From Tetmemena sp. SeJ-2015 (Eukaryota > Ciliophora > Spirotrichea > Sporadotrichida > Oxytrichidae): a DNA stretch of 64,000 nucleotides. The stretch covers positions 1 through 64,000 of the forward strand of contig JAJKFJ010022614.1 of the NCBI GenBank assembly GCA_027382625.1. Direction: 5' to 3'. A program made the translations under genes and the position numbers. This document shows positions 1-64,000 of the stretch, one piece after another; within the stretch, counting starts at the first letter, position 1, and each line of letters opens with the position of its first letter. The notes beneath the pieces are model-generated. The model worked only from the letters and a program-made list of their open reading frames with translations. It ran no database searches and was not told where the DNA came from.

Positions 1-148
1 AAATTTAACAGCCACTCCACTCAGCTGTCTCTACTCCACACTCCATTAACAATTTCAAACTACTCACAGTTAGTTTTAGATTAAATTAACAATTTTTAAA
101 AATCAATGCTATTATCTTAATATTAATGTTTGTGCTTATTATAATAAA

Positions 149-530
149 TATAGCTGAGAATTTAATAAAAAAGAGAATTAAATAATTGATTTATTAAATT
201 TAAAATCCTTGGCAGTTAAAGTGTGAGCTATTGAGATTAATTTATCACCATTCGAATAAGCATTAAATTCTATGCAACTTTCTTGATTGCAAATGCTTCG
301 TTTGAGGTATGTGGAAAGAGTTATCCCTTGCTAAAGTTTAAGAGCTTCGATAATTTCTTCATTCAGAATATGCAACATCAATACTTCATTTCAGAGTACT
401 CCCTCAGTAAAGGCTGTAGAACAAACTATTCATATAATTTAAGGAGCTATCGAATAAGCCCCATATTGAGGTAGCTACCTCACAATTAAATGCCCAAAAA
501 TTTACAAGACTTCATTTATTATTTTAACTA
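149..530 (+). mobile_element. Family A element, diverged copy (a1)
   Basis: Begins with TATAGCTGAGAATTT, the same end as the better copies at 27895 and 61730, and ends loosely near 530 in a segment resembling the other family end. The middle is diverged, but a stretch around 300-345 (GTGGAAAGAGTTATC) is shared with the minus strand of the copy at 17523, so these two form a subfamily. A perfect 16-bp palindrome, TGAGGTAGCTACCTCA, lies inside at 467-482. A 63-codon standard-code frame here (283-474) is probably a relic of the element frame. Right boundary uncertain. Confidence 0.55.
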
Positions 531-765
531 TATTATGGCGATAATATATATAAGATTTGATAATTCAAATTAATATATCGAAATAAAGAGAGTTAAATAG
601 ATAGATTAAAATTATTTTTTCATTTTATACTTTTGGAATTAAATCTGCCTCATAAATATTTAAAAACACTATCTAAGAATGCTTAAATTTATAATAAGTA
701 TAATATTAATATAAACTTAAAAATTGTTAGAATTAATATTAATTTGGATATGTTTTATAATTAAG

Positions 766-2205
766 TACTTGGGCTGCTGTCCGCCAGACATCCAAAAATT
801 AATTAGTCACCAGAAGATTATGATGTGCCGCCTTCTAAAATTTTGACAACAAGATTCTATCCTATGTTTGGAAGAAATCTATTTCCATATACTCTATTTC
901 CGTTAGCAGCATTCATAGCCAAAAGCATCATTTTATTTCCTCCTGACACCTCTATTCCGCCTACATATACTAAACCATATTTTTAATAAATTCCTTATTA
1001 ATTTATAAATTAAAATCACGAACAATTACTTTTTGATCAAATAAATTTGTAAGTTTATGTTTGAAGTAGGATCATAGTATAATGTTCTTGGAATTGAATC
1101 ATAGCTATTCTGTCTTCTCCAATTTATTAAATATTATTAGCATCATATCTATGATTTATGCTTTTTTTAAATTTACGTTTGAACTAGTCACAGAATAAGA
1201 GGCTAAATTAAAGCTACAAGTTAAAATAGTAGGAATTTTAATTAAAATAAGTGATTGATTAAATTAATAAATGGAGAGTTGCAACTTCGTGTCAGGTGAA
1301 ATCAGAGATTTACCCCTGATCTGCAGTTTGTTCGATTGCTTATCAATAATTAATATGAGTTTCATCTTTAATCATCTTCTTAGCACCTCTCTTCATCGAG
1401 ATATAATTCACGCACTCCTCGTCATCCTCGTTATCGTCATCTTCATCTGAACTAGTGTCGCTTATAATTCTGAAATGAGCACTCCCACACAAAAGTTGCA
1501 AGGATGAAAAGTTCTTAGAATTTAATGATGAATCGAATGGATAATTATTATTTAAATTGGAGACACTTCAACTGCTACTCATTTATTCCATTTTAATTTA
1601 ATTTCTTATTTAATTCTCTTTTTTATTAAATTCTTAGCTATAATGAATTTGGTTTAATTATTTTAGAGTATGGAAGAGATGCCATCCGCAAACTCCGAGT
1701 ATAGGTTGCCCTGAGTTATCTATAACCATAGCGTGGAGGTAAGTAATATCAGATAGTCCAGCATATATTTAGAAGGCCTTAACGACAGCCCCTCCGCTTG
1801 AAGTCACTCGAAGGATTTTATATTAACTTGCTGTAGTCACCCAAAAAAAGTTTTCATCAGTTCAATCGAAAAGTACTTAAACAAAGCTTGAGAAAGGGCT
1901 AAACTTAAAACAATAAATAATTCCAAGATATCTACAAACAATAATTTAGTTGAGTAGTAAGCCAGCCAGTCTAGTTGCTCTGTTAAATAATTGTAAAAGC
2001 CCAGGATAGGTTTGTTAGTTGTTGAAGAATCCTTGTAGCCTTGACCTGCAAAAACAATCCAATACATGATAAATTAGAGAATGATAATTTATTCTCTAAT
2101 TGGGAATGTTTTTGGTAGTTTTGGAGACATCGAAAGAAACAAGATTCACATTTGAGGTTACTCCATTTCCTATGAAAAATGGGTAGTGGTTTCCGCATAA
2201 ATTAG
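766..2205 (-). CDS. Beta-propeller-like protein gene, interrupted (MDS pieces)
   Basis: Read with TAA/TAG as Gln. From high to low coordinates: about 2205-2070 gives a Gly/Asn-rich strand pattern (GNHYPFFIGNGV), 2067-1835 continues after a frame change, 1830-1643 gives VTSSGGAVVKAF and DNSGQPILGVCGW, then family A element a2 (1225-1642) intervenes, and coding resumes with GEDRIAMIQF (about 1120) and VGGIEVSGGNKMML to IFGCLADSSP (965-770). The repeated short beta-strand phrases with Gly-rich turns resemble WD, kelch or PQQ-type propellers, but no exact family is recognised. One frame change falls in an A run at 1842-1848 and could be a sequence error or a tiny IES. The 3' end and start codon are not resolved. 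Coding here is inferred from composition, not from a known homologue. Confidence 0.5.
1225..1642 (-). mobile_element. Family A element (a2) inside a gene
   Basis: 418 bp. The left end AATAGTAGGAATTTTAATT and the right end (read on minus) TATAGCTAAGAATTT match the two ends of other family members and the form TAYAGYNR. On the minus strand it keeps the family reading frame: SAHFRIISDTSSDEDD, an acidic run, CVNYIS, then KMIKDETHINY and TGA. It lies between two coding segments of the propeller-like gene, where an internal eliminated sequence would be expected. This is the clearest copy for arguing that the family behaves as IES in this germline. Confidence 0.8.
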
Positions 2206-2499
2206 CTTACCTAAAATAAATATTAATCAGCAAATTATCATAGTATAATCAACTTAATCAAAATTTGATAATTTAAAGTAAAATCTATTCTTATATAACT
2301 GGTTAATTTTATAATACAATGTTTCAATAATTATGGATTTTTCACATACTTAAAATTCTTATAAATAAATGCAATTTTATTTAAATAAAGTAGAATTATT
2401 TCTAACATAAGGATAATAGATTTGAGTGCTTGATTTCATAAGCATAAAATATTTTAGAATCTCAAGAAGATAAATCTAAATCCTCTTCCTCTCTTACCC

Positions 2500-3560
2500 T
2501 TGACAATAAAAACTTAAGTTGATAAGTATGAAAGTTCTGATAACAAAAGGTAATAGGCAAGTTCGAGCTTATGTCAATTTTATGTCTTAGGATGAACTTT
2601 TAATATGCTTCAGATAACTTAAGGACATCTTTGATTAACAAGTTAGAAAAAGAGAGACGATGATTTTATTAACTTATCAATTAAGATTTCAAAAGATAAA
2701 TCTAATTACTATAGGAATCATGCTCATTCAGTTAAATCTCTCTCATTATTATAAGGAATATTCCCAAAAATATTTTTCTAGATTAAAAACTCACACCAAT
2801 CTATTCTCATATCCTCACTGACAAGCAGAAACTGAACTAAATAGTTAGGAAATTATGATGAATCATTTATTAAGAGAAGCTCTTTATTAAGGAGAGAAAT
2901 TCTTGGAAGCGATGGTCTTGTGTTGAGCGAAAGCGCTTTAATATAAAGTGAATTCTCCGTTACTTTTTCTGAATACGCTAGGTAGTTACTGAAATCTATT
3001 TTGAAACGCTTGATTGAAGTGATGATGGTATGTCGCCTAAGAAGCATTGTTAGACTAATCTACAAAAGAGGTAACCATTCTTGACTTTGCATGGAGTAAA
3101 GGAATCTATCTTTATTTCTATTCACCTGACACAAAATCTAACTCAAAAAGTATTATAAACAATCTATTTTTAAATGAAAAACTTAGTTTCAGTTTTCTTT
3201 GATCTTCTATCTACACCTTCGAATTCCATACTCTTGTTATTCTTTTCAATCCATTTAAATTATGACTTATAGTTTATTAAGTTACTTAAATCCTGCCTTC
3301 GACAGAATGAGACAAATGAATTCTTGAAAATTCTTACTCCTAAACTGTAGCTCTTTTTAAGCTCATTGTTTACAAAATAAAAGAGTTGGAGCGTTACTAA
3401 ACTTTGTATGTTTGAGGTGTTAAACATTGATTGAGGGAGGTTGCATAATAGTTGAGCAATACTTCCTTTGCTTTTGCTCTTAATATAGTTGCTAGCTAGT
3501 TTAATTCATTCTCATCGCTTGCAAGAACTGCTATAGTTAATTAAGCTATGATTGTAAATT
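2500..3560 (+). CDS. Coding stretches of an interrupted plus-strand gene (5' part)
   Basis: Several TGA-free stretches with protein-like composition follow each other in changing frames: VLITKGNRQVRAYVNF (from about 2530), SFIKRSSLLRREILGSD (about 2860-3050), EVTILDFAWSKGIYLYFYS (about 3078-3185), LLKSCLRQNETNEFLKIL (about 3180-3435) and EVAQQLSNTSFAFALNIV (about 3445-3555). Changes of frame without long gaps suggest small IESs or introns. The stretches lie just upstream of, and on the same strand as, the coding region from 3642, so they may be one gene. No family recognised. Because TGA-only frames are long by chance in AT-rich DNA, exact extents are weak. Confidence 0.35.
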
Positions 3561-3641
3561 GAACAGTTTAATCAATTTAAGTAATAATTACTAATTAAAT
3601 TTAAGCTATATTTTAAATAATTCTGAGCAGATGCTTAATGA

Positions 3642-4625
3642 TTTGTACTCGAGGAAGGAACTGAAAATGGCTTTGATTCTTATCCATTATAGGATGAATA
3701 CGAATGCAGAATCGGAGGTAAGAGATATTTGAGATAAATTGAATAGTAGACTGTGAGTGAAGACCTGATGTTCAGAAGGTTAACGCCTAGATGAGTCAAT
3801 TTTTACTCCTAAGTTCGAAACCCACTGGTAAAACCTTTTTTGAATTTTTTTCTGACTTATATATTTAACAGCAACAGCAATAGCAATAGTAACAGTAGCA
3901 ATAGTAAAAATATTTGAAGACATAAATAAGACGATGATGAGGAAGAGGAAGATGAGGAATTTTAATTAGCGGAAGAATAGTTTGAAAATCGGAAAAGTTT
4001 GAAAATAAATAAGGAATGTTTACAAAAAGTGAAATTCAAAGCTGATGTAGTTAGTCTCGAAAGTACGCTATTAAAAATCAAGGCAGTTATAAATTTAGAG
4101 ATGTCTTTATTAATTAAACCATCAGATCTTTTATACATCTCTTTTTAAAAATCTCTCTAATCCATTCATATTCTACCTATAATAATTCATAAATTTACAC
4201 AAAGAAAATAGAGCATTGATGAAGCCTTCAGATGTTTTTCTACCGTTTGGATCTAAATTGACTTTCAAGGTTGTATTTGAAGATAGATTGCCATAGGCGT
4301 AAGCCTGGCTTGGATTATATTCATTATTCTTTTCTGTAATTAAGAAGCTAGAAGTATTCTTGACTGAGTGAGTATTTTAATTGAGTATGTTATTAATCGC
4401 ATTTCTGGACTAGTTGATACTTGTGAACTAACCATGAGATTAAAATGTTTAGCAAAAACAATAAGAAGTAAAGTTTAATTATTAGATGAATCAAACGACT
4501 TGCCTAATATCTTTCTACTCAAGTTTACTCCATTAGCTTTAGAGTATCTACCATTGGTGAGAGAGTCCTCTGTGCTTTTTCTGAGTGTGAATAGCTAATA
4601 TTTTCTCAACTTATTTATGCAAAAT
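3642..4625 (+). CDS. Gene with conserved intron, Asn/Ser tract, acidic helix and two candidate IESs
   Basis: Reads ENGFDSYPLQDEYECRIGG, then an intron candidate of about 45 bp (GTAAAACC to TTTAACAG, about 3828-3872), an Asn/Ser tract, an acidic run DDDEEEEDEE (about 3930-3957) and a charged helix LAEEQFENRKSLK. The frame then breaks at TCAGAT (4122-4127) and is restored at the second TCAGAT (4228-4233), implying a 106-bp IES; a second break is cured by removing 17 bp between GAGT repeats (4366-4382), giving VFLTEYVINRISGLVDTCEL. The rest (LTMRLKCLAKTIRSK, ALEYLPLVRESSVLF) is Leu-rich. An in-frame TGA lies just before the acidic run, so either the copy is damaged or another segment is removed there. 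A diverged relative lies at 51600-51900. Function unknown; the 3' end is not defined. Confidence 0.55.
4122..4227 (+). other. Candidate IES, pointer TCAGAT, 106 bp
   Basis: Two TCAGAT copies (4122-4127, 4228-4233) both fall on the same codon phase in flanking coding sequence, while the AT-rich interval shifts the frame by one. Joining at the pointer gives a continuous frame (LLIKPSD then VFLPFGSKL). This is the usual MDS-IES signature of hypotrich germline genes. Confidence 0.6.
4366..4382 (+). other. Candidate 17-bp IES, pointer GAGT
   Basis: GAGT at 4366-4369 and 4383-4386 flank 17 bp that contain an in-frame TGA. Removing 17 bp joins FLT and EYVINRISG in one frame. A very small IES is the simplest reading, though a chance repeat of four bases cannot be excluded. 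Confidence 0.45.
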
Positions 4626-4689
4626 CTTATAACATAATAGATCAATTCTTATTGTAAATTATTCAAATTCAGTCAATTTCTCACATTAA

Positions 4690-5729
4690 ATGGAAAAGCT
4701 CTAGCAAACAGAAAAATAAGATCAGAAAGAGGAAGTTAAAGAAACCTTTCTGATGCGCTTTTTAAGAATCCCTTAAAAAGAGTTCCCTATATAAAATCCA
4801 ATCGATTACTAAATTAGCGAGGGAGGTTCAACCATAAAATTCCATACAGCTGAATATCCTCATGAAGGGGAGTTCAAGGGAGTTATTTTCTTTGTACCTG
4901 GTTATGGAGAATATGTAGACTATTTTGGAACATTCTTTGAGCCAATTGCCAAATAAGGATACAGAATTTTAGGCTTTGATAGAAGAGGATTCGGCAAAAG
5001 TGAAGGAGTGCGAGGAGATGTTGGAGACACCCCAGTTGAGGATATTCTCAGATTTATAGATCTTGCTATCACTTCATTCAAACTAGAATCGGTTAAGAAA
5101 TACATCTTCGGAATTTCGATGGGATCACTTTTGAGCACTCTATAAGTTAATTCTTTTGAATATCATTCTTGTAATTTCTTTTTCTTATTTATGCACTAGA
5201 GTTGTATAGTTGCGACCAGACTTATTTGATGGAGCAATCTTCACTGTTCCATGGTATCAAAGTCATGATACCCTCTAAGTAGGAGTTTTTAAAAGACTAG
5301 CTTTGAGAGGCTTGGCCAGAGTTTTTAGAAATAAAACGCTTCCAAGAATAGCTAGAAGCGAGGAGTTTGAGGAATTTTTCTAATATAGAATGACTAATGA
5401 CAAACTACTATTTCCTTTGATTACATATCACACGATCAATACAATGCTCAATATTTATTTTAGATGAAGATATAGATTAAAGAAATATCCAAGATGAAGT
5501 TAGGGCAAATCTTGACAAAGTTAAAATACCAGTATTGCTTGCTTTAGTAGGACAAGAGATACTAGTCTCTAATAAAGTAGCTGATGAATACTTTTTACAG
5601 CTTTCAAATAAGCAAAATGAAAGAATTTTCTATGAAGAAAGCGTCCACAACCTCTACACTCAAGATGGCTAGTATCAACCTATGCAAAAAGACACAATGA
5701 AATGGCTCGATAAGATACAGTCAAAATGA
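4690..5729 (+). CDS. Monoacylglycerol-lipase-like alpha/beta hydrolase
   Basis: Start ATG 4690 (MEKLQQTEKQDQK), stop TGA 5727-5729, with six or more in-frame TAA/TAG read as Gln. The fold is shown by VIFFVPGYGEYVDYF (oxyanion region), YRILGFDRRGFGKSEG, and the nucleophile elbow FGISMGS (G-x-S-x-G). A 64-bp intron (5146-5209, GTTAATT to TTGTATAG) is followed by LRPDLFDGAIFTVPW. Near 5462 the frame shifts by one base, restored as DEDIDQRNIQDEV; a tiny IES, non-canonical intron or error is possible. The C-terminal part has KIPVLLALVGQEILVS, where the family usually has an acidic residue in the triad, and VHNLYTQ with the likely catalytic His. Expected role: hydrolysis of lipid esters. It converges on the neighbouring minus-strand gene. 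Confidence 0.85.
5146..5209 (+). other. Spliceosomal intron, 64 bp
   Basis: GT at 5146 and AG at 5208-5209 enclose AT-rich DNA. Splicing joins SLLSTLQ to LRPDLFDGAIF in frame, matching the order of the alpha/beta hydrolase fold. Confidence 0.7.
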
Positions 5730-6373
5730 TTTATCAGTCTCTGTGACGTCTATACTTATTTTAATACGAGACTAATTTCCACAATAATAGATTTAATCCA
5801 ATTTGAAACACGTCATATTTTACTCATTTTTATAAATTATCAACTTATCTGGAGTATCTTCATTATAAAGGGTTTGCTTTTCATCGGAGTATTCAAAGTT
5901 CTTAATTTGTCTTGATAATCTCTCTTTAGACAAATTAATTCTAGTTGACTAGCCGCCCACTTGCATATTGAGTTACCCCTTTTGGCTAATTGTATTTAAA
6001 CTCTTAATTTCATCATTTATTGAGTCTTGCAATTATTCATCTATGTAATTCCCTTATAGCAGATTATTTAATCTCTTCTATGACTTCGTATTTAATTCTA
6101 ATAACCCTGCTTCAGTAAGGTAAGTCTCGTTATCGTTGTCTCTTTCTTCAGCATCTATTTGAAATTAAGAATTTAATATAAAGCATTATTTTGTTATTTG
6201 GAATGTCGAATTATGATTCTCCAAATCGTTTGCTAAAGGTGACGTCTGTTCCTAATAGGTTACGATTGTCGTTAATTAGGTAGGTTGTAGAAAGCAGAAA
6301 TTAATCAACGCAAAGAATCAAGATAGTTGAAAGAGGTAGAGGAAGTCTGGGAGGAAGTGAAAGTCAACTCCAT
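5721..6373 (-). CDS. Unknown small protein, convergent with the hydrolase gene
   Basis: Starts at ATG 6373 (MELTFTSSQTSSTSF), has a 58-bp intron (6252-6309, GTTGATT to TATTAG) and a 31-bp candidate IES with TATTT/AAATA repeats (6156-6160, 6187-6191). With both removed the frame is continuous through SKRFGESQFDIPNN, DAEERDNDNETYLTEAG, QKRLNNLLQGNYIDEQLQ, MQVGGQSTRINLSKERL to a TGA at 5723-5721. The product is about 185-190 residues, hydrophilic and mostly helical, with many Gln encoded by TAA/TAG. No family recognised. Its stop overlaps that of the hydrolase gene on the other strand: TCAAAATGA (5721-5729) holds both. The pair may form one two-gene macronuclear chromosome. That three independent corrections give one clean frame is good support. 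Confidence 0.7.
6161..6191 (-). other. Candidate 31-bp IES, pointer TATTT
   Basis: TATTT at 6156-6160 and 6187-6191 flank 31 bp of AT-rich DNA. Without removal the minus-strand frame hits TGA; removing one repeat plus the interval joins DIPNNKI to DAEERDND. Confidence 0.65.
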
Positions 6374-6419
6374 CTTTGTTTTAAGAATGTTTTTGAATTA
6401 ATCTTGAATTAATAATATC

Positions 6420-7200
6420 TAAGTCGAGGTGGCAGCCACCTTTAATTAAAAAGTGGTCGATTAATTTTTAAGACATTGGAGTGGCTGGCGATTAATTTTT
6501 AATGTGATCAGAGTTTGAAGAGTGATTGGACTTTAATTAAGAATTCACTGACTCGTCTTCTGGCACTAGTGCTGTACTACTACTACTACTACTACTACTA
6601 CTCCCCCCCCCTCATAAAACGAGTCAGTGAAATAAAAAAGAACTTGTATTAAGTTATTCTACTTCCGCAATTAACTTCTATCTTGAGCTATTAGAAATTA
6701 TTGATTAAAAATTAATTTGATAATAAACTTGGCATAATGATTAAATTTAGAGTACTCTATTGTAGTTTACCTTCTTAATTATAGCTGCGCCTTATGAATT
6801 ATTAATTTTTTAATATTTAGATATGCAGAAGGAGTGACTTTGATAGATGAGTGACTCTCAGTTAAAGGCTTGGGAGTGTTATAGTTAGTAGTATAATCAT
6901 TATTGCTGATTTATTTATTAGAGTAAAGAAGTCTCTTATTATTTATACAGAGCGTAGTCATCTATTAATTAACATTGCTAACTAATAATCTATATTTAAA
7001 AAAAGTAATATATTTTTAAGCTTTAGCATCCATTAAAGAGCATAAGCTCTCTTTTTGATACTTTCATCATTCACTTCAGAGGGCAAATTAACCACATAAA
7101 AAATAAATAGTCATTTTGCTTTATACAAACGATACTTATCTTTTTCAAAGATTCTTGATTAATTCATATAATCCAAATAAATTGAAAAAGATATATAGAA
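6420..7200. other. AT-rich spacer with hairpin and (TAC)n tract
   Basis: No convincing gene. It contains a 7-bp inverted pair AGGTGGC/GCCACCT near 6427-6441, two copies of CGATTAATTTTTAA (about 6459, 6501), and a perfect 13-bp inverted repeat TTCACTGACTCGT / ACGAGTCAGTGAA (6544-6556, 6619-6631) enclosing (TAC)n and a run of C (6572-6612). The rest is low-complexity AT DNA. Confidence 0.6.
6544..6631. repeat. 88-bp hairpin enclosing (TAC)n-C8 tract
   Basis: Perfect 13-bp arms at 6544-6556 and 6619-6631. The loop holds about ten TAC units followed by eight or so C. A shorter CTACTACTACT tract occurs at 58809-58822. Confidence 0.85.
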
Positions 7201-7211
7201 TTAATTTTTTA

Positions 7212-8058
7212 TCAAAACAATAACTAAGCAGTCCCTCCAGATCTTGAGACTTAGGAGGCATTTTAATGAATTAATTATTTTAAAATCTTCATTATCAATT
7301 ATAATGAATAGAGAGAAGTCTTTTTGAAAGTGTTGATCAAAAAGTTCTCAGGGTTTTCATCATCTTTAAATATAAAGCATGCATAATTTTTTTAAAATCT
7401 AGTTTTGTACCTTTAGGCTGCATCTTCAAAACTGAGTTTCTGTAGTATATCTATGAATAGTATTAGTCACTGTGATGTTTTGTTTCTTCATTAAGAGGAA
7501 CAGAGTTATCTGCAGCGTTATTTATTTTCCGCTTGCATTCAACCTGATGCAATTCGTGGAGGAAGGTACCCTCAGGGGCCTGACTCAAGTAATCTGCATT
7601 TCCGCTTTTCTCATATTATAGTATCTCCTTTTTACACAGAGATTTCAAGCTTCTTAATTAATAAATATGCAATTGTGGCATATTTGCATTTTGCTTCTGG
7701 TCACTTGCTTTATGAAGTTAGGTTCAGGATTTTTCTCAAAGTAGTGAAAATCCTGAGGAGGATACATTCATAAAGAATTTTTAAGTAGCAAAATACAGAA
7801 CAAATAAAATAATTTATTTTTTAATATAATGATTGAGGTCACGAAGCAATCAGGAATATTCAAATGATGAGAGAAAAAGATCTGGGGCTGCTGCCCTGCT
7901 TTTCATAAGATAAATATAAAAGAGGCAAAAGAGTTTATTTTCTTGCCCTACGATATAATTCGACTTTATTCTAGGTGCTCTCTTATTAAGTCTTAATGAA
8001 AATTATATTAAAGAACCTCTTCTTCAGATAAATAAATGATGACTTCGCTATCTTCCAT
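7212..8058 (-). CDS. Interrupted gene for an unknown hydrophilic protein
   Basis: Start at ATG 8058: MEDSEVIIYLSEEEVLQ, continuing to about 7905. After an AT-rich break, coding resumes at about 7770 (MYPPQDFHYFEKNPEPNF, QVTRSKMQICHNC), then in another frame from about 7625 (SGNADYLSQAPEGTFLH, VECKRKINNAADNSV, MQPK). A 47-bp intron (7364-7410, GTACAAAA to TTTAAAG) joins MQPK to DDENPENFLINTFKK, and the frame ends QVSRSGGTAQLLF and TGA at 7214-7212. Start, intron and stop give a coherent gene of about 200 residues with at least two further interruptions, probably IESs. CHNC could be half a zinc site but no partner is seen. No family recognised. Confidence 0.6.
7364..7410 (-). other. Intron, 47 bp
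   Basis: On the minus strand GTACAAAACTAG to TATTTAAAG. Splicing converts a frame ending in TGA into QPKDDENPENFLIN, which stays open to the gene end. Confidence 0.6.
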
Positions 8059-8199
8059 TTATTCTGCAGGTGCCAAATCTGAACCAGATTAAGCAGTTTT
8101 AAAAATAAAGTTTGAAGAGGAATGAATTAAGTCATTAAAAATCCAAAACACAATAATATGATAAGAAAGTGAAAATAAAATGTGTATAATTAATTTCTT

Positions 8200-8625
8200 T
8201 ATTAATACTTATAATCATGCGAGTTAAACGAGAAATTACTAAAAAATAACTACACAACCTATCTCAGTTTCATTTTGAATCCAAGGTAGAGATGAAGTCA
8301 CTCCATCGCAAAAATGTGAGAGTGCCACACTATACTCTCGCATTTGAAAGTTGCTTTGCAGATGAGAAAGTTAGAGTTGCAGCTGTTCCTCATTCGCACT
8401 TCTAAGTTTCAAGATGTGCACTATCAATTATTTGATTGATCCTCACAACTCTTCGCCACTTAGCGCACTCTCAGTTTGGAGTAGCGCGCGAAGATCTTCC
8501 ATAGATAGTTTCCTTATCTCAAGATCTCTCGTAGACTGTAGCAAACATCTATCGTTGAAATGGCATAACGTACAAATACAATACATATTTTGCATATTTT
8601 ACCTGAAAATTTAACTAGCAATGCT
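8200..8625 (-). pseudogene. Family B coiled-coil coding repeat (B1)
   Basis: One minus-strand frame, broken by a single TGA, reads RDLEIRKLSMEDLRALLQ, ESALSGEEL, stop, then LIVHILKLRSANEEQLQLQ, LSHLQSNFQMREYSVALSH and SSLPWIQNETEIGC. The heptad-like Leu spacing suggests a coiled coil. Related but more decayed copies occur at 19440-19640 and 45600-46040, so this is a dispersed repeat carrying a former gene rather than a single-copy gene. Boundaries unclear. Confidence 0.55.
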
Positions 8626-8639
8626 AAATTAAGAGTATA

Positions 8640-11600
8640 GCTTCCTAGGATAAATTTCATAATTCATATATTTATTTTCAGAATTCATTGATTAAAATAT
8701 TAATTTCTTTCTTAAAAATGAATGCTTCAAATTTAGTCTAGAAATAAAAGGTTAGATAATATTAAGTCCAATCACTTTATAAAGTTAACTTAATACTCAT
8801 TTCAAGAAATCTTTGGAATCTTTTTTGATATAATTAATTTTGATAAATCATTTTTTCAAAGTAGTAATTTTTGTCCATTTACTTCTCATCTGCATTTCAT
8901 GTCTTTCGTCACTGAGTTCAATCTGAGGAGGTGCAAATTTTGTCTTGCTAAAATTTAAATTTTTCATAAATTAAAATGAAGAAAAAATAAGATATTTTTC
9001 TCCTTAATTGTCCTATTAAGATAAAACACTGATTATATTTAGTCGATACTTCGAAGAAAATTAAACTTTATATGTTTAGTTATGTTTTTAAATGGATATT
9101 TTGTAATAAATGAATTCACACTTCTAATACAATTGATATTAACATTCCTTCTGCAGCTGTTATTAAATTAAATGGCCCTACATATAAATTGAAAGTCTTA
9201 CAAATCATTGAGATCAAAATAAAGTTTACTATATTTATTATCAGAATGAACAAATATCTCTCTTCTGGAAAGTTTAGTTCACTCAACTTTGCATTATAAA
9301 CTACTAAAAAGAGGTAGGGATAAATAATATTTTTGCTCAAACTGATTCTGTGATTAGCTCAGCTGCAAATGTCTTTAGATTCCAGAGAAAAAAAAAATCT
9401 CATCTTAACTATCTCACGAGGATAAAATATCGATCTTTGGTTAAAACAGAATTTTAAAGAGAAAAACCTTTAAAGGATTATTTTGCAAATAAATTTCTTT
9501 TTCATTATGTTTAATAAGGAAAACTATTTTAATACTCATTAAGCACAATTTTTTTTTATTTTAAGCAAATACTTGAAAGAAATCAATAATATCAAAGTAA
9601 TTTTAAAGAATTAATTATCATAAAATTTTCATTAATTTTCAAACATGGATATACAACCCCTCTCAATTTCTATAAACTTAAAAGCTGCTAATAATTAATA
9701 CAGAATGAGTAATTATTTTCCAAAAATTAATCAAAAAATGAAGTAATATTATTAGTATGATTAATGCTTATTTTTTTAACTTTAGATATTAAAAATAATT
9801 TTAAATAACACTTTTTAAAGTTTATCTTCTTGTTTGCTCGGATTAGAGATGAGAATTTATAGGTAACAAGATTCAAATAAATAATTAATTTTCTTATAGA
9901 ATGAATCAGTGACAGCTAATATATCTAGAATACTTTAATCCTTCGATTTAGCAAAAACTATTTTGCATTACTAGCATTTTTTGTGGTAGAACTCTACTCT
10001 TATTTAAAAGCGAAATAAACTCAGATCATAACGAAGATAAAGATTGTAAGTGAGGATGAGCTGCGTCTCTCTTTGCTGAGAGGATTAAAGAAAAAATTCT
10101 TTGTAATTTTTTTATTAGGTATTTAAAGGGCTATCCTGGAAGTTTGAGCCATTTTAACTTCCACGAAGTTACAACTCATCTTTATAGGTTCAAGCAAATC
10201 TTTGATTGTAATTTAATTCTTAACTATATTTTACTCTTGGTATACATCCTCAAAATATATTTCTTTTTCTATAGGATTATTTCCAGAGGACAAGGAATTT
10301 TAATAAAGTTCGGCATTTCTTATTTGAGCTTTAAGACCTCCAAGTAAATTACACATATTTTAATTAATTATATCGATTTATAGCATTTAAAACCTTGGAG
10401 GAAAAAGAGAACTTTAATAAAATATTCTCTATTTAAAAATAAGCAGTCGATAAACTTCAATCTTTTTAGTGAGAATTATTCCAATATTTCTTCTGTAAAC
10501 TATAATTCAAAGCCATCATTCATTAGCCTTACACATTTGTATTAATTTATAAAATAGATTCTTAAATTTAGAGGAGATAAATTAAAAATAATTTTCTTCT
10601 GAATCTGCTGACTTTAAATTTTTACAAAAGTTTGTTAAACAATAGTGAGCAAACATTGAAATTAAAAAAAATCTAGAAAATAAATATTCTCTCCATATAT
10701 CTAAATCCTGAATGGGCACTATTCCTTGTTACAGATATTAAGAGCTTAAGCTATTTATAACCTTTAAAAAGAAGTAACAGAAAAGGTTACTCGCACATTT
10801 AGCTATGAATTCAAATTACGCGCCTTCATAAACATTTATCCTCTTTGTCTAAAAATACTCATTATCAAAGAATCTTAAATACTATTTTTTTAAAAAAATG
10901 TATGAAAAAAAACCAGCTCTGCTAAGAAATAGATTGTCTTATGTTAACTTCTTTATTATAATCCAACTTTTTAGCATTTACTATTATTGTTTTTAAACAT
11001 TAATTTCTATAAAATTAAGACTCTTAAAATTTAAGAATTTTAATTTACTAAATTGTTGTTGCTTTCAGTGAGGTTTTTAAATTTGCCTTCCCATGATAAA
11101 GATTAAGCTTTGTACTCCCTACATTAATCTTCCAACTTAGATAATTCCTAATCTTTCTTAGATAGCTTAATATAATTTTTAAATAAATATGCTCACTTAT
11201 TTTAATAGGAAGTGATGACTTAATTTTTTATTAAAATATATATATTTTATAAGAATTTTTTTAAAAAAATAGCTTCTCTTCTAGCTACTCAATTATAATT
11301 TTAATTATTTAAGTTAAAAATCTATTTAGACTATATAGAGATATATTATTTTATAAAAAAGGAGATGGAGAAAATTAATTAAAATTGTTTATGGAAATCT
11401 TAATAAATATAGATTTATATGCATACAAATCATTCATAATTATGAATGCATGCTATAAAATATAACCAATCATTTCTTTAAACCAAGAAAAGTAAAATTT
11501 ATTTAACTTTCAAAAAAACTACACCTAAATTGCTAATTTGAAATTAAAAATTATTCCTACAGATAAAGACAATAAATATAAATATAGCCCCAAAAAATAT

Positions 11601-11780
11601 AGAATGAAAAAAAAAATTGATTAAAAATTTCTCAGAAAATCTAACAATTTTTACAAGAAATAAGTTAAATTATTATAATATTTTCAATACGTCTCTATAA
11701 TTGCTCTATATTCCTATTACTTCCAGAACTTCTATATTAAATTTCTAAGAAATATTAAAATTTTAATTAAATTAGAAATA
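8640..11780. other. Long AT-rich region, no clear gene
   Basis: About 3.1 kb of very AT-rich DNA. Two weak coding candidates: a hydrophobic minus frame at 9116-9340, and a plus stretch near 10040-10135 (SEDELRLSLLRGLKKK). Neither has a recognisable domain, and frames of this length arise by chance. Best viewed as intergenic or germline-limited spacer. Confidence 0.6.
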
Positions 11781-11789
11781 TATAAATCT

Positions 11790-12265
11790 AGAAGTATTGA
11801 GGATATAGCATGTTACCTTGGTAATGGATCTGGAGATTTACCAGTTATTAATTGATTTCTTTGCTAATTGGATTTATCAAGTTTAGTATTTAATCGTTTG
11901 GGAGCGGAAGATTATGCAGTTAAAAATGTGCCTGATTATAAAGACCCTGAAATCCTGTGGAAGGTGGAAGTACACTGGATGATAAAAGAAGGTAATAATT
12001 CTTTTGAAAACTCTCCTCGCCTTGATCGAGGGACGATAACTACGGAGAAAAAACATTAAATGCAGCTTTATGGCGATTGATTAACTCTTCTGAGAGACTG
12101 TCGTATCAGACTGAAACTATCTCATTGTTTTAAACTTGTCCTTTTTTCATGACACACAATTTTCTTATAACACTCAGCTGGATCTTAGCTCTCACAGAAG
12201 TTGGTTTCGTGGGTATCTCACGCTATGTCCACATGACGTCTCAGTGCTTATATTTACTTCAGGTT
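11790..12265 (+). CDS. Coding island, unknown protein with a hydrophobic segment
   Basis: Begins with SIEDIACYLGNGSGDLP (about 11796), then in another frame LVFNRLGAEDYAVKNVPDYK and LWKVEVHWMIKEGNN (11868-12059). One added A in the A6 run at 12051-12056 would join this to TLNAALWRLINSSERLSYQ, SLFQTCPFFMTHNF and a hydrophobic stretch LITLSWILALTEVGFVGI that could span a membrane. The run-length shift looks like a consensus error or a young mutation. GTAATAATTC near 11991 could be an intron donor. No family recognised; neither end is defined. Confidence 0.5.
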
Positions 12266-12269
12266 TTTT

Positions 12270-13985
12270 TAATTCCCTTTAATCAGTTAAAAATTAATTA
12301 AATACTATAGTCGGAACTTTCCTACAGCTTATATTCTTCAACTATAACTCCATATTCTTTTAAATTTTGAAAAATTATATATAACATAAATAAGGAATCA
12401 AGAGGCAAGCCACTTTTCTCCTCTTCGTCAATATATAATAGAAATCAAGAAAATATTTCCATTATTTTTTTTCTCAATAAATTAAAGAATAAATTAAAAT
12501 CTAGTAACTTTAGTGGGCTTAAAAAATATGTTCCCAAGAATTTTAATATTCAATTTACTTAATTAAATATCTTTTTTGAGCATCTATAGAGAGGAAATTC
12601 ATACAATTTAATTCTAATTAATCAAAAATACATTAAACAGCAAAATAAAATAATTTAACAAATTCTCTCTTACTTGGCATAGAAGGATTTAAATTAAAAT
12701 TTAGCCATATTTTTTCCAAAGTATTGATGCCAAGCCTGAAGACGAGGCCTTCAGATTACGAATTAATAAAATTTATCTTTAAAATATTTATTACTAAAAT
12801 ATAAAATGCGTATAAAATAAAAGATTAATATTTATCTGTCAAATGTATATTAATGCTATTAGTGAATCAGAGACTCTTAAGCGCTTTCTTTTTAAAGTTT
12901 TGATATAAATAAAATGACCAAAATATATCTATCTACTAAGTATAAAAACCATAATTAAGAAATTAAAGGTATTATTGGAGCCTCTAAAGCACTTAAAAGA
13001 GAGAAAAATAAGTGCTTCCTATATGAAAGTAAATCAGATTGTTTTCCATTTATTATTTTCTTTTAACTCAAAGTAAAAGAATTTTTGAGAGATTATCAAA
13101 AAAAGGAAGTTATCTCTACATCATTATCAAAGTTTTATGTAAGCACGCATTAATTTAAAAATCAGTATTAAGATAAATTACTCAAGTTCATGCTTTCAAA
13201 TCTTTAAAATCTTAAATTTTAAATTTCCCTTGTTGAACTATCATAAATAAATTTCTAGTAATTGATTTAACCTTCTTTAATGTTAAATAATATTTTGAAT
13301 TGCTTAGGGTAGACTGATTATAATTTTGACTTGACCATTAAGGATCTGAGTTATTGTCCCTTGATTAATATTATTGCAAAACAGGTAAATATATTTGTGC
13401 ACATCCAAAAGAGCCTTTTGAACTGTTGGCTTCTCTAATTGATAAATAATTTAAAAGTTTTGGAAGGATATGATATGAATAAATGATCAATAATCTATAA
13501 ATGAAATTCAAAAGAGATTATTTTTACTTGCTTTGCAATAAATTAAGTCTTTAAATTTTGAATTAAATAAATGAAGAAAATGGGTTTTCATTCACGAAAT
13601 GCGAAACATTCACTGTAAACTCTAATTCTAAATTCAGTTATTTTTTCCTCTCGAGTTTAAAAAGCCAGTATACCTTCTTTCTCCAATCACAGACAATTTA
13701 AGGTAAGAAGATATTCCTAATAAATTTGAGGATAGAGACAATAAGACTAGCTGAGTTTTCAATTAAAATTGCAAAATCAGAGTTAAATAGAGTCTTCAAG
13801 CAAACTAATAAATATAAATAAACCCGCAGTAGAACTAAAAATACTAGCTACTAAATTCTGCTAAATCTTGTCTGTTTACTTTCTCTTTTGTAAATACCTT
13901 GCATTTCTGAAATAAATTTCGATATCATCTATTCTTATCTTCTCTAAAATTATTTTCATTTGTTTTTATAAAATCTTAAAATTAT
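12270..13985. other. AT-rich region, nothing recognised
   Basis: No frame with convincing protein composition and no repeat family member was identified by eye in this 1.7 kb. Confidence 0.5.
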
Positions 13986-13989
13986 TTTA

Positions 13990-14160
13990 TCAGTTAAATT
14001 GAGTTGGAATTCTCCTCGACTGAATCTACTCTTGCAGTGTTATTTTGACTAGCTTCATCTTTCTCGTAAATAGTCTTTAATTAATTCTTATAGCTAGGGT
14101 TTTGAGATCTAGGTTGTTGCTATTTTTATTATTATATTTTCTACCATGAGTCATTTTACA
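13990..14160 (-). CDS. Short Gln/Asn-rich coding island
   Basis: Minus strand: QQQKQQQPRSQNPSYKNQ, YEKDEASQNNTARVDSVEEN, NSIQL. The hydrophilic style and the phrase SQNN followed by acidic residues recall the minus-strand island at 27350-27625, so the two may be paralogous. Function unknown. Confidence 0.4.
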
Positions 14161-14996
14161 ATCGAATGACTTAATCAGAATGAGCGGCATATAGACTAAT
14201 AATAATAAAGACATCTTCAAAAATAAAAAGAGAACTATTTATTCTACTAAAATAATTTGCAACAAAATTGTCATAAAAAAGAATAAAGATAGTCAAAAAC
14301 AGTTTAAAACTTTATTCTTTAAATCTAAATTAAGATAAAATAAAACGGATATATTTTAATTATCAAGTTAAATGACTCATATCTCGAGGTATAGCAAAGG
14401 AAGAGCTTAAGGATAATTTAAAGAGTAAGAATAAAATAAAATTTATTTTAATAACAATACCCCCTTTGGCTTTAAAAGCTCAAATTCACGCTGTAAGTGA
14501 TTATATTAATTGAATCTAAATTTTTTAAAAATTTTTAAAAAAATATAATTTAATTTAAATTGATTTGATTCTGGCTTTAGATACTAGTGAAAAGGAAGTG
14601 ATTATGCAGTGTAAAGACATATTGCTTAAAGAATTTCATTTGTATTGGTCGAAAATTAAAGTGATTATTATAGGAAAGATCTGAGTTTTTTCATTAAAAA
14701 AGAACAGAAATAAATAAATCAATGCGCTTTTCCGTAAAATTTAAATTAAGGACTAAAAGAGAATTTAATTTTTCCTTAAAAATAATAAGCACCCTTTTAA
14801 AAAATAAATGCATATCTTTTTATAAGAACAAAATATTTTCAATAGATTTTCTTTATTTCAAAGACATTGAGAATTTTGAAGGAAAACTAAATAAATTATT
14901 CAATTTTCAATACATTAAAAAGAATTGTTGAATATTAAAATCATTTATAATTGCTAAGTTCTCAAATAATTTTATCCAAATTAATCTTTTTAAATT

Positions 14997-15275
14997 TTGC
15001 TTTTCCTGCTTTAAAATTAAATCATTCTCACAAAACTTACCTATGGGGTGACTTATGACTATTTATCTTAAGAACTTGCGCTGTTTGATCTTATTGCGGA
15101 AGCGCCTTAAGAAGATAAGTGGCCGTTCCCTTTTGACTAATTAATCTTAAACAATTTTTAATTATTATAACTCTAAATTTTAATTGCTTTTTTGTTCTTC
15201 TTGTTGTATAAGTCCCTCTGGAGAAAAGACTTAGATTTTGGGCTGAATTTTACTGGCTTCTATGACTCTTGAATT
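14997..15275 (+). CDS. Duplicated coding segment, copy 1 (3' end of a gene)
   Basis: Plus strand: LTYGVTYDYLSQELALFDL, AEAPQEDKWPFPFDQ (about 15025-15145), an AT-rich gap, then LLYKSLWRKDLDFGLNFTG FYDS and TGA at about 15270. The copy at 32645-32930 has the same two blocks, the same gap position and the same stop, with only a few changes, some silent, which supports a real protein. The gap is probably an intron or IES. Homology continues past the stop to about 15530. Confidence 0.55.
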
Positions 15276-15530
15276 CTCAAAGAATCTTAAAAGGGAAAAA
15301 TTCCCCTAAAAATTTTAAATTTTTGGCTTTTTTAAATTTTAAATCAATATTTTTAAAATTTTAACTTTTTTTTAACTGGATAAATTTTTTGTTTTTGAAT
15401 CATTCTCAAAAAAGGGATTAAATTTTTTTTAAACCCATTAAAAAAAAAAGAATATTGTTGTTTCAACCAGTAAAAATATTTTATTTTTAAAACGCAGGGT
15501 TTCTACCCTTTTATAACCGAATCCTCTTGG
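15276..15530. repeat. Non-coding tail of duplicated block copy 1, poor consensus
   Basis: Corresponds to 32931-33120 but homopolymers are lengthened (for example T8, A10) and about 80 bp of A/T-rich DNA is inserted. The pattern suggests low-coverage noisy sequence rather than biological divergence. Confidence 0.5.
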
Positions 15531-15979
15531 AAATTCCCCCTGTTTTAAAACCCTAAATTTTAAAAGTTTAATTTTAAATTTATTTTTAAAAATTAAAAAT
15601 TTAAAACTTAAATTTTATTTTTTAAATTAAAAATTTTTTTTAAAAAATTTTTTTTTAAACCATTGTTTAATTAAATGGTGGATTAAAAATTTTTTTTAAA
15701 ATAATAACTTAAAAATTTAAATGTATAATAATCCAATTCTTCAAGAGAAATTATGAGTTTATTAGTTGAAGGTAGAAATAAATAGCAGATCAATTATTCT
15801 AAGAAAAGCTTGTTATAGTTTATATTTCAGGCCATTGATTAATCTAGATTTTGAATTTAATGAGTCATAATTTTTTTAGCCTCATTTTAATATAAAATAC
15901 TTTAATTCCTTAAATAATTTTTTTCTTCATACATAAAATACACTTTATTATGAATGAGACCAGCAGGAATTGTGAGATG

Positions 15980-16290
15980 CAAACTTAGGAATTTATGGAA
16001 CATAGCAGCTGATCTTACATCATAATGAAACCATAATAATTAAAATTATAAATATGTTTTTTAATCATTATCGTCTAAGGTCTAGTCAGGTATGTTTTTT
16101 TTTTTAAATAAACTATTTTAATGATTTAATTTTTTATTGTTATTAAAATACTTTTTTATGAATGATGAAAGAATTTGAATAAAATTTAGGATTATAAATA
16201 ACTGATCTTCTCATAATAATTACAATAAAATTAAAATTATAAATATGTCTCTTAGATCATTGTCGTCTAAAGTCTAGTCAGGAATATTTA
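15980..16290 (+). repeat. Tandem direct repeat, period about 190 bp
   Basis: AAAATTATAAATATGT, a TCATTRTCGTCTAA motif and GTCTAGTCAGG occur twice (about 15985-16095 and 16180-16285). The second unit leads into the coding segment below. Confidence 0.6.
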
Positions 16291-16435
16291 GATGAGTATA
16301 TTAGCTTTCCTCCATACCAGCAATTTCTTAAATTACTATTGATCAGATATTCAGAGTAAATTAAGATATCAGAGAAATTATAAATTATTTAGAATATTTT
16401 AATTTATCTATCAACCATATAATAAGCTAAAAAAA
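16260..16435 (+). CDS. Duplicated coding segment, copy 1 of second block
   Basis: Plus strand: SSQEYLDEYISFPPYQQFLK, LLLIRYSEQIKISEKL. The paralogue at 33480-33600 reads LPECFRILPYTQCLK, ILLNNYTESIKILEK: the same hydrophobic pattern with many substitutions, including conservative ones. Collinear with the 14997/32645 pair, so both belong to one duplicated block. Function unknown. Confidence 0.5.
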
Positions 16436-16733
16436 GGCGATTGAAAATTAAAATTATAATTGTAATGGAAAAAGTTACTTTTTTAGTATTAATATCAAAT
16501 TGATGGATAATATAACTCAAATAAAATTACAACAAATTTAATCTTTGCTCAATATAATATTTTGATATAATTTTGACTATAAAAGTTTATAAATCATAGG
16601 ATTTTTTATGCTTAAATATCATTTCTCATAATTGTCCTATAAATTCTCTTGAATATATGTTGCAAATTCTTTGGAAGATTATTTAATATATCTTGTAATT
16701 TGAAAGGTTCCGAAATTTCCATAAAATCATACT

Positions 16734-16940
16734 AAAATTCATTATTTCAAGGAGATGTTGTTCCTTCTATCAGACATAATTTTAAGCAACTTATTTTTTT
16801 TACTTTCTACTACATTGTAATGATCATTTAATCTAAGCTGCATCTATTTTTCTAATTTCTGCATTATAATGATAGAAAACGGATACTGAGCGAGCTTCTA
16901 AGATTAAGAAAAATTCTTGCAAGATCTAAAGTTTAAAAAT
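16734..16940 (-). CDS. Short coding island, unknown
   Basis: Minus strand: DLARIFLNLRSSLSIRFLSL, QCRNQKNRCSLDQMIITMQQ, ending CLIEGTTSP and TGA. Mixed hydrophobic and basic composition. No family recognised and no start codon assigned. Confidence 0.4.
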
Positions 16941-17254
16941 TAATTGTACAGAGATATGTGAGTAAGAAAAAAGATACTTTTATCATCCGATTTTTAATTT
17001 TTGTAGAAATATAATTAACTAGGTATAAATTAACGTATAAGGAATTAACTAATTTTATATTGCCTCACAGGTAATTCTGTCCATTAGGAATATAATGGCT
17101 AGTAAAAATTTGGAAAAGAGATAAGTTGGTAGAAAATTTAAATATTGAGATTAACTATATTAATTTGCATCATATTAAAATTTTTATAAATGGACCATTT
17201 TTCTAAAGTATATCCCCTTCGCTCACTTATAATTTCTAGTTTAATATTTTTTCC

Positions 17255-17512
17255 TGCCTCACTCAGCGCGTGCACTCGAACCACAAAAAGTCAAAGTAAG
17301 TATGCTTCTTAATTTATTTAAATATTTCTTAAGTTAGTTTGAGATGATAAACGGAGAAAAAATTAAAGAGATATATTGTATGGAGTTCCAACAAAATAAA
17401 AACTTTTTTAATTATTCTGAAAATCATGATAAGAAGCTAAATATTTGTAAAAATTTTAAAAATTACTTTGACTTATAGTAGCTCAAGTGCACACATTGGG
17501 TGAAGGGTGAGC
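17255..17512. repeat. Imperfect inverted repeat, about 45-bp arms
   Basis: GTGCACTCGAACCACAAAAAG...TCAAAGT near 17270-17300 pairs with ACTTTGACTTATAG...CAAGTGCACACA near 17466-17495. The right arm ends about 10 bp before family A element a3. Possibly a foldback element of its own. Confidence 0.6.
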
Positions 17513-17522
17513 TGGGAATTAT

Positions 17523-17936
17523 TATAGTTAAAATTTAAATGAAAATCTTAATTAAGTTAAAATAAATAAACGAATAATTGTAAATTATTGACCATTAAAT
17601 TGTTAAATAGGTCCTACAATATTTGGGCTTGTTCGATAGCTTATTTTATTTGAATATGAGTATGCTCAACTAAGATTATGATAGGAGGTGCCTATGAAGA
17701 GAATTTTGATGTCACAAACTCCGATCCAAGAAATTAACCAAGTTCAAAAACTTATAACCGAGATAACTCTTTCCACAGAACTCCTGTGAATAAGTTTCAA
17801 GGATGAAATTTGCTTAGAATCTAATGCTTAATAGAAATGCCAATAATTTCAGCCCACAATCTCTCACCACGGATTTTAAATTTATTAATTTATTTATTAA
17901 TTTAATTCTTTTTTTTTTATTAAATTCTCATCTATA
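17523..17936 (-). mobile_element. Family A element (a3), diverged
   Basis: 414 bp from TATAGTTAAAATTTAAATG to CTCATCTATA, the second being the complement of TATAGATGAG. Internal landmarks GTTCGATAGCTTAT and AAGGATGAAA are retained but the small acidic frame is lost. Shares a subfamily sequence with a1. Confidence 0.65.
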
Positions 17937-18017
17937 TATTGGTTTCGATTATGTTTTAGCTTTTTCCTCATCAACAAAATTTTCCCAATAACTAAATTAT
18001 ATTTCAAAACTTCTTCA

Positions 18018-18245
18018 TGAGAGTAAAGAAGTTTGAATAGTACTATCTCGTTCAAATTTAGAGTATTAGTTATTATATTTATCTGTGGCGTCGATCTATG
18101 TGAATAATTCTTCTGTAAGCATGAAGATGCATAAAACTTTAAATTGCAAGAGAGTCTAATTTTAATAGAATATGCCTAATGAGATATCATAAAACCATTC
18201 AAGTTGCTTCTCGATAATGTGAAACTAACTAGATATTTCAATAAT
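18018..18245 (+). CDS. Possible coding island
   Basis: ATG 18018 starts MRVKKFEQYYLVQIQSISYY, then after a TGA another frame reads NNSSVSMKMHKTLNCKRV and QQNMPNEISQNHSSCFS. Composition is protein-like but no homology is seen. Confidence 0.3.
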
Positions 18246-18699
18246 TTTACTATTTGACATTAGACTGACTTTGTAATAGGACTGCGTTTGAAAATTTTAA
18301 AGTAGGAATTACTAGGGTAAAAAACTTATTTATAGTGCTTATTGTTTTCATGGGGATCAGCTATTTAAAGTAAGAGACTATAGATAGAAAATTTTGAAAA
18401 TTATAAATTGAAAATAAAGAATTTTTATTATATTAATTATTTATGTTTAATTTAAAAATTTTATAACCAATTTTCATTTTGGTTTGTCCAAAATAAAAGT
18501 CAAAATTAAATCATAATCAAAATCATAGTTTTATATTTACGCCTTTAATTTTTGGTATTTTAAAAGTCATGAAGATCTTTTCTCGTTTCTTTTAAATGTG
18601 TCTGCCTTATGCTTTCTATAGGATAATTTATATTCTTCTTGTTCATTTAAAACCTAATTTACTAATTTTATTAAATCTCTACTCTTAATATAGAAATTA

Positions 18700-19020
18700 A
18701 ATGATTATTATAAAAATACTTTCATCATTGATTTATCTTTCATGAATTTAATTGAAGAATGTCTTTTAGGCTTCGGGGCTTCGATGTTGAAGCTTATTCT
18801 AAGTATTATTAGGTTGCTCACCTTCGTCTTAGTTTCCTTATTTTAATAAATACCCATAAATTTTAGAATTAAAGATAATTAAATTCCAATATATTCAGGC
18901 TTTTATTTATTTTATCATTTTTATTTAAGTCATTTGGACTAATATGAGTTTTACTACGAAGATCCTTGTTCCAATTTTTTAGGAGTTTCCATATTTCTGT
19001 AAATTAAGCAAAAAGAATAA
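18700..19020 (+). CDS. Possible coding island
   Basis: Plus strand: IEECLLGFGASMLKLILSI (about 18752-18840), then HLDQYEFYYEDPCSNFLGVS (about 18928-18990). The second part is acidic/aromatic and convincing as protein. Intervening AT-rich DNA may be an IES. Unknown function. Confidence 0.35.
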
Positions 19021-19439
19021 ATAGCAAATAGTATATAGGCAAAAGTTATAATAAAAAATAGCATAAATTATAATAAAAAAGATCTATATTCGTATTCAAA
19101 TAGAATACTATTATAGATTATATAATCTAAGTTTTTTATTAATTAAATTCAAATTAAATTTAATTATTATTAATCTAGAAAAGAACTTAAAAATATAAAA
19201 AGAGAGTAGGTCAACCTATTAATTTCCAAATTAAAATAATATAATGAGTAAATTTTCAAATCTTAGATATATCTTTGTAAAAAATTCAGATTATTTTTAT
19301 GATTTTGGAAGTTTCTCTTCATAAGCATTCGGGGTGTGAACCTTAAAATTTTAAGATTTATGATTAGTTTTAAGTTAAAAATCCTGAAAAAATACTTATT
19401 TTTGCACTTTTATAAATAATAAACAAATAATTTAAGTTA

Positions 19440-19640
19440 GACTGCAACTCCTAACTTTCTCATCTGCAAAGCAACTTTCAAATGCGAGAGTATTGTGTGG
19501 CACTCTCAACATTTTTGCGATGGAGTTGATGTTGAGAACTGGCTATTACTACTGATAAGGTGACTACATCCATACCTTAGAGTCAAAATGTAAACTGAGA
19601 TAGGATGGATCATGTAATTATCTTGAAAAAATTTTCATTT
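19440..19640 (+). pseudogene. Family B coding repeat, truncated (B2)
   Basis: Shares CTTTCTCATCTGCAAAGCAA and GCACTCTCA with B1 (inverted relative to it), then has an extra segment before CTTAGAGTCAAAATG. Frameshifted relative to B1, so not functional. Confidence 0.65.
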
Positions 19641-20366
19641 ATTTAACTTGAATGATTTTAAATTTGCAAATTAAGATTCTTTAAAAACATGATCCCTTAG
19701 TGATAAAGGTAATTGTTTTATAAGCACTTTCAAGCTAATCTAACCAACCCATCTTTTGATCATATTATTCATTCAATTTTAAAAGAACAAACATTTTTTT
19801 TAACCGTTTATATTGAAGACATTTATATTAAAAGTTACTTCTAAGACTCTAAATACTTATTCATTCAATATTTTTGGGTTTTAATCCATTTAAACTTCAT
19901 CAATAAAATATTAATATTGTACTTTTCTCAAATATAACATATTTTCTTTAGAATTTTCTTAAAATTAATGTTTATATGATTGCAGGCTGTTACTAACATT
20001 AGAATAAGAAAAGTCCAGATCTTCGAAATTATTTTTCCAAAGATCATAATCACCCCATGCATTACAATACTGAAAATTTGTCTAAAATAATAATTTATAT
20101 TCCAATTGATAATTCCCTCTGGGAAAATAAACCCTAATTTAAATTATGATAGGTTAATTGAAATTTGATCACCATTAAAAAATTCTATCTTTGGTATTCA
20201 AACACAATTCTTCATTTTCATTCTACACTTTCTTTGAAAAATAGAATCCACTTCTCATGGACCTTTGGGAAATATGTAATTATATCAAAGTATGGATTTA
20301 TTATAAATGTGAATTTAATGGAGAATCGAAGGTTGTAGGAAGCAAAATGAGCGCTTTCCAAGGCTG

Positions 20367-20684
20367 ATGTCTACTGGCTTTAATGAGTGGCCGTTTTTTA
20401 GATATTTCTAATCTAGTTCAGATTCAAATTATAAACCGAAATTAATTAAATAAATAAGATCAATTTTAAATTTTTAACTTTCCCTTATTGGTTTATTCGT
20501 TTAAATTCAGGCGTACCCATCTCAAACTGCAGCACTTCCATTTCCACTAATAACCGCAGCTAAACTTAGAGATCAGGTCTTCCAGGGTATCACAGCAGTC
20601 CAGCATGTACGATCTTCACTCTTTGATTGGGCAAAGAAGAATTTTTCTCAAATATACCTTGGGTTCTATAAAGGAATTTTCTGA
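20367..20684 (+). CDS. Small unknown protein
   Basis: ATG 20367 begins MSTGFNEWPFFRYFQSSSD; the frame stays open through AT-rich sequence (possibly an unspliced segment ending TTTAAATTCAG at 20508-20518 region) into AYPSQTAALPFPLITAAK, RDQVFQGITAVQHVR, SSLFDWAKKNFSQIYLG FYKGIF and TGA 20682-20684. The second half has clearly protein-like composition and higher G+C than its surroundings. Length about 105 residues. No family recognised. Confidence 0.55.
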
Positions 20685-21089
20685 ATTCCTCAATTACTAA
20701 CAAGTAAAGGAGCTTTCTAATAACTCCTCTAATCTTCGATAAGAAACTTTTTTCTTAAAAGAAAGACATATAACTCATCCATACAAAGTAAAAAAATTAG
20801 TACTGAAAGAGTCAATGGAAGACAGCTCTATAATATCGGAAGTTATATTTCTCCAATTCAATTTTACTTTGTAATATTTATAATAATGAATATTAAATAT
20901 TTTATAATTTATTTTATTTTAAAAAATAAAAATGGTGGAGAGATCTGCAGAGGAGTCAATATATTATCCACGCATTTGGTTTTTTTGTCTTTCTAGCATA
21001 TAATTTAGAGTTAATTACTATATTTATTCTTTTTGTTCTTAAAGCTTCAAAAAAAAATAAAAAAAAATTTAAAAAATAAAAATAATAAG

Positions 21090-21545
21090 GGAATTAAAGG
21101 GGCCCCCCGGCATAAAAAAGATAGGCCGTGACGTCAATGATTTGCTGTGACGCACTTATCTGCGCACAAAACCCTACCAGCCAAATAGGGATTTTAAACA
21201 CGTGGACCCCCCCCACCTCACACTAGCAGAAGGGTTTCTGCAGACCACCCCAAAAAAACCCTAAAAGGGAAAAAAATCCGGTAGTTCGGCCGGGAACAAA
21301 TTGCTGCTCCGTACGCGGCTTCCCGTCCCCCTGCATGACTGAGTGTTTTCCCTAGATTCGTCCCCCCACGCCCACAAAGGGTTAGGAGGGTGGGGCCATC
21401 ACCTTTGATTTCTCTCCAGTGAGCAGCTCACCACCTTCCCCCCCCGGCTGCCATTTCCCTTTCCCCTTTTAACACTCACCCACCAGCCCAAAGGATTACC
21501 AACCAGAAAGCCCTTTAGGGAAAAGGGGACCGGGGCCTAGTGCCG
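21090..21545. other. G+C-rich block with poor consensus
   Basis: About 450 bp of strongly G+C-rich DNA with many homopolymers (C8, A7, G6) embedded in AT-rich DNA and followed by long A/T runs. No frame is sustained. Its composition resembles the 56.5-58.7 kb block. It may be a decayed G+C-rich repeat or an assembly artefact. Confidence 0.5.
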
Positions 21546-21691
21546 GGGTTGCCCTATTTTAATTTTTTTTTTTTTTAAAAAATTTTTTTTTAAAAATTTT
21601 TTAAAAAATTTGATTTTTTAATGATTTTCTTGTAGTTTTAATTATTTTTAAATATTCATAGATTATTATAAAAAAACATAGCTTAAAATTC

Positions 21692-22298
21692 GGGGGGGGT
21701 GCCCTTTCCTCGTCATCCACTTTTTTTTTAATGAATATATGATATATGATAAATCATGATATAGCCTAAAATTAGCCAAAAACTCTAAACTCAAATTCAG
21801 AAGTTCTATCTAGGCCATATTCTTTAATTTATTAATTTAAAAAAATCTTAGAAAGAATTTTTATTTTAGAAAATATTTAATTGCAAAGAATAATTATATA
21901 AAATAGGTTGAATTTAATAAATATAAAAGTTTCAGAAGCTCAGAGATCTCTCGATTAATATACCAGACTCTTAGAAACTTTTTTTTATACTTTAATCTCT
22001 CAATAAAATATAACTATTCTTTTATCTAAATCTAAATATGTTTATGACAACTATTTTTTTATGTACTCAATAAGTTCTATATAAAATACAGCAAGTTTAT
22101 AATAAAATCTTCTGAAAGATAAAATCTAGAGTTTATTTTTGAGAAATTAATGCTAATTTTCTAAAATAAAAAGATATGGCCTGTGTAGACCGTTTGAATA
22201 TGTATTTGGACTCAAAAATTGATGGTTTTGACTAATTTAGGCTAGATCATATTTTTTCATACTTTCATTAAAAAGTTGATGAAGAGTAAAGGGCCCCC
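21692..22298. mobile_element. Family K foldback element (K1)
   Basis: The left end GGGGGGGGTGCCCTTTCCTC pairs with the right end (complement) GGGGGCCCTTTACTC. Pairing continues through TCATC-ACTTTTT-AATGAA and TAGCCTAAAATTAG, giving imperfect arms of about 170 bp in a 607-bp element. No coding frame. Confidence 0.7.
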
Positions 22299-23299
22299 TA
22301 AAAATCTATTTAAAATTAGCTGCTTCCTTAGATCCTCAATGATAATTTAAAAATTAAAACATTATATTCTAAGAATTAAAATTAATGTTCGACCTTTTGG
22401 TTTAAAAAAAAACACAATGAAAATATTAAACTTTTAATAAAATAAAATAATTGAATTGGATCTTTGGTGTAGAAATAAGATTAAGATTAATTTAAAGGCA
22501 AAATCATCATCTAATAGAATATGCTCTGGCTTCAAGAGGAAAAAAAAGGATGATAGTTTTGAGTAATTAAATATTAAAATATTAGGTTTTAATTAAATTT
22601 CGATATCGCATTCGTTAATCACTAATCTCTTTAGCGATATCGATTAAAAATTAGAGATTTTTCACCTCTTAACATATATTAAAAACTTTATTCTGTGGAA
22701 CTCCATCTTAAATGTCTACTGAAATATTTTGAGTTTTAATTTTTTCTTGACTTGATCTTTATATATATTTAAAATAACAAGCAGATTTATTTGCATTATT
22801 TTTTTAAAAAAAAATAACTAAAATTTCATTTTAAATCAAATTTATCAACTAATTAATAGGTTTTAAATAATGTAGGCCAATTTAACGATATAACTAAAAT
22901 CTGTCCTTAATCTTTTTATATTTTTCAGTTATTGGACTTTTTTTTTAAATTAGTGAAATCTTTCATCGAATATATTTACTTAAAAGAATATGGCAAGCTA
23001 AGTTCAAAATCGAGATAATTTATATCTGTTGCAGAATTCAGTCTTTTATTCTGATTTTAACTAGAAGAGAAATGCTTTGTATACTATTTTAGAAAATATA
23101 ACATGCTTTATTATTTAATTTTAGGAAATTGATTAAAGTTCTTGGAAATTAAGTGCATAACTTCTCCCACCTATCTTAAATTATCAGATATAATCAAGTC
23201 ACTCTTTTGAAGAAGCTGAATATATAGAAGCAAAAATGTGGCTCTGTAATTAAAAGGAGATGAAATCCCAAAAATCTTGAAACTAGTCTTCAAAATTAG

Positions 23300-23478
23300 T
23301 GTTAATAAACAAAAATTAGATCATTTTCTGAAGAAATCGAAATCATGAAATTTGACCCTTAAGAAAATTTTAAAAGCCAAAATCTTTTAATTTTTTGGCA
23401 TTTTGGGCTGATTAAGGCTATATGGTCGATTTTTATCATCATTGATCATGAAAGGGGTGGAGGTGCACTTCCGCCCTC
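23300..23478 (-). mobile_element. Family K solo arm (K3)
   Basis: Read on minus: GGGGAGGGCGGAAGTGCACC, CCACCCCTTTCATGATCAA, then ATAGCCTTAATCAGCC and AAGGGTCAAATTT. It matches the arms of K4 and K5. No partner arm was found upstream, so this is a solo or diverged copy. Confidence 0.5.
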
Positions 23479-24443
23479 CCCTCAATTATTTTAAATAAAA
23501 TTATAAAACTCATTTGATTATGTATTTGCTATCAATTTTATAAACATAGGTAATAATTAATATATAAAAAAAATATAATCATTTTTAATATTTCTAATTA
23601 AATTCTTTTGATATTATTAGTTTTATACTTTTCGGTTTTTTTTAATACATAATTTCTCCTCTCAAATTTATATAGTAAATTAGTCAAGGGTTGACACGTA
23701 GCATGAGGGACAGGTCACACCAGTTATGATCGTGTTTAAGCTTATTATATATATACCTTAGCGGGGTGTTTAATTCTGCTAATAATCTAATCTAATCTAT
23801 ATAAAATTAAAAATAAGCTCTTTATTTACTCATATCTTAATTAGAGGTTCTTTCTAAAAATATCTATTTCAAAATAGAGGAAAAATAATTTCAAAAATAA
23901 AAATTGATGTCTAAATTTTTCCTTAATTAAATTTTTATTATCTAATTTCGGATATAAAATTATTGTTAATGACTTTCTAATCTTTACTGCTGCTTATTCT
24001 TTCACTATATTTGAGTGTTAAAAGAAATTCGATGTTTTTAAACTATTAATAGGGAGATGTAAAATAATAGCAGTCACAATTTCTCAAATACACCAGAACT
24101 ACAAATTTTTCAATACCTTGCTTAACTTAAATGATATTTAACTTTCATCTTCTTATAATGATCTTCATTAGAGATTTATTTTTCTATTATTTTCATCTTC
24201 ATAATCCTCAATTCATACTTAATTTTAATTTTTGTGAACACTAAATTCTAAGATACTGAAAGGGAGGTTTTATAAATTATTTCAATTTGAGACACTTTTA
24301 ACTGGAAATTCAGTGATCAATTCCTTCACTATCTGTAAAGCAAATCTTTTTTCAATATTTTCTCTGCTATTAATCTTTAAATATTAAAATTTTCTTATAT
24401 ATTTCTTGAAATTTTTTCTAAAAATAAATATTTACAAAAATGA

Positions 24444-25012
24444 CACTATTAAATATGTCTTGCAGAAGACGATGATGAAAACGATGAGGAAGACGAAAAA
24501 GATGGAGTTTGGAAAAAGTGGGAATAATAATAAAAATTAAATAACAATAATAACAACAACAGCAATAGCAGCAGACTATAAGCTTAGAGTCCAGACACCA
24601 TATGACTACCGACTATGAGGCTACCCCGAGATCTTCCATTGGAGGCAGAGTGCACGCTCTCTTTGACCAGTCCACTGATCCCCAAGGCATGGCGCCCGAG
24701 GCCCCCGAGTGACCGGCAGCTCACGCCCTCAGTCAGGGAGGGTTTGAACGGCAGGGATTCCTATTGCCCTGTGCAGTGAGTGGCAACGCCCGAGTCCTCT
24801 TGTGGCGATCGGTAGTGACCCCCCCCTGGCCAGTGATGCCTACGGCTAGAGAGTACCAGTGAAGGAGGGAGAGCGGCTCCTTGATGGACTTGAGTGCCCA
24901 TATTTAAGAGGGTAGAGGTATAGATTAGTACTAGATAAGCAAATCAAATATATTAAATATCTCGCTAATTCACTCTAACTTAATCGTCTTCTGCAAGTCA
25001 TATTTAATAGTG
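24444..25012 (+). mobile_element. Family D TIR element (D1) with G+C-rich coding passenger
   Basis: Terminal inverted repeats of about 30 bp: CACTATTAAATATG-CTTGCAGAAGACGAT at 24444-24473, repeated inverted at 24984-25012. Inside, a plus frame reads an acidic run DDDENDEEDEK, WKKWEQQQKL, an Asn run, then in another frame TTDYEATPRSSIGGRVHAL, FDQSTDPQGMAPEAPE (TGA) PAAHALSQGGFERQGF. Copy D2 (44089-44663) shares both the ends and this protein, so the element once carried a gene. D1 has a TGA and shifts, so it is broken. Confidence 0.75.
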
Positions 25013-25087
25013 ATTATGAGCTGTATAATCTTGTCTGATCTCTACTGTTTGAGATTGGAATCTGATTATTCTTTTTTTATGCTCAAA

Positions 25088-25142
25088 TGTTTTATTTTAT
25101 TTTATTTATTTTATTTTATTTTATTTATTTTTATTTATTATT
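25088..25142. repeat. (TTTTA)n simple repeat
   Basis: About ten units of TTTTA/TTTA just outside D1. Confidence 0.85.
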
Positions 25143-25559
25143 ACAAAAATGAAATCTTTATAGATGTCTAAGATATAATTTTAAGAGTGCTTAAAATATA
25201 TTTAATTTTAGTAACACTATTATCTTGATTACTTATCTCTTCTAATTCCTGCACATTGTTGACATCTGCTGACTTTAATATAATAATATTTTTTATTTGT
25301 TTTCCTCCTCCTCTAAAATTAAATAATCTAAAGAAATAGAATAATATCCAGGTAAATAAAAAAAAACTTAGAGCATCCTATTTTTATAAAGTTAAAATTT
25401 ATTTTATCTATAAATCTATAGCAATTAAAATTTTTGACTTTTCTCTATTTTTGAAATCTACAAGCTTTGACAACTTTCCTTTTGCTATTTCTTATTTCAT
25501 TGCCATTTTCTGAGGAGAAGATTCAAAATTAAGATAAATATTTAGTAAAAAAATACTTT

Positions 25560-26035
25560 TTTTACTAAAAAGAATTGAATCATTCTAGATAAAAATTAAA
25601 TTCAAAAAAGGTATTTTTAAGATTTCACCCAAGAAAAATTATTAATTTTGACAATTAATCTAAAAATTAAAAGTGAAATTAAATTTTTAAAATTTAAATT
25701 TTTTAAATAAAAAGGTTTTTAAAAATTTTTTAAATTTTTATTAAAAAAAATTTAAAAACATAATTTTATAGAGATTTAAAAATTAAATTAATAATTTATA
25801 TTAAATTTTTGGGGGAAGAATGTTTTTGATTTTTTTTAAAATGGGGCATTTTTTAGGATTTTTTTTAAATTTCTTTTTTGAATATTTATTGAGGGAAAAT
25901 TAAAATTAAAAAATTTGCCAAAATAATTTTTAAAAAAAATTTTTTAATTTTATTTTTTAAATTAAAAAAAAAAAAAATTTAATAATTAAATTAAAAATTT
26001 TTAAAAAAAAATTTAATTAATTCTGTTTTTTCTTT
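25560..26035. other. Homopolymer-inflated A/T region
   Basis: Long A and T runs (A13, T8) and AAATTTT motifs with almost no other structure, like 15300-15720 and 21540-21620. Likely low-quality consensus. Confidence 0.55.
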
Positions 26036-26069
26036 ATAAACAAACTTAATAATTTATTCACAACATGAT

Positions 26070-26560
26070 TGAACAATTTTACAACCCTAATTCTCATTAT
26101 TAATTAGAAAGTGAGTGAATAATTGACCGCGAATATTGAAATCGTAGAGAGCAGCAAGTCGCTAAGGATTCCTTTTTATCTAGTTTAGTAATATAAGATA
26201 CAAGCAACTCAAATAACATGAGAGGAATGCAGCCTTCAACTTTTGACAACTGGATGGAACACCTGAAAACAGTTTCACGCTGTTTGATTGCAAATAGGTA
26301 CAAAATACAACATAGATCATCAAGCTCTGCGGCTCAAATTATACTGAATGTACGATGTATACGATGTCGAACCTCCCGACTCCGCTGCTTCTTAGCTTTA
26401 AAGTCGGCGAGAGAGGGCGGGCACAGTTTTAACGCCTTCAGAATTGTACCAAAAACACAGTCTGGAGTTTGGATATTAAATAGGGTGTATACTCAAGCAC
26501 CCTTCGTGATAAAATTACTGGTTAGCACGTGATTTCACAGTTATGCCTTTCAACTTATAA
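26070..26560 (+). pseudogene. Family E coding repeat, broken copy (E1)
   Basis: Homologous to 31360-31810: CCGCGAATATTG near 26127, then the C-terminal phrase QSGVWILNRVYTQAPF matches QPGVWVLNRVDLQTPS in E2. The central part is frameshifted and shortened. A 104-codon standard-code frame at 26218-26532 is a chance reading through the damaged copy. Confidence 0.6.
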
Positions 26561-26567
26561 GTAATTT

Positions 26568-27265
26568 GGGGGGGGCCTTTTAAGTTAATTTTTTAAAATA
26601 AAAAAAGAAGTAAAAAAATTTTGGGGAATTTTTTTCCTGAACATTTTTCCATTATAGAGGTGTATTGAACATCCAAAAGGTCTTTTAATCCTAATTCAGT
26701 CAGTAGAGGTCAGTGACCCAAATAAAATCTATATTTTACCCATTTTTTTTATTTAAATAAATTTAAACCATTTTTGAAATATGCAATATTTTTTGATTAC
26801 ATAACAGCTTCAGTTAAGCCCAAAAAATTAGAGCTGAAAAAATTTTGCATTAGCCCTTTTTCATGAAATTTTGATGATGATGATGAAAGATGAATGAATA
26901 ATTGAGCATGAAAAAGAATAAACAAATTCCCAACCTTTTAAAAGGATAGACTTAAAAATTAAACAACTCAAGCATTTTAAATAGGATTTTTTTATGAATT
27001 AAATTTTTGGGTTTTTAAAAAATTGCACTATTTCAAAAAGTGGTTTTAAAATTTTTTTTAAATAGCGAAAAAAAAAGCTAAAAATATAGATTTATTTAGG
27101 TGCACTGCCCTTTACTAATTAGGATTAAAATTTGAGGCCCTTAGATGTTCGAATACACCTCTATAATTGGAAGAATCGATTCAGGAACGAAAATTCTCCT
27201 ATTAACATATTTTTTACTTACTTTTTTTCATTATAAAATTTAACTGTCGAGGAAAGGCCCCCCCC
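26568..27265. mobile_element. Foldback element (K2), about 190-bp arms
   Basis: The left end GGGGGGGGCCTTT (26568) pairs with the right end AAAGGCCCCCCCC (27253-27265). The arms also share ATTATAGAGGTGTATT, GAACATC, TTTTAATCCTAATT and AATCTATATTTT, in inverted order, with homopolymer differences. TAATTT flanks both sides within a few bases. Total 698 bp; no coding frame. Confidence 0.8.
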
Positions 27266-27349
27266 AGCTAATTTAAACTTCAGTCCAAATTTTAACATAG
27301 TTTATATTAGCAAAATTTAAATTAAAATTTGTAATATTCCTATATAATC

Positions 27350-27625
27350 ATAAATTTCAGACCTTAATATTTACTAAATATATTTGACGATATAAATAAA
27401 TTGCGTCTGGACTCTCTTGAATGCTTTCTTTCGAGTTATTTTGACTAATATCCTGATCAACTTGAAACTTATACTCCTTTTACTGATTTTTGTTATTAGA
27501 GTTCATTTTTAAAATTTCCCCATCATTAGGAATGGATTGCTTTATTGAATCATCTACATTCCTATTCACTTGGTAAGATCTAAAGCCTATTTGCTAAATA
27601 CTCTTAATAAATATTTTATTCGCTA
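27350..27625 (-). CDS. Hydrophilic coding island, unknown
   Basis: Minus strand: QIGFRSYQVNRNVDDSIKQ, SIPNDGEILKMNSNNKNQQ, KEYKFQVDQDISQNNSKES, IQESPDAIYLYRQ, VNIKV and TGA at about 27356. Rich in Asn, Gln, Ser and Asp, like a disordered linker or tail. Likely the 3' end of a gene whose upstream part is not visible. Possibly related to 13990-14160. Confidence 0.5.
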
Positions 27626-27894
27626 AAAATATTTCTTTTTCTATTAGATTTTTATATATTAAAATAAAATGAGTTACTCTCAAAGAAAGCTATAGAAAAA
27701 CCTTAAATTATAAAAAAAAAGAGTCCTAAAATTTGAAGTAAATTTCAAACAGCATAATTTTTAAATTCGATAAAAGACAATATATTTAGCTTTCTATTTA
27801 AATTTAGAAATTTTTAGAGTAGAAGAATGTCAAAGATAATAGAATATTAAATCAAACATTATTTTTAATGGTTAAAAAATTATATTACTCTGAT

Positions 27895-28297
27895 TATAGC
27901 TGAGAATTTAATAAAAAAGAGAATTAAATTATATATTAAAAATGAGAGATAGTTGAAGTGTGTCCAAATTGAATAATGATTAGACCATTCGATTCAGCAT
28001 AAAATTCTAAGAACTTTTTATCTTTGTAACTTTTGTGTGGGAGTGCTCAGTCAAGAGTTATAAGCAACACAAGTTTTAATTAAGACGAAGATGAGGATGA
28101 TGAAAAATGCGTGAGTCATATCTCACCTCTGAGAGTTGCTGTGAAGATGATTAAAGAAGAAACTCATATTAATTTTTGATAAGCATTCGAACAAGCTACA
28201 GATCAATGATGAATCAGTGATTTCAACTGACACTAAGTTTCAATTCTCCATTTATTATTTTAACCAATCACCGATTTTAATTAAAATTCTTACTATA
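27895..28297 (+). mobile_element. Family A element (a4)
   Basis: 403 bp, TATAGCTGAGAATTT at the left and TTCTTACTATA at the right. The plus strand carries the family frame: SAQSRVISNTSFNQDEDED, then KCVSHISPLRVAVKMIKEE, THINF and TGA. Best plus-strand copy for defining the ends. Confidence 0.8.
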
Positions 28298-28299
28298 TT

Positions 28300-29335
28300 A
28301 AAAGAGGGTTCGCGTTAATTTAAAGTCTCATTGATATTTCTCAAAGCACTTTGATCAGATAATTGAATTAAATATTAAAAAAAGTTTAATATCTATATTC
28401 TCAGTCGATAATTGATATGCTTGAGTGCTAAAATCCGTTTCTGTCTGGTTATATTGATATTATAATTTTTTAATATAAATAATCTGGTTATTTATTGTTA
28501 AGTTTATTTTTAAATATAAATCTAATGAAAAATAGAAATCATCAAAAATGTCTTTGATTATTTAATTTTTTTATTTAACAATTTTGATAAGGAATCTACT
28601 AAGAGACCATTAGCTTTAAGAATAAGATAATTGATTGGTTGAATGCTGTACTATCAATATATAGCTGAAAAATAGACATTCTTAAAATGCAAGTATTTAA
28701 TAAAAAATTTAAATAAAAATGCTTTTATAAAACATAATTGAATTTAAATTTGTCATAAAAAAATAATATTTCTTGAATATGAAATTATTTTTAAAATAAT
28801 CATTTTATGCTTACTTATATCCCTATAATTATTTAGATTTAAATTATTATTAGTCTTTAAATTTAAAATTAGATACTATTTTAATCTCACGTAAATCACG
28901 AATATCAAGCATAGCTAAACTTTGACACTCCCTCATAAATTAAATAATAACTTTACACTCAATTTTCAACATGCTAATGTTCTATGCTTTTTTTGGAATT
29001 GAAAACATTTAAAGACTAGGATAAGTTGCGATTATTGCTTTTTTAGTAAGGGCATGATTTAAACTCTTTAGGAAGAAAAAACTTACATTTTAAGCAAATA
29101 AAAGGTCTAGAGGATTACACAATAATAGTATATTAAGATCTATGATTTGATAATTTAACAAATGAGGAGCTGCAAATTATTAACAGTTGATATTGCAAAT
29201 CTAACCACCGATCCATCTCCAGCTCTTAGTCCAATAAATTTAAATATAATGTTTTGAAAAATTAAATACCTTTATAGCACCACTCTGATACTAGACAAGA
29301 TACGCACACTCTTCTTAAAATCGAATTTATCCGGA
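28300..29335. other. AT-rich region, nothing recognised
   Basis: No convincing frame or repeat. Low-complexity A/T sequence dominates. Confidence 0.5.
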
Positions 29336-29341
29336 AATTTA

Positions 29342-30018
29342 TTATTATAGGATGAATACGATTAATTAATCAGAGGTTGCACGTTTAAAATTAAAGTGAG
29401 AAGAAGTGTGTAAGTCAACTCAATAAATTTAAAATAAATAATATTCATAATCAAATAAATTTAGATAAAATGAAAGAAGAGTAGAACGATGCGCACTTTG
29501 ACTTACCTCCCTCTAGCAAGTTCTAAAATTATATGGTAAGTATACAGATCAAGTAAACCTTTTTATTTGATAAGCTTTTGAGCTTTTAGTAAATAGTTTA
29601 GCGATCATAACTTTCATTCTTACCATAAATTTTGTTTCTATAGGCAAGTATATTAAGAGAGAAAATAGAGATGGGGTCAATAATAGTTGAGTAGATGATG
29701 TATTTTCGCTCACGTCAAGAACTTCCTTCAAAAGTATATGACATAAGCAGTTTAAGAAGCTTGGGTAAATTAGTCATAAGGTAAATTTAATTATAGTTAA
29801 ACTTATTTAAACTAGATAAAATCATTTAAAAAGACTCCAATTTTGAAACTCAGAAGGGAGAATACTCAAGGTCAAACTATAATGAGCAAATAATCGCTAA
29901 AATTAGAATGAATACTGAAAAAGTAGACTGTAAATACCTCGCCAGTACACAGGCTCAAAACTAATTGTATTTTTGATTATGTCAATTGTAATAATGCAAT
30001 CGTATTCATCCCATAATC
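29342..30018. mobile_element. TIR-bounded segment (family M)
   Basis: A 29-bp imperfect inverted repeat bounds the segment: TTATTATAGGATGAATACG...at 29342-29370 and its complement at 29990-30018 (about 26 of 29 positions match). The 16-mer TATAGGATGAATACGA also occurs at 3688-3703 within the gene starting near 3642. The segment contains the spliced gene described next. It could be a small transposon or a duplicated chromosome end. Confidence 0.55.
29470..29985 (+). CDS. Spliced gene inside family M segment
   Basis: ATG 29470: MKEEQNDAHFDLPPSSKF QNYM, a 108-bp intron (29536-29643, GTAAGTAT to TTTCTATAG), then ASILREKIEMGSIIVEQMM, YFRSRQELPSKVYDISSLR and SLGKLVIR. A second GTAAAT at about 29780 may start another intron; beyond it KLRRENTQGQTIMSKQ and NTEKVDCKYLASTQAQN lie in two frames, the last ending with TGA near 29975. 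The splice sites are canonical and the exons read as charged helices. No family recognised. Confidence 0.55.
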
Positions 30019-30505
30019 AGGACCTAATACTTTTCCAAAATCATAATTTCAAGAATTTAAACTACTTATCCTTTAATACTTTAAAAATAAAGCATAAAAA
30101 ATGATTTAACTTGGCCAAAATTTTATTACAACTGATGCGATCTATTTTAATTAAAATTTGTGATTAAATTTACTGCTGTAATTGCGTTTGACATGATCTC
30201 TGAAGCTCCTATTGACGATACGGCGCTCATATCTTTAGGTTTATTTAAGTAAATTAATATTAAATTTTGAAATAGTACTGTTAAAATTAATTGCTGACAA
30301 GTTCGAAAGATTTCTATTGAGAAGGAGACAAGAACGAATGGAATAGAGTTTGATTGTGGATTTGTGAATCTCTCTCATTTTTAAGTTGATTTAAGGGGAA
30401 AATCTAAAATAATACATACTGATATTAATCTACTGTTCTTGCATTTTTCACTAATCTTGAAATCCCATTTCTCTACTCTATATCCATTATCTCAGAAGAA
30501 ACATG
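30006..30505 (-). CDS. Family L gene, copy 1
   Basis: Minus strand, upper part: MDIEQRNGISRLVKNARTV, NQLKNERDSQIHNQTLFHS, FLSPSQQKSFELVSN; then AT-rich sequence and, in another frame from ATG 30230, MSAVSSIGASEIMSNAITAV to TGA at 30008-30006. The paralogue at 48016-48420 shows the same two-part layout (EEQKIEVLVLGSEISSN, gap, MSSMGDSVLMSGVSKIL). Conservation of both parts suggests one gene cut by an IES or intron. The 3' end overlaps a family A-like end (about 30125-30172) and a family M inverted repeat. Confidence 0.45.
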
Positions 30506-31189
30506 TATGAATTTTAATTTTAAAATTATTCAAATTTTAACTTTGAAATCCAATAAATATATATATAATAAATAAATAAATTGCTAAATTTATTAAAATT
30601 TAAATTATTTTTTATACTAGTTTTCTTCAATAACATTTTATTTTAATTATTCAATGATTTTAATTGGATGCTCATTAATTTCTATATATCAAGAAATTAA
30701 AAACCTTTGGAGATAAATATTATTAACGTAACATACTCTTCAGTATCTTTCAGTTATAGATTTTAAGACTTATTGAGCAATAATTTGATAATTAAAATAA
30801 ACTGAAAGTAATTCCTTTTTATTATCTGTAATTTAAAAAAATCTAATATTAAGATATTAATTCTGCTTTTAATATTTTTTATAATGTAGCATAGCTGCGA
30901 AATAGAAATAATTGAAATTCTTATTTTTTAGACTGGATACTTACATCTTAATGAATATAAAAAATATATAGTTTTTTTCTTCTTATAATATTTTTTATCT
31001 TAGTCTAATCTTTGTTTAGGAGCATTAGTTTATCTATTCCTTGGATTTTAATGAAAATCTGAACCAGCTAATTTAGAAATGCAGATAAAAAATAATTGCA
31101 TAATTTTAAAGTTAAGAATAAATATTTAATCAACAATGAAATATGAAGAACTTCTTAAAAAATTAATGTTGTTGCTGTTCATTTTATAG

Positions 31190-31325
31190 CTTACGTTATG
31201 ATGAATGGGTGATATCCTTTAAGCTTTATTCCACATGTACACGCTTTTACATCATTAAATTTATATAAGCCAACAGTAAAGCTTTCAAATATCAACAAAT
31301 GCAAAGGCATTATGAAGATTAAAAA
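31190..31325 (+). CDS. Short coding island upstream of E2
   Basis: After a CATTTTATAG acceptor-like sequence: LRYDEWVISFKLYSTCTRF, YIIKFIQANSKAFKYQQMQ RHYED. Protein-like, ends in an A-rich tract. Could be a 5' segment of the following reading frame. Unknown. Confidence 0.4.
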
Positions 31326-31359
31326 AAAAAGAAAAAAATAACATATTTAAATATTAAAG

Positions 31360-31877
31360 TTCAAATTTTATAACTCTTTTATTCATTACAAAATTAAAAG
31401 TTTAGTGAAAAAGTTGCCGCGAATATTGCTACTTGTGCAGAAACTACTATTGGTTACGGGGTGGAACACCCTGCAAGAGTTTCTCCTCACGAATTTAGTG
31501 AGAGGGTACTAGCAAGAGCCGATTATCTGCTAATCGATATGAAGGAAACCACTCAGGTCACCACCCTCTGCGGTTTTGGTTATCATACTGACCGTATGAT
31601 GTGTTATGACGTTGAACCTCCTGACTCCACTTCTTCATAGTCTAAACTTCAACGTGAAAAGCAGGCATAGTTCTAACGCCATTAGAGTATGCCAGAGACA
31701 CAGCCCGGAGTTTGGGTACTAAATAGAGTGGATCTTCAAACACCCTCCGTGGCGTAATTGCCGGTTAGCTCACGACGTCACAGTTAAGCCCTATAAGTAC
31801 AATAATTTATAAGCTTTAAAAATGACTTATTAGCCTACTTCAATTAAATTCAAATTTCTTTTATTCTAGTTTCCTGA
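31360..31877 (+). CDS. Family E gene, intact copy (E2)
   Basis: One frame is open with only TGA as stop (31875-31877): KFSEKVAANIATCAETTIG, YGVEHPARVSPHEFSERVL, ARADYLLIDMKETTQVTTL, CGFGYHTDRMMCYDVEPPD, then a Gln-rich part (SSQSKLQREKQAQFQRHQ) and PGVWVLNRVDLQTPS. At least eight Gln are TAA/TAG. G+C is well above the surroundings. A broken copy lies at 26070-26560. No recognised family; repeat status suggests a mobile-element or multigene-family protein. No start ATG is evident. Confidence 0.6.
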
Positions 31878-31884
31878 TATTTAC

Positions 31885-32640
31885 CCTTTTATTGCTTTGA
31901 ATTTATAAATTTAATTCATAATTTCAAATTAAATTCTTAATTATATTATCATGCGGATTCATTTTTAGATTTTTAAATTGATTATTGATCAATTTTTCGC
32001 AATTATTTAAGGTATTAGCAAATTTAAATTTACTTAAAAATCATTTATCATTTTAATTTTAAGTTTTTATTTTGCAAAAGTCTTTCAATTATTAAAAATT
32101 ATATGTTTTTTCATACAAAATTACCTTATTTTTATAACAAACTAAAATTAACTTTGTAAAGATATCTATATTCAGTTCTCATACTAATTTGATAATTTCA
32201 AACTTAACCATAACTATTTACCATTTTAAGGATCCTTCTATTAATTAATTCTATTTGTTAAGTATTTATAAACATTCTATTACTTGTGTATTAAAAATTA
32301 ATTTAGTGTTTAATCTATTAAAAAAAAATTAATTTAATACTCATCTTTTTAAGTAATTATTAGCATTCAACAAATATTTTATAACAAAATTAATTTAATG
32401 CTCTAATTTATCAATTTCTTTAATGTTTACTAAAGTTATTTGAGATTGCAAATGGAGAATCTTCTTTAATGATTTCAGAACTTATTCTTTAAATTTATAT
32501 TCAAGCTCTCTTAAATATTCTATCTATTCAGATTTAGTCTATAATTATATAAATTTACCTGATGCATTTATTTTAAGAAAAATAGGGAGAAGGAAAAACA
32601 CTCCAAAACATATGTTCAAAATCAATTACAAATTGTCCAA
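31885..32640. other. AT-rich region, nothing recognised
   Basis: Mostly A/T low-complexity DNA between E2 and the duplicated block; no supported frame. Confidence 0.5.
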
Positions 32641-32644
32641 TCTA

Positions 32645-32930
32645 TTTTTGCTTTTCATGCTCTCAAATTAAATCATTCTCGCAAAACTTACCTATGGGGT
32701 GACTTATGACTATTTATCTTAAGAATTCGCGCTGTTTGATCTTATTGCGGAAGCGCCTTAAGAAGACAAGTGGTCGTTATCTTTTGACTAATTAAATTTT
32801 TCTTCATTTTTTTATGAATAAATTATTATAACTCTAAATTTTAATTGCTTTTTTTGTTCTTCTTGCTATATAAGTCCCTCTGGAGAAAAAACTTAGATTT
32901 TGGGCTGAATTATATTGGCTTTTATGACTC
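32645..32930 (+). CDS. Duplicated coding segment, copy 2 (3' end of a gene)
   Basis: Near-identical to 14997-15275: LAKLTYGVTYDYLSQEFAL, LIAEAPQEDKWSLSFDQ, a gap, then LLYKSLWRKNLDFGLNYIG FYDS and TGA. Conserved stop and gap position. Here the sequence around it is clean, so this is the better copy to work from. Minus-strand frames downstream (MITALEQQNGILRGFCYTK at about 33135-33070) may be a convergent gene or a shadow. Confidence 0.55.
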
Positions 32931-33479
32931 TTGAATTCTCAAAGAATCTTAAGGAAAAATCTCTATAAAATTAATTCAATTTAGGTCTTTTATAATTATA
33001 AATCAATACTTTTAATTTATAGCTTTTAATGACTGGATAAATTTTTGTAAAAAATTTTAAATCGCAGGTTACTATCTTTGTATAACAGAATCCTCTTAGA
33101 ATTCCATTCTGCTGTTCTAAAGCAGTAATCATAAAAAGTAAATATGAATTTAATTTATTCACAATTAAAATAACTCTCGAAAAATATTTTACTATTATTT
33201 CAAAATAAATTATTATTTTTATTTTTAGATTAAACAAAAACCTCTACTTAAAGAAATAAAACTTTTGCTATGCAATCGTTAATAATAATTTTAATACTAC
33301 TAAAATAATTATAATATAACTTTTTAATGTCTCTGGAAATATTTCTTTTTAATAATGAACTAGACACAGAAAGCAATTGAGAGATAGAAATTATGAATGA
33401 ATTTAGCATCAAAGCAGGTCAACTTATTGAAATGCTATTATTATAATAACTTGTAGCATTGTTTATTTGAATTATTCTC

Positions 33480-33605
33480 GTCTTAAGTCTAGGTTGCCCG
33501 AGTGTTTTCGTATTCTTCCATACACGCAATGTCTTAAGATATTATTGAACAATTATACTGAATCGATTAAGATATTAGAGAAATAATAAATTATTAAAAA
33601 ATATA
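33480..33605 (+). CDS. Duplicated coding segment, copy 2 of second block
   Basis: LKSRLPECFRILPYTQCLK, ILLNNYTESIKILEK. Paralogue of 16260-16435. DNA similarity extends on to GACTATAATAGTTTATAATC near 33785, matching 16570, which defines a collinear duplication. Confidence 0.5.
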
Positions 33606-34009
33606 AGAAATATTTATTCTAATTTAATGAGTAATTAAAATATGAAGTAAAATAAATTATGAAACTCAAAAGTAGACTGTGATTAAAATAAATCTTTGAA
33701 ATAATCTCAATTTTATGGAAGATAACAAAAAATAATTCACACATTTAATTTTTAATCCTCCATACATATATTGATTTAATTTTGACTATAATAGTTTATA
33801 ATCATAGGATTTTTAAAGCCAAAATATACTTTTCCTTATTCTCATTTAAATTCACTTTTATAAGAAATATAGAAACTTATTAAAATAAAGATAGATCAAA
33901 AGATAATCGCAAGTTTAGATAAAATAAATGCCAATAATATTTCAGACATTTATATTATTAAAAAAACAATATTATTTAACAATTTTATCTTAAAACATGA
34001 GTACTCTCT

Positions 34010-35457
34010 GAACTTGAGTTCGAGCAAGAGATCTCTGTGCTTTAAAATGTCAAGCCAAGAGTTGAGAAGTCGGTGGGCGTTTAAACTATCGCACCTGATG
34101 CTCCTCTTGTTGCTGCTCAAGAGATCAATGAGGAGAAGAAACTTTTTGAATGCGAGTAATGTCAACGACAGTTCGAATATCCTCAGAGCCTCAAGCGGCA
34201 CATCAAGGAAGTCCACTCAGCAGACAAACCTAAGATCTATATGAAGCATTAGAAAGTGGACGGTCGCTATCCTTGCTCAACTTGTGAGCAGACATTCTCT
34301 CACTCTGCTTTCCTCAGAAACACATGGAGAAGAAGCACATGGCTGAGTTCGTAATTGAGGATAAAGAAACTTTAAAGATGTGCCAGCTAAGAGGCAAGCA
34401 CGATACCTTGACAAGGTTCAACTAAAGAGGAAGCAAGAGGAGAAGAAGAGGAAGATTAGTTCATGAATCAGAAGCCTTAGTGTATGGTGTCAGTAAAGTT
34501 TCAGCTAGCTCAAAGCAAGACTCCATGCTTGAGAGTTGTAACTTTGGAGGAGTGTGTTCAAAATTACCTCCACCTTGCTGATGCGAAGCGAAGAGACACC
34601 ATCATACAAAAGAGAATGCTTACAAGATCTTCCATTACGAATACCTTGTAAAGAAGGAAAAGAGAGGTCTTGAGTTCGCGAACGAACTGACAGTGTTGAG
34701 AGAAGCGAGGGACAAAAACTTGAAGTACGTTCTTCATCTTGCTGGTGTTCTTATTGATCATGATTACATCGCCATTCGCCTTCCTAAATGGGAGATCACA
34801 CTAAGAGAATTTCTCAGCACGAGGCGCAACAAGTACTAGCTTACTGCTATTCTCACTGACCTCGTTAGAGGAGTGATGGAGTTGCATGAGTTGGGATTCG
34901 TGCACAGAGATCTCAAGCCAGAGAACATCATGATAAACTTTGAACCAGTCAGAGCAACTGTCATAGACTTCAACAGAGTTGTAAGAAGAGAAAACATTGA
35001 GAAGCATCGGTGCAAGGAACGCAGGCTACTTCCCATAGAGACAGACTTGGCTAAAACGGTTCAGTCCCAGTGGGACATTTGGTCTATAGTTGCAATCATA
35101 CTTGAATGCATATGAAACCAGGGGAATACTACTAGTGTGAAAGTGAAGATGATGCAATATAATTTCGCAACAAGACATTGTAAGATAACAAGGTATCAGA
35201 ACCTTTGAAAAAATTAGTAAACAAAAATAATAATCAAAGCACCCTATGAAAACCTAACACTCAGTTATCTGAGATAAGGAAGCACTTAAGGTATAAAATT
35301 CAGAGAATATGACCACGTCAAGGGCACCTTCCTAGAAGACTTTAATTGCCTGTTTAGGGTTAAAAATTTTGCATGATTATAAGTATTAATAAAGAAAAAT
35401 TTAAATTTTACACAACTTTTTCACTTTCTTATCATATTATGGGGTTTTGGGGTTTTG
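34010..35457 (+). mobile_element. TBE transposon remnant (right end)
   Basis: Carries the zinc-finger/kinase gene of TBE elements and ends in GGGGTTTTGGGGTTTTG (35441-35457), the telomere-like terminus of Oxytricha TBEs, directly followed by ATT (35458-35460), the expected ANT target. The other two TBE genes (transposase and the small 22-kDa frame) and the left end are absent, so the element is 5'-truncated; the left limit is approximate. Confidence 0.85.
34120..35115 (+). pseudogene. TBE zinc-finger/protein-kinase gene, frameshifted
   Basis: Two C2H2 fingers: FECEQCQRQFEYPQSLKRH (Cys-x2-Cys, His-x4-His follows) and YPCSTCEQTFSHSAFLR, where a base is lost before the His pair. A basic coiled stretch (RQARYLDKVQLKRKQEEKK) follows in another frame. 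From 34619 a kinase domain runs uncorrupted to TGA 35113-35115: YEYLVKKEKRGLEFANELT, catalytic loop HRDLKPENIMI (His at 34903), and VIDFNRVV where the usual DFG is DFN (34966-34974), then WDIWSIVAIILECI. The domain is short after DFN, lacking the C-terminal lobe end. Several frameshifts make this a pseudogene. This domain pairing is typical of the TBE 57-kDa protein. Confidence 0.85.
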
Positions 35458-35460
35458 ATT
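35441..35460 (+). repeat. TBE telomeric terminus plus ATT target
   Basis: G4T4G4T4G at 35441-35457, then ATT. It is the only G4T4 repeat of this length seen in the window. Confidence 0.9.
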
Positions 35461-36304
35461 AGTCATATTGTAATAATTTGGGATTACATGCTAATAAATA
35501 AGGCTAACTTCTTCTTTTTTTAAGAATTTTTTAAAAATTGTGGCTTGTTGTATTAAAGAATTCACAAATTTATTTTATTAAAAGCACTCTTCCTTCATTG
35601 TTGCAGAATATTATAAAAATATATATTTCTTTATGATTTTATAAAAATTCCTGTATATTATATTAAAAAAAAACATTTTCACTCTTTCTCATCATATTTT
35701 GTGATTTTAAAAATGAAATTAATTTCCAATAATTTTAAGTCATCTCCTTTGGGGGGCATTTATCTGACAAAGTATAGTCAAAATCTTCGAGCTTTTAGAA
35801 GAATAAAAGGCAGTTATAGCTAATACCATTAAGGATAGGACAATTTATTAACTTAAAAATTAAGGTATTGTTTATAAAATGAGTATTAAATTAAAAGTTA
35901 AAATTTGGGATTCTCAGTTACTCTTCAAGCTCATACTCATTTCCATCTGAAGGTATTCTAATTTGGTTATGCATTGGTTGGAAGTCTGAGTGTTGGAATG
36001 AGGGTGTGGATTATAGTGGCCTGAAACCTGGGGAGGTTGTCAGAGTTTTCAGCTCACTGGTTCGAGATCTATAATAGACAAACACTAAGCTTCGCTTCGC
36101 AACTTGGCGATCCTTAATTCGCGGAGCAGCTGCTTTTTAGATGCTACTGGAGGTTTTTCTCTCACTAAGTTTTTATATAAGGTACACAGAAGCCGGGGCC
36201 TCCTGCTCAGAGGATTAGATGGAGGGGGGAGTGTCAAGCTAGAGACCACACTGCACGGCTGTGTCGTGGCATTGCGGAGTAGTTTTGATCATTACTTCAG
36301 TCAT
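35461..36304 (-). CDS. Unknown Ser/Thr/Pro-rich protein, abutted by the TBE end
   Basis: ATG 36304: MTEVMIKTTPQCHDTAVQC, LDTPPSIQSSEQEAPASVY, KLSERKTSSSIQKAAAPRI, KDRQVAKRSLVFVYYRSRT, SELKTLTTSPGFRPLQSTP, SFQHSDFQPMHNQIRIPSD GNEYELEEQ (to about 35915). The G+C of this part is far above the surroundings. The frame has no TGA down to the TBE junction at 35457, though below 35915 the sequence becomes AT-rich and may be an IES. Rich in Ser/Thr/Pro and basic patches, like a disordered regulatory protein. No family recognised. Either the element inserted in or just beyond the gene. Confidence 0.6.
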
Positions 36305-36319
36305 GATAAATAAACCGGG

Positions 36320-37740
36320 GGAAACTGTAATTCCTTTAAAGTATTAGGCATATCAAATTATTTTTCCAAATCACAATATTGAAGGCATAAAGAAACAAAC
36401 TACCATTTTTTTCGCCATAGCAGGATATTTGTTCTTCGTTTTAAAATTTCATCTCATCTTTTTTCTCAAAATTTCCTCTGATATCCTTTCCAAGTATTGG
36501 TTATATATGGAAAAATGAGATTTAACCATACTTATAATGGGATAGGTATCCAACTGTTTTTTCTTCCAGTTTCAAATCTAAGACTATACTTTTTATTCCA
36601 TTACTTTTTTAATTTTTTTTACTAAAACAGATTAATCTTCCTCACCTCTCCATTTACACATATACGATATTCTGCTATATTATTTTCTACTTTATAAATC
36701 TTGAATTTTAATATTGAAATTATTTTCATATCAATTACTTAGACATTTTCAAAGAATTTGCTCGTGAATTTTACTTTGATTAGCCAAGAGTTTATGATGA
36801 GATTTTTTTATAATGCAAGCTGCTCTACTTCTTTGTTTTTTACCTCCTCACTTAATAAAAATCATTATTTATAAAAAGAAAAATGATTTAATCTACTCAA
36901 AATTTAATTAAGCAAAATGATTTAGATTACTTTAGATTATAATTTGTTTGATTAAAATAATAAATACTTGGCTCCTCCATTAGCTCATTATTGAAAAATA
37001 ATATAATTCATTTCATTTCGAAATAATGACTCTAAAAATTCAGACATTTATTTAATATTCTAAATTTTTTGAAATTCAAAAATTAGGGTAACCTTTAATG
37101 GAAATTAAGTTTTACAAATGATCGGAAAAATGAAACCCATTTTCCTTCAAATATATGTTTAAAAGGTAAAATTTGTTAATAATTCCAGTTCTTATAGAAA
37201 TAAATGAAAATTTTAACATTTAGGGCAATAAATTTTAGTTCAAGGCAATTAAGGATTAGATTTAAGAAAATCAATTATTTTAAATTATTTTATCCTCTAA
37301 TTCAAAAAAGACTTACAAATATTAAAATATGCACATAATAATTTTAGCAAGAGAGTGTAATATTGAACAGGTGATTAATTTTTTTTTACAATAGTTTTTG
37401 AATTGACTTGAATTATTTTCGACAATAGAGAAGAAAATATTTTAAAATGTCTAACTATTATTTATCACAATTTAATCTTGAGCTATTCTAAAATCGCTAA
37501 ATGATTCTAAACATCACACTTATATTTTATAAATAGGAAGCACTCGTAAATAAATATAATATTTATAGCAAATAATATGAAAGTTAGGATTTAGGGTTAT
37601 GGTTAGTATTAAAATATTTAATTATCGATTATTACTTCAGATAATTCTTTTAAAAACTACATCTCTAATTCAAGTTTATATTAGTGATACTAAAATATTT
37701 AATTAGAATTTTTAATTATAGATCTTCTTATTAGAAAATT
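36320..37740. other. AT-rich region, nothing recognised
   Basis: About 1.4 kb without a supported gene or family member. Confidence 0.5.
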
Positions 37741-37743
37741 TCT

Positions 37744-38464
37744 GGGTGGACGGAAGTTAACCTCACCCCTCCTTAATTTTATTAACAAATAGATAATTAG
37801 GTTACAAAAGGCCGAAAAGCACAAAAATTAAGAACTTTTATGATTAAAATTTCCCCACAGGATCAAAAAATAGATTTTCACATTATTTTTTTTGTATAAA
37901 ATTGACTTTATTCTTAATGAAATAGATTTTTTAGAAGTTTCTAATTCCTAAACAAAACATTCTTAATTATTAAATTCATGAATGCAGATAGGCAGGGGTG
38001 TTGGCTCTCTGCTAAGAGATAACTTAACAACTTTAATTTACATATATATGATCATTCTTTCAAGTAAAGCTGATAAATTTAATTCATCTTAACTTTTCGG
38101 TGAATTTTGTCTGCTTATTTTGTATTTAGATAAGACCAAAAAAATTAAAAGTAACTATAAGAAATCGTTCTAAGGTAGGGGTGATTTACTAAGTGAGTTA
38201 TAGTTTGATAACGTTAAAGTCATAAAATGTCTTTATTTAATTGATTAAGCTTAGATTTCAATCCGTATATACTTATAACCAAGTATATCATAACAAATTG
38301 ATTTTTTGGACAAAGGCTTAAAATCTTAAATGTATAAATTGACCCTCGAGAAGATTAATTACACAAAAATCTCTCAATTTTTAAGGCACTTTTGGCCAAT
38401 TTTGACCAAGGATGTTTATTGAAAGCGAGCTATTTATTAAATGATGGGAGGCCTCATTCCCCAG
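37744..38464. mobile_element. Family K foldback element (K4)
   Basis: Left end GGGTGGACGGAAGTTAACC; right end on minus GGGGAATGAGGCCTCCC. The arms share AACAAATAG/AATAAATAG, GGCCGAAAAG/GGCCAAAAG, CACAAAAATTAAGA, and further AT-rich motifs in inverted order. The GGNCGGAAGT terminus is shared with K3 and K5. 721 bp, no coding frame. Confidence 0.6.
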
Positions 38465-38639
38465 ATTTTTTTAATAAAATTTTTAAATTATAATAGCATC
38501 TTCGCATTGATTGTCTGTTGCTTATCATTCCAACTATCAAACTGCGACTGGCTCATCTCATTATAATTAATTATAATCATTCATATATAAAGTTTGATTG
38601 AATTACTTCAATAAATTTTTCAAAATACACTTTTTATGA

Positions 38640-38800
38640 TTTAAAAAAATATAAAACCATTCGATTTATTGGTGCATCATGCTTACTTTCCTCTGATTAT
38701 TCATCTTGAGCAGTTGAAGCTGTAGATAAACTCTTTTCTTCTTCTTCTTACTCTACCTAACTAGTACTCTGTAGATCGCTATTATTCAAACCGTCTTAGA
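38640..38800 (-). CDS. Short acidic coding island
   Basis: Minus strand: FQDGLNNSDLQSTSQVEQE, EEEKSLSTASTAQDEQSEE, SKHDAPINRMV. Strongly acidic and Ser-rich, like a disordered tail. It begins and ends in AT-rich DNA. Confidence 0.45.
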
Positions 38801-38979
38801 AATTAAAATTAAATAAAAGCAATAGATTTTACTAAATTAGGTTTTATAATTTTGATTCTAGTAGACTATTAAACCTTTTTATTAGCTCTTGGAAAATTTA
38901 ATTTTCGTTCAGAAGATATAAAATTAAATATTAAAAGAATTAGCAGTATGAAGGTTGAAAAATAGGCATATTCGGCCTA

Positions 38980-39192
38980 TTGTCCATTTTTCACATAATG
39001 GCAAATAAAATTATAAAATTAGTGCAAAATAATTCTTGTATAGAAAATAATAGTATTTACACGAAGTATGCTATTCCTTCTGTAAAGTCTAATCAGAGGA
39101 GCGCTAACCATGAGTTCGTGATCCTTAAAATTTGTAATATAAAGGCTACTTGGAGAACCAAAGTATTTTTAGAACTTTTTTATAAATTGTAA
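38980..39192 (+). CDS. Weak coding candidate
   Basis: Plus frame with KYAIPSVKSNQRSANHEFV and ICNIKATWRTKVF. Mixed composition; no support beyond that. Preceded by the near-palindrome ATAGGCATATTCGGCCTAT at 38963-38981. Confidence 0.25.
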   Translation: MSIFHIMANKIIKLVQNNSCIENNSIYTKYAIPSVKSNQRSANHEFVILKICNIKATWRTKVFLELFYKL

Positions 39193-39199
39193 TTATTCT

Positions 39200-40200
39200 A
39201 AAGTATATTATATGCAAATATAAGTGAGTTTTGCTTTGTAAATAGAATACTCTTATTCTAAATTTCATAAAAAATTTTAATAAGTAGAGTAAAGTTTAAA
39301 AATAATTTATCGTTAAAGCTGAGCTATTATCCAATTAAGCAAAATTGGAGGTAAAATTACTAAAAAATGACAATTAAGCTTCATAAATTAATGTAAACCC
39401 GTGAAAATTTACTTTCGTCTTAATTTTCAATTAAAAAATACTCTATGCTAGCATTAGTCGGGATATTTTAAACCTCTCTTAATATTTGAAAGAGTTCTTT
39501 TATAGCAATAAGTTTCTTATATATAATATGACTTAGTCTCGACTTCAAAAGCTTCTAGAATGCAAATTTATACTTGTCTTATTCCACTGCTTTTTTAGAT
39601 TAACTCTTTGTTATTTTCCAATAAAATTTAATTAGTCTAGTTGTAAAATGGGCTTTATATCTTATTCTATCTGTGACTTTAAAATATTTGAAACTAAATG
39701 AATCATTCTAAAAACAAAGTTATTAGATTATTTTATCAATCAATTATACAATATAGATTAAAAAGCTTAATACTTAACCAGTGTCTGCTGTTATGCAGCT
39801 ACCGAGCAGGAAAATTTTTTATCCACTCCAATGTGATTACTTTTCAACTGCCACTTAATTTGTTTAAAAATTAAATCATAAGCTTTAAATTTAAATATGG
39901 TGTTCTCTTTTTATTTTTCAAATTTCGCACTTGATCTTAACCGACAAACTAATTAGATTTCGTCAACGTAAAAGAATTAATATGGCGATGACTTAATGAT
40001 TGACAGTGTTTTATACTTTTTCAATAAACATAGTCCAAATAATTTTAGGTGTTTAAAAAATTAATTCATCTCATCTCTAGTCAATGAATCAAATTTTTTT
40101 AACAGACATTTTGAGAAAAAAATTGGGAATTTATGCATTACCTATTTAACTTATCCCTTATTTAAATCTTGTTGAGTTTGATTTTAAATTTTAGATATTT
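39200..40200. other. AT-rich region, nothing recognised
   Basis: No supported gene. A G+C-richer stretch at 39780-39850 (GTGTCTGCTGTTATGCAGC) may be repeat-derived. Confidence 0.45.
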
Positions 40201-40204
40201 AAAT

Positions 40205-40355
40205 CTTAATTATGCTTCATTTTAAATTGCTTTGAGGTATCTTTCTTTCTTCTTAGATTTGATTATTAGGCATCCTCTACTGTTGATAATCGATATTAAC
40301 AAATTCTGAACCCATTTTTGAAGTATTCGACTCTTCCGAGTACTCATAAATATTT
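40205..40355 (-). CDS. Coding island ending in TGA
   Basis: Minus strand: YKNIYEYSEESNTSKMGSE, FVNIDYQQQRMPNNQIQEE, RKIPQSNLK, TGA. Hydrophilic with several TAA/TAG Gln. Likely the 3' end of a gene. Confidence 0.45.
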
Positions 40356-40489
40356 TTATATGAGAAATTTAAAGTAAATATAATTGACATAGATAGGGGG
40401 TCTTTGGATTTATGCATCATTAAAACTTTGATCTTAAAGAGTTTATAAAAATAATTTTATTCAAAATACTGTTTAATTATGTCAAAATA

Positions 40490-40620
40490 AGAGTAACTGA
40501 TATCCAAAATAAAGGCCAAAGCATTATTTAAGTAAATATGACGAACATTATAATTAATGAGCGTTGGAGCCATCAATCTATTCCTAGTTCATACTCCTTT
40601 CGCCGCTTCTATATTTAAAT
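40490..40620 (-). CDS. Coding island ending in TGA
   Basis: Minus strand: KYRSGERSMNQEQIDGSNA, HQLQCSSYLLKQCFGLYFG, YQLLLF, TGA. Lies between the previous island and foldback K5. May belong to the same gene in a different frame. Confidence 0.35.
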
Positions 40621-40717
40621 TTAACAATAAATTATTACTCTTATTCAACTACATGATCAGGTAGTACTAAAGAAGAATTTTATTTTAATATAATTAAATT
40701 ACAAAAGAATTCCAGGG

Positions 40718-41408
40718 GAACTACACACCCATAATAGAATTATCTAAATTAATCTTGTATTTAATCTAAAATGGGCAAAAATCAGGGAAAAAATCGATTT
40801 TGAATTATAAGTTTCTTAAAAGGTCAAACTTTATAAATTAAGATAAGAACTATTAATTTATTACTTATCAATTTTATTAGTCTGACTATTTTATATTATG
40901 ATGATGATAATTTTTTCTGTTTTTATGAAGTCTTATTCAAGCTTTAAAGTTTAACGATTATTCTATAAAATAGAAAAATAGCAAGGTATTCGGAAAAATT
41001 ATAGAATTTATCTTAGTATCAAAGTTTAAATAATGCTGCAGAGCAAAAGTTAAATAACATAATTTAACTAAATTACCATAATCTAAAAATAATATTGGAG
41101 TAAAGATTGTAATAAGTTTAAGAAAAAATTATTATACTTTTATTAAAAATGAAAGGATATCATAATTAATGCGTTTAATATTTCTAATATTATCTAAAGA
41201 CCATAGATTAATGTCCAAATAGTTCTCAGAATCAAATTTAATAACATAAAATCTGATAAAAAATCAGATTTTTTACCCTCATTGAATTTTTTTAAGCCAA
41301 AGTTCCTTAATTTTTTTGAGAATTTGAACAAAATACGACTTGCATAAATGGATGAATTGGAAAAACTTTGATAATAAAAAGTGGAGGTGAGTATTTCCGC
41401 CCTCCCCT
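40718..41408. mobile_element. Family K foldback element (K5)
   Basis: The right end on minus GGGGAGGGCGGAAATACTC matches K3; the left end GGGGAACTACACACCC is more diverged. Arms share AAATTAA, GGCAAAAAT/GGCTTAAAAAA and AAAGGTCAAAC/GAGGGTAAAA. About 690 bp. Confidence 0.5.
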
Positions 41409-42862
41409 TCCAAATTCTCATCTTTTAAGAAATTCATGGAAATATCTTGAAGCATTAGAATTGATATCTAGCCAGGCATTTCTGATTGAACTTGTTTCAA
41501 CTCTCCTTCTTAACGAACTTTGTAAAGAGAGTCATCTTCGATCCGATTGACTTGTAGGGACTGAGAGGCTTTATCATCTTAGTTCTATATTTATATTCTT
41601 GCATTATATTAATATAAAAAGATGATTAATAGCCCTTAAGAGTATGGGAGGACTTGCTCCTGTCTAAACAGAGGATGACTGACTCTTAATTACAAGCCAG
41701 AGTTATATTAATTCACAATAATTATGGAAATGTAATTTAATGGCTAAAACAAAACTATCATAATAAGAGCTGGCAAGAATCTAATGGGAGCACTATTTCT
41801 AGTGATAATCAATGATAGGATACCATATTGGACAAAGATGATGCAAACAATGTGAAACAGTGGGGATTAAAAGTGCTGGACATTTGATGAGCCAATAAAA
41901 GAAATTTAATCTTGCAAATGCATTCACTGTCACTAAATTCATCTCTAATTATAAGAACTAATACCTCACTCTAAAATCAAATTTTCACATGCAATTCAAA
42001 AAGCTAACTAATTCTCTACATTCTATCTTTCAAGAGTACTCCTACTTGTGTTTGAAAAATATGTCATCTATGTTCGTTTTAATCTACATTTTTGAATATC
42101 TTGATCACATAATTGTATTTGACCTCATAGCCCTTAAGAGTATGGGAGGACTCGCTCCGGTTAGTACCCTAATTCACTTCTGCTGTTTAATAAAACTACA
42201 GCAGACTGATTTTGCACTAAACAAGCCCCCTTGAGTGTCAACGCAAGTCATCTCTGTTTATTCACTTCCATAGATTTCATTTTCCAAAAATACCCTCAAT
42301 ATTAGCTTGAAATAGAGGCAAAATTAAGGGCATAATCCTAATAGGAAGACTTGCATACTCCAGGAATTTTTTTGGCATCTATAAGTAAAGTTTTAAAGGT
42401 AGAGCTCTAAATAGCAACTGGCTCACGTATAAATAAAGATTTAACCACAACGATTTACTTCATTAAACAACTTAATTCGAAGCGTAAAAGGAATAATATA
42501 AGGTGGCATAATTATAACTTGGAAACACTACTACTCTTCTTTAGACTGGATCGCCTAGAAGTTAAGATATTATGATCTCGCCTCACCATTTTTATTTGGA
42601 TGCCAAATTAATGATCTTAAAGTTAATTCATTAAATATATATACTATATTATTAGGCTGAAAAATTCTTTTCAAAGTTAGATTCTTAAATTAGACAATAC
42701 TTCTACTTCTGGCAAATAAAGGCTGCTTAAATCTCAAGAATCGCAGTTTATTAAGTATATTATATTGAAGCAGTTGAATATTATAGGATCAAAATGATGA
42801 AGTAGTCGAATTAGGCTTATTATTTTCTTGGATTATTTATGATATTCAAAATAATTTAAGAT
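41408..42862 (+). CDS. Multi-part gene with in-frame 26-bp direct repeat
   Basis: Successive plus-strand coding stretches: LLRNSWKYLEALELISSQA, FLIELVSTLLLNELCKES (41420-41545); FDPIDLQGLRGFIILV (about 41535); IALKSMGGLAPV (first copy, 41629); DTILDKDDANNVKQWGLKV (about 41818); a clean frame from ATG 41887, MSQQKKFNLANAFTVTKFI to FDLIALKSMGGLAPVSTLI (second copy) and TGA 42232-42234; SIDFIFQKYPQYQLEIEAK, LASISKVLKVELQIATGSR (42268-42570); and AEKFFSKLDSQIRQYFYFW, IKAAQISRIAVYQVYYIEA (about 42658-42850). Frame changes without loss of coding character indicate IESs, and the repeated phrase hints at scrambling. No domain recognised; helix-rich. Confidence 0.55.
41629..41660 (+). repeat. Direct repeat copy 1 (26 bp perfect plus 5 of 6)
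   Basis: ATAGCCCTTAAGAGTATGGG AGGACT, then T, then GCTCC. The second copy is at 42127-42158, 498 bp on and in the same codon phase, with C at the variable position. Confidence 0.9.
42127..42158 (+). repeat. Direct repeat copy 2
   Basis: Same 26 bp as 41629-41654. It lies inside the clean 116-codon frame and encodes IALKSMGGLAP. Confidence 0.9.
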
Positions 42863-43504
42863 TAGAAAGGGGGTAGTTCTTCATAACTTACTGTTTGGTT
42901 ACTCTATTTAAGACCTTCAGGTATTTTTTTTTGCCCTAGCCTGGATTTGAATAAGTTGTTTTGAAATTTATTAAATCAAAATTTTAAAATATAGTAATTA
43001 CATTTCATTAGATCTTCCCAACATTTTCTAACAAAGGTTTTAATATTTGCAATTTGACATATTGTTTGGTTGACTTGAAAATAAGATGAAATTTTATCCT
43101 CAGAAAATAATACAAATAGGGAATACTTCTGAGGCTACATTATTTAGAAATTTGTGAATTAATATGACAATAAAATTATAAGTGATTAATAATCTGATGT
43201 TATTAATACAGAATAGAACAAGTGCTGAGAGGACTTAAATCAAGTAACGAGTTTAAATTTTAAGCTGCTGCTGTGTTTTCAAAATTTGAAAGAAAAAGAT
43301 GAATCCATTTTTATAGATAATAATTTAAAGGGAGTTAAGGAGTAAATCTTTAGGATATAAAAGAGATACATGAGTAATAGGTATTAACGCAAATTTAAAT
43401 ACATGCCATTACATATTGTCTCAAATGATGGTGAAGTGCCATCTTCATAAGGAAGCTGAAATCTTGAAAACAGAATCTCACTTGCACCCCTTCCCCTCTA
43501 AATT

Positions 43505-44030
43505 TTTTCCTCAAAGTATGTCAATTAAACCCCATTGAGTAAGGTGAATCCTCGAAATGAGATAAATCTGATTAATAATTCTTTTGGTAATGCCTGGAAT
43601 ATTTACTTCGCAAGAGACTTCAAATAAGTCTATATACAGCATGCTCATACTTTTCTCCCCTGAGTTCCCTTAGAAACTTAAATGAAAATAATTATTCCAT
43701 ATTTACCAGAGGATATGATTTTAAGCAAAATCATTATTTTGGCGCAAAGGATATTACTAATTTAACGTTGATTTTTGAAATTGTTAAAACCTAATTAACT
43801 TTGTACCAATTAACTTAATGGGAAGGAAATAATTATAAATAGGGCCATTAGGGAACTCACCCATTAGATATATAACGGTAAGTAAAAATCGCAAAAGAGA
43901 TTAAGAGTGCTAAAAATTTAAATAAAGACATCAGTAATTAAAACTTACATTACAGTAAAAATTTAGAAATGAGGTTTTTTTCTCCATCACACCCCCTTGC
44001 AAGCATTAAAAAATTGAATTGAATTATGTA
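43505..44030 (+). CDS. Coding island, possible continuation of the preceding gene
   Basis: SSKYVNQTPLSKVNPRNEI, NLINNSFGNAWNIYFARDF KQVYIQHAHTF (43505-43665), then VPLETQMKIIIPYLPEDM (about 43667-43720), then a long clean frame NHYFGAKDITNLTLIFEIV, KTQLTLYQLTQWEGNNYKQ, DIQRQVKIAKEIKSAKNLN KDISN to TGA near 44022. The last frame has many TAA/TAG Gln. Same strand as 41408-42862, separated by 640 bp of AT-rich DNA with G- and C-rich edges (42868, 43480) that could be a diverged foldback. Confidence 0.5.
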
Positions 44031-44088
44031 GTATAAAAAAGAATATCAAGTTCCAATCTAGAGATCAGGATTAATAAAACAACTCAAG

Positions 44089-44663
44089 CATTATTAAATT
44101 GGACTTCCAGAGGAAGATTAAAGATTAGGAATTAGAGTGCCTATTATTATTGTTTTGACTATTTAATACTCTCACCTGTACCCCTCATAAATATGTAGGC
44201 TTATACGGTCTCACTCGAATGCATCACCGATACACTCTAGACCTACTGACCACTGACCAGGAGGCACATAGTCGATAGCCACAAGAGGACGCGGGCTTTT
44301 CCACTCACTGCGCAGGGCAATAGCCAGGAATCCCTGCCATTCAAACCCTCCCTTAGAGTGAGCTGCCGGTAACTCGGGGGCTTCGAGCGTCATGCCTGGG
44401 GCTCAGTTGACTAGTTAAAGAGAGCGCACAATCTACCACCGTTGTCTGATTCGAGGTGCCTCATAGCAGTAGTCAGAGGTTGGCAGCTATCAGTGTCTAG
44501 TTATCCTCATATTCCCCTAGCATACTGTTCTTTGATTGCACTAGTAGCCCTGTAGACGCCATAGTTGGTGCGTTGTCTGCTGCTACCAAACTTTTTTATT
44601 CCCTTTTTTCCGAGTTAGCTCCATCAGCAACTCCATCTTCCTCTGGAAGTCCTATTTAATAAA
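44089..44663 (-). mobile_element. Family D TIR element (D2)
   Basis: Ends CATTATTAAATTGGACTTCC AGAGGAAGAT (44089) and its inverted copy (to 44663). On minus: EEDGVADGANSEKREQKSL, then LESDNGGRLCALFNQSTEP, and in the next frame MTLEAPELPAAHSKGGFEW, QGFLAIALRSEWKSPRPLV, AIDYVPPGQWSVGLECIGD AFE with TGA at about 44211. One missing base relative to D1 (CCCCAGGC against CCCCAAGGC) causes the shift. The C-terminal part is therefore intact here and broken in D1. Confidence 0.75.
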
Positions 44664-45132
44664 TTAAAAATAATTTCGAATGGAATAAAAAATACTTTCT
44701 AAAGTAGCGGACTAATAAGTTTTCCTCATTAAATATATATAGTTCAATCATTATTTTTTTTAAAAATTAAAATCAAACTCCATTATATTTTGTAAATTTA
44801 GCCTTTAAAATTTATTTTTGTTTCCTATAAGTTTTAAACTAAGAAAATTAGAAGAAAAAAATTAAAGATAAATGAATCAAGAAAAAATAAAAAATTTTTC
44901 ATGAAATAATAAATATTTTCGAAAGAAATTTCTTATGATCTAACTTAAAATTTACACAAGTATTTATTTTTCAAGTTCCAAACTTTTATTTTTAAAAATA
45001 TTGCTAGAATTATATATTTTTTACATTTTCGTTTGGAATTGAAAGTATTTTTTTATAAACTTACTTTGTTTTATTTCTAGGTGTCTTCAATAGACTATTT
45101 GTTTGGTTAAATGTATAAAATTACATATTTAT

Positions 45133-45547
45133 TATAGTAGGAATTTTAATTAAATTGATGATTGGTTAAAATAATAAATGAAGAGTTGCAACTTCGTGTC
45201 AGTTGAAAAAACAGATTCACCCTCTGATCTGTATCTTGTTCGATAGCTTATCCAAAATTAATATGAGTTTCTTCTTTCATCATCTTCATAGCACCTCTTA
45301 ACAGCGAGATATGACTCACGCATTCTTCTTCATCCTCATCTCATCTTCATTAAAACTTGTGTCGCTTATAACTCTTGACTGAGAGCTCCCACACAAAAGT
45401 TGCAAGGATAAAAAGTTCTTAGAATTTTATGTTGAATCGAATGGTCTAATTATAATTTAAATTGGAGACACTTCAACTGTCACCCATTTGTTCCATTTTA
45501 AATTAATATCTAATTTAATTCTCTTTTTTATTAAATTCTCAGCTATA
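45133..45547 (-). mobile_element. Family A element (a5)
   Basis: 415 bp, TATAGTAGGAATTTTAATT at the left, complement of TATAGCTGAGAATTT at the right. Minus-strand frame: SSQSRVISDTSFNEDE and KKLILILDK-type remnants. Where a2 and a4 have TGA after THIN[FY], this copy has GGA and stays open (AIEQDTDQRVNLFFQLTRS), though an upstream shift breaks the acidic run. Confidence 0.8.
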
Positions 45548-45599
45548 ATTTAAATTGAATATGAGTAATTTATTAATGTTAGGAAAAATATAATCAAGA

Positions 45600-46040
45600 T
45601 AAAATTCTTGATAATAAAATTAGAGATTGAATATAAGATCAGTTTAAAGTTTATGAATAACACATCTCAAATCTCAGTTATAATTTTTGTATCTTCTGAG
45701 AGCAGTCGCCTGTTAACTGTGAGGATCCAATTATTATGCATGTTGAAATTGGACATTTTTCAGCTTTCGAATGGGAATGATTATCTAATTAATGTTGCTC
45801 AAATGCACGCAAACCCAAGAATTTTTTTTTGAAATTTTCGAGCTTTCCCGTGAGAATGTGTTGATTGGGAGAAATAACTTAATTGAATGAATTCTTGATT
45901 CTTTGCTGTCTCCTACAAGTTTTAGTGTGTTGAGCTTATTGTTATTAGGGCGACTACAACTATATCTTAGAGCCAAAAAGAAGCTGAGATAGGATGTGTA
46001 TCTTTTTTGGGAAATTTCGCGTTTGACTCCCATCATTACT
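45600..46040 (+). pseudogene. Family B coding repeat (B3), decayed
   Basis: GACTACAACTATATCTTAGAGCC and GCTGAGATAGGATGTGTA match the end of B1. The upstream frame RLLTVRIQLLCMLKLDIFQ is similar in pattern to LIVHILKLRSANEEQ of B1. Frameshifted; not functional. Confidence 0.45.
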
Positions 46041-46324
46041 TATAAAATAATAATTTGCACACAACTTATTCCCACTCTCTAATTATGTAATTATGTTATT
46101 TATTTGACTATTCTCACTTGGAAAATTATCCAAACTGCTTTTAATATAATCAAAAACAAATAAATTAATTTTTGTTCACGTAGGTTACTCCTGTCGTGAT
46201 TTAATTTTACAATCTATTAGATGTATCTAAGGGTCTTTACCTTTCGGTGATCTCTTCGTTTTAAATATTCAACTATATTAATAATAATTTAAGAAAAAGT
46301 TTTTTAAAAAAGAGTGGCAATTTA

Positions 46325-46715
46325 ACTGACAGTTAATTTTTTAATTTACATAAGACTATTAAGGAAACTAGTAGTTTAATGGAAAATAAATCCGCTAGTG
46401 ACATCGAGTCACCAACTGAATGTCTATAATCGGTATTAATAGTTATGCTTCTTAGTTGCATTAAGGTACGGAGTTATTGCTTCAGCCATTACCAAAAACC
46501 TAGATGATCTTTTCAACCTGCAAAGGTTTTAATTTCTATAGATCTCATTCAGCTATGGAAGACTAATTATTTATGATTCGAAAACCTCCAACTATTTTTA
46601 ATTAAATAGATTGCCTGAATTAACGCAAAGAGCAAAGGTGATGATTAATTGTCTGCGTATCTCTCCATCCCTCACCAAGCCGAGTTTAATTTATGCAATG
46701 AAACCTAGGTGTTGA
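46325..46715 (+). CDS. Kelch/beta-propeller-like coding region
   Basis: One frame runs KLVVQWKINPLVTSSHQLN, VYNRYQQLCFLVALRYGVI, ASAITKNLDDLFNLQRFQF, LQISFSYGRLIIYDSKTSN, YFQLNRLPELTQRAKVMIN, CLRISPSLTKPSLIYAM and TGA at 46713-46715. GRLIIYDSKTSNYFQL is a typical propeller strand phrase. A competing frame with ATG 46379 (MENKSASDIESPTECLQ) overlaps it. The region just downstream may be more exons of the same gene. Exact family unknown. Confidence 0.55.
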
Positions 46716-47140
46716 TAAGAAGTAATAACTAGCAGTGTCAACATTTTATCATCCGGTTTAGAAGCAGTAATTCATTAAGTTAAATAGACAAAGTCTAAAC
46801 TCAAAGTGCATCTTTTTATTGCCTCATAAGAGACAAGTAAGTAGATAATTCTATTAAAATTCTACAATTATTTGATTAACAATATTCAAAATCCCCTCTG
46901 ATGATTTCAGTAATTCAATTATAACAATTTTTATTCTCTCAGGCTTTAAGAGAGTCGAAAGAGGCAAGATTGTTAGAGTTTAAGAAACATTAATGCGCAA
47001 GTAAGATTTTAATTGATTTAATTAATAAGAAGATGAATAGTTTTATAAATAATGGTCTATTATTTATATATATCTCAGTAGAGTGTTCCATCTGCTATGA
47101 GCTCTCATCAACAACTTCGTTTGCATGGCTCTAAAGTAAT
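46716..47140 (+). CDS. Spliced exons ending in a RING-like Cys motif
   Basis: SSNSLSQIDKVQTQSASFY CLIRDKQ (about 46760-46835), an intron candidate GTAGATAATT to CTCTCAG (ending about 46942), then ALRESKEARLLEFKKHQCA, another GTAAGATTTT to TATCTCAG intron (about 47000-47079), and IECSICYELSSTTSFAWL. C-S-I-C-Y-E is the usual first Cys pair of RING fingers in ubiquitin ligases, but the rest of the finger is not seen. Likely one gene with the propeller-like region upstream. Confidence 0.45.
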
Positions 47141-47468
47141 AATATAAATAAAGCAATACTGATTTATCTTTTTAAAATAACTATTTTTAAACCTTAAATC
47201 CTAGTCATTAAAACTTTAATTATATTTTATATAAGAATTGAAAACTTAGGAAATATTTCTATTATTACTTTTTCATCTCTATAAGTAGATTTTCCTATAC
47301 TTATTTTCCTTAAATATAAAATTATAACTTTTTATAATTTTTTTATATATAAAAACTCATTTTAAAGACTATTTTTTAAAAATGTTTGGCTTTCGCAGAT
47401 CTCAGGAAAATCAAATTAATTTTCAATCACACTGGTGAATTCCTTTAATAAATAATCTTGATAAAAAA

Positions 47469-47898
47469 ATGGAATTCATTTCTTTCTATCGTTCTAAAAT
47501 ATTTAAGATAGAGGCTATTGTTTCAGATCTAAATTGGGACTGCAATTCTAGAGATTTTGAGTATTTTGCAAATCATAGTGCGTGGAATTCACTTATACAT
47601 AATATAGAACCTTAAAAGCAACTTTCGCATAATTTCTCTATAATAAATAACTCTTTTCTTACATTAAATGCCAATTATGATAGCTTTATTAAGAAAATTT
47701 TTATTCTATTTTTAAGAATATATTTGGTATTTAAATTGAAAAGTGAGTTTAAATATTTCTTAAATTAAAATCGAACAATCAGAGGTAGTTAAAATATGCT
47801 AGACAAGGAATAGGAGAAATGCTCACATCAGCTCCCACTACTGAGATGTTCTGTTGAGATTATTAAAGAAGTAATTCATATTTGAATTTGATAATAGA
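47469..47898 (+). CDS. Unknown protein running into a family A remnant
   Basis: ATG 47469: MEFISFYRSKIFKIEAIVS, DLNWDCNSRDFEYFANHSA, WNSLIHNIEPQKQLSHNFS, NSFLTLNANYDSFIKKIFI LFLRIYLVF. The open frame then continues into EKCSHQLPLLRCSVEIIKE VIHI TGA (47896-47898), which is the family A frame (CVSHISLLRGAMKMIKEETHI). Either the element frame extends 5' into this gene or a chance in-frame fusion exists. The N-terminal half is strongly protein-like. Confidence 0.45.
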
Positions 47899-48005
47899 AC
47901 AAGTTATAGATCAGGAGTGAATATTTCGTTTCAACTGCCATCATGATTTTAAAGTCGCCCACTTATTATTTCAACCGATTTTAATTAAAGTATTTACTAC
48001 TGTAA
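47740..48005 (+). mobile_element. Family A element (a6), partial
   Basis: Retains GAGATTATTAAAGAAGTAATTCATA, CAAGTTATAGATCAGG, AACCGATTTTAATTAAA and a right end ACTGTAAT instead of CTATA. The left part and acidic run are missing. Confidence 0.6.
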
Positions 48006-48015
48006 TATTATTAAT

Positions 48016-48420
48016 TCAATTTTTTGTTTATAGGCCAGCAAAAAATAAGGTTTACTCTATCTTCGAAATAAATTTAGAATTTATTGTCTCTATTTATTCA
48101 ATTATTGCAACTTAATATTTAATCTTTAGGGTAATATCAATTCTGCAAATGATTATTTTAGGAGCATAGGTTTTTACATTATAAGAATTAATACGGTCTA
48201 AAATTTTACTTACTCCTGACATGAGCACGGAATCTCCCATAGATGACATGGCTTTCTAATTTAGATTATTTATTTAATTAGCATTAAGAAATATTTTAAA
48301 AACTAATTGCTGCTTATCTCAGAACCCAAGACCAATACCTCTATTTTTTGCTCTTCAGCACTCTATTCGTTCTAAATCGAAAATGATCCTTTATTATACT
48401 TAGAATTAACATTAAATTGA
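48016..48420 (-). CDS. Family L gene, copy 2
   Basis: Minus strand: KGSFSIQNEQSAEEQKIEV, LVLGSEISSN, gap, then from ATG 48249 MSSMGDSVLMSGVSKILDR, INSYNVKTYAPKIIICRID, ITLKIKYQVAIIEQIETIN, SKFISKIEQTLFFAGLQTK N and TGA 48018-48016. Parallel to copy 1 at 30006-30505 in both parts. The second part is 77 residues. It directly abuts family A element a6, as copy 1 abuts a family A-like end. Confidence 0.5.
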
Positions 48421-48499
48421 GGATATTATAAATAGTGAGTGATGAGCTTAATCAATATATGTTAGTAAGATAGAGATCTACTCCTTTCGATCATCTTAT

Positions 48500-50375
48500 T
48501 ATATTCAACCTTGATCATAATTATTTTATTTATAAAAACATTCCAATTCTTATTTTTACAAAGAATTAAATTATTATTCTTATTATTTATTACTCTCAAT
48601 TACATGAAAATTTTTTATAAACTTACCTTATTTATTAAAAGATTTTGGTCATTTAAATATTTAAAAAAGCCTTTATTAATTTTAGCAATTATTGTAAGAG
48701 ATTCTATCAGTTAATATACAAAGTTTCTATTCTTTCAAATACTTTAATAAACTGAGTCTAAGAATAAAGTAGTATAAGTTAAAGGAATTGAATTTTTATT
48801 ATACTTAGCTTACATCTTAAAAATAAAAATTACTTATGATTAAAATTAAATCTTGATCAGTGTCTGATCTCGAGTTTTGGATGTTCTCTGATCTATACCT
48901 CAAAATTTAATTAAAATAAGTGGATTTATAGTGAATAAAAAAGCAGAGAGTTAAAGTTAATCGGAGAATTCCTCTTGGACTATGCATAACAAATTATTTT
49001 TAACTATGATTTTCTTGTTACTTATTTTGGCTATTTCTGTTGAAATAAGTCTTCTTCTTTTAAAAATAGAAATATTCAATATAAAATTTTTTTTTCCAGT
49101 TTAGCACAAATTGAGAGAAAGCTAATTCAAAGATGTTAATAAGGGTAAAAAGATCTAAATTTATTTAAAAGGAGACGTGTAAGAAAGAATAGCCGTATTT
49201 TTCTAATAAGAAACTTATAAGTCAGATTTTTTTAATATTATACGCTTCTTTTCTATTTATTTGTTTGGTATTATTATTTGAATTTAAAATCTCATTTTTA
49301 TTTTGCATTAAACTCTTTTTCATATTTTCTTCGAGTTCCATATTTAAGTTACAAAATTATATTATTGATCATTTACAGCATATTAGTTTAGTTCTTGTCA
49401 GATTTAAAAACATAGTTCGGCAACAAATTAATTCATATATTTTAGCTTTAAATCGCTATTAATCTTTCTTATAGAAATTATATTTACAGAAAGCTTTTAA
49501 AAATTTTATTTTTAAATTAAATTATTAAATCTAATACAAAACCATTCATGCATTTCCCTACCTACTTATATTTGGCTATCTTAAGTTTGCTTTCAATTAT
49601 CGAAGAACAGTTTTTTACAAATTTAACGACACTATGGTTGACATCTACTTTCAAAGTAATTACTAAATATTCCTTATTAAAAAGGAAGAAATAAAAAAAT
49701 TTTGTAAAAATGATTATAAATAAATATGCCAAATATTTTAACTTATTGTATTAGAAAATGATCGTAAATGAAATAAAAAAAATCGCTTCATTTAAAAATT
49801 TGAAAAATTAAAATTTTGGAAAAAATTTTCATTTAAAATTGAATTAAAAAATATATTAAATGAAAAAGATTATGAATCAATTATATTTACTCTATTAACT
49901 TTATTAGTTTAGATAAAGCTAATCCTTCAGGATTAATTTTAAGTTCTCTCTGGCTAAAAGTTTCTCCTGAATTTATTAAATTAAAAAATAATTATTCCTC
50001 CTCCTCTTCGTTTTTCATTTATGATTTTAACTTTAAACATTAAATTAATTACAGACACTTTTTATTTAAATTTTAATCAGCGTTTTTATGTAGTTTCAAG
50101 TCAAATTATATCAGAAAAGTATTTTGGTCTAACAGAGAATATACTTATAAATTTACTCCAGAAAGATAAATATTAAATGTTTGTTTGTCGAAAAATTTAT
50201 TAATTTTGAATTCTAATAGCAGAAAGATAAATTTAAATTTTTAAAAATATATTGGCATTTTTAGCTCACTATGGTACTAAGTTAAAGCCTATTTTAATTA
50301 AATTTTCTTAATTCATCTCAATTCATAAATTAGGGAACTTTTCAACTAACTAAAATATAAAATTTTAAATAAGAA
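48500..50375. other. AT-rich region, no clear gene
   Basis: Several hydrophobic AT-driven frames (48511-48714, 49265-49462) are present but have the composition expected from A/T runs. A short plus stretch near 48855 (ISVSDLEFWMFSDLYLK) is the only protein-like piece. Confidence 0.5.
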
Positions 50376-50379
50376 ATTC

Positions 50380-50794
50380 TATAAGTGGGATTTTAAATTT
50401 AAAAATTTAGTGTTTGGGTTAAAAAATAATAAATGGAGAGTTGCAACTTTGTATCAGTTGAAATCGTAGATTCACCCCCTGATCTGCAGTTTTTTCGATA
50501 GAGAATAAAAAATTAATATGGGTTTCTTCTTTAATCAACTCCACAGCACTTCTTAGCAGCGAGATATGAATCACGCACTTATCTTCATTTTCTTCATAAA
50601 AACTTGTGCCGCTTATTATTCTTGACTGAGTGCTCACACTCAAAAGTTGCAAGGATAAAAAGTTCTTAGAATTTCATGCTGAATCGAATGGTGTAACAAT
50701 TATTAAAATTGGAGACACTTCAACAGTCACTCATTTATTCCATTTTAATTTAATATCTAATTTAATTATCTTTTTTATTAAATTCTCAGCTATA
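50380..50794 (-). mobile_element. Family A element (a7)
   Basis: 415 bp. Minus-strand frame is the longest intact version: ATG at 50652, LLSVSTQSRIISGTSFYEE, NEDKCVIHISLLRSAVELI, KEETHINFLFSIEKTADQG, VNLRFQLIQSCNSPF. There is no stop after THIN, so the frame probably extended through the element in the ancestor. Confidence 0.8.
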
Positions 50795-50799
50795 TTTAT

Positions 50800-51590
50800 A
50801 ACTAGAATTAAATTGAAATTATTACCAATTATAAAAATAAGTATTCTTCTAAATCTTTCTTTCACTTTTTATTTTACATTTATTATCTTTTATCTCAAAA
50901 AATAATAAAAACCAAAAATTAAATTTTTAAGTAAAAATTATCAAAATAATTAACTAATTTTAATTGTTTAAAATTTAAAGTAGTCTACTAATCATTATTT
51001 TCTAGTAGAGATATGTATAAACTTGGCACTTGTTGAAGCAATTAATTTAGAGACGCTTAATTGTTAGGCTTGCTTGGATTAAGTATATGATGAAAAAAAA
51101 TTTTATCTTCAATGATTCAATTTTATTTTGAATATATTTTTTAGAATTATTGGAGAAAAAATAATTAAAATGATTCAAGTCAGGTGAAGCCTATTAGAAA
51201 CTTTGTTTGGACTCAGATATTCCATTTTCAATTTATTCTAAGAATTGCAGCAATTGTTATTATCAAATCAATAAATTTCTTCTTTCTCTTTTTCAGTAAA
51301 GTGGTTAAAGCTATATTCCTCATTATTATTTTTTTTCCTCAATTTTTAAAAGTTTTATTAAAAAGTTTTTCTTTCTTGCTCATTTATTTTCCATAGATAA
51401 ATATTCTCACATTAGAAATTTCTATTTAGATAAATCTTTAATTTTTTCTTAATTCAAAAATTATGATAGAAAAATAGGGATAATTTTACTGCCCTCCTTG
51501 CATTTTTTATATATTTATTTATTTGATAACTCTTTTCGGAATAAATATCATTAAGTTTTCTATTAAAATAATTTTATCTAATTCAAAATT
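50800..51590. other. AT-rich region, nothing recognised
   Basis: Low-complexity DNA; a hydrophobic frame at 51184-51396 is probably not real. Confidence 0.45.
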
Positions 51591-51905
51591 TATAAATAAG
51601 AGCATTTTTTATTCCAAGGTTAAAAACCTACAGGTAAAACTCTTTTTTTTAATTTTTTTCTGACATATATTTCTAGTAGCAGTAGCAATATCAACAGCAA
51701 TAGCAACAGTAGTAATAGTAACAATAATACCAGAAATAAAATGGATGAAGATGGAGAAATTTAATTAGTGGAAGAATAGTTTGAAAAGAGGAAAAGTTGG
51801 AAAATAAATTAGAGATGCTTCAAAAAGTGAAAATCAATGCTATAAGTTAAAGGGTAAAAAAATACGCAATTAAAAAATCAAGGCAGTTATTAAAACTAGA
51901 GAAAG
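51590..51905 (+). pseudogene. Relative of the 3642-4625 gene (truncated)
   Basis: Shares the intron (GTAAAACTC to ATTTCTAG, 43 bp, about 51635-51677), the Asn/Ser tract, then MDEDGEIQLVEEQFEKRKS WKINQRCFKK. After TGA the similarity continues as DNA (CAAGGCAGTTAT) and stops. Nothing corresponds to the VFLPFGSKL part. The conserved intron shows that the first exon boundary is real in both. Confidence 0.55.
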
Positions 51906-51909
51906 TTTT

Positions 51910-52425
51910 TAAATTTTTTCCCTAATGCTTAAAATTAAATTTATCTTTTTTTTTTATTTTTCTAAAAAAATTAAAAAAATTAAAGCTTTATTAATTATGT
52001 GTTAAATTTATTTACACGAAATTAAAGAATTGATAAATTGATAAAAACAATTTTATTGAAAATAATTTAGATAATAAAATAATTAAAATTTTATCTTTCT
52101 TTTTAATTCATAGGCTTCCTATATAAATATACTGCCTGCTTTTCTCTTTGCAAATTTTTATTGCGCTCATATATAATTCTAATCCTTAACAGGCAATCAC
52201 TAAGAATTCTCTAAAATTTAAGTTCCTCATTTTGAAATATTTTATAATTTACCAAATTTATAAAAACTAATAACTATAAAAAAAACCTTTATAAATCAAT
52301 CTAGATAACAATTAATTATTTTTTAGATCAAATTAATATTAGTTAAATGAAAATATTATCGAAAATAAATGGGAGAATGATTTATTTCTATTAAATATTT
52401 TTATTTCTTTCTCATTGTGTTTTTT
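51910..52425. other. AT-rich region, nothing recognised
   Basis: No supported gene or repeat. Confidence 0.45.
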
Positions 52426-52432
52426 TTTGAAC

Positions 52433-52668
52433 TCATTAAATGTTCTTATTGTTCTCTTTATCCCTATTTTAAAGTAGGCTAGTTATAATTGTCTTGGAAG
52501 GAGTATAAAAGCACTTTCTGAGATCTTCATCTTATCTTTGTGGGCTCAAGTGATCATCTTGTCCCTCTGAAAATATTGAGTCGAAGAAGGTATATGTACT
52601 CTCGGAATCGTCGCAAGTAGAATTTTAGTTAGTATTCAAAGAGGAAAGTGGTTAAAATAAATTAAAGA
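52433..52668 (-). CDS. Family F protein segment, copy 1
   Basis: Minus strand: LNTNQNSTCDDSESTYTFF, DSIFSEGQDDHLSPQRQDE, DLRKCFYTPSKTIITSLLQ, NRDKENNKNIQ and TGA 52435-52433. Copy 2 (63188-63425) aligns as TNQISTCHESQS, YDSVFTDQDAHLNQE. Conserved STC, DS[IV]F and the acidic Asp pair support a real protein tail. Acidic, probably disordered. It lies downstream, on the same strand, of another coding region in both places. Confidence 0.5.
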
Positions 52669-52822
52669 TAATTGGGTTGGGGGGAATTTTTTTAAAAAAA
52701 AAGAAAAAATTAATGGAATAAAGATTTTTAGATAAAAGAATAGTTGTAAATGAAAACTGCTCTGGAGATCGGTTTAAAAAAATACAGTGCGCTGTGTACT
52801 GTAGCAAGTGAGCTATTTAAAC

Positions 52823-53150
52823 TCATTCTATCTTAAATTTTTACCTTTAATGTAGATACAAAATAATCTCAATTAAATCTTAAAAAATCTAGTTATACCT
52901 GGTAATGAGTGGAGAGATATTTTTGGCAAGCACCTCCTTGAAGTTCGATATAATCGGTATTTTATATAATAGAGAACTTAATAATTTTAACTAAATCGCC
53001 ATCAGGCAGGTTTAAAGGTTATAAAAATCAATTATTGATTTAACTTGTGATTTAGTAGAAATCTACTCCGAGGCTGATTGCTTGCAGAGTCCTAATAAAT
53101 CTATAGGTAGTACAATTGATTTTAAAATTTCAAATTTATAATATAAAACA
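52823..53150 (-). CDS. Helix-rich unknown protein segment
   Basis: Minus strand, one clean frame: SIVLPIDLLGLCKQSASEQ, ISTKSQVKSIIDFYNLQTC, LMAIQLKLLSSLLYKIPII, SNFKEVLAKNISPLITRYN, QIFQDLIEIILYLHQRQKF KIE and TGA 52825-52823. Leu/Ile-rich amphipathic helices. No family recognised. Upstream end in AT-rich DNA. Confidence 0.5.
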
Positions 53151-53504
53151 TATAAAAGCCATATTGCTCACCAAATAAATTTTTTCAATATTTAAAGAGA
53201 TAGCCATAGATAATTATAATATGGCTGAGATTATATTATATAAATGCAAATTTATTTCTTATTTTATTAAAACGTATTAGGCAAATAAGGAAATTCTTAA
53301 ACTATTAAAACACACAAAGTATTATAGGAAAGTTTGAATTAGTTGTGGTAATTAATTTAGATATAATTAATATAAAAATCATCATGCTGTCAATTGAAAT
53401 TAATCCAAAAAGAGTAGAAGAAGAGAAGACAAAGTTATGTGCGAGATAAGGTAGAGTGAATATTTAGGAAAGTATTAAGCTTAACTTAATGACTTAAGTC
53501 ACTT

Positions 53505-53960
53505 TTGCTATCTGGGAAGAAGGATTCTTAAGAGGTTCCTTTCTCTCTTCTGTTGGGCCAGATTGGACTAGCTTCCTCATCTTCGAACTGCTCCCGCATC
53601 TATGTGCATCTCGTCGTCCCTAAGTTTGTATAGTGATAGACGCTTGCTCACCTCGATGCTTGTATTTTGCTTCCGTGCTCTGAATACCTTTGCTCTCTCC
53701 TTCATTAAGTAGATGCCAGTGCCAGGTTTCCCTACACAGTTAAACTCTAAAACTTACTAGAGAAGAAGTAGGGATACTTCTGAAGCTGCTCAAACCATTC
53801 GTCGCTGATAACTATTCCTTGCTTCTTTGGGTCGTTCTCCTCAACTTAGAATCTCTTCCTGTGTGCATCTTCAATGATCTCTTTGAGGGTACTCTGCACG
53901 TACAGTAGCAAGGACGCCAAAGAAGAACCTTCGTTCTGGCAACTTGTTTGAGAGTTGTTC
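53505..53960 (-). pseudogene. Mobile-element-like coding remnant, frameshifted
   Basis: Minus strand: LLLYVQSTLKEIIEDAHRK, RFQVEENDPKKQGIVISDE, WFEQLQKYPYFF, a shift, NCVGKPGTGIYLMKERAKV, FRARKQNTSIEVSKRLSLY, KLRDDEMHID, a shift, then REQFEDEEASPIWPNRREK. Codon use and G+C match the TBE remnant and stand out from the AT-rich flank, so a transposon origin (TBE or similar) is likely, but I cannot assign it to a specific TBE frame. At least two frameshifts. Confidence 0.5.
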
Positions 53961-54449
53961 CTTGTTAGGAAACCAATGATATTTAAACTTATTTTGAATT
54001 TTATTCTCTATAGCAAATAAAATTACTTAGTTTAAGAGCAGAAGAAGAGTCTAAATTTAAAATTCCTCTTTTTAAGCCTTTAACCTGCAATATTGAGTAC
54101 AAAGTTGAAATATTTAAAGTAGATTAAAAGTCTGATACTGGCTATGTTTAGAAATTTATGCAACTGTTCAATTTAAGATGTTATAGCTCAACTATATTCC
54201 TTAAAACTCAATTGATTTTTTAAATTATAAGAAATGGGAAATGTATAAAAACTCTCTTGTGATTAAGTCTATAATTGTTTACAGTTAAGTTAAATTATGT
54301 TTATTTTTCTGAATAAATATAGGTTACGTTTTACTCTCCTCCCTTACAATCATCTACTTGGAATTCTTCTCATTTTTGCTTTTTTTAGCTAGCTCTTACT
54401 TTATCTTTAAAATATATTTTTAATAATACTTATTTGTAATCAAATTCAA

Positions 54450-54854
54450 TATAATTGAGAATTAAGATAAAATCGGTGCCTGGTTAAAATAATAAATAGG
54501 AGTTTGCAAGAAAAACAAAAAATTTCTTATAAAAGAAATGGCCAAACCTTATCTGTAAGTTGCTCGATATCAATTTAATGTGAGTTATTCTTTAATTTTC
54601 TTTGCTCTACTCAGAATCAATTTATGATACGCGCATTAATTTTAAAAGCTAAATGTGAAACTTGACAAACTTGGGTAGCTTATAACTCCCAACTGAGCTC
54701 TCCCAGACATAATTTTTAGGATAAAAACTCTTTAAATTCTATGCTTAAATATAATTATCTAATAATTACTTAAATTTGAGATAATTTAACTGCCAACAAT
54801 TTAATCAATTATAGTTTTATATTAATTATATTTTTCTTTATATTCTCAGTTATA
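54450..54854 (-). mobile_element. Family A element (a8), diverged
   Basis: TATAATTGAGAATTAAG at the left and the complement of TATAACTGAGAATA at the right, about 405 bp. GGTTAAAATAATAAATAGG and TTGCTCGATA are retained; the acidic frame is destroyed. Confidence 0.65.
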
Positions 54855-55547
54855 GTGGTAATAAATTTAATACACATTTATTTAAGTTAATTAAACTTCT
54901 CTTCATCATAAATATTGAGAAAGGGCTTGTATCTTAAGAAATGAGTAAGTAATTTATCTACAGGCTCTTTGTTTCTTTTATTCTTCTGTACCAACTTATA
55001 AAAAATAATTAACAACTTATAACTAATCTATTTAATTTACTAATTTTTGTGATAAATAAAATTAATTTTTAAATTCTATCTTTCCTCTATTTAAATAATA
55101 ATTCTTAGACTTTAAATTAAAGAGTTTTTTAAAATATGTAAACTAAGGCGGATGTTGGCAGCTTTGCATGGATTCCGAAGGTTCGCATTAACTATTTTTT
55201 AAGAAAAGATTTTTCAATTCTTATTCAGTCAAAGGTTTGTGTCTTTCTTTTACCTGAGAAAAGTCGAAAAGATCATCTTCCTCGTTATTTTTAAAATCTA
55301 TTTTTAAATCTTAATTCTATTAATAACCTAATTTTAAATCATTTTATTTAGCTTGTATTATACTTAAAATTCCCTTCTTAGAAGGTTTAAATACAAATAG
55401 AGCGATGGAATAATTTTTCTCATCTATACGAATTGGTGAAGCAACTTTTTATGATTTGGATGAATCAGTATTCGTATGTTTAAGAATATTTTCTCAGCCT
55501 TTAAGATAAAGAATTTAAAATAAAAAACAAATGACCCTTTTGATAGG

Positions 55548-56101
55548 ATGGAATGTTTATTAAATTATAATCGAAAGCAGAAATGTAATAATTTAATGCA
55601 ATTAATTTCGATTGTGGACAAATCAACACTGACGAGATTTATGCGGAGTTGTGCACGAGAGGAGTCTGAACATAGCTTCATAGATCATTGTGGATCAGAA
55701 GGTAGAGAGTATCTCGCCATCAATAGTCACAATGAAAAACATCAGCACGTCTCATTTCCTGAGCAAACGAAATTTGTCTAAGATGAAACTAGTTATGGAT
55801 AGCAGCGAAGTCTATCCAATAAGGAGAAAATTTAGGGCAGCTGAATTCCGATACCAAGGCTAAAAATAATTGTCTTTTAGAATGAAGACCCCTTCAGTTT
55901 CTCAAGGGCGAGAAACTAGAGTCCTTCAAGAAAAGATTTTTGAAGGTTATTCGAGAGGAATGGAGGGGCTTCTCACTCACTTTATTGGCTATCTTCTTTG
56001 AGAATTAATTTACAAGGAACAAATTCTCGATTCGTAGAGAGGACGACACGACAAAGGATTTCACTGATGCTTGTGCTCTATATGCTATCCTGCAGGATTG
56101 A
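55548..56101 (+). pseudogene. Protein-coding remnant, possibly from a mobile element
   Basis: ATG 55548: MECLLNYNRKQKCNNLMQL, STLTRFMRSCAREESEHSF, REYLAINSHNEKHQHVSFP, EQTKFVQDETSYGQQRSLS and TGA near 55842. After shifts, LKGEKLESFKKRFLKVIRE, EWRGFSLTLLAIFFENQFT, RNKFSIRREDDTTKDFTDA CALYAILQD and TGA 56099-56101. Higher G+C than flanks. No family recognised; shifts suggest decay. Confidence 0.45.
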
Positions 56102-56504
56102 AAAATCTATGAAAGAGTGTATTAAATTTATCTAAGATGCACTATAGTTTGATTGATTTTTCTTTCTAATATAAAATCATTCTTCAATGACCTAAGTAGT
56201 TTGAAACACTAGATTTTTCCTATAATTAAAATCTAATATGCAAAAGCTATATATGTCAAAATCTAATAGAAGCATAGTAAAGTTCTGTAAGTATAAATGG
56301 ATTTGGACATGAGAGTTGGATTAGTTATCAGAATGACGCCTTATTTTAGATTAATAATCCAATAAACTAATCACCATTTTTTAATTCACACAAAATCTGC
56401 GGTAATGCAGCTTTTTCTCATTTACTAATAGCTTATATATAGAAACATTGAGGGGGGTAATCATAAGTTTGAATTAATCATTAGCAACTTTAATAAACTT
56501 AAGG

Positions 56505-58735
56505 GACGCCAGGGGTTGTGCATGAAGGCATTGGGGACATCCCTGAATATCTTGGACCGGGATGACCCGCTTTGGGCTCAGAGCGCAACCCGCTACACCC
56601 GAATCAAACCCCCCCCCCTACCTCGAGAGCTATGTGGCCCGATGGATTCACAAAGGGAAAGGTACCCCGGCCGAACTCAGGACCCGAATACACACTCCGG
56701 GATCAGCACTTTTGGGCGATCTTGCTGCGCTAGGGACCTCAGCCACGACAGCACATACTCAGACTACACTCAGGTAGCCAAGGTCAGGGGAATCAAGCCG
56801 ACACGGTGGCCGTGAGCCTCCACGGGGGCCCGCAACGATTTCATCTACGATCGGGGAGGCCAAAAAAGGGGCCAGAGAGCAAACCCCCACGCGATCGAGC
56901 AGCGCATCACCAGGGCCTAGCATCTCAGCGATCGGCCCACATGAGCCTAAAGGGAGCGCACCCATTTCTATCACGAGGATTTGGAGCCCCACTTGCCTCC
57001 CCAGCCACGCTGGCCAAGCTCTTCCTGCAACAGGTGTACTACCATCCAGCGCGTACAGGTACATCCGCAAGGCCCAAAGGGGGAGCGCGAGCTCCGGGAG
57101 CAGCAGCAATCTACTCGATGGCTATACGATATCACGCTGGCCCAGGTGTGTTCATCGACGAGTCCACCTTCCACGGGTTGAGATAATCCCCTGTTTGGTA
57201 GTAGACCTTTTATTTTTGCCCATTTGAGGATTGCTTCCGATTTGCCGAGGGAGTCGGGAAGCGGTTACCTTTCCTCATTTTCAATCTCGGGTAGATGTCC
57301 TTGCTCTTGATTTCTCGAGCCCCTCTCTCTCCCTCTCTCTCCATCCAATTAGAATACTGACCAATCGCAGCTCATCAACCCAGCTGGTCCTTTAATCTAG
57401 AAGACCATTTGCTCCACGACGGGGGGCCATTGAATTTCATCTGGACGATCGTGAGTACCATCTTTGATTGCTTGCTCCACTCCCCACCTCCTTGGCATTT
57501 TATCAAGCTGTTTTTCTTGAAACTGGGGGTACCCCAAGTGATTAAAAATAGCGGGTGATGGCCCTCCGCTCCAGCCGTTCATTTTGGGCACTTGCTATCC
57601 TTCTCTGCGGCTGCGATCAACTGCCGGAGCAGTCCGGCATGTTTTGCATCTCTGAGATTGAACTTCTCTGCGCATGGGGTTGACCTTGGTTATCATCCAT
57701 TTTTCCTAGGTGATTAGGGCTGTTTTCCCACCACTCCTGCTGTGCCTCAGCTCTATCTCAAGTTGTTGCCCGGATGACGATGAAGGAGGTCACCGGGTCT
57801 TTTAGAAATAGAAGCTCCACAGCCGTACCCTTCATTATTCGTACTCATTGGTGAGTTCTAGTAACCTTTGTCATGTCCTGTACTGCTTGGGGTCCACTAA
57901 GTCATCGGGGCTCATCCTTGACATAGCTTGTCTCTCAGTTTGGGCCCTTTGCTTCTTTTTTGGCAATGGGGGCTTTCAGCTCTTGCTACAGCTTTCCGCC
58001 TCTTGATTGATGGGGATGGGGAAGCATTTTTGAGTGAATGCGATTTGTTTATTTATCCATTCTGCATCGACGACCTTTAGTACTCCGGCGCCAAGGTTTG
58101 AATATTCAGATCTCGATTGAAAATCCACTTGAAAGCCTTGCCTCATCCCTGCGTAAGCCACAACGCACGGGTCCCCCGGGCCCTTTACCCTTACACCGCG
58201 TAATGATCATCATCTCTGGGGCAGAGCTCGCTGCCTTCATCTTTTTCAAAATGCCCAAGAGTCGGGCCCCTTTGCCGAGCTTGGGATGAAGCGTAGGGGG
58301 GGCCGGGGAACTAAAGGGTACGCTGGTATGCAAGTCGCCGTCGGGGAGGACCTGGAGGTAAGGGGCTGGAGGGTGTGCTACACAATGGGAACCTTGGGCA
58401 CGATCGCCCGACGAGCAGTTAGGGAGTCGCCTCACCTGGCTGCATGTGAAAGGCAGGGGGCCCGGGAACCCTCCGCTTTGGCAGATGGGCGAAGCGTTAA
58501 ACCAGGGGGCTTGGCTGTGGGAGGTTTGGGCTAAACATATCCAATGCAGCGGGGGCTCGCTGAGGTCTTGCATCCATTCCTAATCATTCTATAGGCGAAG
58601 GACTACGGTTGATTCCTCTATGGATTGGGGGGTTCAGAATGTCAAACAGTGACTGACCTTAGGGGGCTTTAGCGCGAGCTCGGGGGGGCCTATGTCTGGC
58701 GCTCGGGGTGGGCCCTCGTGGGTGTGATTAATAAT
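56505..58735. other. G+C-rich block of foreign composition
   Basis: About 2.2 kb at roughly 55% G+C with sharp edges against AT-rich DNA. Plus strand near 56600-57230 has a long TGA-free frame rich in Ser/Pro/Arg, but two other frames are also open there. Minus strand has convincing pieces: MRQGFQVDFQSRSEYSNLG AGVLKVVDAEWINK (58146-58045), SPDDLVDPKQYRT, NLRDAKHAGLLRQLIAAAE KDSKCPK (about 57660-57590) and MNGWSGGPSPAIFNHLGYP QFQEKQL (57591 down). Frequent frame changes indicate decay or sequence error. TAG/TAA use as Gln is not required here. Could be a decayed retroelement, horizontally acquired DNA, or a contaminating chimera. Confidence 0.5.
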
Positions 58736-58842
58736 TAAATATTATAAACCAACCAGCCAAAAATTCTCTTAATAGACCCTGAAAAGCTAATTTGGTTAAC
58801 GTTATACTACACTACTACTACTCAAAAAGACCTAATACCCCC

Positions 58843-59345
58843 TCACTTTTTCACGATCAAACAGACAGAATGACTTAAAGGTAAGTCTCCCCATCTTGGG
58901 TTTAATTATTAATTCCCCCTTTTCTTAAAAGTATAAATTTTTGGCCAAAACCTTTAAATTACAATCTCTTAGCTTACTTTTTAATTATGATCATAATTTA
59001 AATTATATGAAATGTTATTAAACTCTTCCAATTCCTCATCCCCTTCATAGTCCTAGTATTTTTCATGGACATTATTCTATTAAGCTTCTTTAATCTCTTC
59101 AGAAATTTCAGAAGAAGAGTTTTTCCTGATAATACTTCTCTCTTCTTTAAAAATATTTAAAAAGGAAATTTAAAATTACATACCATTTTACACGAGATTT
59201 TACTCTTCAGGTATTTCAATATAACTTTAAACGAGCTAGTATCATAAATTTTGCTTTTTGGCCAAAGGAGCAAGCAAATATTTGCTCTCCTAAATACCAT
59301 TATCAGAATAAAGCAGATACATTAAATCATCTCTTGATAAACTCA
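58843..59345 (-). CDS. Spliced gene for an unknown acidic protein
   Basis: Minus strand: LSRDDLMYLLYSDNGIQES KYLLAPLAKKQN (59340-59245), an in-frame TGA, YIEIPEEQNLVQN, a 43-bp intron (GTATGTAATT to TTTAAAG, about 59149-59191), EERSIIRKNSSSEISEEIK, EAQQNNVHEKYQDYEGDEE, LEEFNNISYN, then WPKIYTFKKRGNQQLNPRW, GDLPLSHSVCLIVKK and TGA 58845-58843. The splice joins two Glu/Gln-rich exons in frame. The internal TGA may lie in an IES. Unknown family; acidic middle with basic C-terminus. Confidence 0.6.
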
Positions 59346-59399
59346 CCAAGATTTTAAAAATTAGCAGATTATTTCAGAGTAAGAATTAATTTATAAGGC

Positions 59400-60415
59400 T
59401 TATATTATGAATTATACTGTGAGTTTAAATATATATATGTCTTTTTATCTAATTATATATATATTTCCCATGTATTTAAAATGCACAAAATTAATAAAGT
59501 TAGTTTACTTTCCTTCCTCCTAAAAACTTAACTTACATAAAGCGAAGTATCTTAAACAGATAGTTTTCTTTTTAAGTTAGTTAGAGAAATTGGATCTGAT
59601 ACTATTGTAATGTTGTCTTTACTACTCTATTCACTCTAGTCCATATTTTAGAATTTGGCTTTAAAACTTTGAGATTGCTCAGATATACATTCAGAATAAG
59701 ACTCTAGTCCTCTGAACTAATCATCTTCAAATTTCAATGCAATCTATCAGCAAGAGATGAACGAAGATAATGTGAACTTACACTCTCGCGCCCCTCATAA
59801 TTTACTAAAATTCAAGATCATTAAATCAACTTAAATATATTTTTTTTCTAAAACCACATAATTCTGAGATATATTTTTAGCATTTTCATAAGGAATAAAA
59901 TTGCTTCTAACTTAAAAAAATATATCATCTTGCATAAATACTGGATAAAATCATTTTAAGGTCTTAAATTTTACTCTTTATCTTAATTTTACTCTTAAAA
60001 GTGTTCTAATATATTTCTTAAAAAATAAGATCTTGCTTGAAGTTAACTTCTTAAATATATTGAAATGAAGAATTTTAAAATAGTCCTAGAAATTAGAACA
60101 TTTTAGGTTTTTTGTTTAGCAGAAATACTTTTCAGTTTTTCTTATAGAAAGAGAGTTTTAAACACAAATATTTATTTCGGATTTATTTGCAAATTTTTTA
60201 TATGATTGCAGGTGACCTGTGATAAAAAAGGTTTGCTTTTTTCCAATAAATTCTATAGATCATGTTTTAAAAAAGCTAAAATAACAAAAAAAAGCTTATC
60301 ATCTTAATAAAGAATATCCTATTAAAGAGCATTTATTACAGCAATATGTGTGTTTATATATATTGACCAATATAAGCTGTTTATTAAAATACACCCTATC
60401 GTTCCAGCTTTTTCT
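59400..60415. other. AT-rich region, nothing recognised
   Basis: No supported gene or repeat over 1 kb; includes TATATA tracts. Confidence 0.5.
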
Positions 60416-60423
60416 TTTTATAT

Positions 60424-61088
60424 TTTCAAAAAATTAAGTAGGTATGATGAATATGGAATTAAGGAGTAACCCCGCCAAGAGATAAATAAGTGGGTAACTA
60501 GAGAAACCATCTTGGAATCAGGTGTCAAGATGTCACTATTGACTCTGACTTGTAACCACCATTAGGACGGAGGAATTAGGTGCAATAAAACAAACTAATA
60601 CCCTTTTTAGCAACTATTCTGACTTCTTTGACTTTGACTGGAAAACTCTAAGCCAAAAAAATCTCTCTAATTGTCGGTTAGTCATTGAGGCCTCCTAGTA
60701 TGTAATGGACGTTCGAAGGTATTAGGTGACACCTTCAGTTGACGAATGGCAGACATTATACTTTACATTGCCTTGCCGATTTTAACATCGATCAATACTC
60801 CTTGTGAGCCTTAATTTTCGTAGAGAAGGAATCAACAATCTAGGATCTAAAGATAAAACTAGGGGAGAAGAATTTTTCTAGTTGGCTTCATAGCTCAACA
60901 TAACTCACGGACTCTTCAATTAAACACCATACACCGACGAAATGATTACTAATCTATATATATACTCAATGAGGATGGTAGATGTTGAAGGGGCATTGAG
61001 TAATGAGCGGCTAATCTTCCTACCTCAGCCACCCAATTTGATGCTACGCGCGGATCCTAGATTTAAAATTTATAATTTAATATTGTCC
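60424..61088 (+). CDS. Unknown protein, large coding segment
   Basis: FKKLSRYDEYGIKEQPRQE, INKWVTRETILESGVKMSL, LTLTCNHHQDGGIRCNKTN QYPF; removing one T from the T5 run at 60602-60608 continues the frame as SNYSDFFDFDWKTLSQKNL, LVIEASQYVMDVRRYQVTP, SVDEWQTLYFTLPCRFQHR, REGINNLGSKDKTRGEEFF, QLASQLNITHGLFNQTPYT, DEMITNLYIYSMRMVDVEG, ALSNERLIFLPQPPNLMLR. About 215 residues, the best long coding segment in the window, with Gln from TAA/TAG and no start or stop visible. The Asp/Phe/Asn phrases and Cys pairs look like a folded extracellular or enzyme domain, but I do not recognise it. Confidence 0.65.
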
Positions 61089-61729
61089 TTTAAACAAAAA
61101 TATTTAAAAAAAATTAAATTTAAGTTTTATTTAATCCTATACTAAATATTAAGATTAAAGAGAAGAAAGCATTTTATTTATAATGATATATTATTTTTTT
61201 ATGGAATGTATAGACTTCCTTAAAGTTATACAAAATGCGATTGAAGGACCAGAAAATATTTTAATTCAATTAGTTATAAAAAATATCATAATCTCCAAAA
61301 AGTATTTTAATAAACAACAATTAAGAAATTAAAAAATTTATATTCTTTTACTTTTAAATTGTACATTTTTATATGAAAAGAAGAAACTAATTTTAGCCTT
61401 ATCTAAGCTACTACTAGGAAACTGGTTCGATTATTTATGATTAATTATCTTAGATTAATAAAGATCTATGTTTCTAAGTTTAACTTACTTCAAAAAAGAG
61501 AGCCTATTCCGATTTACACTCCAGTTATAAAATAAATAAAATATTTACTCCTCCATATTTAAAGCTTTACTTTTATTTTAGAATTATTAGGGATTTTTAT
61601 TCTTTATAATGACCGTTATAATGTGGTTTCAAATCAAAATATAAAACAGAAAAGTATTTTTCACATTAATAAAATGAATCCCCTATACATTCACTCCAGT
61701 GAATAACTATAGAATAACATTTGGAGAAA

Positions 61730-62137
61730 AATAGAGCTGAGAATTAATTTGAAATATAATTAAATTAATATGGAATAGATTAGGGGAAGATTAAATGACG
61801 CCGATATAGTAAATATTTCACCATTCAATTAAGAAAAGTAAAATTCTATAAACTTAATATCATAGATAATTTTATGTGAGAGAGTTCATTTTACAAAAAT
61901 TGTGACAAATTTAAAAGAATAAAGGCATATAAGAACAGGGTGAATAAGCGCATCATTTCTCGCTACAGAGAAAGCTCATAGGATAATTAAAGAGGAAATG
62001 TTTATAATGTTTAATAGGCTGTCGCAAGCTGCAGATCAGGGAGTTTTTGAGCAATTTTAACTGTTGTTCTCAAGAAGCGAGGATGCGTAACAACACATAG
62101 TGATATCATGCTTGATTTTGCATTACTGGCTATAAAC
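61730..62137 (+). mobile_element. Family A element (a9), diverged
   Basis: ATAGAGCTGAGAATTAATTTG at the left, GGCTATAA at the right, about 408 bp. Internal CTCATAGGATAATTAAAGAGGA and AGCTGCAGATCAGGGAG match the family middle. Confidence 0.6.
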
Positions 62138-62281
62138 TAAGGTTTTTCTGTAAGTAGCCAGTGTTTTTAGTCTTTGCTCTACTTTAGAGAGTTAGACTTG
62201 AATTCAAAATTCTGATATGCTTGCTAACGAGAAGATAGATCCCTATAATTGCTAATAATTAAATAAATCACCTTTTTTAAT

Positions 62282-62425
62282 ATGGTTTGAGAAATACTGG
62301 CCTACAAGGATCGCTTACAGTACAAACTTTTGGATGACAGACTTGAAGCTAGTCCTGATTCGTCCAGGCTTTTCATAAGAATATTTTAAGAGGAAAAAAT
62401 TGGGCCTGACCGGATATTGATTTCC
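62282..62425 (+). CDS. Coding island ending in TGA
   Basis: LIWFEKYWPTRIAYSTNFW, MTDLKLVLIRPGFSQEYFK, RKKLGLTGY, TGA near 62423. Aromatic and basic; likely the 3' end of a gene. Unknown. Confidence 0.45.
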
Positions 62426-62439
62426 TCAATTTTAATTAA

Positions 62440-63180
62440 ATTATATTGGTAAGGGAATTCTACTACTAAAATATTTTATATAAAAGTCAAAAATTATTTT
62501 ATTCATTTTATCGAAGAAATATTTTTAATTTCATCCCTAGAAAATTAAAAACAAATGAATTTTTTAAAAATGTATTTTACCTTTTTGAATATCAAAATTC
62601 ATTTTAGAATGGTTTATATAGTCGAATGATCATTGAATATTTTTTTAATTTTTTATAAATTTTTCATCCAATTTAATTCAATTTCACTTACTATGTCTTT
62701 TATACTTTTTTAAAGAAAAATTACTTCCCTTCTTCTCTAAAAAATTATTACTTATATTTGCTATACGATTTTAAATACGAGTGCTTGTTTGAAAAATTTT
62801 TGAATTAAATAAAAAGAGAGTGAATGAGAAAAGTTTGCTTTATAACCTTTCTTATTCTATTTATTTCCAAGTTTTTCATTTTTAATTTACAACCTTCTTT
62901 CTCTTATTCTTTGATTCTAAATCTCTTTTTTATTCACCCTAGAATACACACTGTATCGAGAGTGTCATGAATAAAATATAAAACATACTCTACTTGCAAA
63001 TATAGATCAATATTTACAAATGATCAAAAATAATAAACTAAAATCAAAAATTTCTCAAAGATAAAATTAGTTTCATTTAACTACTGTGAGTAAAATAGCA
63101 ACAAAAGTAAAAATAATTGATAAAGCATGTATTTAAAGTTAAAATAATGTTTTAAATATGAATGAGGATGAGGATGAATT
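62440..63180. other. AT-rich region, nothing recognised
   Basis: Low-complexity T-rich DNA without a supported frame. Confidence 0.5.
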
Positions 63181-63187
63181 AATTTGC

Positions 63188-63425
63188 TCACGCGTTTTTA
63201 TGAACTTGGATAAAGTTCTTCTGGTCATCTGCTTCTTCGCTATTTTCAAGTCCTTTCAAGTTTAATTCGACAGTCTTGTGAGGAAAATTCTGACTAAGGG
63301 TGCCCTCTCTTTCTTAGTTCAAATGAGCATCTTGATCTGTAAATACGGAGTCGTATGGACTTATACTCTAGGATTCATGGCAAGTTGAGATTTAATTAGT
63401 ATCATTGTAGGAGAGAGGTAAAAAA
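63188..63425 (-). CDS. Family F protein segment, copy 2
   Basis: Minus strand: YNDTNQISTCHESQSISPY, DSVFTDQDAHLNQEREGTL, SQNFPHKTVELNLKGLENS, EEADDQKNFIQVHKNA and TGA 63190-63188. Paralogue of 52433-52668. Just upstream on the same strand is the next coding region, so this may be its last exon. Confidence 0.5.
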
Positions 63426-63430
63426 AAAGT

Positions 63431-63862
63431 TCAAATTTTAAGGTCTCGAGTTTTAACTCCTACACAATTCATCTAGCTTTTGTTAAAATTTTTTTAAAAA
63501 GGATTAATCTAATAAAAATATTTTGGTATAATTTAAGCTGAAAATTAAATCAGAATTGATGATTCGTTATTTATGGGGAAATTTAGTACATGATTTAGGA
63601 TTTAATTATCAACTCTTTAATGCCTGATAAAACCACTTTATTACTTTTCAAATAATCCATTATCTACCAAAGGAAAATAAGCTTAAAGACAAGAAGTAGT
63701 ACCACCTTGCTGTGTGATAATCTCCTGTCCTGAAGTGATAACTTCAAGCCAATTATTTAAAAATTTCAGGGCCGGAATTGAGTAAGTAATTTTATCAAAA
63801 ATAGAAATTTTCACATGCTTAAACCAAGTCTTTATTTTTGGCTCGCTTAATTTGTTATTTTA
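63431..63862 (-). CDS. Unknown protein, clean coding frame
   Basis: Minus strand, one frame: LSEPKIKTWFKHVKISIFD, KITYSIPALKFLNNWLEVI, TSGQEIITQQGGTTSCLQA, YFPLVDNGLFEKQQSGFIR, HQRVDNQILNHVLNFPINN, then FSAQIIPKYFYQINPFQKN, SQMNCVGVKTRDLKI and TGA 63433-63431. About 140 residues with many TAA/TAG Gln. Mixed beta and helix character. No family recognised, upstream end in AT-rich DNA. With family F just downstream, it may form one gene. Confidence 0.55.
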
Positions 63863-64000
63863 TAATTTATTTATAAAAATTAATTTGTTAAAATGACTTA
63901 AACATTTCCATTTATCCCTCTAAATCTGCTGCAATCTTCTCGATACTTGGTTTCTATTTATATTTTTAAATTATCAAATATATTCTAATATGAGAAACAA

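Follow-up and report, generated by a model that had tools for sequence, protein, structure and literature searches.

A dispersed repeat with a 417-bp consensus, present in 11 copies in the 64-kb window (the whole stretch of DNA analysed, positions 1–64000 of contig C3250), is very probably a TA-targeting, non-autonomous MITE of the Tc1/mariner type that has multiplied in a hypotrich-like germline and is presumably eliminated from the soma. The part worth following is an insertion of this element in probable coding sequence that is missing from an allele-like contig.

The assembly from which the window was taken (146,216,379 bp in 5,213 contigs) looks like a germline genome, because a telomeric 24-mer, with 21 occurrences in the whole assembly, is confined to three contigs, the allele-like contig C4889 not among them. 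The reversed control of this 24-mer (28 matches) is uninformative, as it is this very repeat read in a different phase. In genome-wide matches to the DDE_3 transposase domain, in-frame TAA and TAG are frequent and TGA is rare; this pattern and the GGGGTTTT repeat at 35441 are both signs of a hypotrich-like ciliate.

The 417-bp repeat family

The consensus has the ends TATAGTAGG... and TATAGCTGAG...; the element is short (<500 bp) and lacks convincing coding capacity, the tests of its small frame being non-significant. A profile built from 29 copies was used to search the window and gave the 11 copies listed in Table 1. All nine places at which the earlier note had recognised a repeat match the profile with E 6e-18 or better; four of the nine are among the copies from which the profile was built and so match by construction, and BLAST with the copy at 1225 alone also recovers these four. 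With that query, BLAST in the window gave full-length matches at 45134, 27893 and 50387 and, at other places, weaker matches. Two copies, both marked in Table 1, were additional to the nine. Four copies are full-length (1225, 27895, 45134 and 50383), with a mutual identity of 83–89%, and others are older or partial: the copies at 149, 9846, 17524 and 54456 are 69–72% identical to the consensus, and at 47805 and 29132 the profile match spans 194 and 185 nt only.

Table 1. Copies of the 417-bp family in the window and features of the locus at 1225
Feature	Position	Strand	Details and evidence
Focal full-length copy, 418 bp	1225..1642	+	AATAGTAGGAATTTT at the left, where the first T of TATAG is missing; ...TTCTTAGCTATA at the right
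Putative IES, 681 bp, containing the focal copy	978..1658	.	Removal at direct repeat TATTTT would give open frame ...GWHLFHTLKYGLVYVGGIEV...
Candidate pointer TATTTT, left copy	978..983	.	Longest of 11 in-frame-joining repeats
Candidate pointer TATTTT, right copy	1659..1664	.	Repeat search at the 1225 locus
Upstream coding segment of interrupted gene (...DNSGQPILGVCGWHLFHTLK)	1658..1843	-	Neither Pfam nor PDB gave a match
Downstream coding segment of the same gene (YGLVYVGGIEVSGGNK...)	776..985	-	Translation, genome search
Older copy, about 69% to consensus	149..528	-	Profile; right end TATAGCTG retained
Older copy, absent from the earlier list	9846..10226	-	Profile, E 1.1e-19
Copy of older subfamily	17524..17936	+	Profile
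Full-length copy, TAYAGYNR at both ends	27895..28296	-	Profile, end check
Partial old copy, absent from the earlier list	29132..29316	+	Profile, E 8e-12
Full-length copy, TAYAGYNR at both ends	45134..45547	+	Profile, end check
Partial old copy	47805..47998	-	Profile
Full-length copy, left end TATAAGTG misses TAYAGYNR	50383..50794	+	Profile, end check
Older copy	54456..54853	+	Profile, consensus comparison
Older copy	61733..62063	-	Profile

Genome-wide, a first look gave 3,841 candidates; the 40 that were scored all match nearly end to end, at 87–100%. The profile search of 192.6 kb of contig C1943 found four copies. The genome contains 446 occurrences of one exact 33-base subterminal pattern (0 of the reversed control). 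Two of the seven full-length copies of the window and C1943 carry it, from which roughly 1,500 such copies can be estimated, if only roughly; the germline genome probably holds well over a thousand. Copies of an older subfamily (the type at 17524) gave 917 first-look candidates, and the 39 other copies scored are 78–83% alike.

An alignment was made of 33 copies (30 fetched loci and three window copies), of which 29 were used after L003, L014, L021 and L028 had been left out as duplicates recognised by common flanks. The 29 copies have sharp, constant ends, from TATAG to CTATA, in unrelated flanks. The aligned copies, for the most part top matches to the query, diverge from the consensus by a median of 5.5%, and the 1225 copy by 8.9%. 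At one locus (L024) a copy is nested within an older copy, and the length of this older host, compared by hand count with the copy at 149, fits a 2-bp TA duplication. Searches of the plasmid collection and of Rfam gave 0 matches, and in the open-licence literature we found no paper recognisable as describing the 417-bp family.

Ends and target site

Terminal inverted repeats are present, short and imperfect (TATAGTAGGAATTTTAAT / TATAGCTGAGAATTTAAT). The observation that the ends fit TAYAGYNR holds for the consensus and for 25 of 31 copies at both ends (26 at the left, 30 at the right), but not for the very copy on which attention had centred: the left end of the 1225 copy is AATAGTAG, and its left TA is missing. 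Other left-end misfits include the copy at 50383, several older copies and the copy at L029 in a WD40 gene, whose left end TATAATAG has kept the TA and not the motif. Across the whole window TAYAGYNR is not enriched (69 occurrences versus 103 expected from base composition). Around the TA the flanks show a preference for A-W before and W-T after. The ends are indeed unlike those of hypotrich TBEs, as had been noted, being of the TATAGYNR/TA kind with no telomere-repeat (TBE-type) ends.

Matches spanning the junction, as expected of empty sites, were sought at 29 loci; 25 were answered (L012, L013, L023 and L030 were not), with matches across the junction at 10 of the 25 and none at 15. The first round gave junction matches at 8 of 14 loci (40 of 45 candidates scored); in the second, of 14 loci, one was resolved, L005, with matches across the junction, and its high-copy flanks filled every scored place; and in the third, made on nine of these 14 loci and one new, 1 of 10, L020, had them (18 of 18 candidates scored). 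Base-by-base reading covered two of the 10 loci, L029 and L017. At both, the empty site has a single TA and the occupied site reads TA-element-TA, so that a 2-bp TA target-site duplication is seen at both fetched empty sites, and the nested L024 copy is consistent with it. Some of the junction matches, at 81–87%, may instead stem from other members of a host repeat. The five window copies tried, which are among the 15 loci, gave no countable junction match; for the copy at 50383, one 86% match extends just a few bases beyond the junction. High copy number, fixed ends, unrelated flanks and the exact TA at two empty sites bear out the view of the earlier note that this is a germline transposon-like family.

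The element at L005 (C3457:6688) lies within a repeat of high copy number. Of the 44 listed matches that run across its empty site, 41 extend over nearly the whole stretch at 89–94%, and four start 10 bases or less from a contig start.

The copy at 1225 as a probable passenger

The copy at 1225 had been described as separating two coding segments and as possibly being itself an IES (internal eliminated sequence). It does lie between two such segments (Table 1), but some 240 nt, with TGA in all three frames, separate it from the left one. Removal of the element from TA to TA would leave these TGAs in place, and the proposal that the element itself is the IES is not supported here. Repeats of at least four bases that would join the two segments in frame number 11 at this locus, and seven of the 11 leave no TGA between; the longest is TATTTT, at 978 and 1659, and the join at this repeat reads ...HTLKYGLVYVGG... 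Some repeats shorter than TATTTT also yield open joins. From these joins we infer that the 1225 copy is a passenger in a longer IES, 978–1658; the spacer between the coding segments may instead be a spliced intron. The name ‘propeller-like’ given to the gene found no confirmation, as no homologue was recognised by protein search (12 candidates, none at E 0.001), Pfam or PDB, and a search of the whole genome found only the gene itself.

A copy in a WD40 gene

On contig C1943 a copy at 101882–102297 (L029) splits a Val codon, and its removal from TA to TA would restore the reading frame, with the translation ...MDMMNTHKKR-V-MGLAADKTFGFVYSASEDGHFKV... after the join. The four best Pfam matches of the joined peptide are all WD40-type, and three of the four begin at residue 5 or 6, ahead of the element junction at residue 12/13. 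The WD40-type matches that cross the junction are below their curated cut-offs; the plain WD40 model is above its own cut-off, but its best stretch lies further on and not across the junction. With the 11 residues left of the junction added, the score rose from 15.9 to 25.5 bits for Prp19-WD40 and from 19.3 to 23.0 for WDR55, and two other scores hardly moved. Downstream, WD40 repeats and a tail read on partly in another frame, and introns or other spacers are therefore likely.

On contig C4889 the right flank of the C1943 copy is matched for 1403 nt at about 100% identity and the left for 1.06 kb at 93%; exactly two bases separate the two matches. This contig looks like the other allele of the locus, without the element. 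The insertion probably lies in the coding sequence of the WD40 gene, which may be broken for other reasons. A possible second coding-sequence insertion is at L020 (C3143:133784), where the copy sits by a glutamine-rich stretch that precedes an RRM segment and two places at 84% run across the junction.

The C1943 copy is thus a possible newborn IES. We put forward tentatively, with somewhat less than even confidence, that the family may now be founding new TA-bounded IESs in coding exons, the WD40 insertion being an IES at birth that would be removed precisely. If this is true, precise excision would follow from Tc1/mariner-type ends and a TA duplication. Established IESs in the hypotrich lineage have variable pointers. 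An element caught after insertion but before fixation should be a rare find, and here a single germline offers a copy in a longer putative IES, a copy in an older relative and an exon insertion missing from an allele-like contig. With these it can be tested whether a hypotrich removes a new TA insertion precisely from the outset, and whether the insertion keeps its TA or drifts to a longer pointer.

A proposed mechanism and a possible source of transposase

In the mechanism that we propose, transposase would be supplied in trans, most likely by one of the genome's many Tc1/mariner DDE_3 genes, and would act on the short imperfect TATAGYNR inverted ends; the element would then move, duplicating the TA target on insertion. 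At formation of the somatic nucleus, copies would be removed as passengers in a longer IES, as suggested for the 1225 copy, and those in coding sequence would be removed as TA-bounded IESs, at C1943:101882 (WD40) and perhaps at C3143:133784 (upstream of RRM). Macronuclear removal is a step that we infer because of ciliate biology.

For DDE_3 the genome gave 921 first-look candidates, of which 150 were scored; for DDE_1 (the pogo domain) there was one match among 13 candidates. A full-length relative with a transposase, which the earlier note had proposed to look for, did not emerge: in the sequence searched, no element combined a transposase with these ends. Profiles of the terminal ends, run over 355,697 bases, gave outside the known copies weak matches only, the best (E 0.95) beside a partial copy. 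The one 3-kb DDE_3 stretch that was read (L051) contains no such ends, and may stop short of the ends of its element; comparison of a transposase piece with local sequence gave nothing with matching ends. The L051 stretch (C3399:5000-8000) has 52% GC and carries, besides a DDE_3 transposase, another long ORF; it is perhaps a TBE-like element.

The small frame

Several copies had been said to share a small frame, possibly encoding a host-relevant peptide. In 27 of 29 copies the last 43 codons, with the motifs by which the frame was recognised, stay open and in register; this part of the description stood, but none of the 29 copies has an in-frame ATG before position 172 (minus strand). Followed from position 64, the frame is open and in register in 15 of 29 copies, contains TGA in 11 and is shifted in three. 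When substitutions were relocated at random, about two copies with TGA in the 43 codons were expected by chance, whereas 0 were observed (p 0.10 for copies taken one at a time, 0.35 with shared changes moved together); the longer stretch has more TGA than chance predicts, in 11 copies versus about five. The chance of an open frame of 98 codons at the composition of the element is 0.12.

The test for selection on the frame found an excess of synonymous changes in the longer frame, 52 of 186 versus 43.5 expected, but not a significant one (one-sided p 0.07); positions 172–294 minus the acidic run gave 17 synonymous changes of 58 versus 14.9 expected. The acidic run has changed in length several times by a multiple of three, as repeat slippage would lead one to expect of the TCN/GAN run. 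A frame on the opposite strand, with several TGAs in it, was examined as a candidate and rejected: 42 of 118 shared changes are synonymous versus 28.0 expected (z 3.1), and the excess over all changes falls from z 2.0 to 0.6 without the TCN/GAN trinucleotide run.

Alternative explanations

That every copy is an IES cut precisely from TA to TA, 1225–1642 in the ‘propeller-like’ gene included, would agree with the TA and TAYAGYNR ends, with the split WD40 codon on C1943 and its matching contig with one TA, and with the place of L020 in a probable N-terminal coding stretch upstream of the RRM segment. Yet the 1225 copy has no left TA and would leave TGA in three frames on such removal, and copies also lie inside an older copy and in a high-copy repeat; we consider this generalisation unlikely. 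It is still less probable that the copies were spread by segmental duplication or assembly artefacts and not by transposition: the common flanks of L002/L003, L012/L021, L013/L014 and L023/L028 do indicate alleles or duplicates, but 29 aligned copies with unrelated flanks and sharp ends remain after the exclusions and two empty sites are exact, and we give this explanation hardly any weight.

The two other alternatives concern what the element is. A small protein gene under selection, for a host-relevant or mobility peptide, could account for the open 43-codon motif stretch, for the one-sided synonymous excess and for the several acidic-run length changes that are multiples of three. We find it improbable, since the copies have no upstream in-frame ATG, the missing TGAs in the 43 codons are unsurprising by chance, the longer stretch has more than chance predicts, synonymous changes in 172–294 without the acidic run number 17 versus 14.9 expected, the strongest synonymous signal is on the opposite strand in a frame with several TGAs, and Pfam gave no match; a host-relevant peptide is thus not upheld. 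That the element is related to the hypotrich TBE transposons, or is one of them in shortened form, might be suspected from a telomere-like repeat near 35441 in the same window, which resembles a TBE end. TBEs are also Tc1/mariner elements, according to passages of PMC9797194. Against this kinship, which we judge very improbable, stand the TATAGYNR ends and TA duplication in place of C4A4, and the lack of TATAGYNR-type ends in the one DDE_3 stretch read. A TA-targeting, non-autonomous MITE thus remains our preferred reading.

Relation to known elements

Descent of IESs from TA-targeting transposons is an old idea. Tec elements of Euplotes have a TA target and a terminal motif like TAYAGYNR, with a transposase and a recombinase among their ORFs, and TBEs have telomere-repeat (C4A4) ends and a target site of their own. 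Tec elements carry three ORFs, as given in passages of PMC9797194. The translated copies of the 417-bp element have no long ORF of the Tec kind. In the same passages TBEs are Tc1/mariner elements, germline-limited, situated in IESs and with three ORFs (PMC9797194); judged by its ends and length, the 417-bp element has neither the C4A4 ends nor the three ORFs. The IBAF model is the subject of the passages of PMC8384191.

In its way of life the family is closest to the mobile IESs of Paramecium and the ‘MITIES’ of Blepharisma, which it resembles. As described in passages of PMC9942856, BogoMITE of Blepharisma stoltei is about 389 bp long, noncoding, of the Tc1/mariner superfamily and present in about 8,000 copies. 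Like the 417-bp family, it is noncoding, high-copy and sometimes nested in longer IESs, but its duplications are TAA/TTA, its 30-bp ends are C-rich and its autonomous partner, a Pogo element, is known (PMC9942856, in the same passages); the 417-bp family duplicates TA, its TATAGYNR ends are AT-rich, no partner was found for it and DDE_1 gave one match. The mobile IES family FAM_2183 of Paramecium is 233 bp long with 4,153 copies, and Paramecium mobile IESs are, in the passages of PMC8354472, likewise non-autonomous, with thousands of recent, nested and exon-inserted copies. In passages of PMC9942856 no autonomous partner is reported for these families. IES status in Paramecium comes from MIC and MAC data (PMC8354472), whereas that of the 417-bp family is putative and its host hypotrich-like. 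In Oxytricha trifallax, mobile IESs make up 60,330 of 191,263 IESs and are likewise IES-associated interspersed repeats in a hypotrich germline; the passages of PMC10901763 on them give bulk counts and describe no such 417-bp family.

Other features of the window

The repeat GGGGTTTT is present at 35441; positions 35418–35459 read GGGGTTTTGGGGTTTTGAT, with AT-rich sequence before it, and we take this telomere-like repeat to resemble a TBE-type telomere-repeat end. The segment 56001–58000 has 47.6% GC versus 28% for the window, and at 57109–57174 there is a weak 25-residue match to Tc1/mariner transposase (E 0.006). Ten window ORFs, three of them within 56001–58000, were compared with Pfam and none matched. 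Outside the window, the copy at L019 (C227:5321) adjoins a segment matching the guanylate-binding protein C-terminal domain (E 8.4e-07). The window also contains another pair of repeats, 90–93% alike, at 14995–15290 and 32646–32952, and a pair 83% alike at 3945–4027 and 51744–51826, which starts with GA-rich codons and would read as an acidic peptide.
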